A DNA stretch of 64,000 nucleotides from Frondihabitans sp. 762G35 (lineage in GTDB: Bacteria > Actinomycetota > Actinomycetes > Actinomycetales > Microbacteriaceae), in NCBI RefSeq assembly GCF_002074055.1, contig NZ_CP014619.1, positions 2,823,002-2,887,001 of the forward strand, written 5' to 3'. The number at the start of each line of letters is the position of its first letter. Within the stretch, counting starts at the first letter, position 1. A program made the translations under genes and the position numbers. Below are positions 1-64,000 of this stretch, piece by piece. The notes under the pieces are model-generated. The model was not told the DNA's origin. It was given only the letters and a program-made list of their open reading frames with translations, and searched no databases.

Positions 1-762
1 CACGGTCGCGTCGACGCCGGAGGAGTGCGCGGCCTCGGCGATCAGCCCGACGTCCTTCCGCAGGCCGTCGAGGGCGAACGAGGTCGGGTACTCGCGGGCC
101 AGCATCGCCGCCCCCTTGACGTGGGCGTAGGGGGTGTCGGACGCACCGCCCTCGATGGCGTCGAGGAAGAGCGAGGCGTCGAGCCCGAGCGCGCCCGCGA
201 GGGCGAGGGACTGCGCGGTCGCCGCGGTCACGCTCGCGACCCAGGCGTTGGCGGCGAGCTTCAGCGCCGTGGCGTTCCCGACCCGGTCGCCGGCGACGAC
301 CGTCTTGGAGCCCATCGCGTCGAGGACCGGCCGGGCCTTCTCGACGAGCGACGCGTCGCCGGAGACGAGCATCACGAGAGCGCCGGTCTCGGCGGGCTTC
401 TTCGTGCCGAGCATCATGGCGTCGACGAGCCCGACACCCTGCGACTCGGCCAGATGGGCGACGCGCGCCGTCCCGTCGAGGCCGATCGTGCTGGCCTGCA
501 GCCAGACGGCACCGCCCGCGACGCTGCCTGCGGCTTCGCCCAGCACACTGAGCACGGAGTCCGCGTCGAAGAGGATCGACAGCACGACCTCGGCACCGTC
601 GACGGCCTCGCCGGGTGTCGAGGCGACGGTCGCCCCCTCGGCTGCCAGTGCGTCGGCCTTGCCCGAGGAGCGGTTCCAGACGGCGACCTCGAAGCCCTCG
701 CGCAGGAGCACCCCCGCCACGCCCTGTCCCATGATTCCGAGTCCGAGGACTGCCACCTTCAT
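1..762 (-). CDS. NAD(P)-dependent oxidoreductase, 3-hydroxyisobutyrate dehydrogenase family (3' end outside window)
   Basis: The reading frame starts with ATG at 762 and is still open at position 1, so about 254 residues are visible; the family is usually near 290, so some 35 C-terminal residues are missing. The N-terminus carries a Rossmann nucleotide-binding loop (GLGIMGQG, residues 7-14). Further on, GNATALKLAANAW has the Gly..Lys...Asn pattern that holds the catalytic lysine in beta-hydroxyacid dehydrogenases. These enzymes oxidise or reduce small 3-hydroxy acids or imines with NAD(P) in the cytoplasm. The exact substrate cannot be read from sequence; imine reductase and glyoxylate reductase branches look alike. 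The start is preceded by GGAAGGAGA, a good ribosome site. Confidence 0.88.
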   Translation of the reverse strand, partial: MKVAVLGLGIMGQGVAGVLLREGFEVAVWNRSSGKADALAAEGATVASTPGEAVDGAEVVLSILFDADSVLSVLGEAAGSVAGGAVWLQASTIGLDGTARVAHLAESQGVGLVDAMMLGTKKPAETGALVMLVSGDASLVEKARPVLDAMGSKTVVAGDRVGNATALKLAANAWVASVTAATAQSLALAGALGLDASLFLDAIEGGASDTPYAHVKGAAMLAREYPTSFALDGLRKDVGLIAEAAHSSGVDATV

Positions 763-829
763 CTGCGGTCTCCTTCCGCGGCCGGAGCCGCACGTCCGGG
801 CCGGGAGAACTCGCCGGCCGTCCCCGACG

Positions 830-1168
830 CTACGCCCGCCGACCGGGACGCCGCCCGGGACGCCGCACCCCGCGACGAAGCCCCAGGGCGAGACCGACGG
901 CGGCTCCGAGAAGCGGCACCAGGAGTGTCCCGACACCGACCTCGACGGAGAGCCCGTCGGCCAGCGACCAGGCGCCCCGCAGGATGCCCGGAACCTGCAC
1001 CACCTCGGCCTCCCGCCCCCGGAGCAGCGCCGCGAGCACCCCGGCGAGGAGCACGTCGAGGCCGACCAGCAGCCCTGCCACCGCCCAGGCGGCCGCGGAG
1101 AGGATCGCGCGGAGCCGACCCGCGCTCATCGGCGAATGGGAGGTGGGAGCGGGAGGGAAGACGGTCAT
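830..1168 (-). CDS. small hypothetical membrane protein
   Basis: A 112-residue protein with hydrophobic stretches near residues 20-45 and 75-98, separated by a short polar loop, and a C-terminal tail very rich in arginine. This suggests two to three membrane passes with a positively charged cytoplasmic tail. I recognise no family. The ATG at 1168 lies about 27 nt after a likely transcription start; a second in-frame ATG (protein MSAGRLRA) lies at 1129, and neither has a clear ribosome site. It is transcribed divergently from the SDR gene at 1260 and shares a promoter region with it. Function unknown. Confidence 0.6.
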   Translation of the reverse strand: MTVFPPAPTSHSPMSAGRLRAILSAAAWAVAGLLVGLDVLLAGVLAALLRGREAEVVQVPGILRGAWSLADGLSVEVGVGTLLVPLLGAAVGLALGLRRGVRRPGRRPGRRA

Positions 1169-1201
1169 GGGATGCCTGTCGGTCGTGGAGGAGTCGTCGA
1201 T

Positions 1202-1253
1202 ATTTTACATTGTTCATTCGAGCATGGCCAGGGTCCGACCGACCGTCTAGGGT
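1202..1253. promoter_or_regulatory. Divergent promoters sharing one -35 element
   Basis: A palindromic TGGCCA at 1225-1230 can serve as -35 for both directions. To the right, 17 bp lead to TAGGGT (1248-1253), six bases before the GTG at 1260. To the left, 17 bp lead to TAAAAT (minus strand of 1202-1207), upstream of the small membrane protein. The tract 1199-1220 is unusually AT-rich for this genome. The layout is seen; use as a promoter is inferred. Confidence 0.45.
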
Positions 1254-1259
1254 GAGCGC

Positions 1260-2069
1260 GTGACCCTCTCGCCATCGTCCGGAACCCGCCGAACCGCCCT
1301 CGTCACGGGAGCGGGGAGCCCCACCGGGATCGGCTTCGCCGCGGCCCGAGCACTGGGCGAGGCGGGACTGGCCGTGATCCTGACCTCCACGACCTCGCGG
1401 ATCCAGGACCGCGTCGACGAGCTCCGAGCCGCGGGCATCACGGCCGAGGGGCACGTCGCTCGTCTCGACACCGAGACCGGCGTCGACGGGCTGTTCGCAG
1501 CCCTGACGTCCACGGACACCCCGAGCGCCGACCGCCCGATGCCGACCGTGCTCGTCAACAACGCCGGCATGGTCACCGTCGGCGACCCCGAGATGGAGAG
1601 CGGCGACATCCTCATCGATCCCGATCAGTGGAACCGCTCGCTCGCCTCCAACCTCACGAGCGCGTTCCTGGTGTCTCGCGCCGTCGTGCCCGCCATGCGG
1701 CGGGCGTCGTGGGGTCGCATCGTCACCGTCTCGAGCGTCACGGGGCCGGCCATGGCCTCCCGTTCGGACGTCGCCTACGCCGCCGCGAAGGCGGGGATGG
1801 TCGGGCTCACGCGCGCCCTCGCCGTCGACGAGGCCCCGCACGGGATCACGGCGAACGCCGTCGCGCCCGGCTGGATCGCCACCGGCTCGCAGACTCCCGG
1901 CGAGGCCGAGGAGGGACTCCTCGTCCCGGTCGGCCGGAGCGGCACCGCCGACGAGATCGCCTCCGCCATCGCCTGGCTGGCCTCCCCCGGCGCGTCGTAC
2001 ATCACCGGACAGGTGCTCGTCGTCGACGGCGGCAATAGCGTGGCCGAGGAGCGACGCTTCCGTCCCTGA
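1260..2069 (+). CDS. SDR family NAD(P)-dependent oxidoreductase
   Basis: A 269-residue short-chain dehydrogenase/reductase. It shows the glycine-rich cofactor loop (TGAGSPTGIG, near residue 17), the NNAG motif (near residue 100), the catalytic Ser (VSSVTG) and the YAAAK Tyr/Lys pair, then the PG turn after the active site. The C-terminal region ends with the usual ITGQVLVVDGG. Such enzymes catalyse NAD(P)-linked carbonyl/alcohol conversions; FabG-like 3-oxoacyl reductases are the closest general type, but the substrate is unknown. The GTG start at 1260 lies six bases after a TAGGGT -10 box, so the transcript is probably leaderless. Confidence 0.88.
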   Translation: MTLSPSSGTRRTALVTGAGSPTGIGFAAARALGEAGLAVILTSTTSRIQDRVDELRAAGITAEGHVARLDTETGVDGLFAALTSTDTPSADRPMPTVLVNNAGMVTVGDPEMESGDILIDPDQWNRSLASNLTSAFLVSRAVVPAMRRASWGRIVTVSSVTGPAMASRSDVAYAAAKAGMVGLTRALAVDEAPHGITANAVAPGWIATGSQTPGEAEEGLLVPVGRSGTADEIASAIAWLASPGASYITGQVLVVDGGNSVAEERRFRP

Positions 2070-2102
2070 TCCTGCGGGCCCCGTCGCGGTGCCGCTTTGT
2101 CA

Positions 2103-2128
2103 ACCCCGCGCGCCACTCTGCGCGGGGT
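2103..2128 (+). terminator. Hairpin after the SDR gene
   Basis: Perfect 9-bp arms ACCCCGCGC (2103-2111) and GCGCGGGGT (2120-2128) with an 8-base loop, between two plus-strand genes. There is no T-run, as is common for actinobacterial terminators. Confidence 0.45.
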
Positions 2129-2154
2129 CGCCGAGGGTGGCGCACGGTGGAGCG

Positions 2155-3042
2155 ATGAGCCAATACGACAAGAAGGATCCGATCAGCCTCTACCCGGCGC
2201 CGCCGTTCCCGAAGCAGGAGCAGTCGCTCCCCGGTGCGGCCTGGAAGATGGACCCCAAGCCCGACCACGGGGAGACGAGCTACGTCGGTCTCGGGCGCCT
2301 CGAGGGCTTCCGCGGCGTGGTGACCGGCGCCGACTCCGGGATCGGCCGCGCCGCGGCGATCGCCCTGGCGCGCGAGGGCGCCGACCTCGTCCTCTCCTAC
2401 CTCCCCGACGAGCAGACCGACGCCGAGGAGGTCCGCGATCTGCTCGTCTCAGAGGGCCGCAAAGCGGTCCTGGTCCCCGGCGACATCTCCGACGAGGCGT
2501 ACTGCCGCGATCTCATCAGGAGGGCCGTCGAGGAGCTCGGCGGCCTCGACACGCTCGTGATGGTGGCGGGCAGGATGGAGAGCAACGACGACATCCTCAC
2601 CCTGACCACCGAGGCGGTCGACTCCACCATCAAGACCAACGTCTACTCGCTCTTCTGGCTCTGCCAGGCCGCGATCCCGCACCTGGAACCCGGCTCCAGC
2701 ATCGTGACGACGGGCTCGATCCAGGGCGCGCAGCCCTCCCCCGACAAGATCGACTACGCGCTGACGAAGGGCGCCATCGGCGTCTTCACCGCCGCTCTCG
2801 CGCAGCAGCTCGCCCCCAAGGGCATCCGCGTGAACTCGGTGGCTCCCGGACCGGTGTGGACGCCGCTCCAGCCGGGCTCCGACGACGCGGAGACGGTGTC
2901 GACCTTCGGCGAGCAGGCGCCGTTCAAGCGCCCGGGTCAGCCCGCGGAGCTCGCGGCCGCCTACGTGCACCTCGTCAGCCCCGAGTCGAGCTACACCTCG
3001 GGATCGACGATCACCATCGCCGGGGCCACCCCGGCCTTCTGA
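2155..3042 (+). CDS. SDR family oxidoreductase, general-stress-protein-39 (YdaD) type
   Basis: A 295-residue SDR with an N-terminal extension of about 40 residues before the dehydrogenase fold (polar, with PAPPFPKQEQ and an LPGAAWKMDPKPDHGE segment). This extension marks the GSP39/YdaD/YhxC subgroup. The cofactor loop is TGADSGIG. The usual NNAG is replaced by VMVAGR. The catalytic set is Ser in TTGSIQG and YALTK. It ends TSGSTITIAGATPAF. Relatives are induced by general stress in Bacillus; the physiological substrate is not established. The ATG at 2155 follows GGTGGAG. It is separated from the previous SDR gene by a hairpin and is probably transcribed separately. Confidence 0.87.
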   Translation: MSQYDKKDPISLYPAPPFPKQEQSLPGAAWKMDPKPDHGETSYVGLGRLEGFRGVVTGADSGIGRAAAIALAREGADLVLSYLPDEQTDAEEVRDLLVSEGRKAVLVPGDISDEAYCRDLIRRAVEELGGLDTLVMVAGRMESNDDILTLTTEAVDSTIKTNVYSLFWLCQAAIPHLEPGSSIVTTGSIQGAQPSPDKIDYALTKGAIGVFTAALAQQLAPKGIRVNSVAPGPVWTPLQPGSDDAETVSTFGEQAPFKRPGQPAELAAAYVHLVSPESSYTSGSTITIAGATPAF

Positions 3043-3087
3043 TCGTCCGGGGGGCGGCGCCGCGTCAGCGTCGCCGCCCCCGTCATC

Positions 3088-3093
3088 TAGGCT
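3088..3093 (+). promoter_or_regulatory. -10 box of a probable leaderless gene
   Basis: TAGGCT, followed by nine bases and the GTG at 3103. There is no Shine-Dalgarno sequence in front of this GTG. Confidence 0.4.
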
Positions 3094-3102
3094 TCTCTCT
3101 TC

Positions 3103-3477
3103 GTGAGCACTCGTCAACGTCGCGCCTCCACGGCCGTGTCCATCGGAGTCGTCGCCGCCCTGGCCGCGACCCTCACCGGCTGCGGGGAGGGCAGCGGCGT
3201 CAACTCCGACTACGCGCAGATCTGCCGCGACAACTCGACGGCGAAGAGGCTGCCCGACGACGACTGCAACAACCACGCCGGTGGCGCCGGCTGGTACTTC
3301 CTGCCCCTGGCGAACCGCGGGAACACCGCCGTCCCCGCCGTCGGCGAGCGGGCCTCCGGAGGCGTCACGAGTTTGCCCGCGGGGAAGACCGGAGCCACGG
3401 GAGTGTCCTCGAAGGGCGGGGCGGTCTCACGCGGAGGATTCGGCGGCTCCGGCTCCGAGGGCGGATTCGGCGGCTGA
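3103..3477 (+). CDS. YgiB-like small lipoprotein
   Basis: A 124-residue protein with a basic N-terminus, a hydrophobic stretch and the lipobox LTGC (Cys at residue 27), so it is predicted to be lipidated outside the membrane. It then has a DDDC segment, WYFLPLAN, and a low-complexity tail GAVSRGGFGGSGSEGGFGG. The SRGGFG tail resembles the end of Escherichia coli YgiB, and as in E. coli the next gene is a ygiC homologue, overlapping by one base (TGATG). Function unknown; the pairing suggests it works with the ATP-grasp enzyme, or with whatever that enzyme modifies, at the cell envelope. The GTG start fits a leaderless transcript. Confidence 0.72.
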   Translation: MSTRQRRASTAVSIGVVAALAATLTGCGEGSGVNSDYAQICRDNSTAKRLPDDDCNNHAGGAGWYFLPLANRGNTAVPAVGERASGGVTSLPAGKTGATGVSSKGGAVSRGGFGGSGSEGGFGG

Positions 3478-4781
3478 TGCGACGTCTCGAACTGGCACCG
3501 CGCGTCGACTGGGAGCGGAAGATCCAGCAGACCGGCCTGATCTATTCGCGCTCGACCCGCGACGATGGCACGGTCAGCGACTACTGGAACGACGGAGCCG
3601 CCTACACGTTCACGCTCGCCGAGGTCGAGTCGCTGGAGCGGCAGACCGAGCGGCTGCACGGCATGTGCCTCGAGGCGGCTCGCTACCTGGCGTCCGGCGA
3701 CCTCGGCACCCTGGGTCTCCGGCGCGAGGCCTTCGAACTCGCCGCGTGGTCGCTCCGGCGGGACGAGCCCGACCTCTACGGCCGGTTCGACCTCGCCTAC
3801 GCCGGCGACGGCTCCCCCGCGAAGATGCTCGAGTACAACGGCGACACCCCCACCGGCCTGATCGAGGCGTCCGTCACGCAGTGGCACTGGCTCCGCGAGC
3901 GGGTGGCCGCGGGCGACCTCGACGAGGGGACCGACCAGTGGAACGGGATCCACGAGGCGCTCGTGCGGCGCTGGCGGGTGCTCCTGCACCGCTCGCTGTC
4001 CGAGGGGCAGGGCGGCAGGATCTTCGTGGCCCACTCCGACCTCGACACCCACGGAGAGGACTGGGACACCGTCGCGTATCTGCGCGACCTCGCCGGGGAG
4101 GCCGGCTGGGAGCACACCGGCATCGAGATGAAGGACATCGGCTGGCACGCCGGCGAGAGGTCGTTCGTCGGCATGCCGGAGCCGGTCGGCTCGTCGCGCA
4201 GCCTCTTCGCGGTCGCCGGCGACGAACCGGAAACGCAGTACCCGCTCATCCGCAGCATCTTCAAGCTCTATCCGTGGGAGGACCTCGTCGGGGGTGACGA
4301 CCGCGCGTCCGGGGATCAGGAGTTCGGCGACTTCCTCGTCCGGGACCGCGATCGGGTCGGGCGCTGGTACGAGCCGGCGTGGAAGATGTTCCTGTCGAAC
4401 AAGCTCCTCCTCGTCGCCCTGTGGCGCCTGTACCCGGGGCACGAGAACCTGCTGCCGTCGTTCGCGGACGGACCGAACGGCATGACCGACTACGTGGTGA
4501 AACCGGTCTTCGGCCGCGAGGGCGACGGGATCAGCGTCCACCGCGCGGACGGCAGCGTCGTCGCGAGCCCGCACGAGTACCGGCGGGCGGGGACCTCCGG
4601 CGAGCGCGTCTGGCAGCGGTACCACGAGCTTCCCGACTTCCCGGGCGGCGCGGGGAGCAACCACCCCGTCCTCGGCAGCTGGGTCGTCGACGGGACGGCG
4701 TTCGGGGTGGGTATCCGGGAGTCGGACGGCCCGATCACCGACTACTACTGCCGCTTCGTGCCGAACGTCATCGAGGGCTAG
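3477..4781 (+). CDS. Glutathionylspermidine synthase-like ATP-grasp protein (YgiC type)
   Basis: A 434-residue homologue of the synthetase half of glutathionylspermidine synthase, as in E. coli YgiC/YjfC. Family marks include LEYNGDTPTGLIEAS (near residue 118), DLDTHGEDWDT, FKLYPWEDL and the ATP-grasp nucleotide part with SNKLLL, KPVFGREGDGI and the final DYYCRFVPNVIEG. The family ligates an amine to a carboxylate using ATP. Actinobacteria lack glutathione, so the substrate must be something else, possibly a peptide or polyamine (inference). Translation is coupled to the lipoprotein gene through TGATG. It converges with lysE-like 30 bp downstream. Confidence 0.82.
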   Translation: MRRLELAPRVDWERKIQQTGLIYSRSTRDDGTVSDYWNDGAAYTFTLAEVESLERQTERLHGMCLEAARYLASGDLGTLGLRREAFELAAWSLRRDEPDLYGRFDLAYAGDGSPAKMLEYNGDTPTGLIEASVTQWHWLRERVAAGDLDEGTDQWNGIHEALVRRWRVLLHRSLSEGQGGRIFVAHSDLDTHGEDWDTVAYLRDLAGEAGWEHTGIEMKDIGWHAGERSFVGMPEPVGSSRSLFAVAGDEPETQYPLIRSIFKLYPWEDLVGGDDRASGDQEFGDFLVRDRDRVGRWYEPAWKMFLSNKLLLVALWRLYPGHENLLPSFADGPNGMTDYVVKPVFGREGDGISVHRADGSVVASPHEYRRAGTSGERVWQRYHELPDFPGGAGSNHPVLGSWVVDGTAFGVGIRESDGPITDYYCRFVPNVIEG

Positions 4782-4811
4782 GGCGGCTCGCTCTCCGGCG
4801 TCCGGTCGGTG

Positions 4812-5450
4812 TCAGCTCTTGTGTCCGGTGAGAGCGAGCGCCCCGCCGAGCCCGATCATCACCACGCCGCCGCCCGCGGACATCCGCGAGAGGCGCTTCG
4901 GGCTGCGGGCGAACCACCCGCGGGCCGTCCCGGCGACGAGCGCCCAGGTGCCGTCGCTGAGGAGGGCGATGACGAAGAAGATCGCGCCGAGGGTCGCGAG
5001 CTGGAGCGGGATTGAGCCGGCGTCGTACCGGACGAACTGCGGCAGGACGGCCACGAAGAACACGATGGTCTTCGGGTTCGAGACGCCCACGAAGAACCCC
5101 TGGCGCAGGAGCCGCAGGGTCGACGGGCTCGCACCGCGCTCGGTCACGACCTCGGTGCGATCGGACCGGTGCTGGATGGTCTGCACCCCCAGGTAGACGA
5201 GGTACACGGCCCCGATGATCTTCACGACGGTGAAGACGACGAGCGACTCCGCCACGATCGCACCGACCCCGAGAGAGACCGCCGCGATCGCCGGGACCAT
5301 GCCGAGCGCGTTCCCGAAGACGCTGAGGACACCTCCGCGGCGCCCGAGCGAGAGCGACCGGCCGATGACGAAGAGGACGCTCGGCCCGGGCAGGATGATG
5401 AGGGCGAAGGCCGCGAGCGCGAAGGCACCGGCGTTGGTCAGCGGTAGCAC
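4812..5450 (-). CDS. LysE/RhtB family translocator
   Basis: A 212-residue membrane protein with about six hydrophobic segments. The N-terminus contains LIILPGPSVLFVIGRSLSLGRRGGV, matching the Pro-Gly-Pro signature of LysE/RhtB exporters, and a later GFFVGVSNPKTIVFFVAVLPQF segment with the Asn-Pro-Lys motif. These proteins export amino acids or homoserine lactone-like compounds by proton antiport; the cargo is not predictable. GTG start at 5450 preceded by GGGGAGG. Confidence 0.87.
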   Translation of the reverse strand: MLPLTNAGAFALAAFALIILPGPSVLFVIGRSLSLGRRGGVLSVFGNALGMVPAIAAVSLGVGAIVAESLVVFTVVKIIGAVYLVYLGVQTIQHRSDRTEVVTERGASPSTLRLLRQGFFVGVSNPKTIVFFVAVLPQFVRYDAGSIPLQLATLGAIFFVIALLSDGTWALVAGTARGWFARSPKRLSRMSAGGGVVMIGLGGALALTGHKS

Positions 5451-5481
5451 GAGGGCCTCCCCGCTCCGGGCGGCGTCGTCA

Positions 5482-5727
5482 TCACGGGCGGAACGTCCGG
5501 AGTCGGTTCTCGATCGCCGACGTCCTGTCGCCGACGAGGTACCACGCGAGCGGCCCCAGGAAGGGCATCAGCACAATCCCGACGAGCCACACGAGCCGGG
5601 CCGTCTCGCTGATCCCCCGGTCTCGATAGGCACGCACGAACGCGATCACGACGAAGAGCGCGTAGGCGATCAGGACGATCGCGGTGACGACGACGGCCGC
5701 CACGGGGCCCCATATATCTGCGTTCAC
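5482..5727 (-). CDS. PLD nuclease N-terminal (PLDc_N) small membrane protein
   Basis: An 81-residue protein with two transmembrane helices (about residues 7-30 and 43-62) and the short motif WLVGIVLMPFLGPLAWYLVG that typifies the PLDc_N domain. In larger proteins this domain sits before phospholipase-D-type cardiolipin synthases; stand-alone versions are common in actinobacteria and of unknown role. Start GTG at 5727 after GGAG. Confidence 0.75.
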   Translation of the reverse strand: MNADIWGPVAAVVVTAIVLIAYALFVVIAFVRAYRDRGISETARLVWLVGIVLMPFLGPLAWYLVGDRTSAIENRLRTFRP

Positions 5728-5783
5728 GGTCCGGCTCCTCCCTCGCGCCGTGCGGCCGTCGTGGCCGGGCGTGGCCCATCATT

Positions 5784-6554
5784 TCACATTCGACCGCTGG
5801 GTGGCGAGGTGAGACGGTAGACCGACACGTGGCTCCTGGAGTCCGCCGTGAAAGGGCTGCGGTCCCAATCCGCCCAGCGCGACTCCCGCTCGAAGCCGGC
5901 GAGACGAGCCATGAGGTCGAGCTCGCTCGGCCAGACGTAGCGGTGCGGCGTGCGCTCGATCCGGGCCTCGCGGCCGTCGGCCAGGTCGGGGCCGAATAGG
6001 ACGTGGTGCGAGACGACGTGCTGATTCAGGGTGTCGTAGCTGTCGACCAGCAGGTAACCGGGCTCGGCGACCTCGACGGTGCCGCCGTGCCCCGGTGGGA
6101 GCGAACGCAGCTGAGGCACCCAGAGCTCGACCACGAAGCTCCCGCCGGGTCGGAGGTGGCGCGCTGCATTCTGGAAGCAGCGGACCTGGGCATCCTGGTC
6201 GAGGAGGTTCGCGATCGTGTTGAAGACGAGGACGACGAGGGCGAAGCCGGTGCCCGCGTCGGCGGTCGTCATGTCGCCCTGGACCACCGGCAGCCGGTCG
6301 GCGTCGACCTTGGTGCGGAGGCGGGCGATCATCGCGTGCGAGAGCTCGATTCCGGACACCGGGACGCCGGCATCGAGGAGGGGCACGGCGACGCGTCCCG
6401 TCCCGACGGCGAACTCCAGGGCCTGGCCTCCCGCGGCGAGGTCGGCCAGGACCTCCACCGTCGGCCCGAGGACCTCGGGAGAGAACATGCCGACGCCGGG
6501 GGTGTCGTAGTGCGCGGCCGCGTCGTCGTCCCAGAGCTGCTGTTGATCGACCAT
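5784..6554 (-). CDS. Class I SAM-dependent methyltransferase
   Basis: A 256-residue Rossmann-fold methyltransferase. Motif I is LEFAVGTGRVAVPLL (near residue 45), followed by GIELSHAMI (acidic residue binding the SAM ribose), VVQGDM and an ALVVLVFNTIANL segment, then the HLRPGGSFVVELW strand. The fold binds S-adenosylmethionine in the cytosol; the methyl acceptor is unknown. Such free-standing copies usually act on small molecules. Confidence 0.82.
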   Translation of the reverse strand: MVDQQQLWDDDAAAHYDTPGVGMFSPEVLGPTVEVLADLAAGGQALEFAVGTGRVAVPLLDAGVPVSGIELSHAMIARLRTKVDADRLPVVQGDMTTADAGTGFALVVLVFNTIANLLDQDAQVRCFQNAARHLRPGGSFVVELWVPQLRSLPPGHGGTVEVAEPGYLLVDSYDTLNQHVVSHHVLFGPDLADGREARIERTPHRYVWPSELDLMARLAGFERESRWADWDRSPFTADSRSHVSVYRLTSPPSGRM

Positions 6555-6618
6555 GCCAGCATCCTCTCGGAGCCGCTCGGTCGGCGCAACGCTCCGCTGG
6601 CCGGCGCACCCGCAGCCC

Positions 6619-7125
6619 TCAGGCCAGCGGCTTGGCGAATCTCAGGTAGCTGATCTCCTCCAGGTCGCCGTCGAGATCGAAGAGGGGCTCGTAGCCGAGG
6701 GCGAGGTAGAGGCCGAGGGCCTCGGGCTGCCGCGCCCCGGTGGTGAGGCGGGCCGTGCGGTAGCCGCGGCTCCGGGCCTCGGCCTCGAGTTCGTCCATGA
6801 CGCGGCGCGCGAGGCCGCGACGGCGGTGGTCGGGGTGGGTCCAGACGCGCTTCATCTCGGCGGTGTCGGCGTCGAGCCGGAGGAACGCCCCGCCCGCCAC
6901 GGCGCGGCCCGAGGCCCGCAGGATGAGGAAGGCCCCTCCGCTCGCGGGCGCGAACAGCTCGGCGGGGTAGCGGCCGAGCTCGGCCGACGAGGGGACGCCG
7001 TCGGTGGGTTCGTAGCGCTCGTCGTAATCGCGGGCGAGGTCGTCGACGAGGGGTCGGGCGAGAGCGGAGTCGGGAGTGGTCCAGACCGACTCGGGGTCGG
7101 CCCACGGCTCCGGAACGGCGGACAC
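6619..7125 (-). CDS. GNAT family N-acetyltransferase
   Basis: A 168-residue GNAT protein. The acetyl-CoA pyrophosphate loop is visible in HPDHRRRGLARRVMDELEAEA (about residues 105-125), followed by the strand TARLTTGARQPEALGLYLALGYE typical of motif B. Substrate unknown. The GTG at 7125 is preceded by GAGAGG seven bases upstream. It lies 11 bp downstream of recQ, on the same strand, and may be co-transcribed with it. Confidence 0.82.
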   Translation of the reverse strand: MSAVPEPWADPESVWTTPDSALARPLVDDLARDYDERYEPTDGVPSSAELGRYPAELFAPASGGAFLILRASGRAVAGGAFLRLDADTAEMKRVWTHPDHRRRGLARRVMDELEAEARSRGYRTARLTTGARQPEALGLYLALGYEPLFDLDGDLEEISYLRFAKPLA

Positions 7126-7136
7126 GGCGCGACCTC

Positions 7137-9230
7137 TCAGCGCCAGTCGTCGGGCGGCACCGACTCGTCGAAGGGATCGTCGGACGGCGCATCCGGCCAC
7201 GCGAAGTCGTCGTCGCCCGGCTCGGGCACGAAGCTCCCCACGGGGCTCCCCGATGAGGATGCCGCGGCAGCGCCGTCGGACCTGCCCCGCGACGTGAACC
7301 GCGGACTGCTCGACGAGGCAGCAGGAGCAGCGGAGGCCGCACCGCCGCCCGCACCGGCCGAGGCCGCCACCTCCTCGGGCGAGACGCCCGCGACGAGATC
7401 GAGGAGCTGCTGACCGTAGGTGTCGAGCTTCTTCTGGCCGACGCCCGAGATGCCCGCGAGCTCGTCGAACGAGCCGGGACGGGACGCGGCGACGCCGCGC
7501 AGGGTGACGTCGCCGAACACGACGTAGGCGGGGACGCCCGCGGCCCGCGCCGTGAGCGCCCGCCACGACCGCAGGGTCTCGAAGAGCGGCTGCGCCTCGG
7601 CGGGGAGGTCGACGGGCGCCGCACCGGAGCGCCGCGACGAGCGCGCCGCCCGCTCGGGCCGCGCCTGCTCCTTGCGGAGGCGGACGGGTCGCGAACCGGC
7701 GAGGACGGCCGCGCTGCCCTCGGTTAGCAGCAGGGTGCCGTAGCCGTCGGGCGACACCGCGAGGAGGTCCTGCGCGAGGAGCTGCCGGACGACGCCGCGC
7801 CACTCGACGTCGCCGAGCTCCTTGCCGATGCCGAAGGTCGAGAGGCCCTCGTGGCGGTTCTGCGTCATCCGCGGGGTCTGCTTGCCGAGCAGGATGTCGA
7901 TGAGGTGGCCGGCGCCGAACTGCTGGTTGCGCTCGCGCTTGAGGCGCACGATCGTCGACAGGAGCTTCTGCGCCGCGACGGTGCCGTCGATCGACACGGG
8001 CGGGGTGAGGCAGGTGTCGCAGTTGCCGCACGCCGTCGAGGTCTGGCCGAAATAGGCGAGGAGCTGAACACGTCGGCACTCGACGGTCTCGCACAGGGCG
8101 AGCATCGCGTCGAGGTGCGCCGTCAGCTTGCGGCGGTGGGCGGCGTCGCCCTCGGACTGGTCGATCATCCGCCGCTGCTGCATGACGTCCTGGAGGCCGT
8201 AGGCCAACCACGCGGTCGCCGGGAGGCCGTCGCGGCCCGCACGACCCGTCTCCTGGTAATAACCCTCGACCGACTTCGGGAGGTCGAGGTGGGCGACGAA
8301 GCGGACGTCGGGCTTGTCGATTCCCATGCCGAAGGCGACGGTGGCCACCATGACGATGCCGTCTTCGCGCAGGAACCGGGACTGGTTGCGCTGGCGCGTC
8401 GAGGCGTCGAGACCCGCGTGGTAGGGCAGGGCGGAGATGCCGTGGTCGACCAGCGACTGGGCCGTCTTCTCGACCGAGGCGCGGGAGAGGCAGTAGACGA
8501 TGCCGGCGTCGCCCGGGTGCTCGGTCTGGATGAGGCGGAGCACCTGCTGGAGCGGGGCGTTCTTGGCCTCGATGCGGTACTGGATGTTGGGCCGGTCGAA
8601 GTCGGCGACGAAGTGCGCGGCCTGATCGAGCTCGAGGCGCGAGGAGATCTCGCGGTGCGTCGTCTCGGTGGCCGTGGCCGTCAGCGCCACCCGGGGGACG
8701 GCGGGCCAGCGCTCGTGGAGCACCGACAGCTCGAGGTAGTCGGGCCGGAAGTCGTGCCCCCACTGGGCGACGCAGTGCGCCTCGTCGATCGCGAAGAGCG
8801 AGATCGTGCCCTGGTCGAGGAGCTGCTTGGTCGACTCGAGCTTGAGTCGCTCGGGCGCGAGGTAGAGCATGTCGAGCTCGCCCGACCGGAACGCGGCCTC
8901 GACCTGCCGGCGCTGATCGGGATCCTGCGTGGAGTTGAGGAAGGCCGCTCGGACGCCGACCGCCTCGAGGGCGTCGACCTGGTCTTGCATCAGCGCGATG
9001 AGCGGGGAGACGACGATGCCGACGCCGTCGCGGACGAGCGCCGGGATCTGGTAGCAGAGGGACTTGCCGCCACCCGTGGGCATGAGCACGAGCGCGTCGC
9101 CGCCGGACACGATCTGGTCGATGATGGCGGCCTGGTTACCGCGGAACGCCTCGTAGCCGAAGACGCTGTGGAGGACGTCGAGGGCGCGACGATCGTCGGG
9201 GAGGACGGAGGCCTGCGGAGCGGAAGTCAC
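7137..9230 (-). CDS. recQ: ATP-dependent DNA helicase RecQ
   Basis: A 697-residue RecQ helicase. Walker A is [17 protein letters not shown] (near residue 48), Walker B is DEAHC (near 150) with the aromatic-rich loop [10 protein letters not shown] behind it, and motif VI is [13 protein letters not shown] zinc-binding cysteine set lies in CETVECRR and ACGNCDTC (near 380-400). After the winged-helix part an HRDC domain follows (about residues 550-615, [14 protein letters not shown]), then a Ser/Ala/Gly-rich tail of about 70 residues. It unwinds DNA 3' to 5' in recombination and replication repair. The GTG start sits six bases after TAGACT, consistent with a leaderless message; it begins only 9 bp after the CPBP gene ends. 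Confidence 0.95.
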
Positions 9231-9236
9231 CCGGGA

Positions 9237-9242
9237 AGTCTA
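9237..9242 (-). promoter_or_regulatory. -10 box of recQ (leaderless)
   Basis: Minus-strand TAGACT, then TCCCGG, then the GTG start of recQ at 9230. Confidence 0.4.
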
Positions 9243-10217
9243 CGAGGCCCCACCGACGCCCGAAGCGGGAGGCCCGGACCTGTGGACAACTCCGAGCGGC
9301 TCGTCGACGACCGAGGCGGGAGCCACCCGCTCGGGCCTGTGTCGGCGTGCCAGCCCCACGACCATCAGCACGTACGCCCCCGACGCCACGAGCGTGATGG
9401 CGGCTCCGATCGGCGAGCCGTCCGACTGCGTCGAGGTCACGAAGGGCGCCGCCAGCACGAAGACGACGACGTTGTTGACGACGTGGGCCACGACCCCGGC
9501 CTCGAGCCCGCCGGTGCGCCAGGTGAGGTAGGCGAAGGCGACGCCGAGGACGGCGACGTCGAGCTTGCCCCAGGGGTTGTACGCGTGCGCGAACGCGAAA
9601 CCGACGGTCGGCACCAGGATCGCGACGACCGGCCAGCGGACCCACGACCCGAGGGCCTGCATCCCGAACCCGCGGAACGCGAACTCCTCGCCCGCGGCCT
9701 GGAACGGCACGAGCAGCACGATGATCACGATCGACGCCGCGAGCGCCAGCGGCGGCGTGGACGCGGCCTGCTCCGACGAGGCGGCGCCCTGCCACGAGGC
9801 CGGCACGAGCGCTCCGAGACCGATCTGCAGGACCATGTAGACGACGCCGGGCAGGATGCAGCGCGCCAGCCACCGCCAGCGGACCCGGCCGCGCACGCTC
9901 ATCAGTCGGCCGAACGAGCCGAGCCCCGTGATGCGCACGGCCAGCACGACGGCGGGCAGCATGGTGGCGAGCGACCCCAGCGTGTAGAGCATCACGAGCG
10001 GGTTGGAGGCGTTCTGCTGGTCTTTCGACACCGCTTTGGCCAGGTCGGTGGCGGCCGCGTTCCCGCCGATCGCGCGAACCGTCTCGAGGAGGCCGAGCTG
10101 CCAGATGAAGACCGACATGACGAGGTAGAGGACCAAGCCGAGCAGAGCCGCCAGGAGCGGCTTCCACCACCGATACGTCGGCAGGATGCGGAACATCCGG
10201 TGGTAGGCGTACGTCAC
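9240..10217 (-). CDS. CPBP family intramembrane glutamic endopeptidase
   Basis: A 325-residue membrane protein with about eight hydrophobic segments. The three CPBP/Abi protease motifs are in order: GEEFAFRG (Glu-Glu-x3-Arg, near residue 175), GFAFAHAYNPWG (Phe-x3-His) and HVVNN (His-x3-Asn). The family includes Rce1-like CAAX proteases and bacteriocin immunity proteins; here the substrate is unknown. I chose GTG 10217 over the longer frame from 10280 because TAACCT stands seven bases before it (leaderless) and because the hairpin at 10238-10272 would otherwise lie inside the gene. Confidence 0.85.
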   Translation of the reverse strand: MTYAYHRMFRILPTYRWWKPLLAALLGLVLYLVMSVFIWQLGLLETVRAIGGNAAATDLAKAVSKDQQNASNPLVMLYTLGSLATMLPAVVLAVRITGLGSFGRLMSVRGRVRWRWLARCILPGVVYMVLQIGLGALVPASWQGAASSEQAASTPPLALAASIVIIVLLVPFQAAGEEFAFRGFGMQALGSWVRWPVVAILVPTVGFAFAHAYNPWGKLDVAVLGVAFAYLTWRTGGLEAGVVAHVVNNVVVFVLAAPFVTSTQSDGSPIGAAITLVASGAYVLMVVGLARRHRPERVAPASVVDEPLGVVHRSGPPASGVGGAS

Positions 10218-10224
10218 GCCCTCG

Positions 10225-10230
10225 AGGTTA
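10225..10230 (-). promoter_or_regulatory. -10 box of the CPBP gene
   Basis: Minus-strand TAACCT with seven bases to the GTG at 10217. Confidence 0.35.
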
Positions 10231-10237
10231 CGGCAGA

Positions 10238-10272
10238 GAGCCGGGCCGCACCTGGGGCGTGCGGCCCGGCTC
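10238..10272 (-). terminator. Strong hairpin after the nuclease gene
   Basis: A perfect 14-bp stem (10238-10251 with 10259-10272; arms GAGCCGGGCCGCAC / GTGCGGCCCGGCTC) and a 7-base loop, 24 bp downstream of the stop of the secreted nuclease gene and just upstream of the CPBP promoter. No T-run. Confidence 0.65.
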
Positions 10273-10296
10273 CGTGTCACCGGCTCCTGCGCGAGG

Positions 10297-13200
10297 TCAG
10301 AGGACCAGCAGGATGCCCGGCCACGTCTGCGACGACCCGGCGACGTGCGCGTCGCCCGAGTAGCCGGCCGTCAGGAGGTGCAGCCCACGCGAGAGGCGCG
10401 GCAGCGCGAGGGTCGCCGTCCCCGACTCGGAGAGGGTGGCGGTGCCGACGGCGCGGCCGTTGTCGTAGACGGTCACCGTGCCGGTCGGCCGGACGCCCTG
10501 GGATCCTGTGACCCGGACCGTGTACGTCACGGCCTGCTTGCCGAGGACGACCCAGCGGTCGGCCGAGCCCTGGACGGTCGAGGCGACCTTCGCCACCGTG
10601 ACCGCCGCGGAGGTGGCCGTCGCCGCCGTGTAGCCGGTCTTCGTCGCCGTGACCGCCACGGTGACCGACGTGCCGGCGTCGGCGCCCGTCAGCGTGTACC
10701 GGGCCGACGTGGCGCCCGGGACGGCGACACCGTCGCGGAGCCACTGGAACGACTGGGTCGTCCCGGCCACGCTCCAGGTGCCCTCGGTCGCGGTGATCGT
10801 GCGGCCGACGGCCGCCCGACCCGAGATGGTCGGGGCGGTCACGGACGCGATCGGCTTCGCCGTCTCGGCGATCGTGATCGGCACCGGGATCGACGTGGCG
10901 GTCCCCGAGACGGTGACCACCAGCTCCTGCGAGCCCGCCGCAGCGGAGGCCGGGATCGTCACCGGGACGGTGGCGCGGCCCTGCTCGTCGGTGCCGTCGA
11001 CGACGGTCGCGTCGATCGGCGCGCTGCCGAGGACCTTCCCTCCGAGCGAGACCGAGACGGTGCCGGAGGCCGGCCCGCCGCGGCTGAAGATCAGCGACGA
11101 GAGACCGAGCGAGACCGTGTCTCCGGCCCTGTAGCCGCCCTGCGGAGCGGTCGGAAGCGAGACGCCCACGGCGCGCTGCGCGAGGTCGGGAGCGGCGGCC
11201 TCCGGGTGGGCCGTGAAGTAGTCCACCTGGCTCTGCAGGTCGACCTTCCCGGTGTCGGCGCGGGTGGCCCCCTGGGCGAAGGCGGTGAAGTTGTCGCCGC
11301 CCGAGGCGAGGAACGAGTTGACCGTGACCTTGTAGGTCGCCGCGTCGTCGAGCGGCGTGCCGTCGAGCGTCACCCGCCCGATCCGCGATCCTGCCGCCTT
11401 CGAGGGGTCGTAGTCGTAGAGCAGACCCTTCGAGACGCCGAGCTTGAGGAACGGTCGTGACGACCCGGTGGGCTGCCACTGCTGCTCGAGCACGGAGCGG
11501 ATCTGCGCCCCGGTCAGCCCGACCTGGACCAGCGTGTTGGCGAACGGCTGGACCGCCGCCGCCTCCTGGTAGGTCACGTTGCCGTCGGCGTCGCCCGACC
11601 CGCTGGAGGCGTATTTGAGGTCGGCGCGCAGGCCGCCCGGGTTCATGAACGCGATCTGTGAACCGATGCCCTTCGTCGCGTCGAGCTGCACGTCGGCGAC
11701 GAAGTTGCCGAGCGTCGACTCCCCGCCGCGGTTCTCGGTGGTCCCGTCGGCCTGGCGCGCGCGGTCGAAGTCGCCCGTGATGGTCCCGACCGAGACCGAG
11801 CCCTTCACCTTCGCGACGGCCTCGGCGTCGGTGACGATCGTCGCGACCGCAGGATCGGGCGCGAACGCCCGGTAGAGCGGCTTCACCTCTCCCGTGGCCG
11901 TGATCAGCTCGTGCGTGACCGGGTCGATCTGGAGCGAGAGGTGGCTGAAGTTCTCCCCGTAGGAGCCCGTCTGGATGACTGGTCGAGGCGTCGTGCCGCC
12001 GGTCGGGACGATCGAGTGGGCGTACTTCTGGTGCGTGTGGGCCGAGAGGATGGCCTCGACCTTGGGCGAGACGTTCTTCGCGATCGTGCCGAAGTCGGAG
12101 TCGTCGGTGCTGTCCGTCAGGTCGCCCGACGCGGCCCCCTCGTGCACGAGGAGCACGAGGACGTCGGCCTCGCCGTTCGACGCGTCTCCGTCGGTGAGGT
12201 CGTCGGCCACGGTGTTCACGGAGTCGACGACCGAGCGGAAGTCGAGCCCCTGGATTCCCGACGGGCTGACGAGCTCGGGCATGTGCTCCGTGACGGCGCC
12301 GATGAAGCCCACCTTGACGCCGTCGACGGTCTTCACCGAGAAGGCGTCGTAGGCGTGCTCGTTCGTGCCGGATCGGAACACGTTGGCGGCCAGGTACGGG
12401 AAGGACGCGCTCGGGATGACCCGGTCGTTCAGGTCGGACTGCCCCTTGTCGAACTCGTGGTTGCCGAGGGCGGAGACGTCGAGCTTCATGGCGTTCAGCG
12501 CATCGAGCGTCGGCTTGTCGTCCTGGATGAACGACGTGAAGGTCGAGGCGCCGATGTTGTCGCCGGACGACACGAACAGCGTGTCGGGGTTCGCCTTCCG
12601 GTAGGAGTCGACCATCCCGCCGAGCACGGCGGCGCCGGCAGCGGGGCTCGACTCGGAGAGGCGGCCGTGGAAGTCGTTGATGCCGACCACGTCGATGCCG
12701 ATCGGCTTCGGCGTCGTGTCGAATCCGACGACGACCGGGTCGTGGTCGCTCGAGCGGAACGGGCTGGTCGGGTCGGTCGCGGGGTACGCGTAGCCGCGGT
12801 CGCTCCACTCCGGCGAGTTGATGTTCCACACCGCGGCCTTGGTCAGCTTGGCGGCGAGCGACGGCGTCGCGATCGAGTGGTCGAGGGAGCCGAGCTCGCC
12901 GTCGAACGAGTAGGTGTATCCGGAGCCCTCGGAGGCGACGAGGTCGCGGTAACCCGCGTCCTGGAACACCTGGATCGGATCCTCCTGCGAGTAGGCGTTG
13001 AAGTCGCCCATGAGCAGGACGTCGTCGCTGCCCGAAGCCTGCTGGAGCTGCTTCGTGAAGGTCACGAGCGACTTCGCCTGGGCGACGCGGTCGGCGGTGA
13101 AGAGGCCCTGGCCGTCGGCGGGAGCCGGACCGGTGCCGCTCTTCGACTTGAGGTGGTTCGCGACGACGGTGAGGGTCTCGGGGCCCTTGGTGAACGTCTG

Positions 13201-14619
13201 CGCGATGGGCTCGCGGGCGTTGCCCCACACCGTCTCGTCGATCTGGGTGCGGCTGTCGCCCTTCGGCGTCACGCGGTCGGTGCGGTAGATCAGCGCGGTC
13301 GTGATCGCGTCGGTCGGCGTCGAGCCGTCGGTGAGCGCCGACGGGGTCCGGACACCGGCCCAGACCGTCGCGCCCTCCTTCGCGTTGAGACCGGCGACGA
13401 GGTCGGCGAGCGACGTGTCGGCGGGCTTGCCGAAGTTCACGTCGTTCTGGATCTCCATCAGGGCCACGACGTCCGCGTGGAGCCCGGTGATGGCCGAGAC
13501 GATCTTGCTCCGCTGGACGGCGAACTGCTCGGCCGTCGAGGCGCCGCGCGCGTTCGCGTTCGCGCTCGTCAGGGTCGTGAAGTAGTTGTAGACGTTGAAG
13601 CTCGCGACCTCGATGTCGCCGCCCACGGCGGGAACCGTCGCGGGGCGCGGATTCGTCTGCTCGTACGTCGGGACGGTGGTCGCGGCGCCGGAGCCGGCGT
13701 TCGTCGTGCTGACGGGCACCGTCGGCTGGAGGCGCCAGTCGGCGAAGCCGTAGCCGAGGATGTAGGACGCGTGGAAGTCGACGACGTCGCCGTTCCGGAC
13801 GACGGAGTCCTTCGTGAAGTACGGCTGATCGCCCGGGTGGGCGGCAGCGGTGACCTGGGCGTTGTAGCCGTCGTCGAGCAGGATGCGGCGCGCGACGTTG
13901 TCGGCCTGGCGCGCGGTCGACTCGGGCGTGCCCGGTCGGAACGCCTCCGTGTTCTTGACGGCAGGGGTGGCGCCGGCGGTCAGCCAGAGCGAGCCGTAGT
14001 TGGAGAGCTGGTGGCTCGACGCCACCTGGTAGGTGCCGGACGGGGCGACCAGCATGCCCTCGTACGCCTCGCGGGCGGACCCGGTGACGGTCGCGGGAAG
14101 CGGGACGGGGGCGGGGGTGCCGACGCCCGGGGTGGTGACCGTCAGTGCTCCTGCGGTCGTCGCGGAGATCTGGGTGAGACCGCTGTACTCGCTGACGGCC
14201 CCCGTGGCCGTGACGAGATCGCCGATCGCCAGGGCCGGCTTCTGGCTGCCGAGGTAGACGAAGACGGCGTCGGATTCGCCCGGCGTCGGGTCGGTCGTGC
14301 CGCCCACGCCCTGCTGCTGCACGTAGACGCCGTTGTAGCCGCCGGTGCGGTAGTCGGCGGTGACGACCCCCTGGACGGTGACGGTGGTGCCCGCGAGCGG
14401 GCTGACGTCGGTCGTGCCCTGAACGCCGGAGATGGGCGTGAGGGTCGCGGTGGCGGCGAACGCCGGAGTCGCGGTGAGGGTCCCGAAGCCGAGCGCCGCG
14501 ATGGCGAGCGAGGCGAGGGCTCCCGTCCGCGCGCGACGGTGAAGGCCTGTCGCGGCGGGGTCGGGTCGTGAGGGGGCGGGTCGGTCGATCGGAGTGCGAT
14601 CGTGCTGGCGTGTGCGCAT
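10297..14619 (-). CDS. Secreted ExeM/NucH-type endonuclease fused to a UshA-type 5'-nucleotidase
   Basis: A 1440-residue exported protein. Residues 1-55 form a basic, then hydrophobic signal peptide ending TPAFAAT. An OB-like region follows. An endonuclease/exonuclease/phosphatase domain spans about 330-635 (ASFNVYNY, LMEIQND, NHLKSKSG, MGDFNAYS near 538, SSDHDPV near 623). A metallophosphatase domain begins at DFHGRL (near 646) with GDN, GNHEFD (near 722) and AHTHQ; the 5'-nucleotidase C-terminal domain contains NPGGLRAD (near 996). Bacterial Ig-like repeats fill about 1150-1430. I see no LPXTG or SLH anchor. The likely job is to degrade extracellular DNA and release nucleosides and phosphate. 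A 14-bp-stem terminator follows the gene. Confidence 0.92.
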   Translation of the reverse strand: MRTRQHDRTPIDRPAPSRPDPAATGLHRRARTGALASLAIAALGFGTLTATPAFAATATLTPISGVQGTTDVSPLAGTTVTVQGVVTADYRTGGYNGVYVQQQGVGGTTDPTPGESDAVFVYLGSQKPALAIGDLVTATGAVSEYSGLTQISATTAGALTVTTPGVGTPAPVPLPATVTGSAREAYEGMLVAPSGTYQVASSHQLSNYGSLWLTAGATPAVKNTEAFRPGTPESTARQADNVARRILLDDGYNAQVTAAAHPGDQPYFTKDSVVRNGDVVDFHASYILGYGFADWRLQPTVPVSTTNAGSGAATTVPTYEQTNPRPATVPAVGGDIEVASFNVYNYFTTLTSANANARGASTAEQFAVQRSKIVSAITGLHADVVALMEIQNDVNFGKPADTSLADLVAGLNAKEGATVWAGVRTPSALTDGSTPTDAITTALIYRTDRVTPKGDSRTQIDETVWGNAREPIAQTFTKGPETLTVVANHLKSKSGTGPAPADGQGLFTADRVAQAKSLVTFTKQLQQASGSDDVLLMGDFNAYSQEDPIQVFQDAGYRDLVASEGSGYTYSFDGELGSLDHSIATPSLAAKLTKAAVWNINSPEWSDRGYAYPATDPTSPFRSSDHDPVVVGFDTTPKPIGIDVVGINDFHGRLSESSPAAGAAVLGGMVDSYRKANPDTLFVSSGDNIGASTFTSFIQDDKPTLDALNAMKLDVSALGNHEFDKGQSDLNDRVIPSASFPYLAANVFRSGTNEHAYDAFSVKTVDGVKVGFIGAVTEHMPELVSPSGIQGLDFRSVVDSVNTVADDLTDGDASNGEADVLVLLVHEGAASGDLTDSTDDSDFGTIAKNVSPKVEAILSAHTHQKYAHSIVPTGGTTPRPVIQTGSYGENFSHLSLQIDPVTHELITATGEVKPLYRAFAPDPAVATIVTDAEAVAKVKGSVSVGTITGDFDRARQADGTTENRGGESTLGNFVADVQLDATKGIGSQIAFMNPGGLRADLKYASSGSGDADGNVTYQEAAAVQPFANTLVQVGLTGAQIRSVLEQQWQPTGSSRPFLKLGVSKGLLYDYDPSKAAGSRIGRVTLDGTPLDDAATYKVTVNSFLASGGDNFTAFAQGATRADTGKVDLQSQVDYFTAHPEAAAPDLAQRAVGVSLPTAPQGGYRAGDTVSLGLSSLIFSRGGPASGTVSVSLGGKVLGSAPIDATVVDGTDEQGRATVPVTIPASAAAGSQELVVTVSGTATSIPVPITIAETAKPIASVTAPTISGRAAVGRTITATEGTWSVAGTTQSFQWLRDGVAVPGATSARYTLTGADAGTSVTVAVTATKTGYTAATATSAAVTVAKVASTVQGSADRWVVLGKQAVTYTVRVTGSQGVRPTGTVTVYDNGRAVGTATLSESGTATLALPRLSRGLHLLTAGYSGDAHVAGSSQTWPGILLVL

Positions 14620-14679
14620 CGTCGTGCGGGTCTCCCTGAGTGGCGGCCGTTCTACCCCCGGTTGAGGGGCAGCCCTCCT

Positions 14680-14708
14680 AACCTAAGAAACGTCTGGGAT
14701 TCCGGCAA
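14680..14708 (-). promoter_or_regulatory. Promoter of the secreted nuclease gene
   Basis: On the minus strand TTGCCG (14703-14708), 17 bp, TAGGTT (14680-14685). The transcript would have a leader of about 55 bases with GGGAGA before the ATG at 14619. TTAGGTTAG here also matches one half of an iron-regulator box, but the other half is absent. Confidence 0.45.
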
Positions 14709-14795
14709 GAGACTCGTTCGAATCGTCACACGGCGTTAACCCCGTGGTCGGCCGCCCGTCGCGGGCGCGCGCCCCCTTCGCGTCGCCGCGGCGGA

Positions 14796-15221
14796 TCAGT
14801 CCGCGATGAGGCGCTTGCCGAGCCCGACGGCTCCGTCGCGGGAGTATCCGTGACGCTCGTAGAACGCTTCGACGGCGGAGTTGCCCTCGCGCACCTGCAG
14901 GTTCACCTTGGGGCAGCCGAGAGCGAGCAGGAGCTCCTCCACGCGCGCCACGAGGAGGCTGCCCAGGCGCTCGCCCTGGCGCGACGGCGTCACCGCGACG
15001 TAGTAGATCCAGCCGCGGTGGCCGTCGTATCCGGCCATCGCCGTGGCGATCGGGGCGTCGTCGTCACCCTCGTCGACGGCGACGAGGAAGAGCTCGGGCT
15101 GCACGCCGAGCTTCCGCGCGATGTCCTTGCGCGGGTCGTTCCAGGGGCGCGTGAGGCCGCAGGCCTCCCAGAGGGCGACGACGGGCTCGGTGTCGGCAGG
15201 GCGGAAAGGGCGGATCGGCAT
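14796..15221 (-). CDS. ypeA: GNAT acetyltransferase, YpeA type
   Basis: A 141-residue GNAT protein that matches E. coli YpeA along its whole length: an N-terminal VVALWEACGLTRPWNDPRKDI, a central AGYDGHRGWIYYVAV, the CoA loop SRQGERLGSLLVARVEE, and the ending LGKRLIAD. YpeA has been reported to act as a lysine acetyltransferase in E. coli; whether this copy does is inference. A CACGAT box six bases before the ATG suggests a leaderless message. Confidence 0.88.
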   Translation of the reverse strand: MPIRPFRPADTEPVVALWEACGLTRPWNDPRKDIARKLGVQPELFLVAVDEGDDDAPIATAMAGYDGHRGWIYYVAVTPSRQGERLGSLLVARVEELLLALGCPKVNLQVREGNSAVEAFYERHGYSRDGAVGLGKRLIAD

Positions 15222-15227
15222 GAGTCC

Positions 15228-15233
15228 ATCGTG
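15228..15233 (-). promoter_or_regulatory. -10-like box of ypeA
   Basis: Minus-strand CACGAT, then GGACTC, then the ATG at 15221. It deviates from TANNNT at the first base. Confidence 0.3.
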
Positions 15234-15255
15234 GCGCAGGAGCCCCGGCCCCGCG

Positions 15256-18243
15256 CTACACGGTCGTGGACAGCGTCGACGACCCGTCGGGCAGCCGCCG
15301 CACCTCTATCCGGTCGGCGATGCGCTGCTTGAGCTCCTCGACGTGGCTGACGATGCCGACGACACGGCCGTGCTCGGACAGCCTCCCGAGTTCGCTCATC
15401 ACCGCGTCGAGCGTCTCCGGGTCGAGTGTGCCGAAGCCCTCGTCGACGAACAGGGTGCCGAGGTCGAGCCCGCCGGCCTCCGCCTGCACGACGTCCGCCA
15501 GGCCGAGGGCGAGGCTGAGCGACGCGTAGAAGGTCTCGCCACCCGAGAAGCTCTTCGGATCGCGCGTCGTGTCGGTCGTGTCGTCGCGGATCGCGAGGGC
15601 GAGCCCGGTCTTACGCGCCCGGGACGACGTCTCCCGTGCCTCCGACGCCTCCAACCGGTAGCGGCCGCTGGACATCACGGCGAGGCGGACGTTCGCGGCC
15701 GCGACGACGTCCTCGAAGCGACGCAGCAGAACGTAGGTGCCGAGGGTGACCCCGCGCGTGTTCGCCGAGCCCGACGCGCTGGCGACGTCGGCCATGCGGA
15801 CGACGGCGCGCGCCTCCTCGGCGACGGACGCCCCCGCGGCGATCGCGTCCGCGAGTCCGGACGCCGCGGAGCGGGTACGGCGCAGACGGTCGTCGACCCG
15901 CGCGAAGGCCTCCTGCGCCTCGGCGAGGAGAGCCTCGGCCGCCGAGGCAGCCGCCTCGGCACCGTCGACGTCGACGCTCTCGTCGCCCGTCAGCCCCGCG
16001 ATCCGGTCGTCGGCCAGGCCCGCCTCGACGACGGCGCGGTCGCGCTCGTCCCGGCCGACCGACTCGGCAAGTCCGTCGAGGGCCTTCCGGTCGAGGACGG
16101 CCCCCTCCGCGTCGTCCGCGGTCCGGAATCCGCTCTCGGCGACCGCGGCCGACAGGGCCTCCAGACGCTCCGTCTCGCGGGTGCGCGCCGCCTCCAGCGC
16201 GTCGGCGGCGGTGAGCAGGCCCTCGAGAGCGCCTCGTCTCTCGCGCAGCCGCTCGACGAGGTCGGCCACGGTCGAGGCCCGGGAGTCGAGAGCGTCGGCG
16301 ACCTCCCGCTCGTTGCGCTCGATCTCGACCCGGGACGCCTCGAGCGTCGACGCTTCCCCGGCCCGGGCGACGCGCATCGCTTCGAGGTCGCGCCGGAACC
16401 GCTCGGTGTCGGCGTCGAACCCGGCGAGCGCGTCGGCGGCGGCCGACGCCGCGGCAGCCGTCGCGGTCGACGTCGCCACGGAGTCGCGCGCCTGAGCGAC
16501 ACGGGCCTCCGCCTGCGCGGCGTCGAGGCCGTCGAGCGCTTCGGCAGCGGCAGCGTGGCGGGCGGAGGCCGTGGCCGCCGCGGTCGCCGCCTCGGCGAGC
16601 GATGCCTCGGCGTCGGCGCGCCGGGTAGCGGCGGTCTCGACGGCCTCGTCGTCGGGGTGCTCCGCGGTGAGGACGGCGAGGGCAGGATGCTCGCGCGAAC
16701 CGCACACCGGACACGCCTCTCCCTCCCCGAGCCCGCGCGCCAGCTCCCCGGCCATCCCCGCGATGCGTCGGCGACGCAGCCCCGCCTCGACGTCCACGGC
16801 CTGCGCGGCCCGGGCGGCCGCCCGGTCGCGCTCCCGCGCGGCGGCGTCGGCCGCCGCGGCCAGCTCGGCGGCTCGGGACACGGCCGCGCGCGCGGCCTCG
16901 GCGAGCTCGAGGCCCCGCTCGGCGTCCGCGACGTCGCGGACGGCCTCCGCGGTGGCGACCGCGCGCGCGGCGAGCGGCTCGCGCTCCGCGGGACGCGCGG
17001 CGAGCGCCTCCGCCGCGACCACGATGCGCTCGTCGACCTCGTCGAGGCGGGTCGCGTCGCGGACCAGCGCCGCTCGACGCCCGGGCAGGGCCGCCTCCAC
17101 GGCGGCCGCCCCGGCCAGGGAGGCGAGTTCGGAGACGATCCCGTCGCGGGCGGAACGCAGGGCGTCGGGCGCGACGTCGGCGGCATCGGCGGCGTCGGCG
17201 TCGGCGTCGGCGCCGCTGACGGAAGGGGCGGCGGCGGCGACAGCCCAGGCCTCCTCGGCGGCCCGGAGCGCCGTCAGGGCGGTGCGATGCGCCGCGAGGG
17301 GACCTGCGACCGCGGCCGCGCGACGGCCGAGATCGAGCCGTGCCCGGTCGTGCGCCGCCTCGTCGGCCCGCGCCGCGAGCGCGTCGCGCCGGAGGAGCAG
17401 CGCGGATCGACTCGCGAGAGCGTCCCGCAGGGAGCGCTGGGCGGTGACGAGCGCTCGGTTCGCGACGGCCGCTGCGGAGGCGACGTCGCGGCTCCTGCGG
17501 GCCTCGTCGACCACGGGCTCGAACGCGGCGACGAGCGCCGGGACGGCCGCCGCCTCGACCTCCTCGTCGCCCGCGGCCTCGCGCACCCGGGCCAGGGCCA
17601 GGTCGACCGCGTGGTCGGCCGCCGAGACGCTCGCGTTCGCCTCCCGACGCAGGTCGACGAGCCGGGCCGTCGTCCGCTCGTAGACCTCGGTGCCGAAGAG
17701 CGACTGGAGCACGAGCCTCCGGTCTTCGCCGCTCGACGCGAGGAAGCGGGCGAACTCGCCCTGCGGCAACACCACGGTCTGCACGAACTGCTGGCGCGTG
17801 AGGCCGACGATGCGGGCGATCTCGCCCCCCACCTCCTGCGCGCTCGTCGAGAGGACCTCGCCGGCGGACGCGTCGGGCGTCGCCAGCCGGGTCAGCGTGG
17901 CGCTCGCGTTGGCCCGCGTGACGCCGGTGCCGCGCGCCTTCGGCCGCCACCACTGCGGGGTGCGGCGGACGCGGTGGATGCCGGCGGAGGTCTCGAAGAC
18001 CAGCTCGACGAAGGGCTCGGTGGCCGGGTCGGCGTGATGGCTGTGCAGGCGGTCGACGCTGGACGACTCGGACGCGAGCGACCCGTAGAGCGCGAAGACG
18101 AGCGCGTCGATGATGGTCGACTTGCCGCTGCCGGTCGGCCCCTCGAGGAGGAACAGTCCGGACTGGCCGAGCGCCGCGAAATCGACGGTGTGCTCGCGCG
18201 CATAGGGGCCGATGGCGCGCAGGGTGAGGCGGTGGAGGTCCAT
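15256..18243 (-). CDS. sbcC: Exonuclease subunit SbcC
   Basis: A 995-residue SMC-like ATPase. Walker A is GPTGSGKSTIID near residue 35. Two long Ala/Arg/Glu-rich coiled-coil arms flank the zinc-hook CPVC near residue 509. The C-terminal head carries the ABC signature FSGGETFYASLSLALGLADVV and Walker B LFVDEGFGTLD, then the GIVSHVEELKQRI D-loop/H-loop region. With SbcD it forms the MR-like nuclease that cleaves DNA hairpins and protein-blocked ends. Translation is coupled: the SbcD stop and this ATG overlap by one base (TGATG). The arms are extremely Ala-rich, as is common in actinobacteria. Confidence 0.95.
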   Translation of the reverse strand: MDLHRLTLRAIGPYAREHTVDFAALGQSGLFLLEGPTGSGKSTIIDALVFALYGSLASESSSVDRLHSHHADPATEPFVELVFETSAGIHRVRRTPQWWRPKARGTGVTRANASATLTRLATPDASAGEVLSTSAQEVGGEIARIVGLTRQQFVQTVVLPQGEFARFLASSGEDRRLVLQSLFGTEVYERTTARLVDLRREANASVSAADHAVDLALARVREAAGDEEVEAAAVPALVAAFEPVVDEARRSRDVASAAAVANRALVTAQRSLRDALASRSALLLRRDALAARADEAAHDRARLDLGRRAAAVAGPLAAHRTALTALRAAEEAWAVAAAAPSVSGADADADAADAADVAPDALRSARDGIVSELASLAGAAAVEAALPGRRAALVRDATRLDEVDERIVVAAEALAARPAEREPLAARAVATAEAVRDVADAERGLELAEAARAAVSRAAELAAAADAAARERDRAAARAAQAVDVEAGLRRRRIAGMAGELARGLGEGEACPVCGSREHPALAVLTAEHPDDEAVETAATRRADAEASLAEAATAAATASARHAAAAEALDGLDAAQAEARVAQARDSVATSTATAAAASAAADALAGFDADTERFRRDLEAMRVARAGEASTLEASRVEIERNEREVADALDSRASTVADLVERLRERRGALEGLLTAADALEAARTRETERLEALSAAVAESGFRTADDAEGAVLDRKALDGLAESVGRDERDRAVVEAGLADDRIAGLTGDESVDVDGAEAAASAAEALLAEAQEAFARVDDRLRRTRSAASGLADAIAAGASVAEEARAVVRMADVASASGSANTRGVTLGTYVLLRRFEDVVAAANVRLAVMSSGRYRLEASEARETSSRARKTGLALAIRDDTTDTTRDPKSFSGGETFYASLSLALGLADVVQAEAGGLDLGTLFVDEGFGTLDPETLDAVMSELGRLSEHGRVVGIVSHVEELKQRIADRIEVRRLPDGSSTLSTTV

Positions 18244-19400
18244 CAGGCGCTCGTCTCGAGAGTCGCACGCGCGGCCTCGTAGGCGTCGGCGAGCACCCGC
18301 AGCTCGGCCTCGGACGCCGGGCCGCCCGTCGCGAACGCCACGAAGTCGGCGACGACCTCGAGCGGGTCGGTCTCGGCGGTGATGACCCGTCGCTCCCGCT
18401 CGACCACGGCGCCGACCGGCGTGTGCTGCAGCGAGAGCACGTGCGGGAACCGCTCGCTCACGCGCGCGTGGAGGTGCTCGGGGTGCACGGGGTCGGTGAC
18501 GAAGACGCGCAGCCAGGCGTCGCGCCACTCGTCGAAGCGCCCGCTCAGGAGCTCGTCGAGCGTGCCGGTCAGCTCGCCGAGGCGGCGTGGCACCGGCGCG
18601 GCGATCAGCTGGACCTCGACCCCGCCCGTCGCGTCGAGGTCGACGAGCGCCGTGGACTTCCTCTGACGCTGCTCGCCGAACGAGAACGCCAGGGGCGACC
18701 CCGAGTAGCGGATCGCAGGATGCCCGGACCCCACCGCCTGCGCACCGTGGAGGTGCCCCAGAGCGACGTAGTCGAACCCCGCGAAGACCTCCGAGGGGAC
18801 GGCGTCGACGCCTCCCACCCGGATGTCGCGCTCGCTCTCGCTGGCGGCCCCGCCGACGACGAAGGCGTGCGCGACGACGACGGATCGCGTGCCGGGGCGC
18901 CCGGCGAGGTCGGCCCGGACACGTGCGACCGCCGCGCCGACGACCGCCTCGTGCGAGCGGGCGAGCGGCTCCCCCTCCTCGCCGAGCGACCAGCGCACCG
19001 TGTCGGGGTCGAGGTAGGGCAGGCCGTAGAAGGCGACGGGCCCGTCGACGTCGTCGACGACGACCGGCTCCGAGAGGCGGTCGACGGACGCGAGGACGTG
19101 CAACCCGGGCCGCAGGAGCCGGGCCGCGAACCCGAGGCGGACCGCGGAGTCGTGGTTGCCCGGCGTCACGATGACCGTGGCGACGTCGCTGAGCCGCTCG
19201 AACGCCTCGGAGAGCAGGGTGACGGTCGGCACCGACGGCACGGCGCGGTCGTACACGTCGCCCGCGACGACGACCACGTCGACCTCGCGCTCCCGCACCG
19301 TCTCGACGAGGTGGTCGAGGAACGCGCGCTGGTGCTCCAGCAGGTCGACACCGTGCAGGGTGCGGCCCAGGTGCCAGTCGCTCGTGTGCAGGATGCGCAC
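18243..19400 (-). CDS. sbcD: Exonuclease subunit SbcD
   Basis: A 385-residue calcineurin-like phosphoesterase, the nuclease subunit of SbcCD. The metal-binding motifs are in order: HTSDWHLGRTLHG (residue 5 on), AGDVYDRAVPS, TPGNHDSAVRLG, AHAFVVGG and LGHLHGAQ. I chose the GTG at 19400 rather than the longer frame from 19493 because the protein then begins VRILHTSDWHLG, as in the family, and a strong GGGGGAGG stands directly upstream. It is the first gene of the sbcD-sbcC pair. Confidence 0.94.
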   Translation of the reverse strand: MRILHTSDWHLGRTLHGVDLLEHQRAFLDHLVETVREREVDVVVVAGDVYDRAVPSVPTVTLLSEAFERLSDVATVIVTPGNHDSAVRLGFAARLLRPGLHVLASVDRLSEPVVVDDVDGPVAFYGLPYLDPDTVRWSLGEEGEPLARSHEAVVGAAVARVRADLAGRPGTRSVVVAHAFVVGGAASESERDIRVGGVDAVPSEVFAGFDYVALGHLHGAQAVGSGHPAIRYSGSPLAFSFGEQRQRKSTALVDLDATGGVEVQLIAAPVPRRLGELTGTLDELLSGRFDEWRDAWLRVFVTDPVHPEHLHARVSERFPHVLSLQHTPVGAVVERERRVITAETDPLEVVADFVAFATGGPASEAELRVLADAYEAARATLETSA

Positions 19401-19440
19401 GCCTCCCCCTCTCCGCTGTCGATGCCCGCCGGTTTCCGCC

Positions 19441-19446
19441 ACCCTA
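19441..19446 (-). promoter_or_regulatory. Possible -10 box of sbcDC
   Basis: Minus-strand TAGGGT about 40 bases upstream of the sbcD start; TTCGGG lies 18 bp further up as a weak -35. Confidence 0.3.
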
Positions 19447-19518
19447 CCGACGGCCGCCGACGCTCCCGAATCGGGTGGCGTCGCCCCGGGCATCCTGCGG
19501 GCGGAGGGGGTGTCGCCC

Positions 19519-19524
19519 TAGGCT
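19519..19524 (+). promoter_or_regulatory. -10 box of cutC
   Basis: TAGGCT with nine bases to the ATG at 19534 and no ribosome-binding sequence between, so the message is likely leaderless. Confidence 0.4.
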
Positions 19525-19533
19525 TCCGACACC

Positions 19534-20286
19534 ATGACTCCGCCCACTCCAGCCCTCGAGATCGCCGTCACCTCGCCCGCGGGCGCCCTCGTCGCGGCCC
19601 GCGGCGGCGCCGACCGGATCGAGCTGTGCACCGCGCTCGAGCTCGGCGGGGTGACGCCGTCGCAGGGCCTCGTCGAGGCGTGCACGGCCCTTCCCCTGCC
19701 CGTGCACGTCCTCGTGCGCCCGAGGCCGGGCGACTTCGTCTACGACGAGACCGAGGTGGCCCTCATGGAGCGAGAGGTGCGCGCGGTCGTCGCGTCGGGG
19801 GCCGCCGGAGTGGTCGTCGGCGCCCTCGACGCCCGGGGCGGGCTCGACCGCGAGACGGTGGCGCGGCTCGTGGCCGCTGCCCGCTCCGTGCGGTCGGACA
19901 CCCGGGTCACGTTCCACCGGGCGATCGATCGGGCGCAGGATCCCCTGGCGGTGGTGGCGGGCCTCGGGGCGTTGGGCGTCGACCGGGTGCTGACGTCGGG
20001 CGGGGCATCCTGCGCTCTCGACGGGGTGGAGACGCTCGCGCGCCTCGTCGACGCGGCCGCCGACGTCGAGGTGATGGCCGGCGGCGGTGTCGCCCCGGAG
20101 CACATCGGGACGCTCGTCGACGCCGGGGTCGCCGCCGTGCATCTCTCCGCGAAGCGCCGCGTCGAGCCCCTGCCCGGCGAAGAAGTGCGCCTCGGAACGG
20201 CGGACGCGTCGTCGCACTCCGTGACCGACCCGCACGTGGTGGCCGCCGCGCGCGCCGCACTCCGCTCGGCCCCACCAGCCCGCTAG
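19534..20286 (+). CDS. cutC: CutC family protein (copper homeostasis)
   Basis: A 250-residue TIM-barrel protein of the CutC family. Characteristic pieces are LEIAVTSPAGALVAARGGADRIELC at the N-terminus, GGVTPSQGLVEA, VLVRPRPGDFVYDETE, TFHRAIDRAQDPL, DRVLTSGG and the final HLSAKRRVEP. CutC was linked to copper tolerance in E. coli, but its biochemical activity is not settled. The stop codon TAG is the edge of a palindromic element (20284-20349). Confidence 0.93.
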   Translation: MTPPTPALEIAVTSPAGALVAARGGADRIELCTALELGGVTPSQGLVEACTALPLPVHVLVRPRPGDFVYDETEVALMEREVRAVVASGAAGVVVGALDARGGLDRETVARLVAAARSVRSDTRVTFHRAIDRAQDPLAVVAGLGALGVDRVLTSGGASCALDGVETLARLVDAAADVEVMAGGGVAPEHIGTLVDAGVAAVHLSAKRRVEPLPGEEVRLGTADASSHSVTDPHVVAAARAALRSAPPAR

Positions 20287-20349
20287 ACCCTCGCGCTCGG
20301 CTGCCGCACCCCGCCTAGGACCACCGCCGCAGCCGAGCGCGAGGGTTCA
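20284..20349. repeat. Palindromic intergenic element, copy 1
   Basis: Perfect 18-bp inverted repeat: arm 20287-20304 (ACCCTCGCGCTCGGCTGC) and arm 20329-20346, centred on CCTAGG at 20314-20319. It begins at the cutC stop codon. The right half shares CCTAGGACCACCGCCGC with the element at 42421-42486, and the outer arms share TAGACCCTCGCGCTCGG. It may terminate cutC transcription, but a shared core in two unrelated places points to a repeat family. Confidence 0.8.
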
Positions 20350-20377
20350 GCGGGGGCGCGGCGGTGGAACGGCGGCG

Positions 20378-20383
20378 TAGCGT
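20378..20383 (+). promoter_or_regulatory. -10 box of the DinB-fold gene
   Basis: TAGCGT, then GGGCCC, then the ATG at 20390: leaderless arrangement. Confidence 0.4.
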
Positions 20384-20389
20384 GGGCCC

Positions 20390-20896
20390 ATGACCCCGGC
20401 CGAGCTGCTCATCGACTCCTTCCTCCGCGTCCCCCCGATCATCGCCCGAGCCGTCGACGACCTGAGCGCGCAGCAGCTCGCCTTCCGTCCGGCCCCGGGC
20501 ACGAACACGATCGCCTGGCTCGCCTGGCACACCGGCCGCGGGCAGGACGTCCAGATCGCCGCCCTCGAGGGCCGCGAGGAGGTGTGGACGGCTTCGGGCT
20601 GGTACGACCGGTTCGCGCTGCCGTTCGGCCCGGGGGAGATGGGCTTCGGCATGAGCGCCGGAGACGTCACCCGCGTCGTCGCCACAGCCGAGCTCCTGAC
20701 GGGTTACCTCGACGAGGTCACCGAGCGGTCGCGCGCCTACCTCGCGGGGCTCTCCTCCGACTCCCTCGACGACGTTGTCGACGAGAACTGGGACCCGCCC
20801 GTCACGCGCGGGGCGCGCCTCGTGAGCATCGTCAACGACTGCCTGCAGCACGCGGGCCAGGCCTCGTACGTCCGGGGCATCCTCGAGCGCGCCTGA
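20390..20896 (+). CDS. DinB/DUF664-like protein
   Basis: A 168-residue helical-bundle protein. The N-terminal part has PAELLIDSFLRVPPIIARAVDDLSAQQLAFRP and AWLAWHTGRGQD; the C-terminal part has SIVNDCLQHAGQASYVRGIL. This is the layout of DinB_2/DUF664 proteins, related to mycothiol-dependent enzymes, which bind a metal with three histidines. I see His in AWHTG and in LQHAG, but the third His (normally four residues on) is Gln here, so metal binding is doubtful. Function unknown. Confidence 0.78.
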   Translation: MTPAELLIDSFLRVPPIIARAVDDLSAQQLAFRPAPGTNTIAWLAWHTGRGQDVQIAALEGREEVWTASGWYDRFALPFGPGEMGFGMSAGDVTRVVATAELLTGYLDEVTERSRAYLAGLSSDSLDDVVDENWDPPVTRGARLVSIVNDCLQHAGQASYVRGILERA

Positions 20897-20961
20897 CCCG
20901 GAGACGCCGGACGGGCGCCCACCCCGAGGAGTGAGCGCCCGCCTGCGGTGCGTCGGTCCGA

Positions 20962-23133
20962 CTAGCGGTTGGCGCCCGCGAGCTGGTCGATCAGCGCGTC
21001 GCCGGGGCGGGCGTCGATCATCTCGGCCTCGATCTCGGCGCGCTCGAGCAGCTCGGACATGCGGCGGCGGCGGGCGCGGGTGATCAGCGTCACGACGGTG
21101 CCCTCCTTGCCGGCGCGACCGGTGCGGCCGGAGCGGTGCATGTACGTCTTGTACTCGTCCGGGGCGTCGGCCTGGATGACGAGCTCGATGTCATCGACGT
21201 GGATGCCGCGCGCCGCGACGTCCGTGGCGACGAGCACGTTGACGCGGCCCGAGGTCAGGAGCTGCAGGTTGCGCGTGCGGCGCGCCTGGTTGAGGTCGCC
21301 GTGGAGGCTGGTGGTGGCGATGCCGGCGTCCTCGAGCTGGTCGGCGAGCTGCTCCGCGAAGGCGCGGGTGCGGGCGAAGACGAGGGTCTTGCCGCCGCCC
21401 TGCGCGAGCTGCTCGATGACGGCGCCCTTGTCGCGCTGCTCGATGAGGAGCACGCGGTGGTCGATCGTCGAGGAGGCCTGGTCCTCGCCGGCGACCTCGT
21501 GGACCGCAGGATCCACGAGGAACTCGTCCACGAGCTTGGCGACGCCCTTGTCCAGCGTGGCGCTGAAGAGGAGCTTCTGCGCGCGGGCCCCGGTCGGGGT
21601 GACGTCCGCGGTCTCACGGATGATGCGCTGCACCGGCTCGAGGAAGCCGAGGTCGCACATGTGGTCGGCCTCGTCGAGGACGGTGATGACGACCTCGCTG
21701 AGGTCGAGGCGTCCCTGGTCGATGAGGTCCTCGATCCGGCCGGGGGTGCCGATCACGATGTCGACGCCGCGGTTGAGCGCGCCCACCTGTCGCTGCTGGG
21801 GCACGCCGCCGTAGATCTGCGTGGTGAAGAGGCCGACGGAGCGGGCGATCGGCTGGACCGTCCTGTCGATCTGCATCGCGAGCTCGCGCGTCGGGGCCAG
21901 GATGAGGGCGCGGGGCTTGCGACCCATCTTGCGGTTCTTGCCGCCGCCGTTCTCCATCAGCTTCTCCACGAGGGGGGCGCCGAAGGCGATCGTCTTGCCG
22001 GATCCGGTGCGGCCGCGACCGAGGACGTCCTTGCCCGCGAGCACGTCGGGGATCGTCGCCGCCTGGATCGGGAACGGGCTCGGAGCGCCGAGCTCGGCGA
22101 GCTGACGGATGATGTTGGAGCCGAGACCGAGGTCCTCGAAGCTCATGCCGACGACCTCGGCCGCGGTCACGACCTCCGCCTTCAGCTTCTCGAGCTTGAC
22201 GTCGTCCTCGGGAGAGAAGTGCTGGCCCTCGGCGCGGTCGCGCTTGGGGTAGAAGTCGCTGCCGCGTTCGTCGCGGTCGCGGCGGGGGGCGCGGTCGTCG
22301 CGGTCGAAGGAGCGGGCCGGACGGTCGCTGCGGTCGAACGAGCGAGCCGGACGGTCGCTGCGGTCGAACGAACGCGGGGCGCGGTCATCACGAGCCGGAC
22401 GGTCGCTGCGGTCGAACGAGCGGGGTGCGCGGTCGTCGCGGGCCGGACGGTCGCTGCGGTCGAAGGAGCGAGGTGCGCGGTCGTCACGAGCCGGACGGTC
22501 GCTGCGGTCGTACGAGCGGGGTGCGCGGTCGTCACGAGCCGGGCGGTCGCTGCGGTCGTACGAGCGCGGCGCGCGGTCGTCGCGAGCCGGACGGTCCGAG
22601 CGGTCGTACGAACGCGGGGCGCGCTCGTCGCGAGCCGGACGGTCGCTGCGGTCGTAGGAGCGAGGTGCACGGTCGCTGCGGTCGTACGAACGCGGCGCCC
22701 GGTCGTCGCGAGCCGGACGATCCGAGCGGTCCCAGGTGCGGGGGCCGCGGTCGTCGCGCTGCGGGCGATCCCCGTAGGAGCGGTCGCCGGACGGACGCGA
22801 CGAGCGGTCGTCGCGGTCGTAGGAGCGGCCGGGGCGCTGCTCGGCCCCGCGCGCGCCGTTGCGGGCGTCGCGGTCCTCGCGAGCGCCGCCGAAGCGCGGG
22901 TTGCTGCCGGCGGTCTTGCGGGGCTCCCAGTTCGGGCGACCACCGGTCGAGTCGGGGCGTCCGCCGGTGCGGGCGCTGCGCTCGGCGGCGTCCCAGCGCT
23001 GCTTCTTGGCAGGGCCGGCATCGGCGTCGGGGCGGTAGCCGCGGTGCTTCGGGCTCTTGGAGCCCTGCTTGCTTCCGTAGTTGGGGCGGTCGGCTTTGGC
23101 GCGCGAAGAGGCGCCCTTGTCGTAAGGGGACAT
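20962..23133 (-). CDS. DEAD-box RNA helicase with a repetitive Arg/Asp-rich N-terminal region
   Basis: A 723-residue DEAD-box helicase. The first 330 residues are disordered and highly charged, with about nine copies of a 16-residue unit (RSYDRSDRPARDDRAP and Phe variants) between about residues 135 and 280. The helicase core follows: RTGSGKT (motif I), PTRELAMQ (Ia), LDEADHM (II), SATL (III), TDVAARGIHVDD (V) and HRSGRTGRAG (VI). It is close to actinobacterial RhlE/DeaD proteins that remodel RNA or assist ribosome assembly. The core is near the front of the protein in E. coli enzymes but comes last here. A leader region of up to 200 bp precedes the ATG, which has CAGGAAG as ribosome site. 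Confidence 0.92.
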   Translation of the reverse strand: MSPYDKGASSRAKADRPNYGSKQGSKSPKHRGYRPDADAGPAKKQRWDAAERSARTGGRPDSTGGRPNWEPRKTAGSNPRFGGAREDRDARNGARGAEQRPGRSYDRDDRSSRPSGDRSYGDRPQRDDRGPRTWDRSDRPARDDRAPRSYDRSDRAPRSYDRSDRPARDERAPRSYDRSDRPARDDRAPRSYDRSDRPARDDRAPRSYDRSDRPARDDRAPRSFDRSDRPARDDRAPRSFDRSDRPARDDRAPRSFDRSDRPARSFDRSDRPARSFDRDDRAPRRDRDERGSDFYPKRDRAEGQHFSPEDDVKLEKLKAEVVTAAEVVGMSFEDLGLGSNIIRQLAELGAPSPFPIQAATIPDVLAGKDVLGRGRTGSGKTIAFGAPLVEKLMENGGGKNRKMGRKPRALILAPTRELAMQIDRTVQPIARSVGLFTTQIYGGVPQQRQVGALNRGVDIVIGTPGRIEDLIDQGRLDLSEVVITVLDEADHMCDLGFLEPVQRIIRETADVTPTGARAQKLLFSATLDKGVAKLVDEFLVDPAVHEVAGEDQASSTIDHRVLLIEQRDKGAVIEQLAQGGGKTLVFARTRAFAEQLADQLEDAGIATTSLHGDLNQARRTRNLQLLTSGRVNVLVATDVAARGIHVDDIELVIQADAPDEYKTYMHRSGRTGRAGKEGTVVTLITRARRRRMSELLERAEIEAEMIDARPGDALIDQLAGANR
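22293..22730. repeat. 48-bp tandem repeat inside the DEAD-box helicase gene
   Basis: About nine in-frame copies of a 48-bp unit coding for 16 residues, with shorter partial units at the edges. Copies nearest the N-terminus carry Tyr (SYDRSDR), the later ones Phe (SFDRSDR). Identical synonymous codons across copies show recent duplication. Confidence 0.88.
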
Positions 23134-23335
23134 GGTTCTTCCTGGGTTTTCAGATGACGCGAAGAATTCACCCGGGCAGTCATTGGCCAGGGACCGTTCA
23201 CATTCGTGATTACGTCACAGCGCCATTCGCTGCGACTCCGGCCCCGGAGACATACAAACCCAACCGCAGCATCCTGCGGTGTCTCGAGCCGACCTACCTA
23301 CGCTACTCGACGCGCGCCCGGAACACCAGCCCCGC

Positions 23336-26300
23336 TCAGGCGGCCGCCCTCTCGGCGCGGCGGTCGGCTCGACGCTCCCGCGCCCGCTCCACCAGGTAGT
23401 AGAGGACCGGGAGGACGAGGAGCGTCAGCACCGTGGACGACACCAGGCCGCCGATCACGACGAGGGCCAGCGGCTGCGAGATGAAGCTCCCGTGGCCGGT
23501 CAGGCCGACGGCGAGGGGCGTCAGCGCGAAGATCGTCGCGAGAGCCGTCATCAGGATGGGCCGGAGCCGCCGGGAGGTGCCCTCGATCAGTGCCTCCCGC
23601 ACGCGGAGCCCGCGCCTCCGGTACTGGTTGACCAGGTCGACGAGCACGATCGCGTTGGTCACAACGATGCCGACGAGCATCACGAGGCCGATGATCGAGG
23701 GCACGCCGAGGGGGACGTTCGCGATGAGCTGGAGCGCGATGGCTCCCGTCGCCGCGAACGGGATCGAGAGCAGCAGGAGGAACGGCTGCAGGAGGCTCCG
23801 GAACGTCGCCACCATGACGATGTAGACGATCAGGATGGCGATGACGAGGGCGATGAACAGGTCGGTGAACGCCGTCCCCTGCTGGGCGGTGACACCGCCC
23901 AGGGCCGCACTGGACCCCTTCGGGAGGTCGACCTTCGCGAGCGCGCTCGTGACGGACGCGTTGGCGGCCGAGAGGTTGTCGGAGGCCGGCGTGACGGTGA
24001 TGGTCGCGCTGCGGACGGCGTTGCTGGTCGTGATCGTCGTCGGCCCGTCGGCCTGGGTCACGGTGGCGACCGTCGACAGCGGGACGGAGCCCTGGTTGGT
24101 CGGGATCGAGACGTCCTTCAGGCCGTCGAGGGTCGTCGGAGCCTTCGTCGGCACGGTGTAGATGTTCACGGTCGAGCCGGAGATCTCGAGGGATCCCACC
24201 TGGAACGGCTGGACAGCCTGCGACACGAGACCGCCGACCTGGATCTCGGAGAGGCCGTAGGAGGCCGCCTTCGCGCGGTCGACGCTCACGCTGATGAGCG
24301 GTTGCGCGGCGGAGAGGTTGGTCGTGGCTCCTGCGGTCCCGGAGAGCCCCGTCATGGCCTTGAGCACGCGGTCGGACGCGGTCTGGAGGGTGGCCGCGTC
24401 GTTGGAGGTGACGTTGACCTCGATGTTGCTGCTGCCTCCGAACCCGGAGGAGGCCTCGACGGTGACGTCGCCCGCGTCTCGCAGCGCGTCGAGCTTCGTG
24501 CGGATGGTCTTGGTCAGGGCGTCCTGGTCGGCGTTGCCGTCGGTGGTGATCTGGTAGGTGACGGTGCTGCCGCTCGTCCCGCCGAAGAAGGAGGCCAGCG
24601 AGTTGCCGCTGGACCCGATGGTGAGCTGGACGGTCTTGACGGCCGGGATGCCCTGGAGCGCCTGCTCCACCTTCTTGGCCTGCTCGGACTGCACCGCGAG
24701 GCTCGACGCCGCCGGCAGCACCTGGCTCACCGTCAGCGTGTTCTGCCCGCTGGAGCCGAGGAAGTTCGTCTGCAGGAGCGGAATGGCCGCGGCCGAGCCC
24801 GCCAGGATGAGCAGCGCCGCGACGATGGTGAGGACGGGGTGGCGGAGCGTCGTCATGAGCACGGGCAGGTAGCCGCGGCGGAGGCGGTCCAGCTTCTCGT
24901 GGTGACCGCCGTCGACGTAGGCGACCGCGTGCGTCGGCAGCTCGAGTCCGTCGAGCTCGGCCTGGCTGACCTCCTCCTGCCCGTCGTGCTTGTGCGTCTT
25001 CGGGGGGCGCATGAACCAGTAGCCGAGGACGGGCACGATCGTGAGCGAGACGAACAGCGACGCGAGAAGGGCGATGACGACGGTGAGGGCGAAGGGGCGG
25101 AACAGCTCGCCCGTGACGTCCTGCACGAACGCGAGGGGCAGGAAGACGGCGACCGTGGTGATCGTCGACGCCGTCACGGCCCCGGAGACCTCGCGGACGG
25201 CCGCCGTGATGGCGCGCACGCGATCGGCGCCGGGCAGGAGATGGCGCTTGATGTTCTCCGTGACGACGATGGAGTCGTCGACCACGCGTCCGATAGCGAT
25301 CGTCAGCGCGCCCAGGGTCAGGATGTTCAGCGTGTAGTTGCTCGCCAGCAGACCGATGAAGGTGATCAGGACGCTGGTGGGGATGCTGATCGCGGTGACG
25401 AGGGTCGACCGGATCGACAGCAGGAAGATCAGGATCACGATCACCGCGAACACGAGGCCGAGGAGGCCCTCGGTCGACAGGCTCTCGATGGACTGCTGGA
25501 TGAAGGGGGCCTGGTCGAACACGACCGTCATGGAGACGCCGTCGCCGAGGTTCGCGACGAGCGACGGGATCTGGTCGCGCACGCTGGTGGAGACGTCGAC
25601 CGTGTTGGAGTCGAGCGTCTTCGTGATCGCGATCGTCAGGGCGTCCTTACCGTCGACGCGCGAGATGGAGGTGATCGGGGCGCTCGTCAGCGTCACCGTG
25701 GCGACGTCGGCGATCCTGGTGGCCTGCGGCTGACCGGTCAGGGCGTTCTTCGCGCCGACGAGCGGGAGGTTCTGGATCTGGGCGACGCTCGTGAGCCGCT
25801 GCCCGGACTGGATCGAGAGCGTCTTGCCGTTCTGGGTGATCTGGCCGCCCGGCACGAGGGTGCCGTTGTCGTCGAGGGCCGTCTTGATCGCCGACGACGA
25901 CAGGCCGACCTGAGCGAGTTTCGTCTGATCGGGCTCGATGGTGACGCGCTGACCGGCGTCGCCGTAGACCGACGCCTGGCGGACCCCGCTGATCTTCTGG
26001 AGCGCAGGGACGGTGATGTTGGTGAGGTCGTCGACGAGCTTCTGCTTGTTGGCCGTGCCGCCCGTGACCGCGAGCTGGATGACGGGCAGGTCGTTCAGGC
26101 TCCCGCTGATGACCTGGGTGTTGACCCCGTCGGGCAGGGAGACGGTGTTGATGGCCTGCTGGATCTTGTTCTCGGTCGAGGCCAGGTCGGTGCCGTAGTC
26201 GAACTCGGCGGCGATGTTGCTGGTGGAGGTCTGCGACGTCGCCGTCGTCGACTTCAGGCCCGGGATCACCTGGATCGCCTTCTCGATCGGTCCGGAGACG

Positions 26301-26488
26301 GAGTCGTTGACCACCTGCGGCGAGGCGCCCGGGTAGGTGCTGACGACGGCGATCTGCGGGAACGTGATGTCGGGGATCAGCTCCTGCTTGAGTGCCGTCA
26401 GCGCGTAGCCGCCGAAGATCGCCACGACGATGGTGACGAGGGCGATGAGAGCCCGGTTGCGAAGGCTGAAGACCGAGAGGAGGTGCAC
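23336..26488 (-). CDS. RND family efflux transporter permease
   Basis: A 1050-residue transporter of the AcrB/HAE1-like RND superfamily. The N-terminal helix is followed by the periplasmic-type domain (PDITFPQIAVVSTYPGASPQVV), a repeat of the same two-part architecture in the second half, and helices 4-6 and 10-12 that include GRVVDDSIVVTENIKRHL (motif A) and FLPLAFVQDVTGELFRPFA. It is closest in style to SwrC/YerP proteins of Gram-positive bacteria. No adaptor or channel gene lies nearby, as expected without an outer membrane. Cargo unknown; lipids or surfactants are plausible (inference). GTG start at 26488 follows CGGAGC. It begins 46 bp after the glycosyltransferase gene on the same strand. 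Confidence 0.93.
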   Translation of the reverse strand: MHLLSVFSLRNRALIALVTIVVAIFGGYALTALKQELIPDITFPQIAVVSTYPGASPQVVNDSVSGPIEKAIQVIPGLKSTTATSQTSTSNIAAEFDYGTDLASTENKIQQAINTVSLPDGVNTQVISGSLNDLPVIQLAVTGGTANKQKLVDDLTNITVPALQKISGVRQASVYGDAGQRVTIEPDQTKLAQVGLSSSAIKTALDDNGTLVPGGQITQNGKTLSIQSGQRLTSVAQIQNLPLVGAKNALTGQPQATRIADVATVTLTSAPITSISRVDGKDALTIAITKTLDSNTVDVSTSVRDQIPSLVANLGDGVSMTVVFDQAPFIQQSIESLSTEGLLGLVFAVIVILIFLLSIRSTLVTAISIPTSVLITFIGLLASNYTLNILTLGALTIAIGRVVDDSIVVTENIKRHLLPGADRVRAITAAVREVSGAVTASTITTVAVFLPLAFVQDVTGELFRPFALTVVIALLASLFVSLTIVPVLGYWFMRPPKTHKHDGQEEVSQAELDGLELPTHAVAYVDGGHHEKLDRLRRGYLPVLMTTLRHPVLTIVAALLILAGSAAAIPLLQTNFLGSSGQNTLTVSQVLPAASSLAVQSEQAKKVEQALQGIPAVKTVQLTIGSSGNSLASFFGGTSGSTVTYQITTDGNADQDALTKTIRTKLDALRDAGDVTVEASSGFGGSSNIEVNVTSNDAATLQTASDRVLKAMTGLSGTAGATTNLSAAQPLISVSVDRAKAASYGLSEIQVGGLVSQAVQPFQVGSLEISGSTVNIYTVPTKAPTTLDGLKDVSIPTNQGSVPLSTVATVTQADGPTTITTSNAVRSATITVTPASDNLSAANASVTSALAKVDLPKGSSAALGGVTAQQGTAFTDLFIALVIAILIVYIVMVATFRSLLQPFLLLLSIPFAATGAIALQLIANVPLGVPSIIGLVMLVGIVVTNAIVLVDLVNQYRRRGLRVREALIEGTSRRLRPILMTALATIFALTPLAVGLTGHGSFISQPLALVVIGGLVSSTVLTLLVLPVLYYLVERARERRADRRAERAAA

Positions 26489-26534
26489 GGATGCTCCGAG
26501 ACGACGAGGGAGGGACAGGTTTTCTCATGGAACC

Positions 26535-28073
26535 CTAAGCCGGCTGACAACAGGCTGAAGCGGTGTGGAGGCGAGGCCCCTTCCTGTCGATGTGAAGCGT
26601 TCCGCCCGCTGCGCTGAGCGTCCGTCCGCCCCGGAGGATATAGAGCTCGACGCCGTCGACGTCGACGTGGACGAGCCGGGCGGCATCTGCCCTGACGAAT
26701 CGCGCGACGTCGTCTCGCTCCATCGGGAGCACCGCGATGGCGCCGAAGACGCCGCCGGCCGCCGCGTAGGAGAGATACAGCGGCGTGTGCCGGGTGATGA
26801 CCCGACCGCCGAGGTAGGGCAGGAACTGCCAGCCCGGATAGCCGTCGTTCAGCACGCGCCGGGCCCCCTCGCCGTGCTGGCGGAGCACGCTCGCCACCAG
26901 CGCGAATCCGGTGGGCCGCTCGTCGCGGATGGCGCGCGTCGTCTGGAGACCCGAGACCGCGAGCGCCACCAGGGCGACGAGGACGAGACCGCGCGCGAGG
27001 ACGCCCCTCCCCCTCCTGTCGCCCGGCCGGGAGCGCGTGCGAGCTCGCGACGCGAGTCGCCAGAGCGAGCTGAGGCCGATCGCGGCGAGGACGTAGACGG
27101 CCCAGGTCCAGGCGTAGTAGTAGTGCGGCAGGGCGTTTCCCGCGACGAGGCAGTAGAAGACGAGCAGGAGGGCGGTGCAGACCGCGACGTAGGCGGCGAG
27201 CGCCGTCGTGCGCGGGACGAACGCGAAGACGGCGGCGGCCAGCAGGAGCACCAGCAGCCACGGCCCGAATCCCTCCAGCGTGAAGTAGAGGTTGGCCCAC
27301 CACGGCGGATGGGCCACCCGCGCCCCGAGGATCGTGACCGGATGGCCCTGGGCCCGCTGCGCGGCCTGGAACGCGACCATGTACCGGATGCCCGAGACCA
27401 TGCCCGCGGGCAGGTAGACGGCGACGAACACCAGGGCGAAGGCGGCGACGTACGCGGCGGCCGCCACGAGACCCCGGGCGACCTCCCGTCGCAGGACGAT
27501 CAGGAAGACGAACGAGAACGCGAGGAACGCGATCGACACCTTCGACGTGACCGACAGCGCCATGAAGGCGCCGGCGAGGGCCGCGAGCCACCAGTGCCCG
27601 CGCCGATACCACCACCAGCCGAGCGCGACGGCGGCCACCCCGAAGGTGACCATGCCGGGCTCGAGGTACACGAAGCGGTCGACCCGGATGCCCGCTCCTT
27701 CGACCGCGCGCGGCAGGACCCACCACATGCCGGCCGCGACGACCGCCCAGATCAGGCCGATCTCCCGGCGCAGCCAGAAGAAGAGGATCCAGCCCGTGGC
27801 GAAGACGAGCGGGGCGTTCGCCAGCCGCCCCGACAGCTTGCCGGGCCCGAGGACCGTCTCGCCCAGGCCCACGAGGAGCTTCACGAGCGGAGGGTGCTCG
27901 CGGTTGGACGTGAAGTCGCCGTGCGCGTAGGCCAGGCCCGCCCGGAGATACAGCGGCTCGTCGGCCGAGTAGTTGGCGCCGCCGAGGTTCGCGAACGCCT
28001 GGTAGGCGCCCCAGGCGGCCAGGATGGCGAGGAGCGCGTAGGCGCCGACCCGGAGCAGCTTCTGGGCTCGGAT
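26535..28073 (-). CDS. GT39/PMT-like membrane glycosyltransferase; start codon not canonical
   Basis: A polytopic membrane protein with about ten hydrophobic segments. The family motifs at the front are ADEPLYLRAG (acidic pair) and REHPPL, followed by LSGRLANAPLVF; these are typical of GT39-type enzymes that use lipid-linked sugars. The first ATG/GTG/TTG in frame is the GTG at 27884, which would remove the first helix, the Asp-Glu pair and EHPPL. The frame stays open to 28181 with no usual start codon; ATC at 28073 has AGAGGA seven bases upstream and is my best guess. Alternatives are a sequence error or rare initiation. Sugar and acceptor are unknown. It lies in a row with an SGNH hydrolase gene upstream and the RND gene downstream. 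Confidence 0.7.
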   Translation of the reverse strand: MRAQKLLRVGAYALLAILAAWGAYQAFANLGGANYSADEPLYLRAGLAYAHGDFTSNREHPPLVKLLVGLGETVLGPGKLSGRLANAPLVFATGWILFFWLRREIGLIWAVVAAGMWWVLPRAVEGAGIRVDRFVYLEPGMVTFGVAAVALGWWWYRRGHWWLAALAGAFMALSVTSKVSIAFLAFSFVFLIVLRREVARGLVAAAAYVAAFALVFVAVYLPAGMVSGIRYMVAFQAAQRAQGHPVTILGARVAHPPWWANLYFTLEGFGPWLLVLLLAAAVFAFVPRTTALAAYVAVCTALLLVFYCLVAGNALPHYYYAWTWAVYVLAAIGLSSLWRLASRARTRSRPGDRRGRGVLARGLVLVALVALAVSGLQTTRAIRDERPTGFALVASVLRQHGEGARRVLNDGYPGWQFLPYLGGRVITRHTPLYLSYAAAGGVFGAIAVLPMERDDVARFVRADAARLVHVDVDGVELYILRGGRTLSAAGGTLHIDRKGPRLHTASACCQPA

Positions 28074-28150
28074 GAGCGGGTCCTCTGATCGATGCGGACG
28101 TGCGGTGGAGGCGAGGGGCAGACGAGATCGAGGACGAGGTCCCTCGGCGG

Positions 28151-28879
28151 TCAGTCGGCTCGCGGGGCGGCCTTGAGGTCGTCAGGCAGGCGATCGCCGA
28201 TCGACGCCGCCAGGAGTCGCTGGCCCTCGGCGGTCGGATGGACGTCGTCGCTCTGCATGAGGTCCGGCCGCCCCGCCAGGGGCTGCCCGACGTCGAGGTA
28301 GGTGCCGGAGGAGCCGGAGACGGCCTGCTCGACGACCGCGTCGAAGTCGGCGAGCTGTGCGGGTGGGGCCGTGTCGCCCCAGAACGTGTTCACGGCGACG
28401 ATGCGCGCGTTCGGCAGCTTCGTCGAGATCGTCCGGACGAGCGTCGACTCGGCCTTCTGCACGGCGGCGGTGTCCTCGCCGAGGTCGTTGCTGCTCCCGG
28501 CCACGATGACGATGTCGGGGTCGAGGGAGACCGCTTTCTCGGCCTGCGCCTGGAAGGTGTCGTCCTCGGCCCCGACCTGGACGTATCCCGTCCCGTCGCT
28601 CGCGAGGTCGGTGAGGTCCCAGCCCTGCTCGTCGGCGAGGACGCTCGGCCAGCTCTGGGCCTCGGTGAGACCGTGGCCGTCCATGATCGAGTCGCCGATC
28701 GCGACCGCGGTGAGCGGAGCCATGCGGGCGGTGGGCGCGGCGGGCGCCGTGGGGACGGTCGCTCGGGGGGAGGCGGCCGTCCGCGACGACGCCGCGTGAG
28801 CCACGGCTCCTGCCATCGCCGACGCGACGAGGAACGCGCCGACGACCCCGAGGATCCGGAGTGTTCGAGAAAAGGACAT
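28151..28879 (-). CDS. Exported SGNH/GDSL-family hydrolase
   Basis: A 242-residue protein with a signal peptide or membrane anchor (residues 5-30, LGVVGAFLVASAMAGAVAHAA). The SGNH blocks are GDSIMDG (catalytic Ser, block I), GSSND (block III) and DDVHPT (catalytic Asp and His, block V). Such enzymes hydrolyse acyl or acetyl esters outside the cell, often on polysaccharides or lipids. The ATG at 28879 has GGAG upstream and is preferred to the GTG at 28897. It is first in a probable minus-strand run with the GT39-like gene. Confidence 0.85.
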   Translation of the reverse strand: MSFSRTLRILGVVGAFLVASAMAGAVAHAASSRTAASPRATVPTAPAAPTARMAPLTAVAIGDSIMDGHGLTEAQSWPSVLADEQGWDLTDLASDGTGYVQVGAEDDTFQAQAEKAVSLDPDIVIVAGSSNDLGEDTAAVQKAESTLVRTISTKLPNARIVAVNTFWGDTAPPAQLADFDAVVEQAVSGSSGTYLDVGQPLAGRPDLMQSDDVHPTAEGQRLLAASIGDRLPDDLKAAPRAD

Positions 28880-29088
28880 GCTCTCCAGGGTAGGCACGGA
28901 CCTATGGACGGGCCGAGAGCCGGCGGGCCGGAGTCGTCCTCGAGGACCTCCCGAAGATCAACCCTTCGGCTGATCTTCTCGGCACCGTTCCTGCCGTACC
29001 GTGGTGGTGCACGGGGGATGCTCCTATCGGGGGGCCTTGTCGAGTTCGATTTCTTGAATCCTCCACGATCGACAGGAAGCAGCACGAC

Positions 29089-30459
29089 ATGGTCACGGCG
29101 GGCTCCGGTCTCCCCTCGGCCTTCGAGCACCTCCCCCTCATGGCGCTCCACGTCGTGGCACCGGTCTACGTCCTGGCGAGCGTGCTCGCCCTCGCCCTCC
29201 TCCTCCGGCCCCGTCGCGTCGTCCCCAGCCGGTGGTGGCCGCTCGTCGCCGTCGTCGCCTCGATCGGAGCCGCCATCGGAGGCCTCGCCGCCTGGTACGT
29301 CGGCGACGTCCAGAACGCCTTCGGTGTCTCCCCGACCTGGGTCGATCGCCTCTGGGCGGGCGGCGTGGTGGCCGGGCTCGGCGTGGTGGTGCTCAACCTC
29401 GTCCTGGGGCGAGCCGGCCGACGCGTCGTCGCCGGGGTCGCCGTCGTCGGCTTCGTCCTCGCCGGGGCGCTGGCGATCAACCAGGACGCCGGGGAGTTCG
29501 TGACCCCGGGGCAGCTCCTCGGCACCGACACCATCCCCCGCCTCGTGATCCCGGCCGCGTCGCCCTCCGCGGCCTCGCCGGGGTCCGCCCCCGCCGGAAC
29601 CGTCGGCGGTCTCGCCTCGGCGTGGCGCACACCGCCCGGCCTCCCCGGCGCCGGTCGCCTCGGCACGGTCCACATCCCCGGGCTGGCCTCCCACTTCGCC
29701 GCGCGGGACGCCATCGTCTACCTGCCTCCGGCCGCCCTCGTGCCGAACGCGCCCGCCCTGCCGGTGGTCATCCTGCTCTCGGGCCAGCCGGCGTCGCCGA
29801 CGACGGTCGTGACCTCGGGCCACCTGCCGGAGACCCTGGACGCCCTGGCGGCGAAGCACGGCGGTCTCGCGCCGATCGTCGTCGTCCCCGACCAGCTCGG
29901 CCCGCACTCGGCCAACCCGATGTGCGTCGACGGGCCGCTCGGGAACAGCGCGACCTACATCCTCGGCGACGTGACCACGTGGATCGGCACGCACCTCCAC
30001 GTCGAGCGCGACCGCCGCGACTGGGCGATCGGGGGCTTCTCGCAGGGCGGCACCTGCGCCCTCCAGTTCGCGACGGCGCACCCGGAGACGTTCGGCTCGT
30101 TCATCGACGTCTCCGGCGAGCGCTACCCCACTCTCGCCAACGACCGGCTCGCCATCGAGAAGGGCTTCGGCGGGAGCACGGCCGCCTTCGACCGCGCCAA
30201 GCCCGCGGCGATCATGGCGGCGCACGGCCCCTACGACGACCTCTTCGGCTTCTTCGCGGTGGGAGCCGACGACGCGAAGTACACGCGCAACACCGAGATC
30301 ATGACGAGGCTGTCCGTCGACGCCGGCATCACGGTGGAGCGATTCGCCGTCCCGCACGCCGGGCACGACTGGACCACCGCTACCCAGGGGTTCGCCCACG
30401 GGCTCGCGGCGATCTACCCGAGGCTCGGGCTGGGCGGAAAGGCGGCGACCGGTGAGTGA
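29089..30459 (+). CDS. Membrane-anchored alpha/beta-hydrolase (esterase, possible aminoacyl-lipid hydrolase)
   Basis: A 456-residue protein. Four hydrophobic helices occupy about residues 15-130; an alpha/beta-hydrolase domain follows from about residue 190 (FrmB/antigen-85-like esterase fold) with the nucleophile elbow GGFSQGG near residue 317 and a catalytic His in HAGHDW near 425. The active site would lie outside the cell. Its stop overlaps the start of the MprF-like gene, so both are one operon. In Enterococcus and Corynebacterium, esterases beside aminoacyl-lipid synthases remove the amino acid again; that role here is inference. Start ATG follows AGGAAG. Confidence 0.8.
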   Translation: MVTAGSGLPSAFEHLPLMALHVVAPVYVLASVLALALLLRPRRVVPSRWWPLVAVVASIGAAIGGLAAWYVGDVQNAFGVSPTWVDRLWAGGVVAGLGVVVLNLVLGRAGRRVVAGVAVVGFVLAGALAINQDAGEFVTPGQLLGTDTIPRLVIPAASPSAASPGSAPAGTVGGLASAWRTPPGLPGAGRLGTVHIPGLASHFAARDAIVYLPPAALVPNAPALPVVILLSGQPASPTTVVTSGHLPETLDALAAKHGGLAPIVVVPDQLGPHSANPMCVDGPLGNSATYILGDVTTWIGTHLHVERDRRDWAIGGFSQGGTCALQFATAHPETFGSFIDVSGERYPTLANDRLAIEKGFGGSTAAFDRAKPAAIMAAHGPYDDLFGFFAVGADDAKYTRNTEIMTRLSVDAGITVERFAVPHAGHDWTTATQGFAHGLAAIYPRLGLGGKAATGE

Positions 30460-32986
30460 CGCCGCCGCGGGCATCCTGCGGGCCGAGACCCGGCTCGCGC
30501 GAACCGCCGAGTGGGCGCGGGGCGTCGTCGCCCGGCAGCCCGCGAGCGTCGGGATCGCCGCCGTCCTCGTCGCGACGACGGTGATCATCGACCTCGCCGT
30601 GCCCGCGGGCTCTCCCCTGAGGCACGGGCACGGGAGGGCCGGCGCTCGAGCGACCCCGTCGCTCCTGCTCGCCCACCAGCCGATCGAGCTCCTTCTCGGC
30701 ATCGTGGCGACCCTCCTCCTCCTGGGCTTCGCGGAGCGCAGGATCGGGACCCGCCGCGCCCTCGTCGCCTACGTCGCCACGGCCGCGGTCTCGTTCGGCG
30801 CCGCCGCCCTGATCCGCTTCGCCGTCATGGACGTCTTCGGCTCGGGGGCTCCCGCGGGCTACCGTGCGGCCACGATCCCCCTCTACGCGCCGGCCGTCGG
30901 CGCCCTGATGGCCGCGAGCGCTTTCACGGGACCGCTCTGGCGGCGCAGGATCCGGGTGCTCGGCTTCGCGGCGGCCGCCACCTTCGTCCTCTTCGAGGGC
31001 AGCTTCTCCGGCGTCGTGACCCTCGTCGCCGCTCTCGCCGGCTTCGCCGTCGGCATCGCCCTCCGCTCGGGCTCGGGCCGGCGGCAGACACGCCTCACCT
31101 GGGCCAGGAGCTCGCATCACGAGGCGCGCGTCCTCCTGTCGTCGCTCGTCACGATCTCCGCGGTCGGGCCCCTCCTCGCCGCGCTCAGCCCGACCCCGGT
31201 CGGGCCGCTCGCCCCGCTCGGCGCCCTCTTCCGCGACACGCTGCCGACGACCTCGCTGTCGATGGCCTGCCGCGTGACGAGCCAGGCGGTGGGCACCGAC
31301 TTCGTCCTCAACCCCTACGGCGAGTGCACGCGCGCACTCGCCCTCGACGGTCTCCACACGCCGGGCACCGTGGCGCTCGGATTCCTGCCGCTCGTCGTCC
31401 TGTTCGTCACGGCCTTCTTCATCCGGCGCGGTCGCCGCCTCGCGGTCGTGGTGGCGATCGCCGTCAACACCCTGCTCGGGGCCGTGTCGGCCTCGACGTT
31501 TCTCGCGACGCCGGTGCCGGCGGGCGGTCCGGGAGCGCGCTTCGGCGCCCTTCACGCCCTCCTCTCCGGCATCTCGGCGCTCGTGCCCTGGGCGATCGCG
31601 GTCGTGCTCGTGCTGCTCCTGCCGCACTTCACCGTCCGCGCCGAGGCCCGCACGGTCCGCCGCCTCCTCGTCGCCGTCGCGGCGACCGCGGTCGGCCTCG
31701 GGGCCGCGTACGTCCTCGCGGGGTCCCTCGAGTCCGACGTGTTCGTCCCCTCGGTCTCCGGCGCCGGCCTCGTCGTCTCCGCCGTCGAGCGACTCGTGCC
31801 CGTCGGCTTCATCGGTCTCGACCGGCTCGGCCCGGTGCCGACGGGCGGCGTCTCCCGGGTGCTCTTCGAGAACATCGGCTGGCTCTTCTGGGCCGTCGTC
31901 GTGGTGGCGACGGGTCTCGCCTGCACCCACCGGGGCACCGCACCGGGGAGCCGTCAGCGGAGGGCGGCACTCGACCGGATCCTGCGGCGCGGCGTCGCGG
32001 GCAATCTCGCCTTCATGTCGACGTGGGAGGGCATGTCGCTCTGGTTCACCGCCGACGAGCGTGCCGCCGTCGCCTACCGCCAGGTCGGCACGATCGTCCT
32101 GACGACGGGCGATCCGCTCTGCTCCGACGAGGACGCCCCCGAGGTCGTCGCGGGATTCGCCCGCTGGTGCGACGACCAGGGGCTCGTCCCCGTCTTCTAC
32201 AGCGTCCGGAGCGCACTCCGACCTCTCTTCCGGTCCCTGTCGTGGTACGACCTGCCCGTCGGCGAGGAGACGGTGCTCCGACCCCGCACGTTCTCCCTCC
32301 AGGGCAAGAAGTGGCAGGACGTCCGCTCGAGCATGAACCGCGCCGCCAAGGAGGGCGTCCGCGCCTAGTGGACCACCCACGCGTCGCTCACGCCGCACCT
32401 CGCCCGCCAGATCCAGGACATCTCCGAGCAGTGGGTCGCCGACAAGGGCCTGCCCGAGATGGGCTTCACCCTCGGCGGCCTCGAGGAGCTGACGGATCGC
32501 GAGGTCGCGCTCATGCTCGCGCTCGACGAGCAGGATCGGGTGCTCGCCGTCACGAGCTGGCTCCCGTCCTACCGCGACGGCGCCGTCGTCGGATGGACAC
32601 TCGACTTCATGCGACGCCGCCCCGACTCCATGAACGGCGTCATGGAGTTCGTCATCGCGTCGACGGCGCTCCGCGCCCAGGAGGACGACCTGGAGTTCCT
32701 CAGCCTGTCGGCCGCGCCGCTCGCCTCCTCCGGGGCTCCCGACCCGGAGAGCAGGGCGGCTGCGACCGACCGCGTGCTCGGCTTCCTCGGCCGGACCCTC
32801 GAGCCGGCCTACGGCTTCCGCTCGCTCCTGGCCTTCAAGAAGAAGTTCCAGCCCGAATACGAGCAGCTGATCATGGCCTACGCCGACCCCCTCGACCTGC
32901 CCCGGATCGGGGCCGCGCTCGGGCGGGCGTACCTGCCGGACGTCCGGGCCGGTCAGATCCCGCGGCTCCTGCGGACCATGCGGTGA
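30452..32986 (+). pseudogene. MprF-like aminoacyl-phosphatidylglycerol synthase/flippase, split by in-frame TAG
   Basis: The frame runs from GTG 30452 to TGA 32986 (845 codons) with one interruption, TAG at 32366-32368. Upstream, 638 codons code for about a dozen membrane helices and the first half of the DUF2156 aminoacyltransferase domain (STWEGMSLWF, GDPLCSDEDA, FSLQGKKWQDVR). Downstream, the same frame continues the domain: SEQWVADKGLPEMGFTLGG, MRRRPDSMNGVMEF, FKKKFQPEYEQL. TAG falls where relatives have a Glu or Gln before Trp-Thr, so a single base change explains it. Intact proteins transfer lysine or alanine from tRNA to phosphatidylglycerol and flip the lipid. Either the synthase is dead, or the stop is read through, or the base is a sequence error. 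Confidence 0.85.
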
Positions 32987-33054
32987 CCACGGCATCGTGA
33001 CGACGCCCGACACGCCCGGGTCACGGGCAGGGAATACACCGCCGACGTCCAGTG

Positions 33055-33082
33055 TTGACAGGCACTCCCCACGGAGTAGGCT
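33055..33082 (+). promoter_or_regulatory. Consensus promoter of the potassium importer gene
   Basis: TTGACA (33055-33060), 16 bp, TAGGCT (33077-33082), then eight bases to GTG 33091. Transcription should start at or next to the GTG: a leaderless message, leaving no room for a riboswitch. Confidence 0.65.
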
Positions 33083-33090
33083 CGCCGCTC

Positions 33091-35343
33091 GTGACTAACG
33101 ACCTACGGTCTCCGAAGCGATGGCTGATCGGAGAGCCGCTGTCCTCCGAGAAGCTCGAAGGTCAGCTCCTCCCGAAGCACCTCGCCCTCCCCATCTTCGC
33201 CAGCGACCCCCTCAGCTCCGTGGCCTACGCGCCGCAGGAGCTGCTGATGATCCTGCTGATCGGCGGACTCGGATTCCTCACCCTCGCGCCGTGGGTCGCG
33301 ACGGCCGTCGTCGTCCTCCTCATCGTGGTCGTGCTGTCGTACCGGCAGCTGATCAAGGCCTACCCGTCCGGCGGCGGCGACTACGAGGTCGCGCGCACCA
33401 ACCTCGGCGAGAAGGCGGGCCTCGTCGTCGCCTCCGCGCTGCTCGTCGACTACGTCATGACGGTCGCCGTGTCGGTCGCGTCGGGCGTCGACAACATCAT
33501 CTCGGCCGTGCCGGAGCTGAACGGCATCCGGGTCGAGATGGCGATCTTCTTCGTCGTCCTCCTCGCCGCCGTCAACCTCCGCGGCGTGCGGGAGTCGGGC
33601 AAGGCGTTCGCCGTGCCCACGTACCTCTTCATCACCAGCGTGTTCATCATGATCGTGACCGCGCTCGTCCGCACCGCGCTCGGCAACCCGCCCGTCGCCG
33701 AGAGCGCGAGCTTCACCGTGCAGGGCGACAACGTGGCTCACGCGGCGTTCGTGCTCCTGCTCCTGCGCGCCTTCGCCAGCGGCTGCTCGGCCCTCACCGG
33801 CGTCGAGGCGATCGCGAACGGCGTGCCGGCGTTCCGCTTCCCGAAGGTCAAGAACGCGCAGAAGACGCTGGTCCTCATGGGCGGCATCGCCATCGTGCTG
33901 TTCGCCGGGCTCGTCTCCGTGGCGCTCATCGCCCGGGTCCACTACGCCGAGAACTCCTGCGACCTCATCGGCCTCGCCAACTGCGCGAACACCCCGCAGC
34001 CGAGCCTGATCTCGCAGGTCGCGACGAGCGTGTTCGGCGCGGCGACGATCCCGTTCTACGTCATCCAGGCGGTGACGGCGGCCGTCCTGCTGCTCGCCGC
34101 GAACACGGCTTTCAACGGGTTCCCGCTGCTCGGCTCGATCCTCGCCCGCGACACCTACGCGCCCAAGGCCCTCAACAGCCGGGGCGACCGCCTCATCTAC
34201 TCGAACGGCGTGATCGTCCTCGCGGTCATCGCCAGCGTGATCCTGCTCGTGTTCCGCGCCAATGTGACGCAGCTGATCCAGCTGTACATCATCGGCGTGT
34301 TCGTCTCGTTCACCCTGGGGCAGACGGGCATGGTGCGGCACTGGATCCGGCTCCTGCGCGAGGGCACGCCCGACCGCGGCCAGGTGAAGCGCTCGCTCGC
34401 CATCAACCTGGTCGGAGCGGTCATGACCGCCACCGTCCTCATCGTCGTGACGATCACGAAGTTCACGCACGGCGCGTGGATCGTGTTCGTGGTCATGCCG
34501 ATCCTCTTCCTGCTGATGCTCGGCGTGAACCGCTACTACCGCGACGTCGACGCCGAGGTGGAGGTCGACGCGACCACGACGTTCGGGGCCACCGGCGACC
34601 ACGCGATCGTCCTCGTCGGCAAGATGCAGAAGCCCGTGCTGAAGGCCCTCGACTACGCCATCGCGGCGCGGCACGACACCCTCGAGGCGATCCACGTGTC
34701 GGTCGACCAGGAGTCGACCGCGCTCCTGCAGCAGAAGTGGGACGAGCAGAACATCCAGGTGCCGCTCATCATCATCCCGTCGCCGTACCGCGACGTGGCG
34801 GTGCCCGTCATCAAGTACATCAAGGCGCACCGCGAGGAGTTCGGTGCCGAGGTCGTCACCGTCTACACGCCGATCTACATCGTCGGGCACTGGTGGGAGG
34901 GCCTCCTCCACAACCACCGGTCGCGCCGGATCCGCCAGCGCCTCATGCTCGCGCACGGCGTCACCGTCGCCCTGGTGCCGTGGCTCCTCGACTCGTCCGA
35001 GCTCCTCTACGGGCGGCGCTCGCGGGTGCTCCCCGGCCAGGACCGCCGCGGCGAGCCGATCCGCCCCCTGCCGCGCATGACGCACAAGAACGCCGCCGCC
35101 GCGGTGGCGCAGGAGGAAGCGAACGCGCAGGCCGTCGGCGCCCGCGACCAGGCGATGGCCGGGGTCGACGCCGGGCGCGGCTCGGGGGCCGGTGCGGGCA
35201 GCGGTACCGGTCCCGGTTCCGGCGGCGGCGGCGTGTCGGCGTCGAAGGCGCGGCGCAAGGCCGTTCAGGCGCGGTCCACGGCGCGTAACAGCGCGAGCGC
35301 TCCGACCCGGAAGCCGGACGACGGCGGGTCCGCGGGTCGCTGA
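33091..35343 (+). CDS. APC-superfamily permease, KimA-like potassium importer
   Basis: A 750-residue protein with about 12 transmembrane helices (residues 35-465) and a cytosolic universal-stress-like domain (about 490-650), then a Gly/Ala/Ser-rich tail. It shares strings with Bacillus KimA (YdaO): KRWLIGEPL, SDPLSSVAYAPQE, LSYRQLIKAYPSGGGDYEV, ASGCSALTGVEAIANGVPAFR, GDRLIYSNGVI and FTLGQTGM. KimA is a proton-coupled potassium importer inhibited by cyclic di-AMP in Firmicutes; regulation here is not visible. The GTG at 33091 is set by a promoter eight bases upstream. The stop codon is the first base pair of a 92-bp repeat array. Confidence 0.85.
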   Translation: MTNDLRSPKRWLIGEPLSSEKLEGQLLPKHLALPIFASDPLSSVAYAPQELLMILLIGGLGFLTLAPWVATAVVVLLIVVVLSYRQLIKAYPSGGGDYEVARTNLGEKAGLVVASALLVDYVMTVAVSVASGVDNIISAVPELNGIRVEMAIFFVVLLAAVNLRGVRESGKAFAVPTYLFITSVFIMIVTALVRTALGNPPVAESASFTVQGDNVAHAAFVLLLLRAFASGCSALTGVEAIANGVPAFRFPKVKNAQKTLVLMGGIAIVLFAGLVSVALIARVHYAENSCDLIGLANCANTPQPSLISQVATSVFGAATIPFYVIQAVTAAVLLLAANTAFNGFPLLGSILARDTYAPKALNSRGDRLIYSNGVIVLAVIASVILLVFRANVTQLIQLYIIGVFVSFTLGQTGMVRHWIRLLREGTPDRGQVKRSLAINLVGAVMTATVLIVVTITKFTHGAWIVFVVMPILFLLMLGVNRYYRDVDAEVEVDATTTFGATGDHAIVLVGKMQKPVLKALDYAIAARHDTLEAIHVSVDQESTALLQQKWDEQNIQVPLIIIPSPYRDVAVPVIKYIKAHREEFGAEVVTVYTPIYIVGHWWEGLLHNHRSRRIRQRLMLAHGVTVALVPWLLDSSELLYGRRSRVLPGQDRRGEPIRPLPRMTHKNAAAAVAQEEANAQAVGARDQAMAGVDAGRGSGAGAGSGTGPGSGGGGVSASKARRKAVQARSTARNSASAPTRKPDDGGSAGR

Positions 35344-35778
35344 CACTCCGCGAAGTGCGCTTTTCGGCGAACGTGAGCGGCGTGTCGTGGAGTCTCGCCG
35401 AGTCACACGGGGTCGACCCTGCGGCAGCCCGCCGACACTCCACGAAGTGCGCGTTTCGGCGAACGTGAGCGGCGTGTCGTGGAGTCTCGCCGAGTCACAC
35501 GGGGTCGACCCTGCGGCAGCCCGCCGACACTCCACGAAGCGCGCGTTTCCGCGAACGTGAGCGGCGTGTCGTGGAGTCTCGCCGAGTCACACGGGATCGA
35601 CCCTGCGGCAGTCCGCCGACACTCCACGAAGTGCGCGTTTCGGCGAACGTGAGCGGCGTGTCGTGGAGTCTCGCCGGGCCGCACGGGGGCGACCCTGCGG
35701 CATCCCGCCGACACTCCACGAAGTGCGCGCTTCCGCGAACATGAGCGGCGAGTCGTGGAGTCTCGCCGGGCCACACGG
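35342..35778. repeat. Tandem array of a 92-bp unit, about 4.75 copies
   Basis: Units begin with GACACTCC at 35342, 35434, 35526, 35618 and 35710, exactly 92 bp apart; the fifth is cut off near 35778. Copies differ by a few bases. Each unit holds an inverted pair ACTCCACGA / TCGTGGAGT (unit positions 4-12 and 44-52) around a smaller CGTTTCGGCGAACG hairpin. In copy 1 the change A to G in the left arm still allows a G-T pair. The array fills the gene-free stretch 35344-35823 between the KimA-like gene and the LacI gene; I see no coding sequence in it. Confidence 0.95.
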
Positions 35779-35823
35779 CGGCGGGGCGATGGGGCGGCCG
35801 CGCCGTGCGCAGCCGCACCGGCG

Positions 35824-36849
35824 CTAGCGCCAGACGGTACGGGGGCGCAGGAGCCGGTGGCGCGGGTCGAGCGAGGACGCCGGCTCGCCGAGCACCACGT
35901 CCCCGGGCTCGTCGCCGAGCAGCAGGTCGAGGGCCGCCGCAGCGACCTCCTCGAGGGGCTGCTCCACACTCGACAGCCCGACGGCGGCCGAGACGGGCGT
36001 GTTGTCGTAGCCGACGATCGGCACGCTCGACCCGAGCACCATGAGCGCTCCGAGCGCCAGCGTGTCACTCGCGCAGACGATCCCGTCGACCGGTGTCCCG
36101 CTCGCCAGCAGCCCGCGCACGGCCTCCGAGGCGAGCCCCACGTCGTCCTCGCAGACGAGCTCCAGCGCCGCGATCTCGTCCCGCGAGAGCCCGGGGACGG
36201 CGGAGGTCATCGTCTGGAACCAGCCGCGGCGGCGCTCGTCGCCGGCGCCCGACGAGGGCGGCCAGCCGAGGTAGGCGATCCGCGTCGAGCCGAGCTCGAG
36301 CAGCGTGCGGGTGGCCTCGGCCAGGCCGTGCCGGCCGTCGACATCGACCCAGCGGTGACGCGGGTCGAGCATGTCGTCGATCCCCCACGGGCGCCCAAAG
36401 GTCACGAAGGGCGCCTCGTGGGCGATGAGCCACTCGGTGCGCGGGTCGTCGTAAATCGTGGAGGTGAGCACGAAGGCGTCGACGTCGGCCCCGTCGAGGA
36501 GGCGCTGGAACTGCGCGATCTCGTCGAGGGGATCGGCGGCCGTGAACAGCAGGATCCGCAGCCCCCGCGCATCCGCCCGCTCCGTCAGCGCGTGGAGGAA
36601 CCGGTCGAGCACCGCCCCCGAGATCCCGTTGAGCACCGGGTCGAGCCGGACCCCGAGGGTCGAGCTCTTGCGCGTGCGGAGGCGCCTCGCGGAGGCGTGC
36701 GGCCGGTATCCGAGCTCGGCGATCGCCTTCTCGACGCGTTCCCGCGTCGCCCCCTTCACGATGTCGGGCGCGTTGAGGACGTTCGAGACGGTCTGCCGCG
36801 ACACCCCCGCCGCTTCGGCCACGTCGTACACGGTCGGTTGTCGCGACAT
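35824..36849 (-). CDS. LacI family transcriptional regulator
   Basis: A 341-residue repressor with the LacI helix-turn-helix at the N-terminus (TVYDVAEAAGVSRQTVSNVLN, residues 6-26) and hinge (GYRPHASARRLRTRKSSTLGV), followed by a periplasmic-binding-protein-like sugar domain. It is divergent from the sugar ABC importer and most likely represses it, through the operator-like site at 36977-36990. Start ATG follows GAGGAGG. The effector sugar cannot be named. Confidence 0.93.
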   Translation of the reverse strand: MSRQPTVYDVAEAAGVSRQTVSNVLNAPDIVKGATRERVEKAIAELGYRPHASARRLRTRKSSTLGVRLDPVLNGISGAVLDRFLHALTERADARGLRILLFTAADPLDEIAQFQRLLDGADVDAFVLTSTIYDDPRTEWLIAHEAPFVTFGRPWGIDDMLDPRHRWVDVDGRHGLAEATRTLLELGSTRIAYLGWPPSSGAGDERRRGWFQTMTSAVPGLSRDEIAALELVCEDDVGLASEAVRGLLASGTPVDGIVCASDTLALGALMVLGSSVPIVGYDNTPVSAAVGLSSVEQPLEEVAAAALDLLLGDEPGDVVLGEPASSLDPRHRLLRPRTVWR

Positions 36850-36933
36850 GGCACCTCCTCGTGTGTCGGACTCGTGCCCCGTACGTTACCGGAGCGCAGG
36901 ATGCCCGCCACCGACGCCGCGAACCGACCCCGC

Positions 36934-36963
36934 TTGACAGGTGCCCGGCCCCCGACCTACAGT
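36934..36963 (+). promoter_or_regulatory. Promoter of the sugar ABC operon
   Basis: TTGACA (36934-36939), 18 bp, TACAGT (36958-36963). The start of transcription would be near 36970, giving a leader of about 120 bases. Confidence 0.65.
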
Positions 36964-36976
36964 CTCACCCAGAAAG

Positions 36977-36990
36977 TTTGATCGTTCAAA
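36977..36990 (+). promoter_or_regulatory. Probable LacI-family operator
   Basis: TTTGATCGTTCAAA, arms TTTGA/TCAAA around a CG centre, the usual form of LacI-family sites. It lies about 7-20 bases after the predicted start of transcription, a position that blocks RNA polymerase. Confidence 0.6.
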
Positions 36991-37089
36991 TTACCGGTCG
37001 CGGCTCGAGAGAGCGCCTCCCGACCGCAGCCCGATCCCGGACGATCGTTCGCAGAGCCGCGACAGCAGCACCTCACAAGGAGAACCCCC

Positions 37090-38361
37090 ATGCAACGACG
37101 CAGAGTCCCCGCGCGGAAGTCCGCCCGCCTCCTCGCCTTCGGCGCCATCGCCGCCGCGACCGCCCTCGGCCTGACCGCCTGCGGTTCCGGCTTCTCGAGC
37201 TCCCCCTCGGGCAGCGGCTCGAGCGACGCGCCCCTCACCTCGAGCAACGACGCGCTCAGCGTGCTCATCGGATCCAGCAGCTCGGCGGAGAAGAACGCCG
37301 TCGACGGCGCCGTCGCCGACTGGTCGAAGTCGAGCGGCACCAAGGCCACCGTCAGCGTGGCCAGCGACCTCCCGCAGCAGCTCAGCCAGGGCTTCGCCTC
37401 GGGCAAGCCCGCCGACGTGTTCTACCTGTCGACCGACCAGCTCGCGGGCTACGCCAAGAACGGCAGCATCCTGGCCTACGGCGACCGTCTCAAGAACAAG
37501 GGCGACTTCTTCCCGACCCTCGTGCAGAGCTTCACCGTCGACAAGACCTTCTACTGCGCTCCGAAGGACTTCTCGACCCTCGGCCTCATCATCAACACCG
37601 ACCAGTGGAAGCAGGCCGGTCTCACGGACGCCGACGTGCCGACGACCTGGGACCAGCTGGCCACCGTCGCGAAGAAGCTGACGACGAACGGCCACGTGGG
37701 CCTCGCCCTCAGCCCGCAGTACGCCCGCGTCGGAGCCTTCATGGCGGAGGCCGGCGGTTCGCTGACCAACGCCGCGGGCACCACCGCGACCGTCGACTCG
37801 AAGGAGAACGCGGCCGGCCTCACCTACCTCCAGTCGCTCCTGAAGAGCGGCGACGCGAAGTTCTCGACCGACCTCGGCACCGGCTGGGGCGGCGAGTCGT
37901 TCGGCAAGGGCCAGGCGGCCATGACCATCGAGGGCAACTGGATCACCGGTGCGCTGACGACCGACTACCCCTCGATCAAGTACACGGTCGCCGAGATGCC
38001 CGCCGGCAAGGGCACCCTGCAGTTCACCAACTGCTGGGGCATCGCCAAGGACAGCCCCAACCAGAAGGCCGCCCTCGCCCTGGTCGAGAAGCTGACCAGC
38101 ACCTCCGACCAGCTCTCGTTCGCGAAGCAGTTCGGCGTCATGCCGTCCGTCAAGTCGGCGGCCGACACCTGGAAGAGCGACAACCCGAACCTCGCCGCGT
38201 TCCTCGACTCGGCGGACTTCGCCAAGGGCGTCCCGAACCAGGACGGCACCGCCCCCGTGATCGCCGACTTCGACTCGAAGATGGCCGGCCTGAAGACCGC
38301 CGACCCGGAGACGATCCTGCAGGCGACGCAGAAGAACCTCCAGGCCGTCCTCACCAAGTAG
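37090..38361 (+). CDS. Sugar ABC transporter substrate-binding lipoprotein
   Basis: A 423-residue cluster-B binding protein with a basic signal peptide and lipobox LTAC (Cys near residue 31), then a Ser/Gly linker and the two-lobed binding fold (VFYLSTDQLAGYAKNG, FYCAPKDFSTLGLIINTDQW, GQAAMTIEGNWITGAL). It captures a sugar or oligosaccharide outside the membrane and delivers it to the two permeases encoded next. The downstream alpha-glucosidase-like gene suggests a glucan or malto-oligosaccharide (inference). AAGGAG precedes the ATG. Confidence 0.92.
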   Translation: MQRRRVPARKSARLLAFGAIAAATALGLTACGSGFSSSPSGSGSSDAPLTSSNDALSVLIGSSSSAEKNAVDGAVADWSKSSGTKATVSVASDLPQQLSQGFASGKPADVFYLSTDQLAGYAKNGSILAYGDRLKNKGDFFPTLVQSFTVDKTFYCAPKDFSTLGLIINTDQWKQAGLTDADVPTTWDQLATVAKKLTTNGHVGLALSPQYARVGAFMAEAGGSLTNAAGTTATVDSKENAAGLTYLQSLLKSGDAKFSTDLGTGWGGESFGKGQAAMTIEGNWITGALTTDYPSIKYTVAEMPAGKGTLQFTNCWGIAKDSPNQKAALALVEKLTSTSDQLSFAKQFGVMPSVKSAADTWKSDNPNLAAFLDSADFAKGVPNQDGTAPVIADFDSKMAGLKTADPETILQATQKNLQAVLTK

Positions 38362-38391
38362 CCCGGCCGGAACGAGAAGGGAGAGCGCGAC

Positions 38392-39531
38392 ATGACCGCA
38401 GCGACAACGACGACGCCCACGCCGTCCCGCCCCGGCGGGGCACCCCGACCCCGCTCGGGGAGCCCCCGCCGACAGGGCCTGGCCGGCTGGCTGTTCGTCT
38501 CGCCGACGATCGTGATCCTCGGGCTCTTCCTTCTCGTCCCCGTGCTGATGGCCCTCTGGGTCAGCTTCTCCGACTGGTCCGGGGTCGGCTCGCCGTTCTC
38601 CGCGGGGGTCGCCTTCGTCGGCACGAAGAACTACCAGCAGATCCTGACGGGCGGCGGCCTGGCGGAGTCGAACTTCGGCACCTCGCTCCGCAACAACGCC
38701 TGGTACGTGCTCTTCGTCGTGCCGATCCAGACGGCGGTGTCGCTCTTCCTCGCAGTGCTCGTCAACCGCTCGATCCTCCGCGGACGCGGCTTCTTCCGCA
38801 CTGCGTTCTACTTCCCGTCGGTGACGAGCTCGGTCGCGATCACGGTCCTCTGGCTCTTCCTCTTCTCCACGACCGGCGCGGTGAACAAGCTGCTCGGCTA
38901 CATCGGCGTGAACGGCCCGAACTGGTTCAACGACCCCGACGGCATCGTCCACCTGCTCCTGCGCGTCGTCGGCGTGCAGAACGGGCCCGCCGCCCTCACG
39001 CAGCACACCGCCCTCGGGGTGTCGTGGTGGGACTGGTTCGCCGGCCCGTCCGTGGCGATGTCCGCCTTCATCCTGATGGCCGTCTTCACCACCAGCGGCA
39101 CCTTCATGCTCCTCTTCATCGCGGCGCTCCAGAACCTCGGCGGCGACGTCCAGGAGGCGGCGATGATGGACGGCGCGAACGGCTGGCAGCGCTTCTGGCG
39201 GATCACCCTGCCCCAGCTCCGGCCCACCCTCTTCACCGTCCTGACCCTCGGCCTCATCGGCTGCTGGCAGGTCTTCGACCAGATCTACACCGGCACGAAG
39301 GGCGGCCCGGCGAGCACGACCACGACGCCGTCGTACCTCTCCTACACGACGGCCTTCCAGGACCAGCAGTGGGGCCAGGGCGCGGCCATCGCCTTCATCC
39401 TGTTCGTCATCATCGTCGTGCTGACGCTCGTCCAGCGCGCGATCCTCCGCGAACGGGCCGTCTCGAAGCGCAGGATGCGCCTCTACGACCCGTCGCTCCG
39501 TCCCGTCCCCGAGAATGGCGCCACCCGATGA
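38392..39531 (+). CDS. Sugar ABC transporter permease (MalF type)
   Basis: A 379-residue permease with an N-terminal helix near residues 28-48, a longer extracytoplasmic stretch, and five further helices. The EAA loop that contacts the ATPase is visible as EAAMMDGANGWQRFWRITLP (near residue 259). It is slightly longer than usual because of an insertion around residues 175-220. Thirty bases separate it from the binding-protein gene; the stop overlaps the next start (ATGA). Confidence 0.92.
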   Translation: MTAATTTTPTPSRPGGAPRPRSGSPRRQGLAGWLFVSPTIVILGLFLLVPVLMALWVSFSDWSGVGSPFSAGVAFVGTKNYQQILTGGGLAESNFGTSLRNNAWYVLFVVPIQTAVSLFLAVLVNRSILRGRGFFRTAFYFPSVTSSVAITVLWLFLFSTTGAVNKLLGYIGVNGPNWFNDPDGIVHLLLRVVGVQNGPAALTQHTALGVSWWDWFAGPSVAMSAFILMAVFTTSGTFMLLFIAALQNLGGDVQEAAMMDGANGWQRFWRITLPQLRPTLFTVLTLGLIGCWQVFDQIYTGTKGGPASTTTTPSYLSYTTAFQDQQWGQGAAIAFILFVIIVVLTLVQRAILRERAVSKRRMRLYDPSLRPVPENGATR

Positions 39532-40451
39532 CCGCCACCGCCCCCGTCGCCGACAAGCTCGGCACCGGCGCCCCCCAGGGCCCCGCACCCCGCCCCGCGA
39601 CTCCTGCCCGCCCCGGCCGGAGCGGCCGCCTGATCGCGGGCGGCGTCGTCCTCTACGCGGTGCTGATCGTGATCGCCGCGATCTACATCTTCCCGTTCCT
39701 CGTCAACGTCGCCACGGCGTTCAAGACCGACCCGGAGGCGACGGCGAACCCGCTCTCGCTCGTGCCCCAGACGTGGACGACGGCCGCGTTCCAGACCCTG
39801 TTCGGCAACAGCGACTTCCCGACCTGGTTGAAGAACTCGTTCATCGTGGCGCTCTTCGTCACGGCGGGGCGCGTCTTCTTCGACTCGCTCGCCGGCTACG
39901 CGTTGGCGCGGTTGCAGTTCCGCGGGCGGAACGTGATCTTCGCCCTGCTCATCGCCGTCATGGCCGTGCCCGGCGTCGTGCTGATGATCCCGAAGTTCCT
40001 GGTGCTCAACCAGCTCGGGATGTACGACTCCTACGCGGGCATGATCGTGCCGCTACTCGTCGACGCCGCGGGCGTCTTCATCATGCGGAACTTCTTCGAG
40101 TCGATCCCGAAGAGCGTCGAGGAGCAGGCCTCCATCGACGGCGCGGGCACCTTCCGCGTGTTCTGGTCGATCGTCCTGCCGATGGCGCGCCCGGCGCTCA
40201 TCACGATCGTCATCCTGTCGTTCCAGGGCTCGTGGAACGAGCTCTCCCACTTCATCATCTCGACCCAGTCCCCCGGACTGACGACCCTGACCAAGGGCGT
40301 CGCCGGCCTCGCCGCCGGCGGACTCTCCGCCGGCAACCAGTTCCCGATCAAGCTCGCGGCCGCGGCCGTGATGACGATTCCCGTCGCGATCATGTTCTTC
40401 GTCTTCCAGAAGAAGATCATGAACACGAGCGACGGGGCCGTGAAGGAATGA
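39528..40451 (+). CDS. Carbohydrate ABC transporter permease (MalG type)
   Basis: A 307-residue permease with six predicted helices and the EAA-type loop EEQASIDGAGTFRVFWSIVLP (near residue 203). The start ATG overlaps the previous stop (ATGA). No ATP-binding gene follows; in actinobacteria such importers normally share a common MsiK-type ATPase encoded elsewhere. Confidence 0.92.
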   Translation: MTATAPVADKLGTGAPQGPAPRPATPARPGRSGRLIAGGVVLYAVLIVIAAIYIFPFLVNVATAFKTDPEATANPLSLVPQTWTTAAFQTLFGNSDFPTWLKNSFIVALFVTAGRVFFDSLAGYALARLQFRGRNVIFALLIAVMAVPGVVLMIPKFLVLNQLGMYDSYAGMIVPLLVDAAGVFIMRNFFESIPKSVEEQASIDGAGTFRVFWSIVLPMARPALITIVILSFQGSWNELSHFIISTQSPGLTTLTKGVAGLAAGGLSAGNQFPIKLAAAAVMTIPVAIMFFVFQKKIMNTSDGAVKE

Positions 40452-40506
40452 CCCGGCCGGAAAGCACCGGGACACCCCACCACCGACTCGAAGACGGAGC
40501 CGCCCC

Positions 40507-42423
40507 ATGACCGACACCCTCCCCTACACCGCCCTCCAGCCGTTCCTCGATCAGCAGACCGTCGTGCTCCGGGCCCCCGCCCAGGCCTGGTCGGCCGACG
40601 ACGGGGAGATGGGCGGAGCCGCCATCCACGGCATCTACCTCGGCGACGTCCGCCTCGTGTCCGCGCTCCGCCTCACGGTCGGCGGGGCCGAACCCGAGCA
40701 CATCCAGACGGTCCCGCTCAGCGCGTCCTCGGTGCGCTTCGAGTCGCTCCTGCGCCGCCTCGACGCCCCCGGCGCCGACCCGGACGTGCGCGCGAGCCTC
40801 GTCCGCACCGTCGCGACGACCGGTGTCCACGAGCGCCTGACGCTCCGGTCGCGCCTCGATCGCGATGTCACGACCGAGGTGCGGATCGACCTGTATCCGG
40901 ACGCCACGATCATGGAGACGGTCAAGGCCGGCCTCTCGAGCGGCAGTCTCCCGGAGACCGTCGTCACCCCGGACGGCGCCCGCTGGTCGGGCGAGAACGC
41001 CCTCGCGACCCTCGACGGGCGCGGAGCGGCCGTCGTCGGCGACGCGGGCGGGATCCGGCTCGCGTGGTCGGTCACCATCCCCGCGCGAGGAAGCGTCACC
41101 GTGGGGTTCGACGTGACCGCGGACGTCGCGACGGCCGTCGTGGCCGGGGTCGCGGATCCTGCGCGGTGGGCACCCCTCGACCCGCCGGCGAGCGACGACC
41201 GCCTCGCGCGCTGGCTCGACCGCGCCCTCGACGACCTCGAGGCCCTGCGCCTGACGACCGTCGAGAGCCCCGACGACGTCTTCCTGGCCGCAGGAGCACC
41301 GTGGTTCTTCACGCTCTTCGGCCGCGACTCGGTCTGGGCCGCGCGCTTCCTCCTCCCGGTCGACGACGGCCTCCGGCTCGCGCGCGGCACCCTCCGTGTC
41401 CTGGCCGGCCTGCAGGGGACCGAGCGCGTCGCCGAGACCGCGGAGCAGCCCGGCAAGATCATGCACGAGCTCCGCTCGCAGACGCTCACCATCCCGGGTG
41501 AGAACGTCAGCCTCCCTCCGCTCTACTTCGGGACCGTCGACGCGACGGCGCTCTGGGTCTGCCTCCTGCACGACGCGTGGCGGAACGGCCTGTCCGACGA
41601 CGAGGTCCGCGCGCTGCTACCGCACCTCGAGGCGGCGCTCGCCTGGATGCGCGACTTCGGCGACAGCGACGGAGACGGGCTCCTCGAGTACGTCGACGAG
41701 ACCGGGCACGGGCTCTCGAACCAGGGCTGGAAGGACTCCGGCGACAGCGTCCAGTGGAAGACCGGCGAGCTCGCCGAGGGGCCCATCGCCCTGGTCGAGG
41801 TGCAGGCCTACGCCTACGAGGCCGCCACGCACGGCGCCGACCTGCTCGAGCACTTCGGCTCGGGGGATCCTGCCGCCTGGCGCGCCTGGGCCGCGCGGCT
41901 CCGGTCCCGCGTGGCGGAGTCGTTCTGGATCGACGACCCGCAGGGCGCCTACCCGGCGATCGCGCTGGATGCGCGCAAGCGGCCGGTCGACACCGTCACC
42001 AGCAACATCGGCCACCTCCTCGGCACCGGGCTCCTGACCCCGGCCGAGGCGAGCCTCGTCGCCGATCGGCTCGTCTCCCCCGAGATGTCCTCGGGCTTCG
42101 GCCTCCGGACCATGTCGACCGACGCGACCGGGTACTGGCCGCTCAGCTACCACGGGGGCAGCGTCTGGACCCACGACACCGCCATCGCGGTGCTCGGCCT
42201 CGCTCGGGACGGCTTCGCGCAAGAGGCGGCGGTCCTGGCCGAGGGGCTGCTCGCGGCCGCGCCCGGCTTCGACTACCGGATGCCCGAGCTCCACTCCGGC
42301 GACGACGCCCGCGAGATCCCCCGCCCGGTGCCGTATCCCGCGGCCTGCCGCCCGCAGGCGTGGTCGGCGGCGGCGGCGGTCGCGGTGTGGTCGGCGCTGC
42401 ACGCGCCTCTCCTCCCCCGCTAG
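40507..42423 (+). CDS. Glycogen-debranching-type amylo-alpha-1,6-glucosidase family protein
   Basis: A 638-residue protein. The N-terminal domain (residues 1-210) matches the GDE N-terminal bis-type domain; the C-terminal (alpha/alpha)6 barrel contains FTLFGRDSVWAARFLLP (near 280), PGKIMHELR, PPLYFGTVDATALWV, NQGWKDSGDSVQW (near 400) and the closing PEMSSGFGLRTMS and YHGGSVWTHDTAI. Acidic residues in GRDS, KDSGDS and ELHSG are candidates for catalysis. No signal peptide, so it acts in the cytosol on the imported saccharide. It follows the permease by 55 bp and belongs to the LacI-controlled operon. Confidence 0.88.
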   Translation: MTDTLPYTALQPFLDQQTVVLRAPAQAWSADDGEMGGAAIHGIYLGDVRLVSALRLTVGGAEPEHIQTVPLSASSVRFESLLRRLDAPGADPDVRASLVRTVATTGVHERLTLRSRLDRDVTTEVRIDLYPDATIMETVKAGLSSGSLPETVVTPDGARWSGENALATLDGRGAAVVGDAGGIRLAWSVTIPARGSVTVGFDVTADVATAVVAGVADPARWAPLDPPASDDRLARWLDRALDDLEALRLTTVESPDDVFLAAGAPWFFTLFGRDSVWAARFLLPVDDGLRLARGTLRVLAGLQGTERVAETAEQPGKIMHELRSQTLTIPGENVSLPPLYFGTVDATALWVCLLHDAWRNGLSDDEVRALLPHLEAALAWMRDFGDSDGDGLLEYVDETGHGLSNQGWKDSGDSVQWKTGELAEGPIALVEVQAYAYEAATHGADLLEHFGSGDPAAWRAWAARLRSRVAESFWIDDPQGAYPAIALDARKRPVDTVTSNIGHLLGTGLLTPAEASLVADRLVSPEMSSGFGLRTMSTDATGYWPLSYHGGSVWTHDTAIAVLGLARDGFAQEAAVLAEGLLAAAPGFDYRMPELHSGDDAREIPRPVPYPAACRPQAWSAAAAVAVWSALHAPLLPR

Positions 42424-42486
42424 ACCCTCGCGCTCGGTCGTCGCGGTGGTCCTAGGACCACCGCCGCGGCCGACCGCGAGGGTCTA
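42421..42486. repeat. Palindromic intergenic element, copy 2 (66 bp, no loop)
   Basis: A near-perfect palindrome centred on CCTAGG (42451-42456), with only about four mismatched pairs out of 33. It begins with the stop TAG of the debranching-type gene and ends next to the stop of the convergent DUF4188 gene. It shares the core and outer arms with copy 1 at 20284-20349. It can act as a two-way terminator. Confidence 0.85.
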
Positions 42487-43011
42487 GGAGCCGCTCGGCG
42501 CGCCGCTCGGGGGCGCGCTCGGCGCAGCGCCCTGCGTGCGGCCCGCGTCGGAGCGGTCGCTGGCCCGGTCGGAGCGACGGGTCACGGCTACGGCCTCGGT
42601 CGCCTTGGCCAGGCCGGAGACCGGCACCCCGACGTACATCGTCTCCGCGCGATCGACGAGGTAGGTCTCGTGCCAGATGCCCACGGCTCCGGGCGCCGAG
42701 CGGGCACGCCGGTTGAACGCCGACCACGCGGGCCGATGGGTCGACTGCGGCTCGGACGCGTAGCGGTAGAGCTTCTCCTGCGAACTCCAGTACTGGACCA
42801 GCAGCGGGCCGCCGCCGGTGAGCGTGAACCGGTAGCCGAGGAGGCCCGAGTCGCGATCGCGGAAGAGCTCCGTCAGCATCGGCGTCATGGCCAGGAAGAC
42901 CGGGAACCACTGGTCGACGCGCCAGGGCTTGTTGATGCGCATCCCGATGAGGAAGACGACGAGTTCACCGGAATACCGGTGCGTCATCCGGGCGGATTCG
43001 ACGCGGGCCAT
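42484..43011 (-). CDS. DUF4188 domain-containing protein
   Basis: A 175-residue protein matching DUF4188: MTHRYSGELVVFLIGMRINKPWRVDQWFPVF at the N-terminus, then LLGYRFTLTGGGPLLVQYWSS and GIWHETYLVDRAETMYVGVP. It resembles heme-degrading-type ferredoxin-like folds, but no activity is established. The C-terminal 30 residues are a Ser/Ala/Pro-rich tail. I chose ATG 43011 because AAGGAG lies five bases before it. It is divergent from a MerR regulator that probably controls it. Confidence 0.85.
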   Translation of the reverse strand: MARVESARMTHRYSGELVVFLIGMRINKPWRVDQWFPVFLAMTPMLTELFRDRDSGLLGYRFTLTGGGPLLVQYWSSQEKLYRYASEPQSTHRPAWSAFNRRARSAPGAVGIWHETYLVDRAETMYVGVPVSGLAKATEAVAVTRRSDRASDRSDAGRTQGAAPSAPPSGAPSGS

Positions 43012-43036
43012 GATCACTCCTTAGATTGGATACCTA

Positions 43037-43058
43037 CACTCGCCAATATTGGAGAGTG
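43037..43058. promoter_or_regulatory. Palindromic operator between MerR and DUF4188 genes
   Basis: A 22-bp palindrome with arms CACTC and GAGTG and the core CCAATATTGG, one mismatched pair. It covers the -10 region of the minus-strand promoter, as expected for a site bound by the divergent MerR-family regulator. Confidence 0.6.
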
Positions 43059-43074
43059 GAACTATCCTTGTCAA
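43045..43074 (-). promoter_or_regulatory. Promoter of the DUF4188 gene
   Basis: Minus strand: perfect TTGACA (43069-43074), 18 bp, AATATT (43045-43050). The spacer exceeds 17 bp, in line with MerR-type activation. Confidence 0.45.
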
Positions 43075-43094
43075 GGGTCGAGAGGGAGAATCCC

Positions 43095-43757
43095 ATGCGC
43101 CTCGCAGAACTGGCCCGCACCACGGGCGTCTCCGCCGCGACGATCAAGTACTACCTCCGCGAGGGGCTCCTGCACGACGGCGCGCTGACGAGCGCCACGC
43201 AGGCCGAGTACGACGTGTCGCACGCCACCCGCCTCCGACTGATCCGAGCCCTCGTCGGCACGGCCGGGCTCAGCCTGGCGCAGGCGCGGAACGTCCTCCA
43301 CGCCGTCGACTCGCCACCGGAGTCGCTGCACGACCTCCTGGGGCGGGCCCACGAGGTCGTCACGCCGCCCGGCCACGCCGACGTCGACACCGGCGAGGCG
43401 GAGGCCCTCCTCGACCGCTGGGGCTGGCCGCTCGACCAGTGCGACCCGCGCGTCCTCGGAGGCTTGGCGGCCGCTCTCGACGGGGCGCGCTCGGCGGGCT
43501 TCGTCTTCCCCGAGACGGTCCTCGACGCCTACGGCGACGCGGCGCGCAGGATGGCCGGGGCCGAGCTCTCGAAGGTCCCCCTCGACTCCCTCGAGGCCGC
43601 CATCCGCTACGTCACCCTGGGGACGCTCCTCGCGGAGCCGGTCATCCTCGCCCTCCGCCGCATCGCCCAGCAGATCGCGTCGCAGGAGCGCTTCGAGGCG
43701 ACCCGGGCGGGCGGGTCGTCCGCGGAGCCGGCGGGCGCGTCACCGCCCCCGAGCTAG
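43095..43757 (+). CDS. MerR family transcriptional regulator
   Basis: A 220-residue regulator with a MerR winged helix (RLAELARTTGVSAATIKYYLREGLL, residues 2-26) and the RLRLIRALV region, followed by a longer, mostly helical effector domain that lacks an obvious cysteine metal site. It probably senses an organic molecule and controls the divergent DUF4188 gene through the palindrome at 43037-43058. AGAGGGAGA precedes the ATG. Its last bases overlap the end of the convergent membrane-protein gene. Confidence 0.9.
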   Translation: MRLAELARTTGVSAATIKYYLREGLLHDGALTSATQAEYDVSHATRLRLIRALVGTAGLSLAQARNVLHAVDSPPESLHDLLGRAHEVVTPPGHADVDTGEAEALLDRWGWPLDQCDPRVLGGLAAALDGARSAGFVFPETVLDAYGDAARRMAGAELSKVPLDSLEAAIRYVTLGTLLAEPVILALRRIAQQIASQERFEATRAGGSSAEPAGASPPPS

Positions 43758-44146
43758 CCGAGGTTCAGGGCCGAGGCCGCGATGCCGACCACCACGACGG
43801 CGGCGCAGCCGGCGAGCGGGACCCACCAGATGCGCTTCTCGCGACGGCTCCGCACGACGAGGCCGAAGACGGTGGCGGCGGCCGCCACCACGAGGCCGCC
43901 GTAGAGGAGGCCCTGCGACAGCGAGAAGTTCCAGGAGTCGCAGCGGAGCCGACCGGGGCCCTGACCGCAGGTCTCGTAGGCCATCGTCGAGATCACCCAG
44001 GCGAGGAACGCCGCGGCCGACAGGGCGAGCTGAAGCGCGCAGAGGAGCAGGACGGCCACGCGCTCGACGAAGAGCAGCAGGTCGCCCGACTGCCGTCCGC
44101 GCGGAGATCTGCGCGCCGGCGACTCGCTGGGATCGTGCCAGGTCAT
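43754..44146 (-). CDS. Hypothetical membrane protein
   Basis: A 130-residue protein with three predicted helices (about residues 27-52, 76-97 and 106-127) and two cysteines in the first outside loop (TCGQGPGRLRCDSW). No family recognised. The stop shares bases with the stop of the convergent MerR gene. TAGTTT lies six bases before the ATG, so the message is likely leaderless; the promoter is back-to-back with that of the glycan operon. Confidence 0.75.
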   Translation of the reverse strand: MTWHDPSESPARRSPRGRQSGDLLLFVERVAVLLLCALQLALSAAAFLAWVISTMAYETCGQGPGRLRCDSWNFSLSQGLLYGGLVVAAAATVFGLVVRSRREKRIWWVPLAGCAAVVVVGIAASALNLG

Positions 44147-44152
44147 CCGCCG

Positions 44153-44158
44153 AAACTA
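44153..44158 (-). promoter_or_regulatory. -10 box of the hypothetical membrane-protein gene
   Basis: Minus-strand TAGTTT, then CGGCGG, then ATG at 44146. Confidence 0.4.
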
Positions 44159-44202
44159 GCAGCGGGACGGCGGCGCTCGACGGCCGACGCGGGAGTTCCG
44201 GT

Positions 44203-44208
44203 TATCGT
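44203..44208 (+). promoter_or_regulatory. -10 box of the glycan operon
   Basis: TATCGT with seven bases to the ATG at 44216; leaderless start of the six-gene operon. Confidence 0.45.
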
Positions 44209-44215
44209 CGAGACC

Positions 44216-44524
44216 ATGAACCCCTTGCGCGGAGCCGCCTGGCGAACCCGGACCTTCCTGTCGCAGCCCGTCCACGACCTCGAGCGCAGCGCCTCCGAGC
44301 GCGAGCAGCGCGCGGCCGAGCGGGAGTCGACGGCGGCGCAGGAGACGCGCGCCCGCCTCGACACCGTCGTGGGCCTCCTGCGGGAGGCCCGGGAGCAGGC
44401 CGACCGCGCCGCCGCCGAGAACCGCCGCCTCATCGTGGCCCTCCGCACCCAGCTGGACGAGCAGTCGGCCGCCGTCGCGGAGCTCCGCGCCGAGGTCGAC
44501 CGGCTCCGGCGCGACGACTCGTGA
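44216..44524 (+). CDS. Small coiled-coil protein, first gene of the glycan operon
   Basis: A 102-residue protein. After a short basic start (MNPLRGAAWRTRTFLSQPVHDLE) nearly the whole chain is heptad-like and rich in Ala, Arg and Glu, ending RAEVDRLRRDDS. It has no membrane segment or signal peptide. It may act as a scaffold or a chain-length ruler for the glycosyltransferases behind it (inference from position only). Its stop overlaps the next start (GTGA). The start is set by TATCGT seven bases upstream. Confidence 0.72.
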   Translation: MNPLRGAAWRTRTFLSQPVHDLERSASEREQRAAERESTAAQETRARLDTVVGLLREAREQADRAAAENRRLIVALRTQLDEQSAAVAELRAEVDRLRRDDS

Positions 44525-45153
44525 CGCACGACGTCTTCCTCTTCGGCGCCGGCGGCCACGCGAAGGTCGTCGTCGACGTCCTCCGCCGCCAGGGCATCGG
44601 CGTCGTCGCCTGCCTGGAGCCGCACCCCGGGATCGACTTCCTCGACGGCATCCCCGTCCTGCCGGAGGAGGAGGGCCTCGCCCGGCTCCGCGAGCAGGGT
44701 CACGACCGGGCGTTCGTCGCCATCGGCGACAACGCCCTCCGACGCAGGATCGCGGTGCGGGCGCGCGCGGACGGCCTCACCCTGGTGAACGCCATCAGCC
44801 CGACGGCGATCGTGGCGCCCGACGTCGACCTGGGCTCGGGCATCCTGCTGGTGCACGGGGCCATCGTGAACGCCGCGAGCCGCCTCGGCGACGACGTGAT
44901 CGTCAACACGGGCGCGACGGTCGACCACGACAACGTCGTCGGCGACGGCGCGCACGTCGCTCCCGGATGTCACCTCGCGGGCACCGTCACCGTAGGATCG
45001 AGGACGATGCTCGGGGTCGGGACCATCGTGATCCCGGGGATCGCCATCGGCGACGACGTCGTCGTCGGAGCCGGCTCCGTGGTCGTCCGCGATCTCCCGG
45101 CCGGCGTCAGGGCGTGGGGCAACCCGGCACGCGTCCGCGAAGAACGAGAGTGA
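44521..45153 (+). CDS. NeuD/PglD-family sugar O/N-acetyltransferase
   Basis: A 210-residue acyltransferase. The N-terminal Rossmann-like part has FLFGAGGHAKVVVDVL; the C-terminal left-handed beta-helix has hexapeptide repeats (NAISPTAIVAPDVDLGSGILLVHGAIVNAASRLG) and the catalytic His in VDHDNVVGDG, ending AWGNPARVREE. The family acetylates an amino- or hydroxyl-sugar using acetyl-CoA. Paired with the aminotransferase next door, N-acetylation of a 4-amino-sugar nucleotide is likely (inference). Confidence 0.9.
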   Translation: MTHDVFLFGAGGHAKVVVDVLRRQGIGVVACLEPHPGIDFLDGIPVLPEEEGLARLREQGHDRAFVAIGDNALRRRIAVRARADGLTLVNAISPTAIVAPDVDLGSGILLVHGAIVNAASRLGDDVIVNTGATVDHDNVVGDGAHVAPGCHLAGTVTVGSRTMLGVGTIVIPGIAIGDDVVVGAGSVVVRDLPAGVRAWGNPARVREERE

Positions 45154-45163
45154 GATCCACCCC

Positions 45164-46267
45164 ATGACCGACAGCCCGATCGCACTCGCGCAGCCCGACC
45201 TCGGCGGCAACGAGCTGGCTTACGTCCAGGAGTGCCTCGAGACAGGCTGGATCTCCAGCATCGGCCACTTCATCACCGACTTCGAGAAGGCGTTCACCGC
45301 CATCTCCGGAACGCAGCACGCGGTCGCCTCCAACAACGGCACGACCGCCCTGCACCTCGCCCTCCTCGCCCTGGGCGTCGGCCCGGGCGACGAGGTGATC
45401 CTGCCGACCGTCACCTACGTCGCCACGGCCAACGCGGTGAAGTACTGCGGCGCGACGCCCGTGCTCGCCGACTCCCTGCCGGGCACCCTCAACATCGACC
45501 CGGCCGAGCTCGAGCGTCTCCGCACGCCGCGCACCAAGGGCGTCATCTCGGTCCACCTCTACGGCATCCCCGCCGACGTCCACGCCATCGGCGCGTTCTG
45601 CGAGGCGAACGGGCTCTTCCACCTCGAGGACGCCGCCGAGTCGCACGGCGCCACCGTGGGCGGCAAGCCCGTCGGCTCGTTCGGCGACGCCGCGATCTTC
45701 AGCTTCTTCGGCAACAAGATCGTCACCACGGGCGAGGGCGGGATGGTCGTCACCGACGACGCGGCGCTTGAGAAGCACCTGCGGCTCCTGCGCGGCCAGG
45801 GCATGGACCCGGAGCGTCGCTACTGGTTCCCCGAGGTCGGCTACAACTACCGCATGACCAACATCCAGGCGGCCATCGGCGTCGCGCAGCTGGAGCGCTT
45901 CGACGCCCTCCTCGCGAAGCGGCAGGAGCTGGCGCACCGGTACGTCTCGCACCTCGCGACCTTCGACGACGTCGACCTCGCGGTGGTCCCCGAGGGCACC
46001 GTCGCCGTGCCGTGGCTGCAGAACGTCTACCTGAGGGGCGCCGACGGCGAGCGCCGCGACGCGGTCATGGCGGCTCTCAAGGAGGAGGGCGTCGACAGCC
46101 GCCCCGTCTTCTACCCCATGCACGTGCTCCCGGCGTTCGAGAGCGCGCGGCCGTTCCCCGTGGCCGACGACTGGAGCGCGCGCGGCATCAGCCTGCCGCT
46201 CCACACCGGGCTCTCGCTCGACGACGTCGACCGGGTCTGCGAGACGCTCGCCCGCGTCACGGCCTGA
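45164..46267 (+). CDS. DegT/DnrJ/EryC1/StrS aminotransferase (perosamine-synthase-like)
   Basis: A 367-residue PLP enzyme. The substrate loop SNNGTTALHLAL, the PLP-phosphate region and DAAESHGATVGGKPVGSFGD lead to the catalytic Lys185 in SFFGNKIVTTGEGGM, a string typical of GDP-perosamine synthases. The end contains VDSRPVFYPMH. It transfers an amino group from glutamate to a 4-keto-6-deoxy sugar nucleotide. Together with the acetyltransferase, N-acetylperosamine or a related sugar is a reasonable guess; the sugar nucleotide is not proven. Ten bases separate it from the previous gene. Confidence 0.9.
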   Translation: MTDSPIALAQPDLGGNELAYVQECLETGWISSIGHFITDFEKAFTAISGTQHAVASNNGTTALHLALLALGVGPGDEVILPTVTYVATANAVKYCGATPVLADSLPGTLNIDPAELERLRTPRTKGVISVHLYGIPADVHAIGAFCEANGLFHLEDAAESHGATVGGKPVGSFGDAAIFSFFGNKIVTTGEGGMVVTDDAALEKHLRLLRGQGMDPERRYWFPEVGYNYRMTNIQAAIGVAQLERFDALLAKRQELAHRYVSHLATFDDVDLAVVPEGTVAVPWLQNVYLRGADGERRDAVMAALKEEGVDSRPVFYPMHVLPAFESARPFPVADDWSARGISLPLHTGLSLDDVDRVCETLARVTA

Positions 46268-46272
46268 CCGCG

Positions 46273-47313
46273 ATGAGGATCGCGCTGGTCACGTCGAGCG
46301 CCCCGTTCGTCCTCGGCGGCGCCCGGAACATCGTCGCGTGGCTCGACGAGGCTCTCCGGGCGGCGGGCCACGAGACCGAGACCGTCTCCGTGCCGTTCGA
46401 CGAGGCGCCCGATGACCTCCTGGCGCAGACCGCGCTCTTCCGCATGATCGACCTGACCGACACGGCCGACCTCGTCGTCTGTTTCCGGCCTCCGTCGTTC
46501 TACGTGCGCCACCCGCGGAAGGTCGTCTGGTTCATCCACCACCTCCGTACCTACTACGACCTCTGGGACACCCCGCTGCGGGGCTTCCCCGACACCGCGG
46601 TGACGCGCGCCCGTCGCGACGTCCTCCGTCGGGCCGACGCGCGGGCGCTCGGTGAGGCGACGCGGCTGTTCACGAACTCCGGTGTCATGTCCGAGCGCCT
46701 GCGGCACTTCAACGACCTCGACAGCGAGGTGCTCTACCCGCCGCTCAGCGACACCGAGGGCTTCGTGAACCTCGGCTACGGCGACGAGGTCGTCGCGGTC
46801 TCGCGCCTCGAGAACCACAAGCGGCAGCGGCTCCTGGTCGAAGCGCTCGGCCTGACGACGACCGACGTCCGCCTCCGCCTCATCGGGCGCGGCAGCACGC
46901 CCGACGTCGCCGAGGGTCTCCGCACCCTGGCACGCGAGCTCGGCGTCGGCGACCGCCTCCACCTCGACGACTCGTGGATGGAGGAGGACGAGAAGCGCGA
47001 GCACATCGGCCGGTCGCTGGCCTGCGCCTACCTCCCCGTCGACGAGGACTCGTACGGCTATCCGACTCTGGAGGCCGCCCACTCGGCCAAGGCGATCCTG
47101 ACGACCCGCGACTCCGGCGGCGTGCTCGAATTCGTGCAGGACGCCCGCAACGGCTTCGTCACGGAGCCCACCGCCCGGGCCCTCGCCGAGGCGATGGACC
47201 GCCTGTTCGCCGACCGGTCGCTCGCGGCCGAGCTCGGAGCGGCCGCCGAGCGGCGCGTGGCCGACCTCGACATCTCCTGGCAGCACGTCGTCGAGAGGAT
47301 CGTCTCCGCATGA
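46273..47313 (+). CDS. Glycosyltransferase, family-4 type (first of three)
   Basis: A 346-residue GT-B glycosyltransferase. The N-terminal acceptor domain has SSAPFVLGGARNIVAWLDEAL; the donor domain has VVAVSRLENHKRQRLLVEAL, RLIGRGSTPDVAEGL and the sugar-nucleotide Glu motif DEDSYGYPTLEAAHSAKAILTTRDSGGVLEFV. It adds a sugar to a lipid- or polymer-bound chain in the cytoplasm. Its layout and motifs are so like those of the next gene that the two are probably duplicates. Five bases after the aminotransferase stop; overlaps the next start (ATGA). Confidence 0.88.
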   Translation: MRIALVTSSAPFVLGGARNIVAWLDEALRAAGHETETVSVPFDEAPDDLLAQTALFRMIDLTDTADLVVCFRPPSFYVRHPRKVVWFIHHLRTYYDLWDTPLRGFPDTAVTRARRDVLRRADARALGEATRLFTNSGVMSERLRHFNDLDSEVLYPPLSDTEGFVNLGYGDEVVAVSRLENHKRQRLLVEALGLTTTDVRLRLIGRGSTPDVAEGLRTLARELGVGDRLHLDDSWMEEDEKREHIGRSLACAYLPVDEDSYGYPTLEAAHSAKAILTTRDSGGVLEFVQDARNGFVTEPTARALAEAMDRLFADRSLAAELGAAAERRVADLDISWQHVVERIVSA

Positions 47314-48347
47314 AGGTCGCCGTCCTCAACAACATGGTGCCCTTCGTGCACGGCGGGGCCGAGGAGCTGACCGCGCATCTCGCCCGTCACCTCGAGGAGA
47401 GCGGGCACCTGGTCGACCTCGTCCGGATCCCCTTCCGCTGGGATCCCCTGAGCACCCTCCCCGCTCAGATCGCCCGGGCCGAGCAGATGCGCCTCGACGC
47501 CGCCGACCGGGTCATCGCCCTGAAGTTCCCGGCGTACCTGGTGCCCCACGAGCACAAGACCCTGTGGCTCCTGCACCAGTTCCGCCAGGCCTACGACCTC
47601 CTCGACACCGAGCACTCGCACGTCACGGCGGGCGCCGACGACCTGGCGATCCGCGACCGCATCATCGAGGCCGACAACCGGGCCTTCGCCGGATCGCGCC
47701 GCATCTACACGAACGCGCAGACCGTCTCCGATCGACTCCTCGCCTCGAACGGCTTCGCCTCCGAGGTGCTCCAGCCCCCGATGTTCGACGCCGAGCTCTT
47801 CCGAGGGCAGGAGGCCCGGCCCTACGTCTTCGCCGGCGGACGCATCAACTCCATGAAGCGACAGTCCCTGCTGATCGAGGCCCTTGCGAAGACTCCCCCG
47901 TCGGTGCGCCTCGTCGTGATGGGCCCGCCCGACGACGAGGCCGCCGCCGACCGGATGCGCGCCCTCGCCACCTCCCTCGGCGTCGGGGACCGCCTCGAGC
48001 TCGACCAGCGCCTGACCTCCCGCGAGGAGATCGCCGAGCGCGTGAACCACGCCACGGCCTGCGCCTACATCCCCTTCGACGAGGACTCCATGGGCTACGT
48101 CACCCTCGAGGCCGCCGAGGCCGGCAAGCCCGTCATCACGACGACCGACAGCGGCGGCGTGCAGCGGATGGTCACGGACGGCGAGACGGGCTGGGTCGTC
48201 GAGCCCACCGCCGACGCCCTCGCCGAGGCCCTGACGGCCGCTCTCGCGCGCCCCGCCGTGAGCGCCGCGCGCGGCGCGGCCCTCCACGCCCAGTGGCGCG
48301 CGATGGACGCCACCTGGCCCACCACGATCGAACGGCTCCTCGCATGA
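47310..48347 (+). CDS. Glycosyltransferase, family-4 type (second of three)
   Basis: A 345-residue GT-B enzyme parallel to the one before it: MVPFVHGGAEELTAHLARHLEESGH at the N-terminus, AGGRINSMKRQSLLIEAL and the DEDSMGYVTLEAAEAGKPVITTTDSGG motif in the donor domain. Both start and stop overlap the neighbours by four bases (ATGA). Substrates unknown. Confidence 0.88.
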   Translation: MKVAVLNNMVPFVHGGAEELTAHLARHLEESGHLVDLVRIPFRWDPLSTLPAQIARAEQMRLDAADRVIALKFPAYLVPHEHKTLWLLHQFRQAYDLLDTEHSHVTAGADDLAIRDRIIEADNRAFAGSRRIYTNAQTVSDRLLASNGFASEVLQPPMFDAELFRGQEARPYVFAGGRINSMKRQSLLIEALAKTPPSVRLVVMGPPDDEAAADRMRALATSLGVGDRLELDQRLTSREEIAERVNHATACAYIPFDEDSMGYVTLEAAEAGKPVITTTDSGGVQRMVTDGETGWVVEPTADALAEALTAALARPAVSAARGAALHAQWRAMDATWPTTIERLLA

Positions 48348-49633
48348 AGATCGCGCTCTTCACCCCCGTCACCGCGACGTCCGCCATCGCCCGCGTCTCC
48401 GCGCTCGTCCGCGGCGCTCTCGAGGCGGAGTCGCACGAGGTCGTCGTCGTCGCGACCGAAGACGTGCGCGTGGCGGCAGGAGCCGCGCGCGACGACCTCG
48501 CCGACGCTCTCGACTGGCGCGACCAGACCGCCGTCCGCGATCTTCTCTGGACCGCCGACACCGTCGTGCACCAGGTCGGAAACCACTTCGGGTTCCACTC
48601 CGGCAGCGTGTTCTGGATCCCGCTGATCGGCGGCACCGTCGTGCTGCACGACTTCTTCCTCGGCGATCTGTTCCTCCTCTGGGCCGAGGAGAACTCGGAC
48701 GCGGCCGACCGGATCCTGCGCCGTCTCCGCGGCACGACCATCGCCGACTTCCGCGCGATCGCGCACAGCGGCCGCTTCGCCGAGCTCGGCTGGCCCGATC
48801 TCGCCATGACCGACTGGCTGACCGAGAGCGCCGACGCGGTGGTGGCGCACTCCGACTTCGGCCTGGCGCCGGTCACGCGGGTGACGGACGCACCGGTGCG
48901 CGTCCTGCCGCTGCCCTACGCCCTGGCATCGGCGACGGCACCCGCGTCCGTCTCGGCAGGGGCCGCGGCGCCCGAGACGGGCGACCGCCTCCGGCTCCTC
49001 ACCTTCGGCCACATCATCCCCAACAAGCTCTGCGAGGACGTCATCGCGGCCGTGTCGGCCAGCCCGCTCCTGCGCGGCCGGGTCGACTACCGGATCTGCG
49101 GCGAGATCTCCGACGACTACCGCGGGCGGCTCCAGTCGTTCGCCGACGACATCGGCGTGTCCGTGGCCATCACCGGGGCACTCAGCGACGCCGATCTGGC
49201 CGACGAGCTGCGCCTCGCGGACGTCATCGCCTGCGTCCGTCGGCCGACGCTCGAGTCGGGCTCCGCCACGGCCGTCGAATCGCTTCTGTCGGGCACCCCG
49301 CTGGTGGTGCTCGCCGAGGGCTTCTACGCGTCGCTCCCGGGCGACGTCGTGTTCTCCCTTCCGCCGGACGACTTCCAGGCGGCGCTCACCCGGACCCTCC
49401 GGAGCATCGTCCTCGGCGAGGTCAATCTGCCCGCCCGGGCCGAGGCCGGTCGGCGGTACGCCGAGCGGACGTTCCGCGCCGACGGCTACGCGACCGAGCT
49501 GGTCGCCCTCGCGCCTCTCGCGGCCGAGCACCGGATCCTGCGCGAGATGGACGCGACCTTCGTCGACCTGCGCACCGGGCCGCCGGCGGTGGCGGCCGAG
49601 TACGAGCGCGACACCGCGATCTTCCGCGCCTAG
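48344..49633 (+). CDS. Glycosyltransferase, GT-B type (third of three)
   Basis: A 429-residue GT-B protein that differs from the previous two. The N-terminal half has VVHQVGNHFGFHSG and VLHDFFLGDLF, a form found in glycosyltransferases acting on extended chains; the C-terminal half has LRLLTFGHIIPNKLCEDVI, RICGEISDDYRG and RRPTLESGSATAVESLLSGTPLVVL. The last 40 residues lie beyond the usual fold. It is the last gene of the operon and converges with the flavoprotein gene, sharing four bases. Confidence 0.86.
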   Translation: MKIALFTPVTATSAIARVSALVRGALEAESHEVVVVATEDVRVAAGAARDDLADALDWRDQTAVRDLLWTADTVVHQVGNHFGFHSGSVFWIPLIGGTVVLHDFFLGDLFLLWAEENSDAADRILRRLRGTTIADFRAIAHSGRFAELGWPDLAMTDWLTESADAVVAHSDFGLAPVTRVTDAPVRVLPLPYALASATAPASVSAGAAAPETGDRLRLLTFGHIIPNKLCEDVIAAVSASPLLRGRVDYRICGEISDDYRGRLQSFADDIGVSVAITGALSDADLADELRLADVIACVRRPTLESGSATAVESLLSGTPLVVLAEGFYASLPGDVVFSLPPDDFQAALTRTLRSIVLGEVNLPARAEAGRRYAERTFRADGYATELVALAPLAAEHRILREMDATFVDLRTGPPAVAAEYERDTAIFRA

Positions 49634-50772
49634 GCGCTCCCGGAGCCCGCTCCTCCCGGCCGGGTCGACGGCGCCAGGAGCACCTGGCGGGCGATGACGC
49701 GCCCCGCCCGGTTCGCTCCGATCGTGGACGCCTGCGGCCCGTAGCCGGCGAAGAAGAGCCTCGGGTCGGTCTGCGACGCCCCGCGGGCGACGACGACGCC
49801 GCCGTCCTTGGAGCGGAGCCCCAGCGAGGCGAGGTGCCGGAGCTCCGGCCGGAACCCGGTGGCCCACACGATGGCGTCGGCGGGCTCGAAGGATCCGTCG
49901 GCCCAGCGCACGCCGTCGGGCTCGATCGACGAGAACATCGGTCGCTCGACGAGCAGACCCCGCTCGATGCCGCCGCGGTGGCGTCGGGTGAGCGGGACAC
50001 CCGTCCCGCTCACGATGCTGGGGAGGGCGCGGCCGAGGCGGGCCGCCTCGTCCTGTTCGGCGACCGCGGCGCGACCCATCTCGACCCCGAGCTCCTTCTG
50101 GTCGAACCACTCCACGGGTCGGCGGGTGACCCAGACGGTGCTCGCCGCGACGTGATCGAGCTCGAGGAGGAATCCGATGGCGCTCGTGCCGCCGCCGACG
50201 ACCACGACCCGCTGACCCGCGAAGTCCTCGGCCGCCGTGTAGTCGGCGGTGGTGAGCTGGCGCCCACGGAACGTGTCGCTGCCGGCGTACCAGGGGCGGA
50301 ACGGCGACCCCCAGGTGCCGGTGGCGTTGACGAGCAGCTCGGTCTCGAGCGAGCGCTCCTCGCCCGACGCGCCGACATAGCGCACCCGCAGCGGGCCGCC
50401 GAGGTCGTCGACCCCGCGGACGTCCGCGGGACGGCGCACCTTCAGCCCGAAGTAGCGCTCGTAGCGGTCGTAGTAGTCGGAGACGACGTCGCGGGCAGGA
50501 GCGGTCTTGTCGGCGGTGGCGAAACTCAGGCCGAGATCGCTCATCCCGGGCAGGTCGTTGACCTGGTGCGCCGTGCCCAGGCGCAGGGCCCGCCAGCGGA
50601 ACTGCCAGGCTCCCCCGGTCGAGGGTCCGCGGTCGAGCACCACGACGTCGGCGCCCGGGACGAGGCCCAGCCGCTGCAGGTAGTAGGCCACCGAAAGTCC
50701 GGCCTGACCGGCTCCGATGACGACGACCCTGGTCTGCTCGGCCGGCGACTGCGGTCCCGGAGCGGTCGTCAT
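49630..50772 (-). CDS. FAD/NAD(P)-binding monooxygenase-like oxidoreductase
   Basis: A 380-residue flavoprotein. FAD-binding GAGQAGLSVAYYLQRLG at the N-terminus, a second dinucleotide site VVVGGGTSAIGFLLEL in the middle, and the ATGFRPEL signature near residue 300. This is the layout of flavin-containing monooxygenases and ArsO-like enzymes; the substrate is unknown. I chose ATG 50772 because a CAGAAT box stands six bases before it; the longer frame from 50820 would span that box. Confidence 0.87.
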   Translation of the reverse strand: MTTAPGPQSPAEQTRVVVIGAGQAGLSVAYYLQRLGLVPGADVVVLDRGPSTGGAWQFRWRALRLGTAHQVNDLPGMSDLGLSFATADKTAPARDVVSDYYDRYERYFGLKVRRPADVRGVDDLGGPLRVRYVGASGEERSLETELLVNATGTWGSPFRPWYAGSDTFRGRQLTTADYTAAEDFAGQRVVVVGGGTSAIGFLLELDHVAASTVWVTRRPVEWFDQKELGVEMGRAAVAEQDEAARLGRALPSIVSGTGVPLTRRHRGGIERGLLVERPMFSSIEPDGVRWADGSFEPADAIVWATGFRPELRHLASLGLRSKDGGVVVARGASQTDPRLFFAGYGPQASTIGANRAGRVIARQVLLAPSTRPGGAGSGSA

Positions 50773-50778
50773 GGATCC

Positions 50779-50784
50779 ATTCTG
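50779..50784 (-). promoter_or_regulatory. -10-like box of the flavoprotein gene
   Basis: Minus-strand CAGAAT, then GGATCC, then ATG at 50772. Confidence 0.3.
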
Positions 50785-50824
50785 GCGGGTGGGCGGCGTC
50801 AGGTCCGACCGCGGAGGCACATGC

Positions 50825-50830
50825 TAAGGT
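50825..50830 (+). promoter_or_regulatory. Extended -10 promoter of the DUF3073 gene
   Basis: TAAGGT preceded by TGC (extended -10). It would give a leader of about 137 bases before ATG 50974, the longest in the window apart from that of the sugar operon. Confidence 0.4.
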
Positions 50831-50973
50831 TGCGCGTAGTTTTGAACCACTTACCTGTCGGTAGTCCCCGATCGCACGACGGAGAGTCCACCTCGTAGAA
50901 GCTGTCTTCCAGACACCCTCTCGAAGGCGCTCACCGGGCGACGAGTCGGGCCAGAATCACGAGGGGGTCTCGC

Positions 50974-51204
50974 ATGGGGCGCGGCCGTCAAAAAGCGAAG
51001 CACACCAAGGTTGCCCGCGAGCTGAAGTACTTCAGCCCGGACACCAATTACGGAGCGCTCGAAAAAGAGCTGTCCACTCCTCACGATGGCGACCAGTACG
51101 TCGACAAGTGGGCTGACGACGACGACGAGACCGACGACGAGTACGTCGACACGTACGCCGACGACTATGTCGAGCACGAGCACGAGCAGAACAAGTCGGC
51201 CTAG
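50974..51204 (+). CDS. DUF3073 domain-containing protein
   Basis: A 76-residue acidic protein. The family start MGRGRQKAKHTKVARELKYFSPDTNYGALEKEL is complete; the tail is very rich in Asp and Glu with Tyr spaced through it. DUF3073 is an actinobacterial family of unknown function often found beside purM, as here. GAGGGGG precedes the ATG, and a perfect palindromic terminator follows 45 bp downstream. Confidence 0.93.
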   Translation: MGRGRQKAKHTKVARELKYFSPDTNYGALEKELSTPHDGDQYVDKWADDDDETDDEYVDTYADDYVEHEHEQNKSA

Positions 51205-51249
51205 GCCGACCGGCCGGCACACGCTGACAGCGTGAGGCCGCGGGTGCAC

Positions 51250-51287
51250 GAGAAGGGCGCAGGAGTCGCGACTCCTGCGCCCTTCTC
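51250..51287 (+). terminator. Perfect 38-bp palindrome, terminator of the DUF3073 gene
   Basis: Arms of 19 bases (GAGAAGGGCGCAGGAGTCG and its complement) without a loop, starting 45 bp after the stop. It serves the plus-strand gene and, by symmetry, the convergent small gene at 51321. Confidence 0.7.
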
Positions 51288-51320
51288 AGCGTCTGCGTGT
51301 GCGGGGCCGCCGGGTCCGGC

Positions 51321-51515
51321 TCAGTGGAACAGCGCGGTCAGCGCTGGCATGAGTGCGACGGCCACGACGAGAGCACCGACGGCGACGGTCCAGGCCGCGG
51401 TGCGTCGCCCGCCGGTGATGGCGGTGTAGGGGGCGGCCTTCGGCTCGTCCGGCACCACGACGGTGCGGACGGAGACCTCGTGGTCGTGGACGGTGATGGT
51501 TCGGGTCGTCGTCAT
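51321..51515 (-). CDS. Small single-span membrane protein
   Basis: A 64-residue protein: a polar N-terminal half (MTTTRTITVHDHEVSVRTVVVPDEPK) and one transmembrane helix at about residues 43-62. GGGAGA lies upstream of the ATG. No family recognised. It sits between DUF3073 and purM and converges with DUF3073. Confidence 0.62.
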   Translation of the reverse strand: MTTTRTITVHDHEVSVRTVVVPDEPKAAPYTAITGGRRTAAWTVAVGALVVAVALMPALTALFH

Positions 51516-51712
51516 GCGGGCGTTCTCCCGGTAGGCCGGCGTCGTCGCCGGTGGCCGCTCCTCGTTGAGCAGCGGCTCGATCCTACGACCGGGAGACCTC
51601 GGAAGTCTCGTCTTTCCGGCAAAATTGTCCGCGCATGTGCGGACACGGCTGTCACCGCCGTGTGCCCCGGGTGTCCCCCTCCCGGCGGCGGATGCCCCGC
51701 GGGGCTGCGACG

Positions 51713-52852
51713 CTAGTCGCGGTACGAGCCGACGAGGCGGACGGCCCCGCCGTCGACGCCCTTGGCGCCCTGCTCGAAGCCGGTGAGGTCGCGCAAGGCG
51801 CTCGACACGGTGCCGACCTGCCAGGTGTCGATCCCGGCCGCCTCGAGGAGGGCCTCGACCCGCTCCGCCACACCCTCGTCGACGACGGCGATCATGCCGA
51901 TGCCGAGGTTCCAGGTACCCTCGCTCGACTCGAGCGTGGATCCGGCGATGTCGCTCAGAACTCGGAAGACCGGCTGCGGCGACCACGACGACCGGTCGAC
52001 CTCGGTCCAGGACCCGACGGGCAGGACGCGGGCGAGGTTGGCCGCGATGCCGCCGCCCGTGACGTGACTGAGGGCGTGCACGCCGCCCGCGACGGCCGGG
52101 TCGTCGAGCACCGTGAGGAGGGGGCTCGTGTAGAGGCGGGTGGGCTCCAGCAGCGCCTCGCCGAGGGGCCCGAGGTCGCCGTTGACGTCGGTGTAGCCCA
52201 GGTCGGCGGAGCGCAGGATGTGGCGCACCAGCGAGAACCCGTTCGAGTGCAGCCCGGAGGACGCGAGCGCGAGCACCACGTCGCCGTCGCGCACCAGGTG
52301 CGGGCCGAGCTGCGAGCCGGCCTCGACCGCGCCCACCGCGGCTCCGGCGACGTCGTAGTCGTCGGGCCCGAGGAGGCCCGGGTGCTCCGCGGTCTCGCCG
52401 CCGACGAGCGCCGTGCCCGTGGCGGAGCAGGCCAGGGCGATGCCCTTGACGATGTCGGCGATCCGGCTGGGGACGACCCGGCCGCAGGCGATGTAGTCGG
52501 TCATGAACAGCGGGCGCGCTCCGACCACGACGATGTCGTCGACGACCATGCCCACGAGGTCCTGACCGATGGTGTCGTGCTTGTCGAGGGCCTGGGCGAT
52601 GGCGACCTTCGTGCCGACGCCGTCGGTCGAGGTCGCCAGGAGCGGCCGGTCGAACGACTTGAGGAACGACACGTCGAACAGCCCCGCGAAACCGCCGACC
52701 CCACCGAGGACGTTCGCCGTGTGCGTCGCCGAGACGGCCGAATTCATCAGCTCGACGGCGAGATCGCCCGCCGCCGTGTCGACGCCGGCCTCCGCGTAGG
52801 AGCGGGAGGCGTCGGTCGCGGCGCTCGAGGGGTTCGTCAATTCTTCATCCAA
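51713..52852 (-). CDS. purM: Phosphoribosylformylglycinamidine cyclo-ligase
   Basis: A protein of 379 residues catalysing the fifth step of purine synthesis (FGAM to AIR, using ATP). Family marks are YAEAGVDTAAGD near the front, GGVGGFAGLFD, STDGVGTKVAIA, DIVVVGARPLFMTDY, GGETAEHPG, LASSGLHSNGFSLVR and HVTGGGIAANLARVLP. The first start is TTG at 52852; a second TTG at 52840 would give MTNPSSAAT and is also plausible. It is divergent from purF rather than following it as in many actinobacteria. Confidence 0.95.
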   Translation of the reverse strand: MDEELTNPSSAATDASRSYAEAGVDTAAGDLAVELMNSAVSATHTANVLGGVGGFAGLFDVSFLKSFDRPLLATSTDGVGTKVAIAQALDKHDTIGQDLVGMVVDDIVVVGARPLFMTDYIACGRVVPSRIADIVKGIALACSATGTALVGGETAEHPGLLGPDDYDVAGAAVGAVEAGSQLGPHLVRDGDVVLALASSGLHSNGFSLVRHILRSADLGYTDVNGDLGPLGEALLEPTRLYTSPLLTVLDDPAVAGGVHALSHVTGGGIAANLARVLPVGSWTEVDRSSWSPQPVFRVLSDIAGSTLESSEGTWNLGIGMIAVVDEGVAERVEALLEAAGIDTWQVGTVSSALRDLTGFEQGAKGVDGGAVRLVGSYRD

Positions 52853-52911
52853 TCGCAGGCGTGGCAGACTGTGTGGGTAAGCCCAACTCTACGGTCTGGA
52901 GCCAGCTGCGC

Positions 52912-54375
52912 ATGTGCGGCATCGTCGGTCTCGTCGCGCACGAGCCAGCCAATCAACTCGTCTACGACTCGCTCCTCCTCCTGCAGCACCGGGGCCAGGA
53001 CTCGACCGGAATCGCCACCGCCGAGGGCAGTGTCTTCCACATCCACAAGACCCGCGGTCAGGTCCGCGAGGCGTTCCGCACGCGCGACATGCGTGCCCTG
53101 CTCGGCAACATGGGCCTCGGCCACGTGCGCTACGCCACCAAGGGCGCCGCGTCGAACGAGCAGGAGGCGCAACCCTTCTACGTCAACGCGCCGTACGGCA
53201 TCGTGCTCATCCACAACGGCAACCTGACCAACACGCGCGAGCTGACCAGCGAGCTCTTCCACATCGACCGCCGTCACCTCAACACGAACAGCGACACCGA
53301 GCTGCTCGTCAACGTGCTCGCGCACGAGCTGCAGGAACAGGTCAACGGTCACGACCTCGATCCCGAGCAGATCTTCGCCGCCGTGTCGCGCGTCCACGAC
53401 CGCGTCCAGGGCTCCTACGCCGCGATCGCCATGATCGCCGGGCACGGGCTCCTCGCTTTCCGCGACCCGTTCGGCATCCGGCCGCTCGTCCTCGGCCGCC
53501 GGCTCGCCGAGAACGGCAGCGGCAAGCACGAGTGGATCGTCGCCTCGGAGAGCCTCGTGCTCGAGTCGGGCGGCTACGAGATCATCCGCGACGTCGCCCC
53601 CGGCGAGGCGGTCTTCATCGCGCTCGACGGCGAGATGGTGTCGAAGCAGTGCCACCCGAATCCGCGCCTCGTGCCGTGCTCCTTCGAGTACGTCTACCTC
53701 GCCCGCCCCGACTCCGTCATGAACGGCATCTCGGTCTACGACGCGCGCCTCCGCCTCGGCGACCGCCTCGCCGACACCATCGCGAAGTACGCGCCCGCCG
53801 GCGACATCGACGTCGTCATGCCGATCCCCGACTCCTCGCGCCCCGCCGCGTCTCAGGTGGCCCAGAAGCTCGGGATCGAGTACCGCGAGGGGTTCTACAA
53901 GAACCGCTACATCGGCCGGACCTTCATCATGCCCGGCCAGGCCGAGCGCAAGCGCTCCGTGCGCCAGAAGCTCAACGCCATGGGGTCGGAGTTCAAGGGC
54001 AAGAACATCCTCATCGTCGACGACTCCATCGTGCGCGGCACCACCTCGCGCGAGATCGTCGAGATGGCGAGGGCGGCCGGCGCCAACAAGGTCACCTTCA
54101 CCTCCGCGGCCCCGCCCGTGCGCTTCCCCCACGTCTACGGCATCAACATGCCGACGCGGCAGGAGCTCATCGCCCACAACCGGAAGATCCCCGAGATCGC
54201 CCAGGTCCTCGGCGCCGATCACCTCATCTACCAGGAGGTCGAGGACATGCGCTCGGCCATCACCGAGGGGTCGAACGTCACCGACCTCGAGATGAGTTGC
54301 TTCACCGGCGACTACGTCACCGGCAGCGTCACGCCCGAGTACCTCGCCTGGGTCGAGGCCAACCAGCTGAGCTGA
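52912..54375 (+). CDS. purF: Amidophosphoribosyltransferase
   Basis: A 487-residue enzyme catalysing the first committed step of purine synthesis. I chose ATG 52912 because the protein then begins MCGIVGLV, placing the nucleophile Cys at residue 2, as the glutamine amidotransferase domain requires after removal of Met. Other marks are LQHRGQDSTGIA, LGHVRYATKG, HNGNLTN, DPFGIRPLVLG, and in the transferase half IPDSSRPAA and VDDSIVRGTTSREIV (PRPP loop). The four cysteines of an Fe-S form (CHPNP, CSFEY, SCF) are partly present. Confidence 0.95.
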   Translation: MCGIVGLVAHEPANQLVYDSLLLLQHRGQDSTGIATAEGSVFHIHKTRGQVREAFRTRDMRALLGNMGLGHVRYATKGAASNEQEAQPFYVNAPYGIVLIHNGNLTNTRELTSELFHIDRRHLNTNSDTELLVNVLAHELQEQVNGHDLDPEQIFAAVSRVHDRVQGSYAAIAMIAGHGLLAFRDPFGIRPLVLGRRLAENGSGKHEWIVASESLVLESGGYEIIRDVAPGEAVFIALDGEMVSKQCHPNPRLVPCSFEYVYLARPDSVMNGISVYDARLRLGDRLADTIAKYAPAGDIDVVMPIPDSSRPAASQVAQKLGIEYREGFYKNRYIGRTFIMPGQAERKRSVRQKLNAMGSEFKGKNILIVDDSIVRGTTSREIVEMARAAGANKVTFTSAAPPVRFPHVYGINMPTRQELIAHNRKIPEIAQVLGADHLIYQEVEDMRSAITEGSNVTDLEMSCFTGDYVTGSVTPEYLAWVEANQLS

Positions 54376-54418
54376 CCCGTCCCAGTGCGGCCGGTGCACC
54401 GTCCGAGGGCGATCGACG

Positions 54419-55192
54419 TCAGCGGAGGGGCGCGCCGCGGATGCGGCGCGACAGCTCGGCGGCGTGCAGCTGCACCTCCGCGACGAGGCCGGTCAGGGCA
54501 TCCTGCGTCGGGCCGTCGCTCGGGAAGGTGACCGCGACGCCCGCCGCCGGCCACCCGGAGGCGTCGCGCACCGCGACCGCCACGGAGGCGAGCCCGGTCG
54601 ACACGTCGCCGTCCTCCGCCGCGTAGCCCCGCGCGCGCACCTCGGCGAGGAGCGTCCGGAGCTCCCGGAGCGACCTCGGACCGCGGGCGAGTCCGTGCAC
54701 GAAGGCCGACCGGTCGGGGAACAGCGCCCTGACCTGGCTGTCGGGCAGCGTCGCCAGGAGCGCGCGCCCGCTCGCCGTCACGTGGCTCGGCAGCCGCACG
54801 CCGACGTCGGTCACGAGGGCGGGCCGCCTCGGGGCGCGCTCGTCGACGAGGTAGATCACGTCGCGCCCGTGCAGCACGGCCAGGTGCGCGCTCTCGCCGA
54901 CGCGGTCGACGAGCGAGGCGAGGACGGGCGCCCCGAGCCGGGTCAGCGGCTCCTGCCGGGAGAATCCCGAGCTCATCTCGAAGGCGGCGAGCCCGATCCC
55001 GTAGCGGCGTGCCTCGGGGTAGTGGATGACGAAGCCGTGCTCGACGAGAACGCCGAGGAGGCGGTAGACCGTCGACCGGGGCAGCCCGAGCGCCGCGGCG
55101 ACGGTCGCGGCGGCGACCGGCCCGCGCTGCGTCGACAGGTGGGTCAGGATGCGCAGCGTCTGGTGCGCGGCGGGCGACGCCTCGTCGGGCAC
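54419..55192 (-). CDS. IclR family transcriptional regulator
   Basis: A 257-residue regulator: a winged helix-turn-helix (TLRILTHLSTQRGPVAAATVAAALGLPRSTVYRLLGVL) at residues 9-46 and the IclR effector domain behind it. GTG 55192 has a strong GGAGGGG upstream, and longer frames lack a start of this quality. It is divergent from hutH and most likely controls it, perhaps in response to histidine or urocanate (inference). Confidence 0.92.
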   Translation of the reverse strand: MPDEASPAAHQTLRILTHLSTQRGPVAAATVAAALGLPRSTVYRLLGVLVEHGFVIHYPEARRYGIGLAAFEMSSGFSRQEPLTRLGAPVLASLVDRVGESAHLAVLHGRDVIYLVDERAPRRPALVTDVGVRLPSHVTASGRALLATLPDSQVRALFPDRSAFVHGLARGPRSLRELRTLLAEVRARGYAAEDGDVSTGLASVAVAVRDASGWPAAGVAVTFPSDGPTQDALTGLVAEVQLHAAELSRRIRGAPLR

Positions 55193-55305
55193 GGCACTCC
55201 CCTCCGCCGCCCGTCCGGGCGGCCACGGACCCACTGTCTCACGGGTGGGACACCACTCGCCTCCCCGGCCCTCGTCGCGGGCCCGGAGTGCGGTCTCCTG
55301 GGAGC

Positions 55306-56910
55306 ATGACCACCGCAGGAGCCACCACCGCCCCGTCCCCGAGCACCGACGCCGCGAACGCCGAGGCCGCCGCCGCACCCGTGACGCTGTCCGCGGCGGC
55401 GCCGACCCCGGACGAGGTCGTGGCGATCGCCCGACGCGAGGCCCGGATCCTGCTCGACCCCGCCTCGCTGCGCCGGGTCGCCGCGAGCCGCGCGATCATC
55501 ACGGACCTCGCCGACGACAGCGAGCCGCACTACGGCATCAGCACCGGCTTCGGCGCGCTCGCGACGACCTTCATCGACCCGGAGCGGCGGGCGCAGCTCC
55601 AGCGGAGCCTGGTGCGATCGCACGCGGCCGGGTCCGGCCCCGAGGTCGAGCGGGAGGTGGTGCGGGCGCTTATGACACTGCGGCTGTCGACGCTGATGAC
55701 GGGGCGGACGGGCATCCGGCCGGTCGTCGTCGAGACCTACGCCGACGTCCTGAACGCGGGGATCACGCCGATCGTGCACGAGTACGGCTCGCTCGGCTGC
55801 TCCGGCGACCTCGCGCCGCTGGCTCACTGCGCGCTGGCCGTCATGGGTGAAGGGCCGGTGCGACTCCGCGACGGCTCCCTCGTCGACGCGGCGACGGCGC
55901 TGGCCGACGCCGGCATCGAACCGGTCCGCCTCCAGGAGAAGGAGGGCCTCGCCCTCATCAACGGAACCGACGGGATGCTCGGGCAGCTGGCCCTCGCCGT
56001 CGACGACCTGCGACTCCTGCTCTCGACGGTCGACATCTCGGCCGCGATGAGCGTCGAGGCGCTCCTCGGCACCGACGCCGTCTTCGCCGCCGACCTGCAG
56101 GCGCTCCGCCCGCAGGCCGGCCAGGCGGTGTCGGCGGCGAACCTCCGAGCGATCCTCGACGGCTCGCCGATCATGGCCAGCCACCGCACGGCCGACTGCA
56201 CCCGCGTGCAGGACGCCTACTCGCTCCGGTGCGCCCCGCAGGTGCACGGAGGCGCCCGCGACACCCTCGACCACGCGCTGCTCGTCGCCTCGCGCGAGCT
56301 CGCCTCCGCCGTCGACAACCCCGTCGTCACCCTCGACGGCCGCGTCGAGTCGAACGGGAACTTCCACGGGGCCCCCGTCGCCTACGTCCTCGACTTCCTC
56401 GCCATCGTCGTGGCCGACGTCGCCAGCATGTCGGAGCGGAGGATCGACCGGATGCTCGACCCGTCGCGCAACCACGGGCTCCCGCCGTTCCTGGCGCACG
56501 AGGTCGGCGTCGACTCCGGACTCATGATCGCGCAGTACACCGCCGCCGGCATCGTGAGCGAGCTGAAGCGCCTCGCCGCCCCCGCGAGCGTCGACTCGAT
56601 CCCGTCGTCGGCCATGCAGGAGGACCACGTCTCGATGGGCTGGGCCTCGGCGCGGAAGCTGCGGCGGGCGATCGACGGGCTCACCCGCGTCGTGGCCGTC
56701 GAGGTGATGACGGCCGCGCGCGCCCTCGACCTCCGGGCGCCGCTCACGCCGGCGGAGGCGACGGGCGCCGTCGTCTCACTCCTGCGCGAGAGCGTCGAGG
56801 GCCCGGGGCCGGACCGCTTCCTCGCTCCGGAGATCGAGGCCGCGACGGAGGCCGTGCGGAGCGGCGCGGTCCTCCGTGCCGTGGAGAACGTGACCGGGCG
56901 GCTCCGCTAG
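55306..56910 (+). CDS. hutH: Histidine ammonia-lyase
   Basis: A 534-residue aromatic ammonia-lyase, converting histidine to urocanate and ammonia. Marks: YGISTGFGALA with the catalytic Tyr, GSLGCSGDLAPLAH, NGTDGMLG, QDAYSLRCAPQVHGGARD and SNGNFHGAPV. The tripeptide that forms the MIO cofactor is Cys165-Ser-Gly instead of the usual Ala-Ser-Gly. An Ala-rich N-terminal extension of about 25 residues is present. ATG 55306 follows GGGAG. No hutU, hutI or hutG lies nearby, so the rest of the pathway must be elsewhere. Confidence 0.9.
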   Translation: MTTAGATTAPSPSTDAANAEAAAAPVTLSAAAPTPDEVVAIARREARILLDPASLRRVAASRAIITDLADDSEPHYGISTGFGALATTFIDPERRAQLQRSLVRSHAAGSGPEVEREVVRALMTLRLSTLMTGRTGIRPVVVETYADVLNAGITPIVHEYGSLGCSGDLAPLAHCALAVMGEGPVRLRDGSLVDAATALADAGIEPVRLQEKEGLALINGTDGMLGQLALAVDDLRLLLSTVDISAAMSVEALLGTDAVFAADLQALRPQAGQAVSAANLRAILDGSPIMASHRTADCTRVQDAYSLRCAPQVHGGARDTLDHALLVASRELASAVDNPVVTLDGRVESNGNFHGAPVAYVLDFLAIVVADVASMSERRIDRMLDPSRNHGLPPFLAHEVGVDSGLMIAQYTAAGIVSELKRLAAPASVDSIPSSAMQEDHVSMGWASARKLRRAIDGLTRVVAVEVMTAARALDLRAPLTPAEATGAVVSLLRESVEGPGPDRFLAPEIEAATEAVRSGAVLRAVENVTGRLR

Positions 56911-56919
56911 CCGAGCACG

Positions 56920-56925
56920 TATGCT
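56920..56925 (+). promoter_or_regulatory. -10 box of the ABC exporter operon
   Basis: TATGCT with seven bases to ATG 56933. It overlaps an earlier in-frame ATG at 56921, which therefore cannot be the start. Confidence 0.45.
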
Positions 56926-56932
56926 CGACGCC

Positions 56933-57778
56933 ATGTTCGACGACAGGCCACCCGACCCTGCCAGCCGCCTCGTCGAGCCCGATCCGACGTCGCGCGCGCC
57001 GAAGAGCCGTGGGCTCACGGACCGCGAGCCGGCGCTCGACATTCACGGCCTCTGGAAGCACTTCGGCGACAAGGTCGCCGTGCAGGGCATCGACCTCGCC
57101 GTGCCCGCGGGCTCGTTCTACGGGCTGGTCGGGCCGAACGGCGCGGGCAAGACGACGACGCTGTCGATGGCCACGGGGCTCCTGCGGCCGGATGCCGGGA
57201 CGCTGCGCATCCTGGGCACCGACGTCTGGGCCGACCCGAGCGCGGCCAAGCGCCTCGTCGGCGTGCTCAGCGACGGCGTGGCGCTCTTCGACCGCCTGAG
57301 CGGAGAGCAGCTGGTCACGTACCACGGGCTCCTCCACGGCATGGACCGCGCGACGGTCGCCGACCGCACCCGCGACCTGCTCGAACTGCTCGACATGACC
57401 GACGCCGCGGGCAAGCTCGTCGTCGACTACTCGGCGGGCATGACGAAGAAGATCGCGCTGGCCACGGCGCTGATCCACGCCCCGCGCCTGCTCGTGCTCG
57501 ACGAGCCGTTCGAGTCGGTCGACCCCGTCTCGGCGGCGAACATCCGGGACATCCTGCACGGCTACGTCGACTCCGGCGGCACCGTCATCGTCTCCAGCCA
57601 CGCGATGGACCTCGTGCAGCGCATGTGCGACCACGTCGCCGTGATCGCGGGGGGCCGCGTCCTCGCGGCGGGCACGATCGACGAGGTGCGGGCCGGGCAG
57701 GACCTCGAGGACCGCTTCGTCGACCTCGTCGGAGGCCGCCACCACTCGAGGGGGCCGGAGTGGTTGCGAACCTCCTGA
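56933..57778 (+). CDS. ABC transporter ATP-binding protein
   Basis: A 281-residue ATPase of an ABC-2-type exporter. Walker A GPNGAGKTTT (near residue 67), a signature YSAGMTKKIALATAL that departs from LSGGQ, Walker B LLVLDEPFESVDP, and a His in VSSHAMDLVQRMCD. About 35 polar residues precede the fold. It overlaps the permease gene by 19 bases, so both form one transporter. Cargo unknown. Confidence 0.91.
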   Translation: MFDDRPPDPASRLVEPDPTSRAPKSRGLTDREPALDIHGLWKHFGDKVAVQGIDLAVPAGSFYGLVGPNGAGKTTTLSMATGLLRPDAGTLRILGTDVWADPSAAKRLVGVLSDGVALFDRLSGEQLVTYHGLLHGMDRATVADRTRDLLELLDMTDAAGKLVVDYSAGMTKKIALATALIHAPRLLVLDEPFESVDPVSAANIRDILHGYVDSGGTVIVSSHAMDLVQRMCDHVAVIAGGRVLAAGTIDEVRAGQDLEDRFVDLVGGRHHSRGPEWLRTS

Positions 57779-59331
57779 AACTCCGCTTCCTGGTCCTCCG
57801 CAACACGCTCGCGCGGAACCCCTGGCAGCTCGTCGCCGTCATCTTCGGCGCCCTCTACGGCCTCGGCGTCCTCGGGCTGCTCTTCGCGGGCCTGTTCGCG
57901 CTCTCGTTCGCGCCCGCCGACCTCACGCGGACCATCCTCGTCCTCGCCGGATCCGCGACCGTGCTCGGCTGGATCGTCGTCCCCCTCCTCGCCGCCGGCA
58001 TCGACCAGACGCTGAGCGTCGCCCGCCTCAAGATCTTCCCCCTGCCCCCGGGGCGGCTCGTCGTCGCCCTCGCCGCCTGCGGCCTGGCCGGGGTTCCCGG
58101 GGGCGTGACCCTGATCGCCGGACTGTTCACCGCCCTGCCCTTCATCCGGCAGCCGCTCGTCGCCGCGGTCGCCCTCGTCACCGCCGTGATCGCCGCCCTG
58201 ACCTGCGTCTGCGGATCGCGGATGATCGAGTCGCTCAACTCGGGGCTCAGCTCGAGGCGCCGCTACCGGGAGATCTCGGGGGTGATCCTGCTGGTGCCGC
58301 TGCTCCTGCTCGGCCCGATCATCACCATCCTCAGCGACGGCCTGGCGAACGCCGCCGACTCCCTCCCGGCTCTCGCCGACGGTCTCTCGTGGTCGCCGCT
58401 CGGGGCCGCGTGGGCCGTCCCGGCCGACCTCGCCACGGGGCGACCGGTCCAGGCAGCGCTCAAGGCCCTCATCGCGCTCGCGACCCTCGCGGTCGTCGTC
58501 CTGGTCTGGCGCCGGAGCCTCGCCGTGGCCCTCGTGACGACGTCCCAGCCCGTGACGAAGGCCGCCGGGCGCGGCGACGTCGGCCTGTTCGCGCGCTTCC
58601 CCGCGACACCGACCGGAGCCGTGGCCGCCCGCGCGCTCACCTACTGGCTGCGCGACCCCCGCTACAGCCGGCAGCTCATCCTGATCCCGATCTTCCCGAT
58701 CCTGCTCTTCGTCAACAGCCGCACGCTCGACAGCCCGTGGCTGGTCTCGGCCTCCGGGCCGATCGTCGCCGTGCTGCTGTCGCTGACGATCTTCACCGAC
58801 CTGTCGTACGAGTCGACGGCGTTCGCCGCGCACGTCTCCGCAGGAGTCGCGGGTCGCGCCGACCGCGCGGGTCGCGTCCTCGCCGTGGCCCTCTTCGCGG
58901 TGCCGATCGTCGTCGCGATCACGGTGGCGTCGGCGGCCTTCGCGGGGGCCTGGCAGGAGCTACCCGCGCTGCTGGGGCTCGGCCTGGGCATCCTGCTCAC
59001 CGGATTCGGGCTGTCGAGCGTGACGTCGGCGCGCATCATCCTGCCGGTGCCCGCGCCCGGCGACAGCCCGTTCGCCGCCAAGTCGGGCGCCTCGTTCACG
59101 ACGGCGCTCACGACGTTCGCCACCTGGGGCGTCCTCGCGCTGGCGACGCTGCCGGAGGCGGTCCTCGCGATCGTCGCGTCGGCCACGCGGAGCACTCCGC
59201 TCGCCTGGGCGACGCTCGTCGTCGGCGTGGGCCTCGGTTCGTTCCTTCTGAGGATCGGGATCCGGACGGGCGGCCGGGAACTGGAGCAGCGCGCGCCCGA
59301 GCTGCTCACGCGCCTGCGCGCCGGACGCTGA
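57760..59331 (+). CDS. ABC-2-type exporter permease
   Basis: A 523-residue membrane protein with about 12 helices, twice the usual six, starting VVANLLKLRFLVLRNTLARNPWQ. GTG 57760 has GAGGGGG upstream. The large size and the absence of a second permease gene suggest that one chain forms both halves of the membrane part (inference). It pairs with the ATPase encoded just before. Confidence 0.85.
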   Translation: MVANLLKLRFLVLRNTLARNPWQLVAVIFGALYGLGVLGLLFAGLFALSFAPADLTRTILVLAGSATVLGWIVVPLLAAGIDQTLSVARLKIFPLPPGRLVVALAACGLAGVPGGVTLIAGLFTALPFIRQPLVAAVALVTAVIAALTCVCGSRMIESLNSGLSSRRRYREISGVILLVPLLLLGPIITILSDGLANAADSLPALADGLSWSPLGAAWAVPADLATGRPVQAALKALIALATLAVVVLVWRRSLAVALVTTSQPVTKAAGRGDVGLFARFPATPTGAVAARALTYWLRDPRYSRQLILIPIFPILLFVNSRTLDSPWLVSASGPIVAVLLSLTIFTDLSYESTAFAAHVSAGVAGRADRAGRVLAVALFAVPIVVAITVASAAFAGAWQELPALLGLGLGILLTGFGLSSVTSARIILPVPAPGDSPFAAKSGASFTTALTTFATWGVLALATLPEAVLAIVASATRSTPLAWATLVVGVGLGSFLLRIGIRTGGRELEQRAPELLTRLRAGR

Positions 59332-59349
59332 CCCGGTGGGGCGGAGCGG

Positions 59350-59706
59350 CTACTCGACCTCGCCGTCGAGGACGTCGTCGGCCTCGGGGGTCTCATAGGT
59401 CGTCTTCTCGGTCTCGACGCTGCGAGCGCGCCGCGACGACACGGCGTCGAGGACGACCGCGACCACCGAACCGACGGCCGCGCCGATCGCGATGCCGTAG
59501 AGCACGAAGTAGCCGAACGCCTGCGCGAAGGGCGTCGCGTCGCGCCCCGGGGCCACGAGGACGGCGATCAGCGTGACCACGACGCCGACGACGACACCGC
59601 CCAGGATGAAGACCGGGTACTTGGGCGCCCGCCGCACCCGCACCTCGTCGCGCGTCGTCGCCACCTGCGGCTCGGGCTGCTGGGGACTCTGGGGTGCGGA
59701 ACTCAC
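59350..59706 (-). CDS. Small two-helix membrane protein
   Basis: A 118-residue protein with two membrane helices (about residues 30-52 and 63-87), a polar N-terminus rich in Gln/Pro and an acidic tail (EADDVLDGEVE). Similar proteins are frequent near purD in actinobacteria, function unknown. GTG 59706 lies six bases after GACAAT, suggesting a leaderless message. Confidence 0.72.
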   Translation of the reverse strand: MSSAPQSPQQPEPQVATTRDEVRVRRAPKYPVFILGGVVVGVVVTLIAVLVAPGRDATPFAQAFGYFVLYGIAIGAAVGSVVAVVLDAVSSRRARSVETEKTTYETPEADDVLDGEVE

Positions 59707-59712
59707 GACTCC

Positions 59713-59718
59713 ATTGTC
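59713..59718 (-). promoter_or_regulatory. -10-like box of the two-helix membrane-protein gene
   Basis: Minus-strand GACAAT, then GGAGTC, then GTG at 59706. Confidence 0.3.
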
Positions 59719-59815
59719 GCAGGAACGCCGGGATCGCCCCGCCGCACCGCCTCGACACCGAGAGAGGCTCGTTTCCGGGGCCGTCCGGCGCCGGCGTCCG
59801 ACCGTCGGTGGGCCG

Positions 59816-60196
59816 TCAGGCTCCGGCTCGCGGCTCCCACCGGATGGGCAGGTAGTCGCTGATGTCGGCGCGGCTGCCGGACGCCGACAGCCGTGCGGCG
59901 TCGTGCGCCTCGGCGAACGTCAGGGTGCCGGTCGCGAGCTGCACGAAGGTCTGCGGGTCGGTCTCGACGACGTTCGGCGGCGTGCCGCGGGTGTGACTCA
60001 GACCCTCGCGGAACTGCACGGCGCCGAACGGGGGGACGCGCACCTCGACCGTGGCGCCGGGCTCGCGGTCGCCCAGGAGCTGCAGCAGGTAGCGCACGGC
60101 GGTCGCCGTCGTCGTCCGCGGGGCCTCGGCACCGAGCTCGACGGCGCCGCGCACGGCGGCGGCTCCCACGACGGGGTCGATCCTCACCTTGGCCAT
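59816..60196 (-). CDS. Sterol-carrier-family protein
   Basis: A 126-residue protein: MAKVRIDPVVGAAAVRGAVELG, TATAVRYLLQLLGDREPGATVEVRVPPFGAVQF and ETDPQTFVQLATGTLTFAEAHDAARLSASGSRADISDYLPI, the layout of the small SCP2-like proteins found beside purD in actinobacteria. They bind hydrophobic ligands in principle; no function is known. ATG 60196 lies six bases after TAGCGT. It is divergent from purD. Confidence 0.82.
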   Translation of the reverse strand: MAKVRIDPVVGAAAVRGAVELGAEAPRTTTATAVRYLLQLLGDREPGATVEVRVPPFGAVQFREGLSHTRGTPPNVVETDPQTFVQLATGTLTFAEAHDAARLSASGSRADISDYLPIRWEPRAGA

Positions 60197-60202
60197 GAGC
60201 AC

Positions 60203-60239
60203 ACGCTACCCGGGCCCGGGAGGCGTCTCTCGATAGGCT
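60203..60239. promoter_or_regulatory. Divergent -10 boxes of the sterol-carrier gene and purD
   Basis: Minus-strand TAGCGT (60203-60208), six bases before ATG 60196, and plus-strand TAGGCT (60234-60239), seven bases before GTG 60247. Only 25 bp separate them, so the two -35 regions overlap and one polymerase may exclude the other. Confidence 0.45.
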
Positions 60240-60246
60240 GAGGCCC

Positions 60247-61515
60247 GTGCGCATTCTCGTCCTCGGCTCCGGTGCTCGCGAGCACGCCATCGTCACGGCC
60301 CTCCTCCGCGAAGACGCGGGCCACCACATCATCGCCGCTCCCGGCAACGCGGGCCTCGCCCACGACGTCGAGGTGGTGAGCCTCGACGCCACGAACGGCA
60401 AGGTCGTCACGGAGTACGCGCTCGAGAACGACATCGAGCTCGTCGTCGTCGGACCCGAGGCGCCCCTCGTGGCCGGCGTCGCCGACGTGCTGCGCAGCCA
60501 CAGCATCCCGGTGTTCGGCCCTGGCAAGCGCGCCGCCGCGCTCGAGGGCAGCAAGACCTTCGCAAAGCGCATCATGGACGAGGCGCGCGTCCCCACGGGC
60601 CGCGCCGTGCGCGCGGGCACGCTGCAGGAGGCGACGGCCTCCCTCGACGAGTTCGGAGCCCCCTACGTCGTCAAGGCCGACGGTCTCGCCGCCGGCAAGG
60701 GCGTCCTCGTCACCGACTCCCGCGACGCCGCCCTCGAGCACGCGACCTACTGGCTCCAGCACGGCTCGGTCCTCATCGAGGAGTTCCTCGAGGGCCAGGA
60801 GGTCTCGCTCTTCCTCCTCTCCGACGGGCACACGGTGATGCCGCTCAGCCCGGCCCAGGACTTCAAGCGCCTCGGCGACGGCGACACGGGGCCCAACACC
60901 GGAGGCATGGGCGCCTACTCGCCGCTCCCGTGGCTGGCCGATCGCTTCGGCAGCGAGGCGGACTTCGTCGAAGAGGTCATCGAGACCATCGCGCTGCCGA
61001 CCGTGCGGCAGCTCGCCAAGGAGGACACCCCGTTCATCGGGCTGCTCTACGCCGGCCTCATCCTGACCGAGCAGGGCATCCGGGTCATCGAGTTCAACGC
61101 CCGCTTCGGCGATCCCGAGACGCAGGTCGTCCTCCCCCGCCTCCGCACCCCCCTCAGCGAGCTGCTGCTCGCGAGCGCGAACGGGTCGCTCTCGAGTCAC
61201 GCCGCCCCGGAGTTCTCCCCCGAGGTCGCCGTCACCGTCGTGCTGGCGAGCGAGGGCTACCCGGAGGCGCCGCTCACCGGCCGCGAGATCACCGGCCTCG
61301 ACGAGGCGCTGAGCGTGCCCGGCGTCACCATCGCCCACGCCGCCACCGCCCGCCTCGACGGCCGATTGGTCGCGACGGGCGGCCGCGTCCTCAGCGTCGT
61401 CGCCACGGGCGACTCCTTCGCCGAGGCCCGGAGCCGCGCCTACGAGGCTCTCGGGGCCATCGAGCTCGAGGGCGCCCGGTACCGCCACGACATCGCCGAG
61501 AAGGTCGCCCGATGA
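60247..61515 (+). CDS. purD: Phosphoribosylamine-glycine ligase
   Basis: A 422-residue ATP-grasp enzyme for the second step of purine synthesis. It begins VRILVLGSGAREHAI; other marks are PGNAGLA, VVVGPEAPLVAGVADVL, PYVVKADGLAAGKGV, LSPAQDFKRLGDGDTGPNTGGMGAYSP and EFNARFGDPETQVVLPRL. GTG start with a -10 box seven bases upstream. The stop overlaps the purC start (ATGA), so both form an operon. Confidence 0.96.
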   Translation: MRILVLGSGAREHAIVTALLREDAGHHIIAAPGNAGLAHDVEVVSLDATNGKVVTEYALENDIELVVVGPEAPLVAGVADVLRSHSIPVFGPGKRAAALEGSKTFAKRIMDEARVPTGRAVRAGTLQEATASLDEFGAPYVVKADGLAAGKGVLVTDSRDAALEHATYWLQHGSVLIEEFLEGQEVSLFLLSDGHTVMPLSPAQDFKRLGDGDTGPNTGGMGAYSPLPWLADRFGSEADFVEEVIETIALPTVRQLAKEDTPFIGLLYAGLILTEQGIRVIEFNARFGDPETQVVLPRLRTPLSELLLASANGSLSSHAAPEFSPEVAVTVVLASEGYPEAPLTGREITGLDEALSVPGVTIAHAATARLDGRLVATGGRVLSVVATGDSFAEARSRAYEALGAIELEGARYRHDIAEKVAR

Positions 61516-62402
61516 GCGGGTCGCCCGTCCTCGACGGCTGGACGCACCTCTACTCCGGCAAGGTCCGCGACCTCTACGTCCCGAGCTCGTCGGAGGGTCT
61601 CGACGACGCCCCCGCCGTCCTCGTCGTGGCCAGCGACCGCGTCAGCGCCTTCGACCACGTCCTCGAACCCGGCATCACCGACAAGGGCTCCCTCCTCACG
61701 AGCCTCAGCCTGTGGTGGTTCGCCCGCCTCGACGGCGTGCCCAACCACCTCCTCGACCCCGCCGCGGCTCCCGCCGATCTGCCCGCCGTCCCGGCCTCGG
61801 TCGCCGACCGCGCGATGCTCGTGAAGCCGCTCGACATGTTCCCGATCGAGTGCGTGGTCCGCGGCTACCTCGTCGGAAGCGGCTGGCTCGAATACCAGGA
61901 GTCGCAGACGGTGTGCGGCCTGGCCCTCCCCTCGGGCCTGTCGTCGGGCGACCGCCTGCCCGAGCCGATCTACACCCCGGCGTTCAAGGCCGAGCTCGGC
62001 GAGCACGACGAGAACATCACGTTCGAGCGCACCGTCGAACTGGTGGGCACCGAGACGGCGACCGCGCTGCGCGACCTCTCCCTCGAGATCTACTCCCGCG
62101 CGGCCGCCGTCGCCGCGGAGCGCGGCGTCATCCTCGCCGACACGAAGTTCGAGTTCGGCGCGGACCGCGCGACCGGGGAGATCACCCTCGCCGACGAGGT
62201 CCTGACGAGCGACTCCAGCCGGTACTGGGACGCCGAGGTCTACGCCTCCGGCAACCGCACCGACAGCTTCGACAAGCAGATCGTCCGCAACTGGCTGGCC
62301 GCGCACTGGGACAGGACCGGCGCTCCCCCCGTCCTGCCGCCCGAGGTCGTCGAGCAGACGGCGGCGCGCTACCGGGAGCTCCTCGGCCGACTGACCGCCT
62401 AG
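61512..62402 (+). CDS. purC: Phosphoribosylaminoimidazole-succinocarboxamide synthase
   Basis: A 296-residue SAICAR synthetase, the eighth step of purine synthesis (CAIR plus aspartate). Marks: YSGKVRDLY, ASDRVSAFD, EPGITDKGSLLT, FPIECVVRGYLVGSGW, PIYTPAFKAELGEHDENI, DTKFEFG and DSSRYWDAEVY. ATG overlaps the purD stop (ATGA). Confidence 0.96.
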   Translation: MSGSPVLDGWTHLYSGKVRDLYVPSSSEGLDDAPAVLVVASDRVSAFDHVLEPGITDKGSLLTSLSLWWFARLDGVPNHLLDPAAAPADLPAVPASVADRAMLVKPLDMFPIECVVRGYLVGSGWLEYQESQTVCGLALPSGLSSGDRLPEPIYTPAFKAELGEHDENITFERTVELVGTETATALRDLSLEIYSRAAAVAAERGVILADTKFEFGADRATGEITLADEVLTSDSSRYWDAEVYASGNRTDSFDKQIVRNWLAAHWDRTGAPPVLPPEVVEQTAARYRELLGRLTA

Positions 62403-62476
62403 GAGGCGCGCGGGAGCCCTCGCTCCCCGCCGGGAATCACCCCGACGGACGATTCTCGGATCGCCCGGGAATCGTG

Positions 62477-62482
62477 CACAAT
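62477..62482 (+). promoter_or_regulatory. -10-like box of the GNAT gene
   Basis: CACAAT, then GTCGTG, then GTG at 62489; weak match but the spacing recurs in this window. Confidence 0.28.
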
Positions 62483-62488
62483 GTCGTG

Positions 62489-62980
62489 GTGACTGACGTG
62501 CAGGTTCTCGAGAAGCAGTGGGCGGACACCGACGGTGCCCAGCTGCGCTGCGAACAGCAGGCGGAGATCGCCATCCGCTACGGCACCGACGACTCCGAGC
62601 CGGGCGTGAAGCCGTCGGCGAACGACGTCGCCGTCTTCGTCGTGGCCTACGCCGACGGGAAGCCGATCGGCTGCGGTGCGCTCCGGCAGTTGCAGGTCGA
62701 CCCCGACGACGCCGAGGCTCCGGCGGGCGACGCCGAGATCAAGCGGATGTTCGTGCGCTCCTCGAAGCGCGGCAGCGGTGCGGCGACGGCGATCCTGCGG
62801 GCCCTCGAGGCGAAGGCCCTCGAGAACGGCTGGACCAGGCTCGTCCTCGAGACGGGTCCCCAGCAGCCCGACGCCATCCGCTTCTACGAGCGCGAGGGCT
62901 ACGCGCGCATCCCCAACTACGGCAGCTACCGCGGCCACAAGCTCTCCTGGTGCTTCGGCCGCACGCTCGTCGCGGCCTAG
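62489..62980 (+). CDS. GNAT family N-acetyltransferase
   Basis: A 163-residue GNAT protein: FVVAYADGKPIGCGALRQL, KRMFVRSSKRGSGAATAILRALEAKALENGW (CoA loop), LVLETGPQQPDAIRFYEREGYARI, ending LSWCFGRTL. It may be a small-molecule or amino-group acetyltransferase; no target is known. Three GTG codons lie close together (62486, 62489, 62498); I chose 62489 from the position of the upstream CACAAT. Confidence 0.84.
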   Translation: MTDVQVLEKQWADTDGAQLRCEQQAEIAIRYGTDDSEPGVKPSANDVAVFVVAYADGKPIGCGALRQLQVDPDDAEAPAGDAEIKRMFVRSSKRGSGAATAILRALEAKALENGWTRLVLETGPQQPDAIRFYEREGYARIPNYGSYRGHKLSWCFGRTLVAA

Positions 62981-63041
62981 GCTGCCGCGCACTAGCCCCC
63001 GACGTCGGTCGGACGCCCGGGTTCCCCGCCGAACCGGCGGG

Positions 63042-63047
63042 TACGGT
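63042..63047 (+). promoter_or_regulatory. -10 box of the NodA-like gene
   Basis: TACGGT with six bases to the second of two adjacent ATG codons (63054), so the gene is likely leaderless from 63054. Confidence 0.4.
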
Positions 63048-63053
63048 GAGATG

Positions 63054-63635
63054 ATGACCGACCAGCAAGCCGCGCCCTACGAGCCGCTCTTCACCACCGT
63101 GGCCGAGGGCGACCTCTCCCTCGACGACCACGAGGGCATCGCCGCCATGCTCGCCCGCGCCTTCCCGAGCTACTCGCACTGGTATCAGGGCGCCCGCAGC
63201 TGGGCGGGCATGCAGCCGGAGCGACGGGTCGTCGCCCGCTCGGGCGACGTCGTCGTGGCGCACGCCGGCATCCGCAGGATGTTCGTGACCGTCGGCGAGA
63301 CCGACCTGCCCGTGGCGGCGGTCGGCATGGTCGCCGTGTCGCCGATCCTGCAGGGCACCGGTCTCGGCGGCCGCCTCCTGGGCCTCGTGGACGAGGCCCT
63401 CCGCGACCTCGACGTCGGCTTCGGCGTGCTCGAGACGGGCGAGGAGACGAAGCCCTTCTACAGCAGGCACGGCTGGATCCCGCTCGACTCCGTCACGGGC
63501 CACTACAACGACTTCACCGCCGACGGCGCGTCGACCCTGGTCTCCTCCGACGGCGCGTGGCTGATCCGCCCGATCCGCGCCGCCCTTGACGAGTGGCCGG
63601 TCGGCGACATCCGCTGGAACGGCCAGATGGTCTGA
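63054..63635 (+). CDS. GNAT-fold acyltransferase resembling NodA
   Basis: A 193-residue protein (rhizobial NodA is about 196). Recalled from memory, NodA shares with it, in the same order, ARSWAGMQPERR (NodA GRSWAGARPE.R), VVVAHAGIRRMFVTVGETDLPVAAVG (NodA VAAHMG..RRF..VG..DL.VAELG), VSPILQGTGLGG (V.PDLEGLGI), ALRDLDVGFGVL (ALQ.L.V.FG) and the ending DEWPVGDIRWNGQ (S.WP.GTLIDRNG). NodA transfers a fatty acid to the amino sugar of Nod factors; here there is no nodB or nodC nearby, so the acceptor is unknown. Convergent with catalase; a strong terminator lies between. It could also be an ordinary GNAT acetyltransferase. Confidence 0.78.
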   Translation: MTDQQAAPYEPLFTTVAEGDLSLDDHEGIAAMLARAFPSYSHWYQGARSWAGMQPERRVVARSGDVVVAHAGIRRMFVTVGETDLPVAAVGMVAVSPILQGTGLGGRLLGLVDEALRDLDVGFGVLETGEETKPFYSRHGWIPLDSVTGHYNDFTADGASTLVSSDGAWLIRPIRAALDEWPVGDIRWNGQMV

Positions 63636-63650
63636 CGCGCCGCACGACGG

Positions 63651-63692
63651 ACGAGCGCGCCGCCCACCCCGGAGGGCGGACGGCGCGCTCGT
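63651..63692. terminator. Two-way terminator between the NodA-like gene and catalase
   Basis: Perfect 12-bp arms ACGAGCGCGCCG (63651-63662) and CGGCGCGCTCGT (63681-63692), with inner pairing CCGCCC/GGGCGG as an alternative stem. It lies between convergent genes. Confidence 0.7.
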
Positions 63693-63709
63693 GCGTCAGG
63701 CGTGTCGGG

Positions 63710-64000
63710 TCAGGACTCGACGCCCACCGACTCCGGCTTCTCGTTCGCACCCGGGGCCGAGGTGGTGACACCCTGCTCGACGAGGCGGCCGAGCTCGGCG
63801 TCGACGTTCGACCAGTACCGGTAGATCCGGGGCAGGAGCTCCGGCACCGTCACCTTGGACACGTGGCCCACGATGTTCTGGACGAGGCGGTCACGCTGCT
63901 CCTGGTCCATCGTCTCGCGGTAGAGCGTGCCGGCCTGCCCGAAGTCGTCGTCCTCCGGGTGGAGGGTCGCGGCGGAGCGGACGAGCGAGCCGTCGCTCTC
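63710..64000 (-). CDS. Catalase, C-terminal end (rest outside window)
   Basis: The last 96 residues of a heme catalase are visible; the frame is open at 64000. Seen are the DFGQAGTLYRETMDQEQRDRLVQNIVGHVSKV segment and the RIYRYWSNVDAELGRLVEQGV ending, both standard in small-subunit clade-3-type catalases (KatA). The enzyme breaks down hydrogen peroxide in the cytosol. The ATG at 63910 is internal. Confidence 0.88.
   Translation of the reverse strand, partial: ESDGSLVRSAATLHPEDDDFGQAGTLYRETMDQEQRDRLVQNIVGHVSKVTVPELLPRIYRYWSNVDAELGRLVEQGVTTSAPGANEKPESVGVES

Follow-up and report, generated by a model that had tools for sequence, protein, structure and literature searches.

A dispersed family of extragenic palindromes forms helically phased arrays in Frondihabitans sp. 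762G35

The tandem array behind a KimA-like permease gene of Frondihabitans sp. 762G35 is one site of a REP/BIME-like palindrome family, and the helical phasing of the arrays of this family is a new feature. The existence, placement and phasing of the family are solid: neighbouring elements lie 8, 9 or 10 turns of B-DNA apart. The explanation that we prefer, with a probability of roughly 45%, is that a 59-bp unit acts as protein-bound duplex DNA at gene ends, with the proteins on neighbouring units facing each other.

Results

The array and its gene context

Tandem Repeats Finder placed the array at positions 35338-35778 of the window, the 64,000-nucleotide stretch analysed here, with a period of 92, 4.8 copies, 93% matches and 0% indels. 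Five 49-bp palindromes (35345-35393, 35437-35485, 35529-35577, 35621-35669 and 35713-35761) follow each other in four steps of 92.0 bp, which bears out the regular spacing claimed in a preliminary description of this DNA. Each belongs to a near-palindromic unit of 59 bp on the plus strand (35340-35398, 35432-35490, 35524-35582, 35616-35674 and 35708-35766), so that the five copies span 35340-35766. The first 33-bp spacer (35399-35431) has homologous copies in the following three (35491-35523, 35583-35615 and 35675-35707), and adjacent spacers are 0, 2 and 7 substitutions apart, with their length unchanged.

Genes were called throughout with a codon-usage script, independently of annotation. 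By these calls the array occupies a gap of 480 bp (35344-35823) where two convergent genes meet with their 3' ends, and this gap was confirmed as the sole gene-free stretch longer than 300 bp in the window. Upstream is the gene of a KimA-like transporter of the amino-acid-permease type (33052-35343, plus strand; AA_permease_2, 4.4e-28; K_trans, 2.9e-06), and downstream that of a LacI-family regulator (35824-36849, minus strand; LacI, 8.4e-18). Because the upstream reading frame ends at 35343 and copy 1 in its 59-bp form begins at 35340, the stop codon of this frame lies inside the left edge of the first unit, in agreement with the earlier remark that the array starts within this codon.

Two further observations concern other genes of the window. 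A 48-bp tandem repeat of 6.9 copies (22286-22780) lies inside the reading frame 20962-23133 on the minus strand, the product of which reads like a DEAD-box RNA helicase (a name given by reading the sequence); the repeat encodes a tract rich in arginine, serine and aspartate (RSDRPARDDRAP...) in the N-terminal part of the protein. A gene of an MprF-like lysyltransferase looks split into the plus-strand frames 30452-32368 and 32459-32986, the former matching positions 5-132 of the 298 of the LPG_synthase_C profile alone and the short second frame following directly, which may reflect a frameshift or a sequencing error.

A dispersed palindrome family

The element occurs in at least 169 copies, 145 of them 49 bp and 24 of them 50 bp long, in 71 clusters of the chromosome. 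This count comes from a weight-matrix scan of stretches flagged by BLAST, arm-pair and covariance-model searches. BLAST of the array against its own genome gave at least 64 matches, the array itself counted (40 of 123 candidates scored), and a covariance model built from one element per cluster gave at least 150 (150 of 4051 candidates scored); since just these parts of the candidates were scored, 169 is a lower bound. The inner arm pair ACTCCACGA...TCGTGGAGT was found at 52 sites in the same genome, and its reversed control at 0. Twenty-two clusters hold a single element and 49 are arrays (21 pairs, 16 threes, 5 fours, 6 fives and 1 seven).

By base counts in the flanks of the 146 elements known at first, the full unit measures about 59 bp and is bounded by the 14-bp inverted arms GCGAGACTCCACGA and TCGTGGAGTCTCGC. 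Some copies are nearly perfect palindromes; the core is asymmetric, with the right interior half (GAANGTGAGCGGCGWG) conserved and the left half variable. The 11-base arm GAGACTCCACG was found 174 times within elements and 0 times outside them in 381,855 bases, and the 9-base inner arm ACTCCACGA 179 times within and 9 times outside, against 1.8 expected by composition. A DNA uptake sequence was rejected on the absence of the 11-base arm outside elements, notwithstanding the 9 outside occurrences of the shorter one.

Orientations are mixed in 14 of the 49 arrays, few of which alternate strictly. All 14 start with a minus element, and left halves face each other (-+) more often than right halves do (+-), 18 times against 6. 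Arrays grow by duplicating unit and spacer together, and adjacent homologous spacers differ in length in 8 of 34 cases.

Such joint duplication, together with the 93% matches, would suit a simple minisatellite that slippage had expanded at one place, the reading that the preliminary description attached to a unit occurring nowhere else. The genome-wide search found the element at 70 other places, also as singles and with mostly unrelated spacers, which refutes this reading as a full account and makes it wholly improbable; slippage could nevertheless account for the number of copies in the array. CRISPR, already dismissed in the earlier description, was likewise rejected, given that the spacers of the array are homologous and that elements occur also singly and in both orientations.

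Placement relative to genes

Forty of the 71 clusters have convergent neighbours, 25 are flanked by genes of the same direction and 5 by divergent ones, and 1 has no assigned context. The convergent share (40/71) contrasts with that among other neighbouring gene pairs in the window (9/53; Fisher p=6e-6), and the divergent share is 5/70 against 10/53 (p=0.057). At the 25 same-direction places, 23 elements are oriented with transcription and 25 against it, i.e. there is no bias.

According to the broad definition given in PMC1525189, a REP is a repeated, extragenic palindrome of about 21-65 bp. The Frondihabitans element falls within it, being a palindrome of 49 or 50 bp present in 169 copies, and in none of the 71 clusters does overlap with a called gene exceed 25 bp; a REP-like nature, one of those proposed at the outset, is thus supported by a dispersed extragenic family. 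A like preference for convergent and same-direction gaps is described for published REPs in extracts of PMC3733652 and PMC1525189.

Helical phasing of neighbouring elements

The distances between centres of neighbouring elements fall into three classes, at 80.5-85.5 bp (46 of 98), 91-96 bp (36) and 102-104.5 bp (12), which together take up 94 of 98 spacings; the off-phase ones are 108, 110, 122 and 152 bp, once each. The class means of 83.05, 93.37 and 103.57 bp give a step of 10.28 ± 0.20 bp, near the pitch of B-DNA and under the 11 bp of an A-form RNA helix. After deduplication, which retained spacers with under 65% identity to others of their array, 56 of the 59 remaining, from 49 arrays, fell in the three classes. 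When each of the 41 arrays in the initial element list contributed a single distance, concentration was 0.85 at a period of 10.4-10.6 bp, while 2000 uniform draws gave at most 0.59; for the 58 deduplicated distances below 125 bp it was 0.79, with a best period of 10.15 bp, and was reached by 0 of 20,000 uniform draws.

By arithmetic from the element spacings, the centres of the ACTCCAC arms lie 42 bp, or about four turns, apart within the 49-bp unit, and the facing arms of neighbouring units about 41, 51 or 62 bp apart. All four orientation pairings (++, --, -+ and +-) fall in the same classes. Across arrays, the mean identity of spacers is 0.566, against 0.548 when shuffled; an identity of 75% or more is reached by 42 of 1701 cross-array pairs, against 21 for shuffled spacers, so kinship among a few spacers is possible. 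Unlike spacers and mixed orientations in shared spacing classes imply that the pattern is explained neither by descent from a single spacer nor by tandem duplication on its own. A protein-binding array, another of the proposed natures, is supported by this helically phased spacing.

As a control, 450 kb of E. coli MG1655 were searched and yielded 95 REPs and 46 neighbouring pairs closer than 200 bp, the distances of which depend on orientation and type of spacer. One distance per cluster and spacing gave a concentration of 0.37 (best period 10.70 bp, p 0.08), and all 46 pairs gave 0.39 (11.25 bp, p 0.014). Unlike the Frondihabitans elements, E. coli REPs thus show no clear helical pattern.

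Palindromes of related genomes

Among the seven Frondihabitans genomes, the own genome was the sole one matched by the window unit in BLAST. The outer arm pair GAGACTCCAC...GTGGAGTCTC was present in 3 of 398 genomes of the bacterial family, with 77 sites in the own genome (control 0), 5 in G004 and 1 in G138. In the five G004 elements the arms are kept and the interiors are different; one forms a full hairpin, and two lie 84 bp apart. The G138 match, the lone one outside the genus, shares the GAGACTCCAC arm in a hairpin followed by a T-run; as this resembles an ordinary intrinsic terminator, the match was set aside. A search with the inner arms across genome contigs returned 23 stretches, of which 2 are from Frondihabitans and the other 21 were taken as chance.

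The site behind the KimA-like gene is occupied differently in the other species. Two copies of a 66-bp TTTACCTATAGGT family lie there in G151, a 78-bp AATTTGAAGGAGA element with a different neighbour gene in G004, and a 42-bp GTCGGCAGCGG element in G150. The G153 site carries a diverged sequence that combines the core of the own genome with a family-like left arm and in which no inverted repeat was detected by the repeat finder; the G152 site holds no palindrome element, and that of G087 is without the neighbour gene. Three other Frondihabitans thus have a palindrome behind the KimA-like gene, and a fourth has a decayed one. A composite search of both strands gave 84 rows in G151, 28 in G004, 17 in G150, 8 in G153, 1 in G152 and 0 in both the own genome and G087, and the palindromes of the first four are each dispersed mainly in their own genome. 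For G150, 12 elements were chosen by eye, and the other rows at threshold were dropped as probable coding matches; for G153, 7 places were chosen by eye.

In G151, 45 of 45 elements are 66 bp long within a search range of 50-90 bp. Of the 39 places that they occupy, 25 are convergent, and 1 overlaps a called reading frame. The gaps between G151 neighbours take five distinct distances (77, 78, 87, 88 and 119), with a phase of 3.3 bp modulo 10.4 against 3.0 bp in the own genome (concentration p about 0.001), where element edges were set by conservation and are possibly one base off. Five of the 39 G151 slots, including the one that started the comparison, have both flanks beside the same own-genome cluster, while a further two or three have one matching side or lie beside two clusters; with about 2 expected by chance on a rough count, conservation of slots is suggestive. 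Among proteins encoded beside the elements of five species, the groups present in at least three are KimA-like, LacI and one further gene.

By eye, the left and right halves of the G151 family come in few variants that seem freely combined, as if halves had been exchanged between elements. The own-genome core GAAAGTGAG.GGCG recurs in G153 and G004 elements with different outer arms, which suggests a modular exchange of arms and core.

That Frondihabitans genomes differ in their families would also be expected of selfish REP/MITE-like DNA without a host role. Under this alternative, a putative recombinase would copy the palindrome into gene-free gaps, convergent ones being those where insertion does least harm, and the 10.4-bp steps would come from a recombination complex that loops the DNA between bound ends. 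The REP-like placement and the growth of arrays by duplication of unit plus spacer speak for it as well, and length steps set by a complex have a precedent: an extract of PMC3464196 describes Paramecium IESs, in which lengths between paired ends change in steps of about 10 bp, an effect ascribed to looping of the DNA within a protein complex. These elements are eukaryotic, are excised and form no palindrome arrays, and the analogy concerns phasing alone. On the other hand, Y1_Tnp (PF01797), the family of IS200/IS605-type transposases to which RAYTs are related, had no match in any of the 7 genus genomes, the own one included, in a search that gave matches in 5 of 14 named genomes, among them E. 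coli as the positive control; a very divergent enzyme is possible. There is also no shared candidate gene beside the elements of the five species. We regard a purely selfish origin as possible but doubtful; since a recombination complex would give the same spacing rule, it nevertheless stands close behind the best explanation.

RNA structure and transcription ends

The 92-nt unit folds no better than its shuffles (z 0.09 and 0.11). The 59-nt form gives a clear fold for copy 2 (z -2.48) and a weaker one for copy 1 (z -1.42). Copy 1 does carry the change that had been pointed out, ACTCCGCGA for TCGTGGAGT, by which a G-T pair replaces an A-T pair, and this had been taken as a hint of maintained structure. 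In 57 own-genome copies (one per cluster, from the 146 elements then known), however, 81.3% of cells were paired, against 81.8% in shuffles, so the single G-T pair is no sign of such maintenance. Covariance analysis accordingly gave no support for compensatory change in the own genome and weak support in the G151 family of the sister species (44 of 45 elements; score 0.174 against 0.152, with 3 of 500 shuffles as high). An Rfam RNA family was rejected, the best score being 19.9 bits against a gathering cut-off of 142. With no orientation bias and a spacing step that fits B-DNA better, the structured RNA that had also been envisaged finds no support.

A transcription-ending role deserves separate consideration. 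An intrinsic terminator was rejected, with no terminator match in 35200-35950, no T-run, and a T content of 5% in the 15 nt outside array ends. On the way into arrays from the 3' ends of genes, the sequence is, however, 50% C and 3% A (91 flanks), whereas the 123 control flanks have 40% C and 12% A (p=1e-4 for the difference in C minus G), and the mirror-image skew, G-rich and T-poor outwards, peaks beside the element in G000, G151 and G004. These features leave room for bidirectional transcription-end elements, in which a C-rich, A-poor stretch would be followed by a stable hairpin, Rho or pausing would end the transcript, the hairpin would protect its 3' end and arrays would add efficiency. 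The convergent placement and the stability of the hairpins agree with this, and REPs facilitate Rho-dependent termination according to the background section of PMC2817692. Yet the skew is unclear in G150, own-genome pairing does not covary above shuffles, and the second G004 family has 8 of 28 places convergent and 15 of 28 same-direction (1 overlap). Apart from the missing T-run and terminator match, a role in RNA also gives no reason for 10.3-bp phasing, and we consider this explanation rather unlikely.

Discussion

The phasing is the strongest clue to mechanism, and it points to face-to-face contact or short DNA loops where converging genes meet. For the binding of duplex DNA that we infer, a putative dimeric or oligomeric protein would most likely read the two inverted 14-bp arms in double-stranded DNA, and proteins on neighbouring units would touch across the short spacer or loop it out. 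Such contact or looping would require neighbours to lie on the same helical face, hence at 8, 9 or 10 turns. The complex would probably form a boundary where transcription units meet, either blocking read-through or anchoring supercoils. Several facts speak against this reading: the four off-phase spacings, the excess of ACTCCACGA outside elements, the few cross-array spacers that are possibly related, and the indel counts, from which no selection on spacer length can be read. An insertion mechanism could yield the same phasing, and pairing of elements is not obligatory, because 22 of 71 places hold one element.

A wider and more doubtful proposal is that in each of several Frondihabitans species a fast-evolving and so far undescribed DNA-bridging protein, which might be an architectural protein or a recombinase, reads a palindrome family peculiar to that species. 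Bridging, through short DNA loops or through contact face to face, would set the whole-turn distances, and the family sequence would be replaced between species while some convergent sites are kept.

The likeness to REPs and BIMEs, as these are presented in extracts of PMC1525189, PMC2817692 and PMC3733652, lies in short extragenic palindromes of high copy number, placed singly or in arrays of mixed orientation, preferring convergent and same-direction gaps, and belonging to families that differ between related species. The Frondihabitans element differs in that its conserved edges (GCGAG and CTCGC in 146 copies and in a 57-row alignment) are without the GTAG or CGTC tag of the REP superfamilies. 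Most of its arrays are in one orientation, and their helical-step distances with mostly unrelated spacers have no counterpart in E. coli REPs. By the BIME criterion of regular spacing and alternating orientation, spacing is regular and alternation rare. Two inverted conserved arms round a variable middle, forming one hairpin unit, and the tandem clusters recall REPINs, for which an extract of PMC3116915 gives spacings of 71 and 110 bp, some in tandem clusters; the Frondihabitans unit is of 59 bp, is not a REP doublet, and no RAYT-type gene was found in the 7 genus genomes. As there is neither a Y1 transposase nor a GTAG/CGTC edge, the family stands outside the described REP-RAYT system.

Mycobacterial MIRUs, intergenic tandem repeats of 40-100 bp, some of which overlap stop codons, are similar as actinobacterial repeats of this position. 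To our knowledge, neither palindromic pairs of binding sites nor helical phasing has been described for them. Among the literature matches listed, no publication dealt with Frondihabitans repeats and no paper joined REP sequences, palindromes, helical repeat and spacing, which does not imply absence from print.

It has long been a puzzle why bacterial genomes retain hundreds of extragenic palindromes. The 49 arrays described here are in effect a natural helical-twist experiment, which points to duplex DNA and face-to-face contacts, not to RNA. The phasing allows a direct test by a half-turn shift, and the 14-bp arms provide a bait for the protein. Unrelated families that replace one another across the genus, with no RAYT-type gene found, suggest that there is another route to REP-like repeats.
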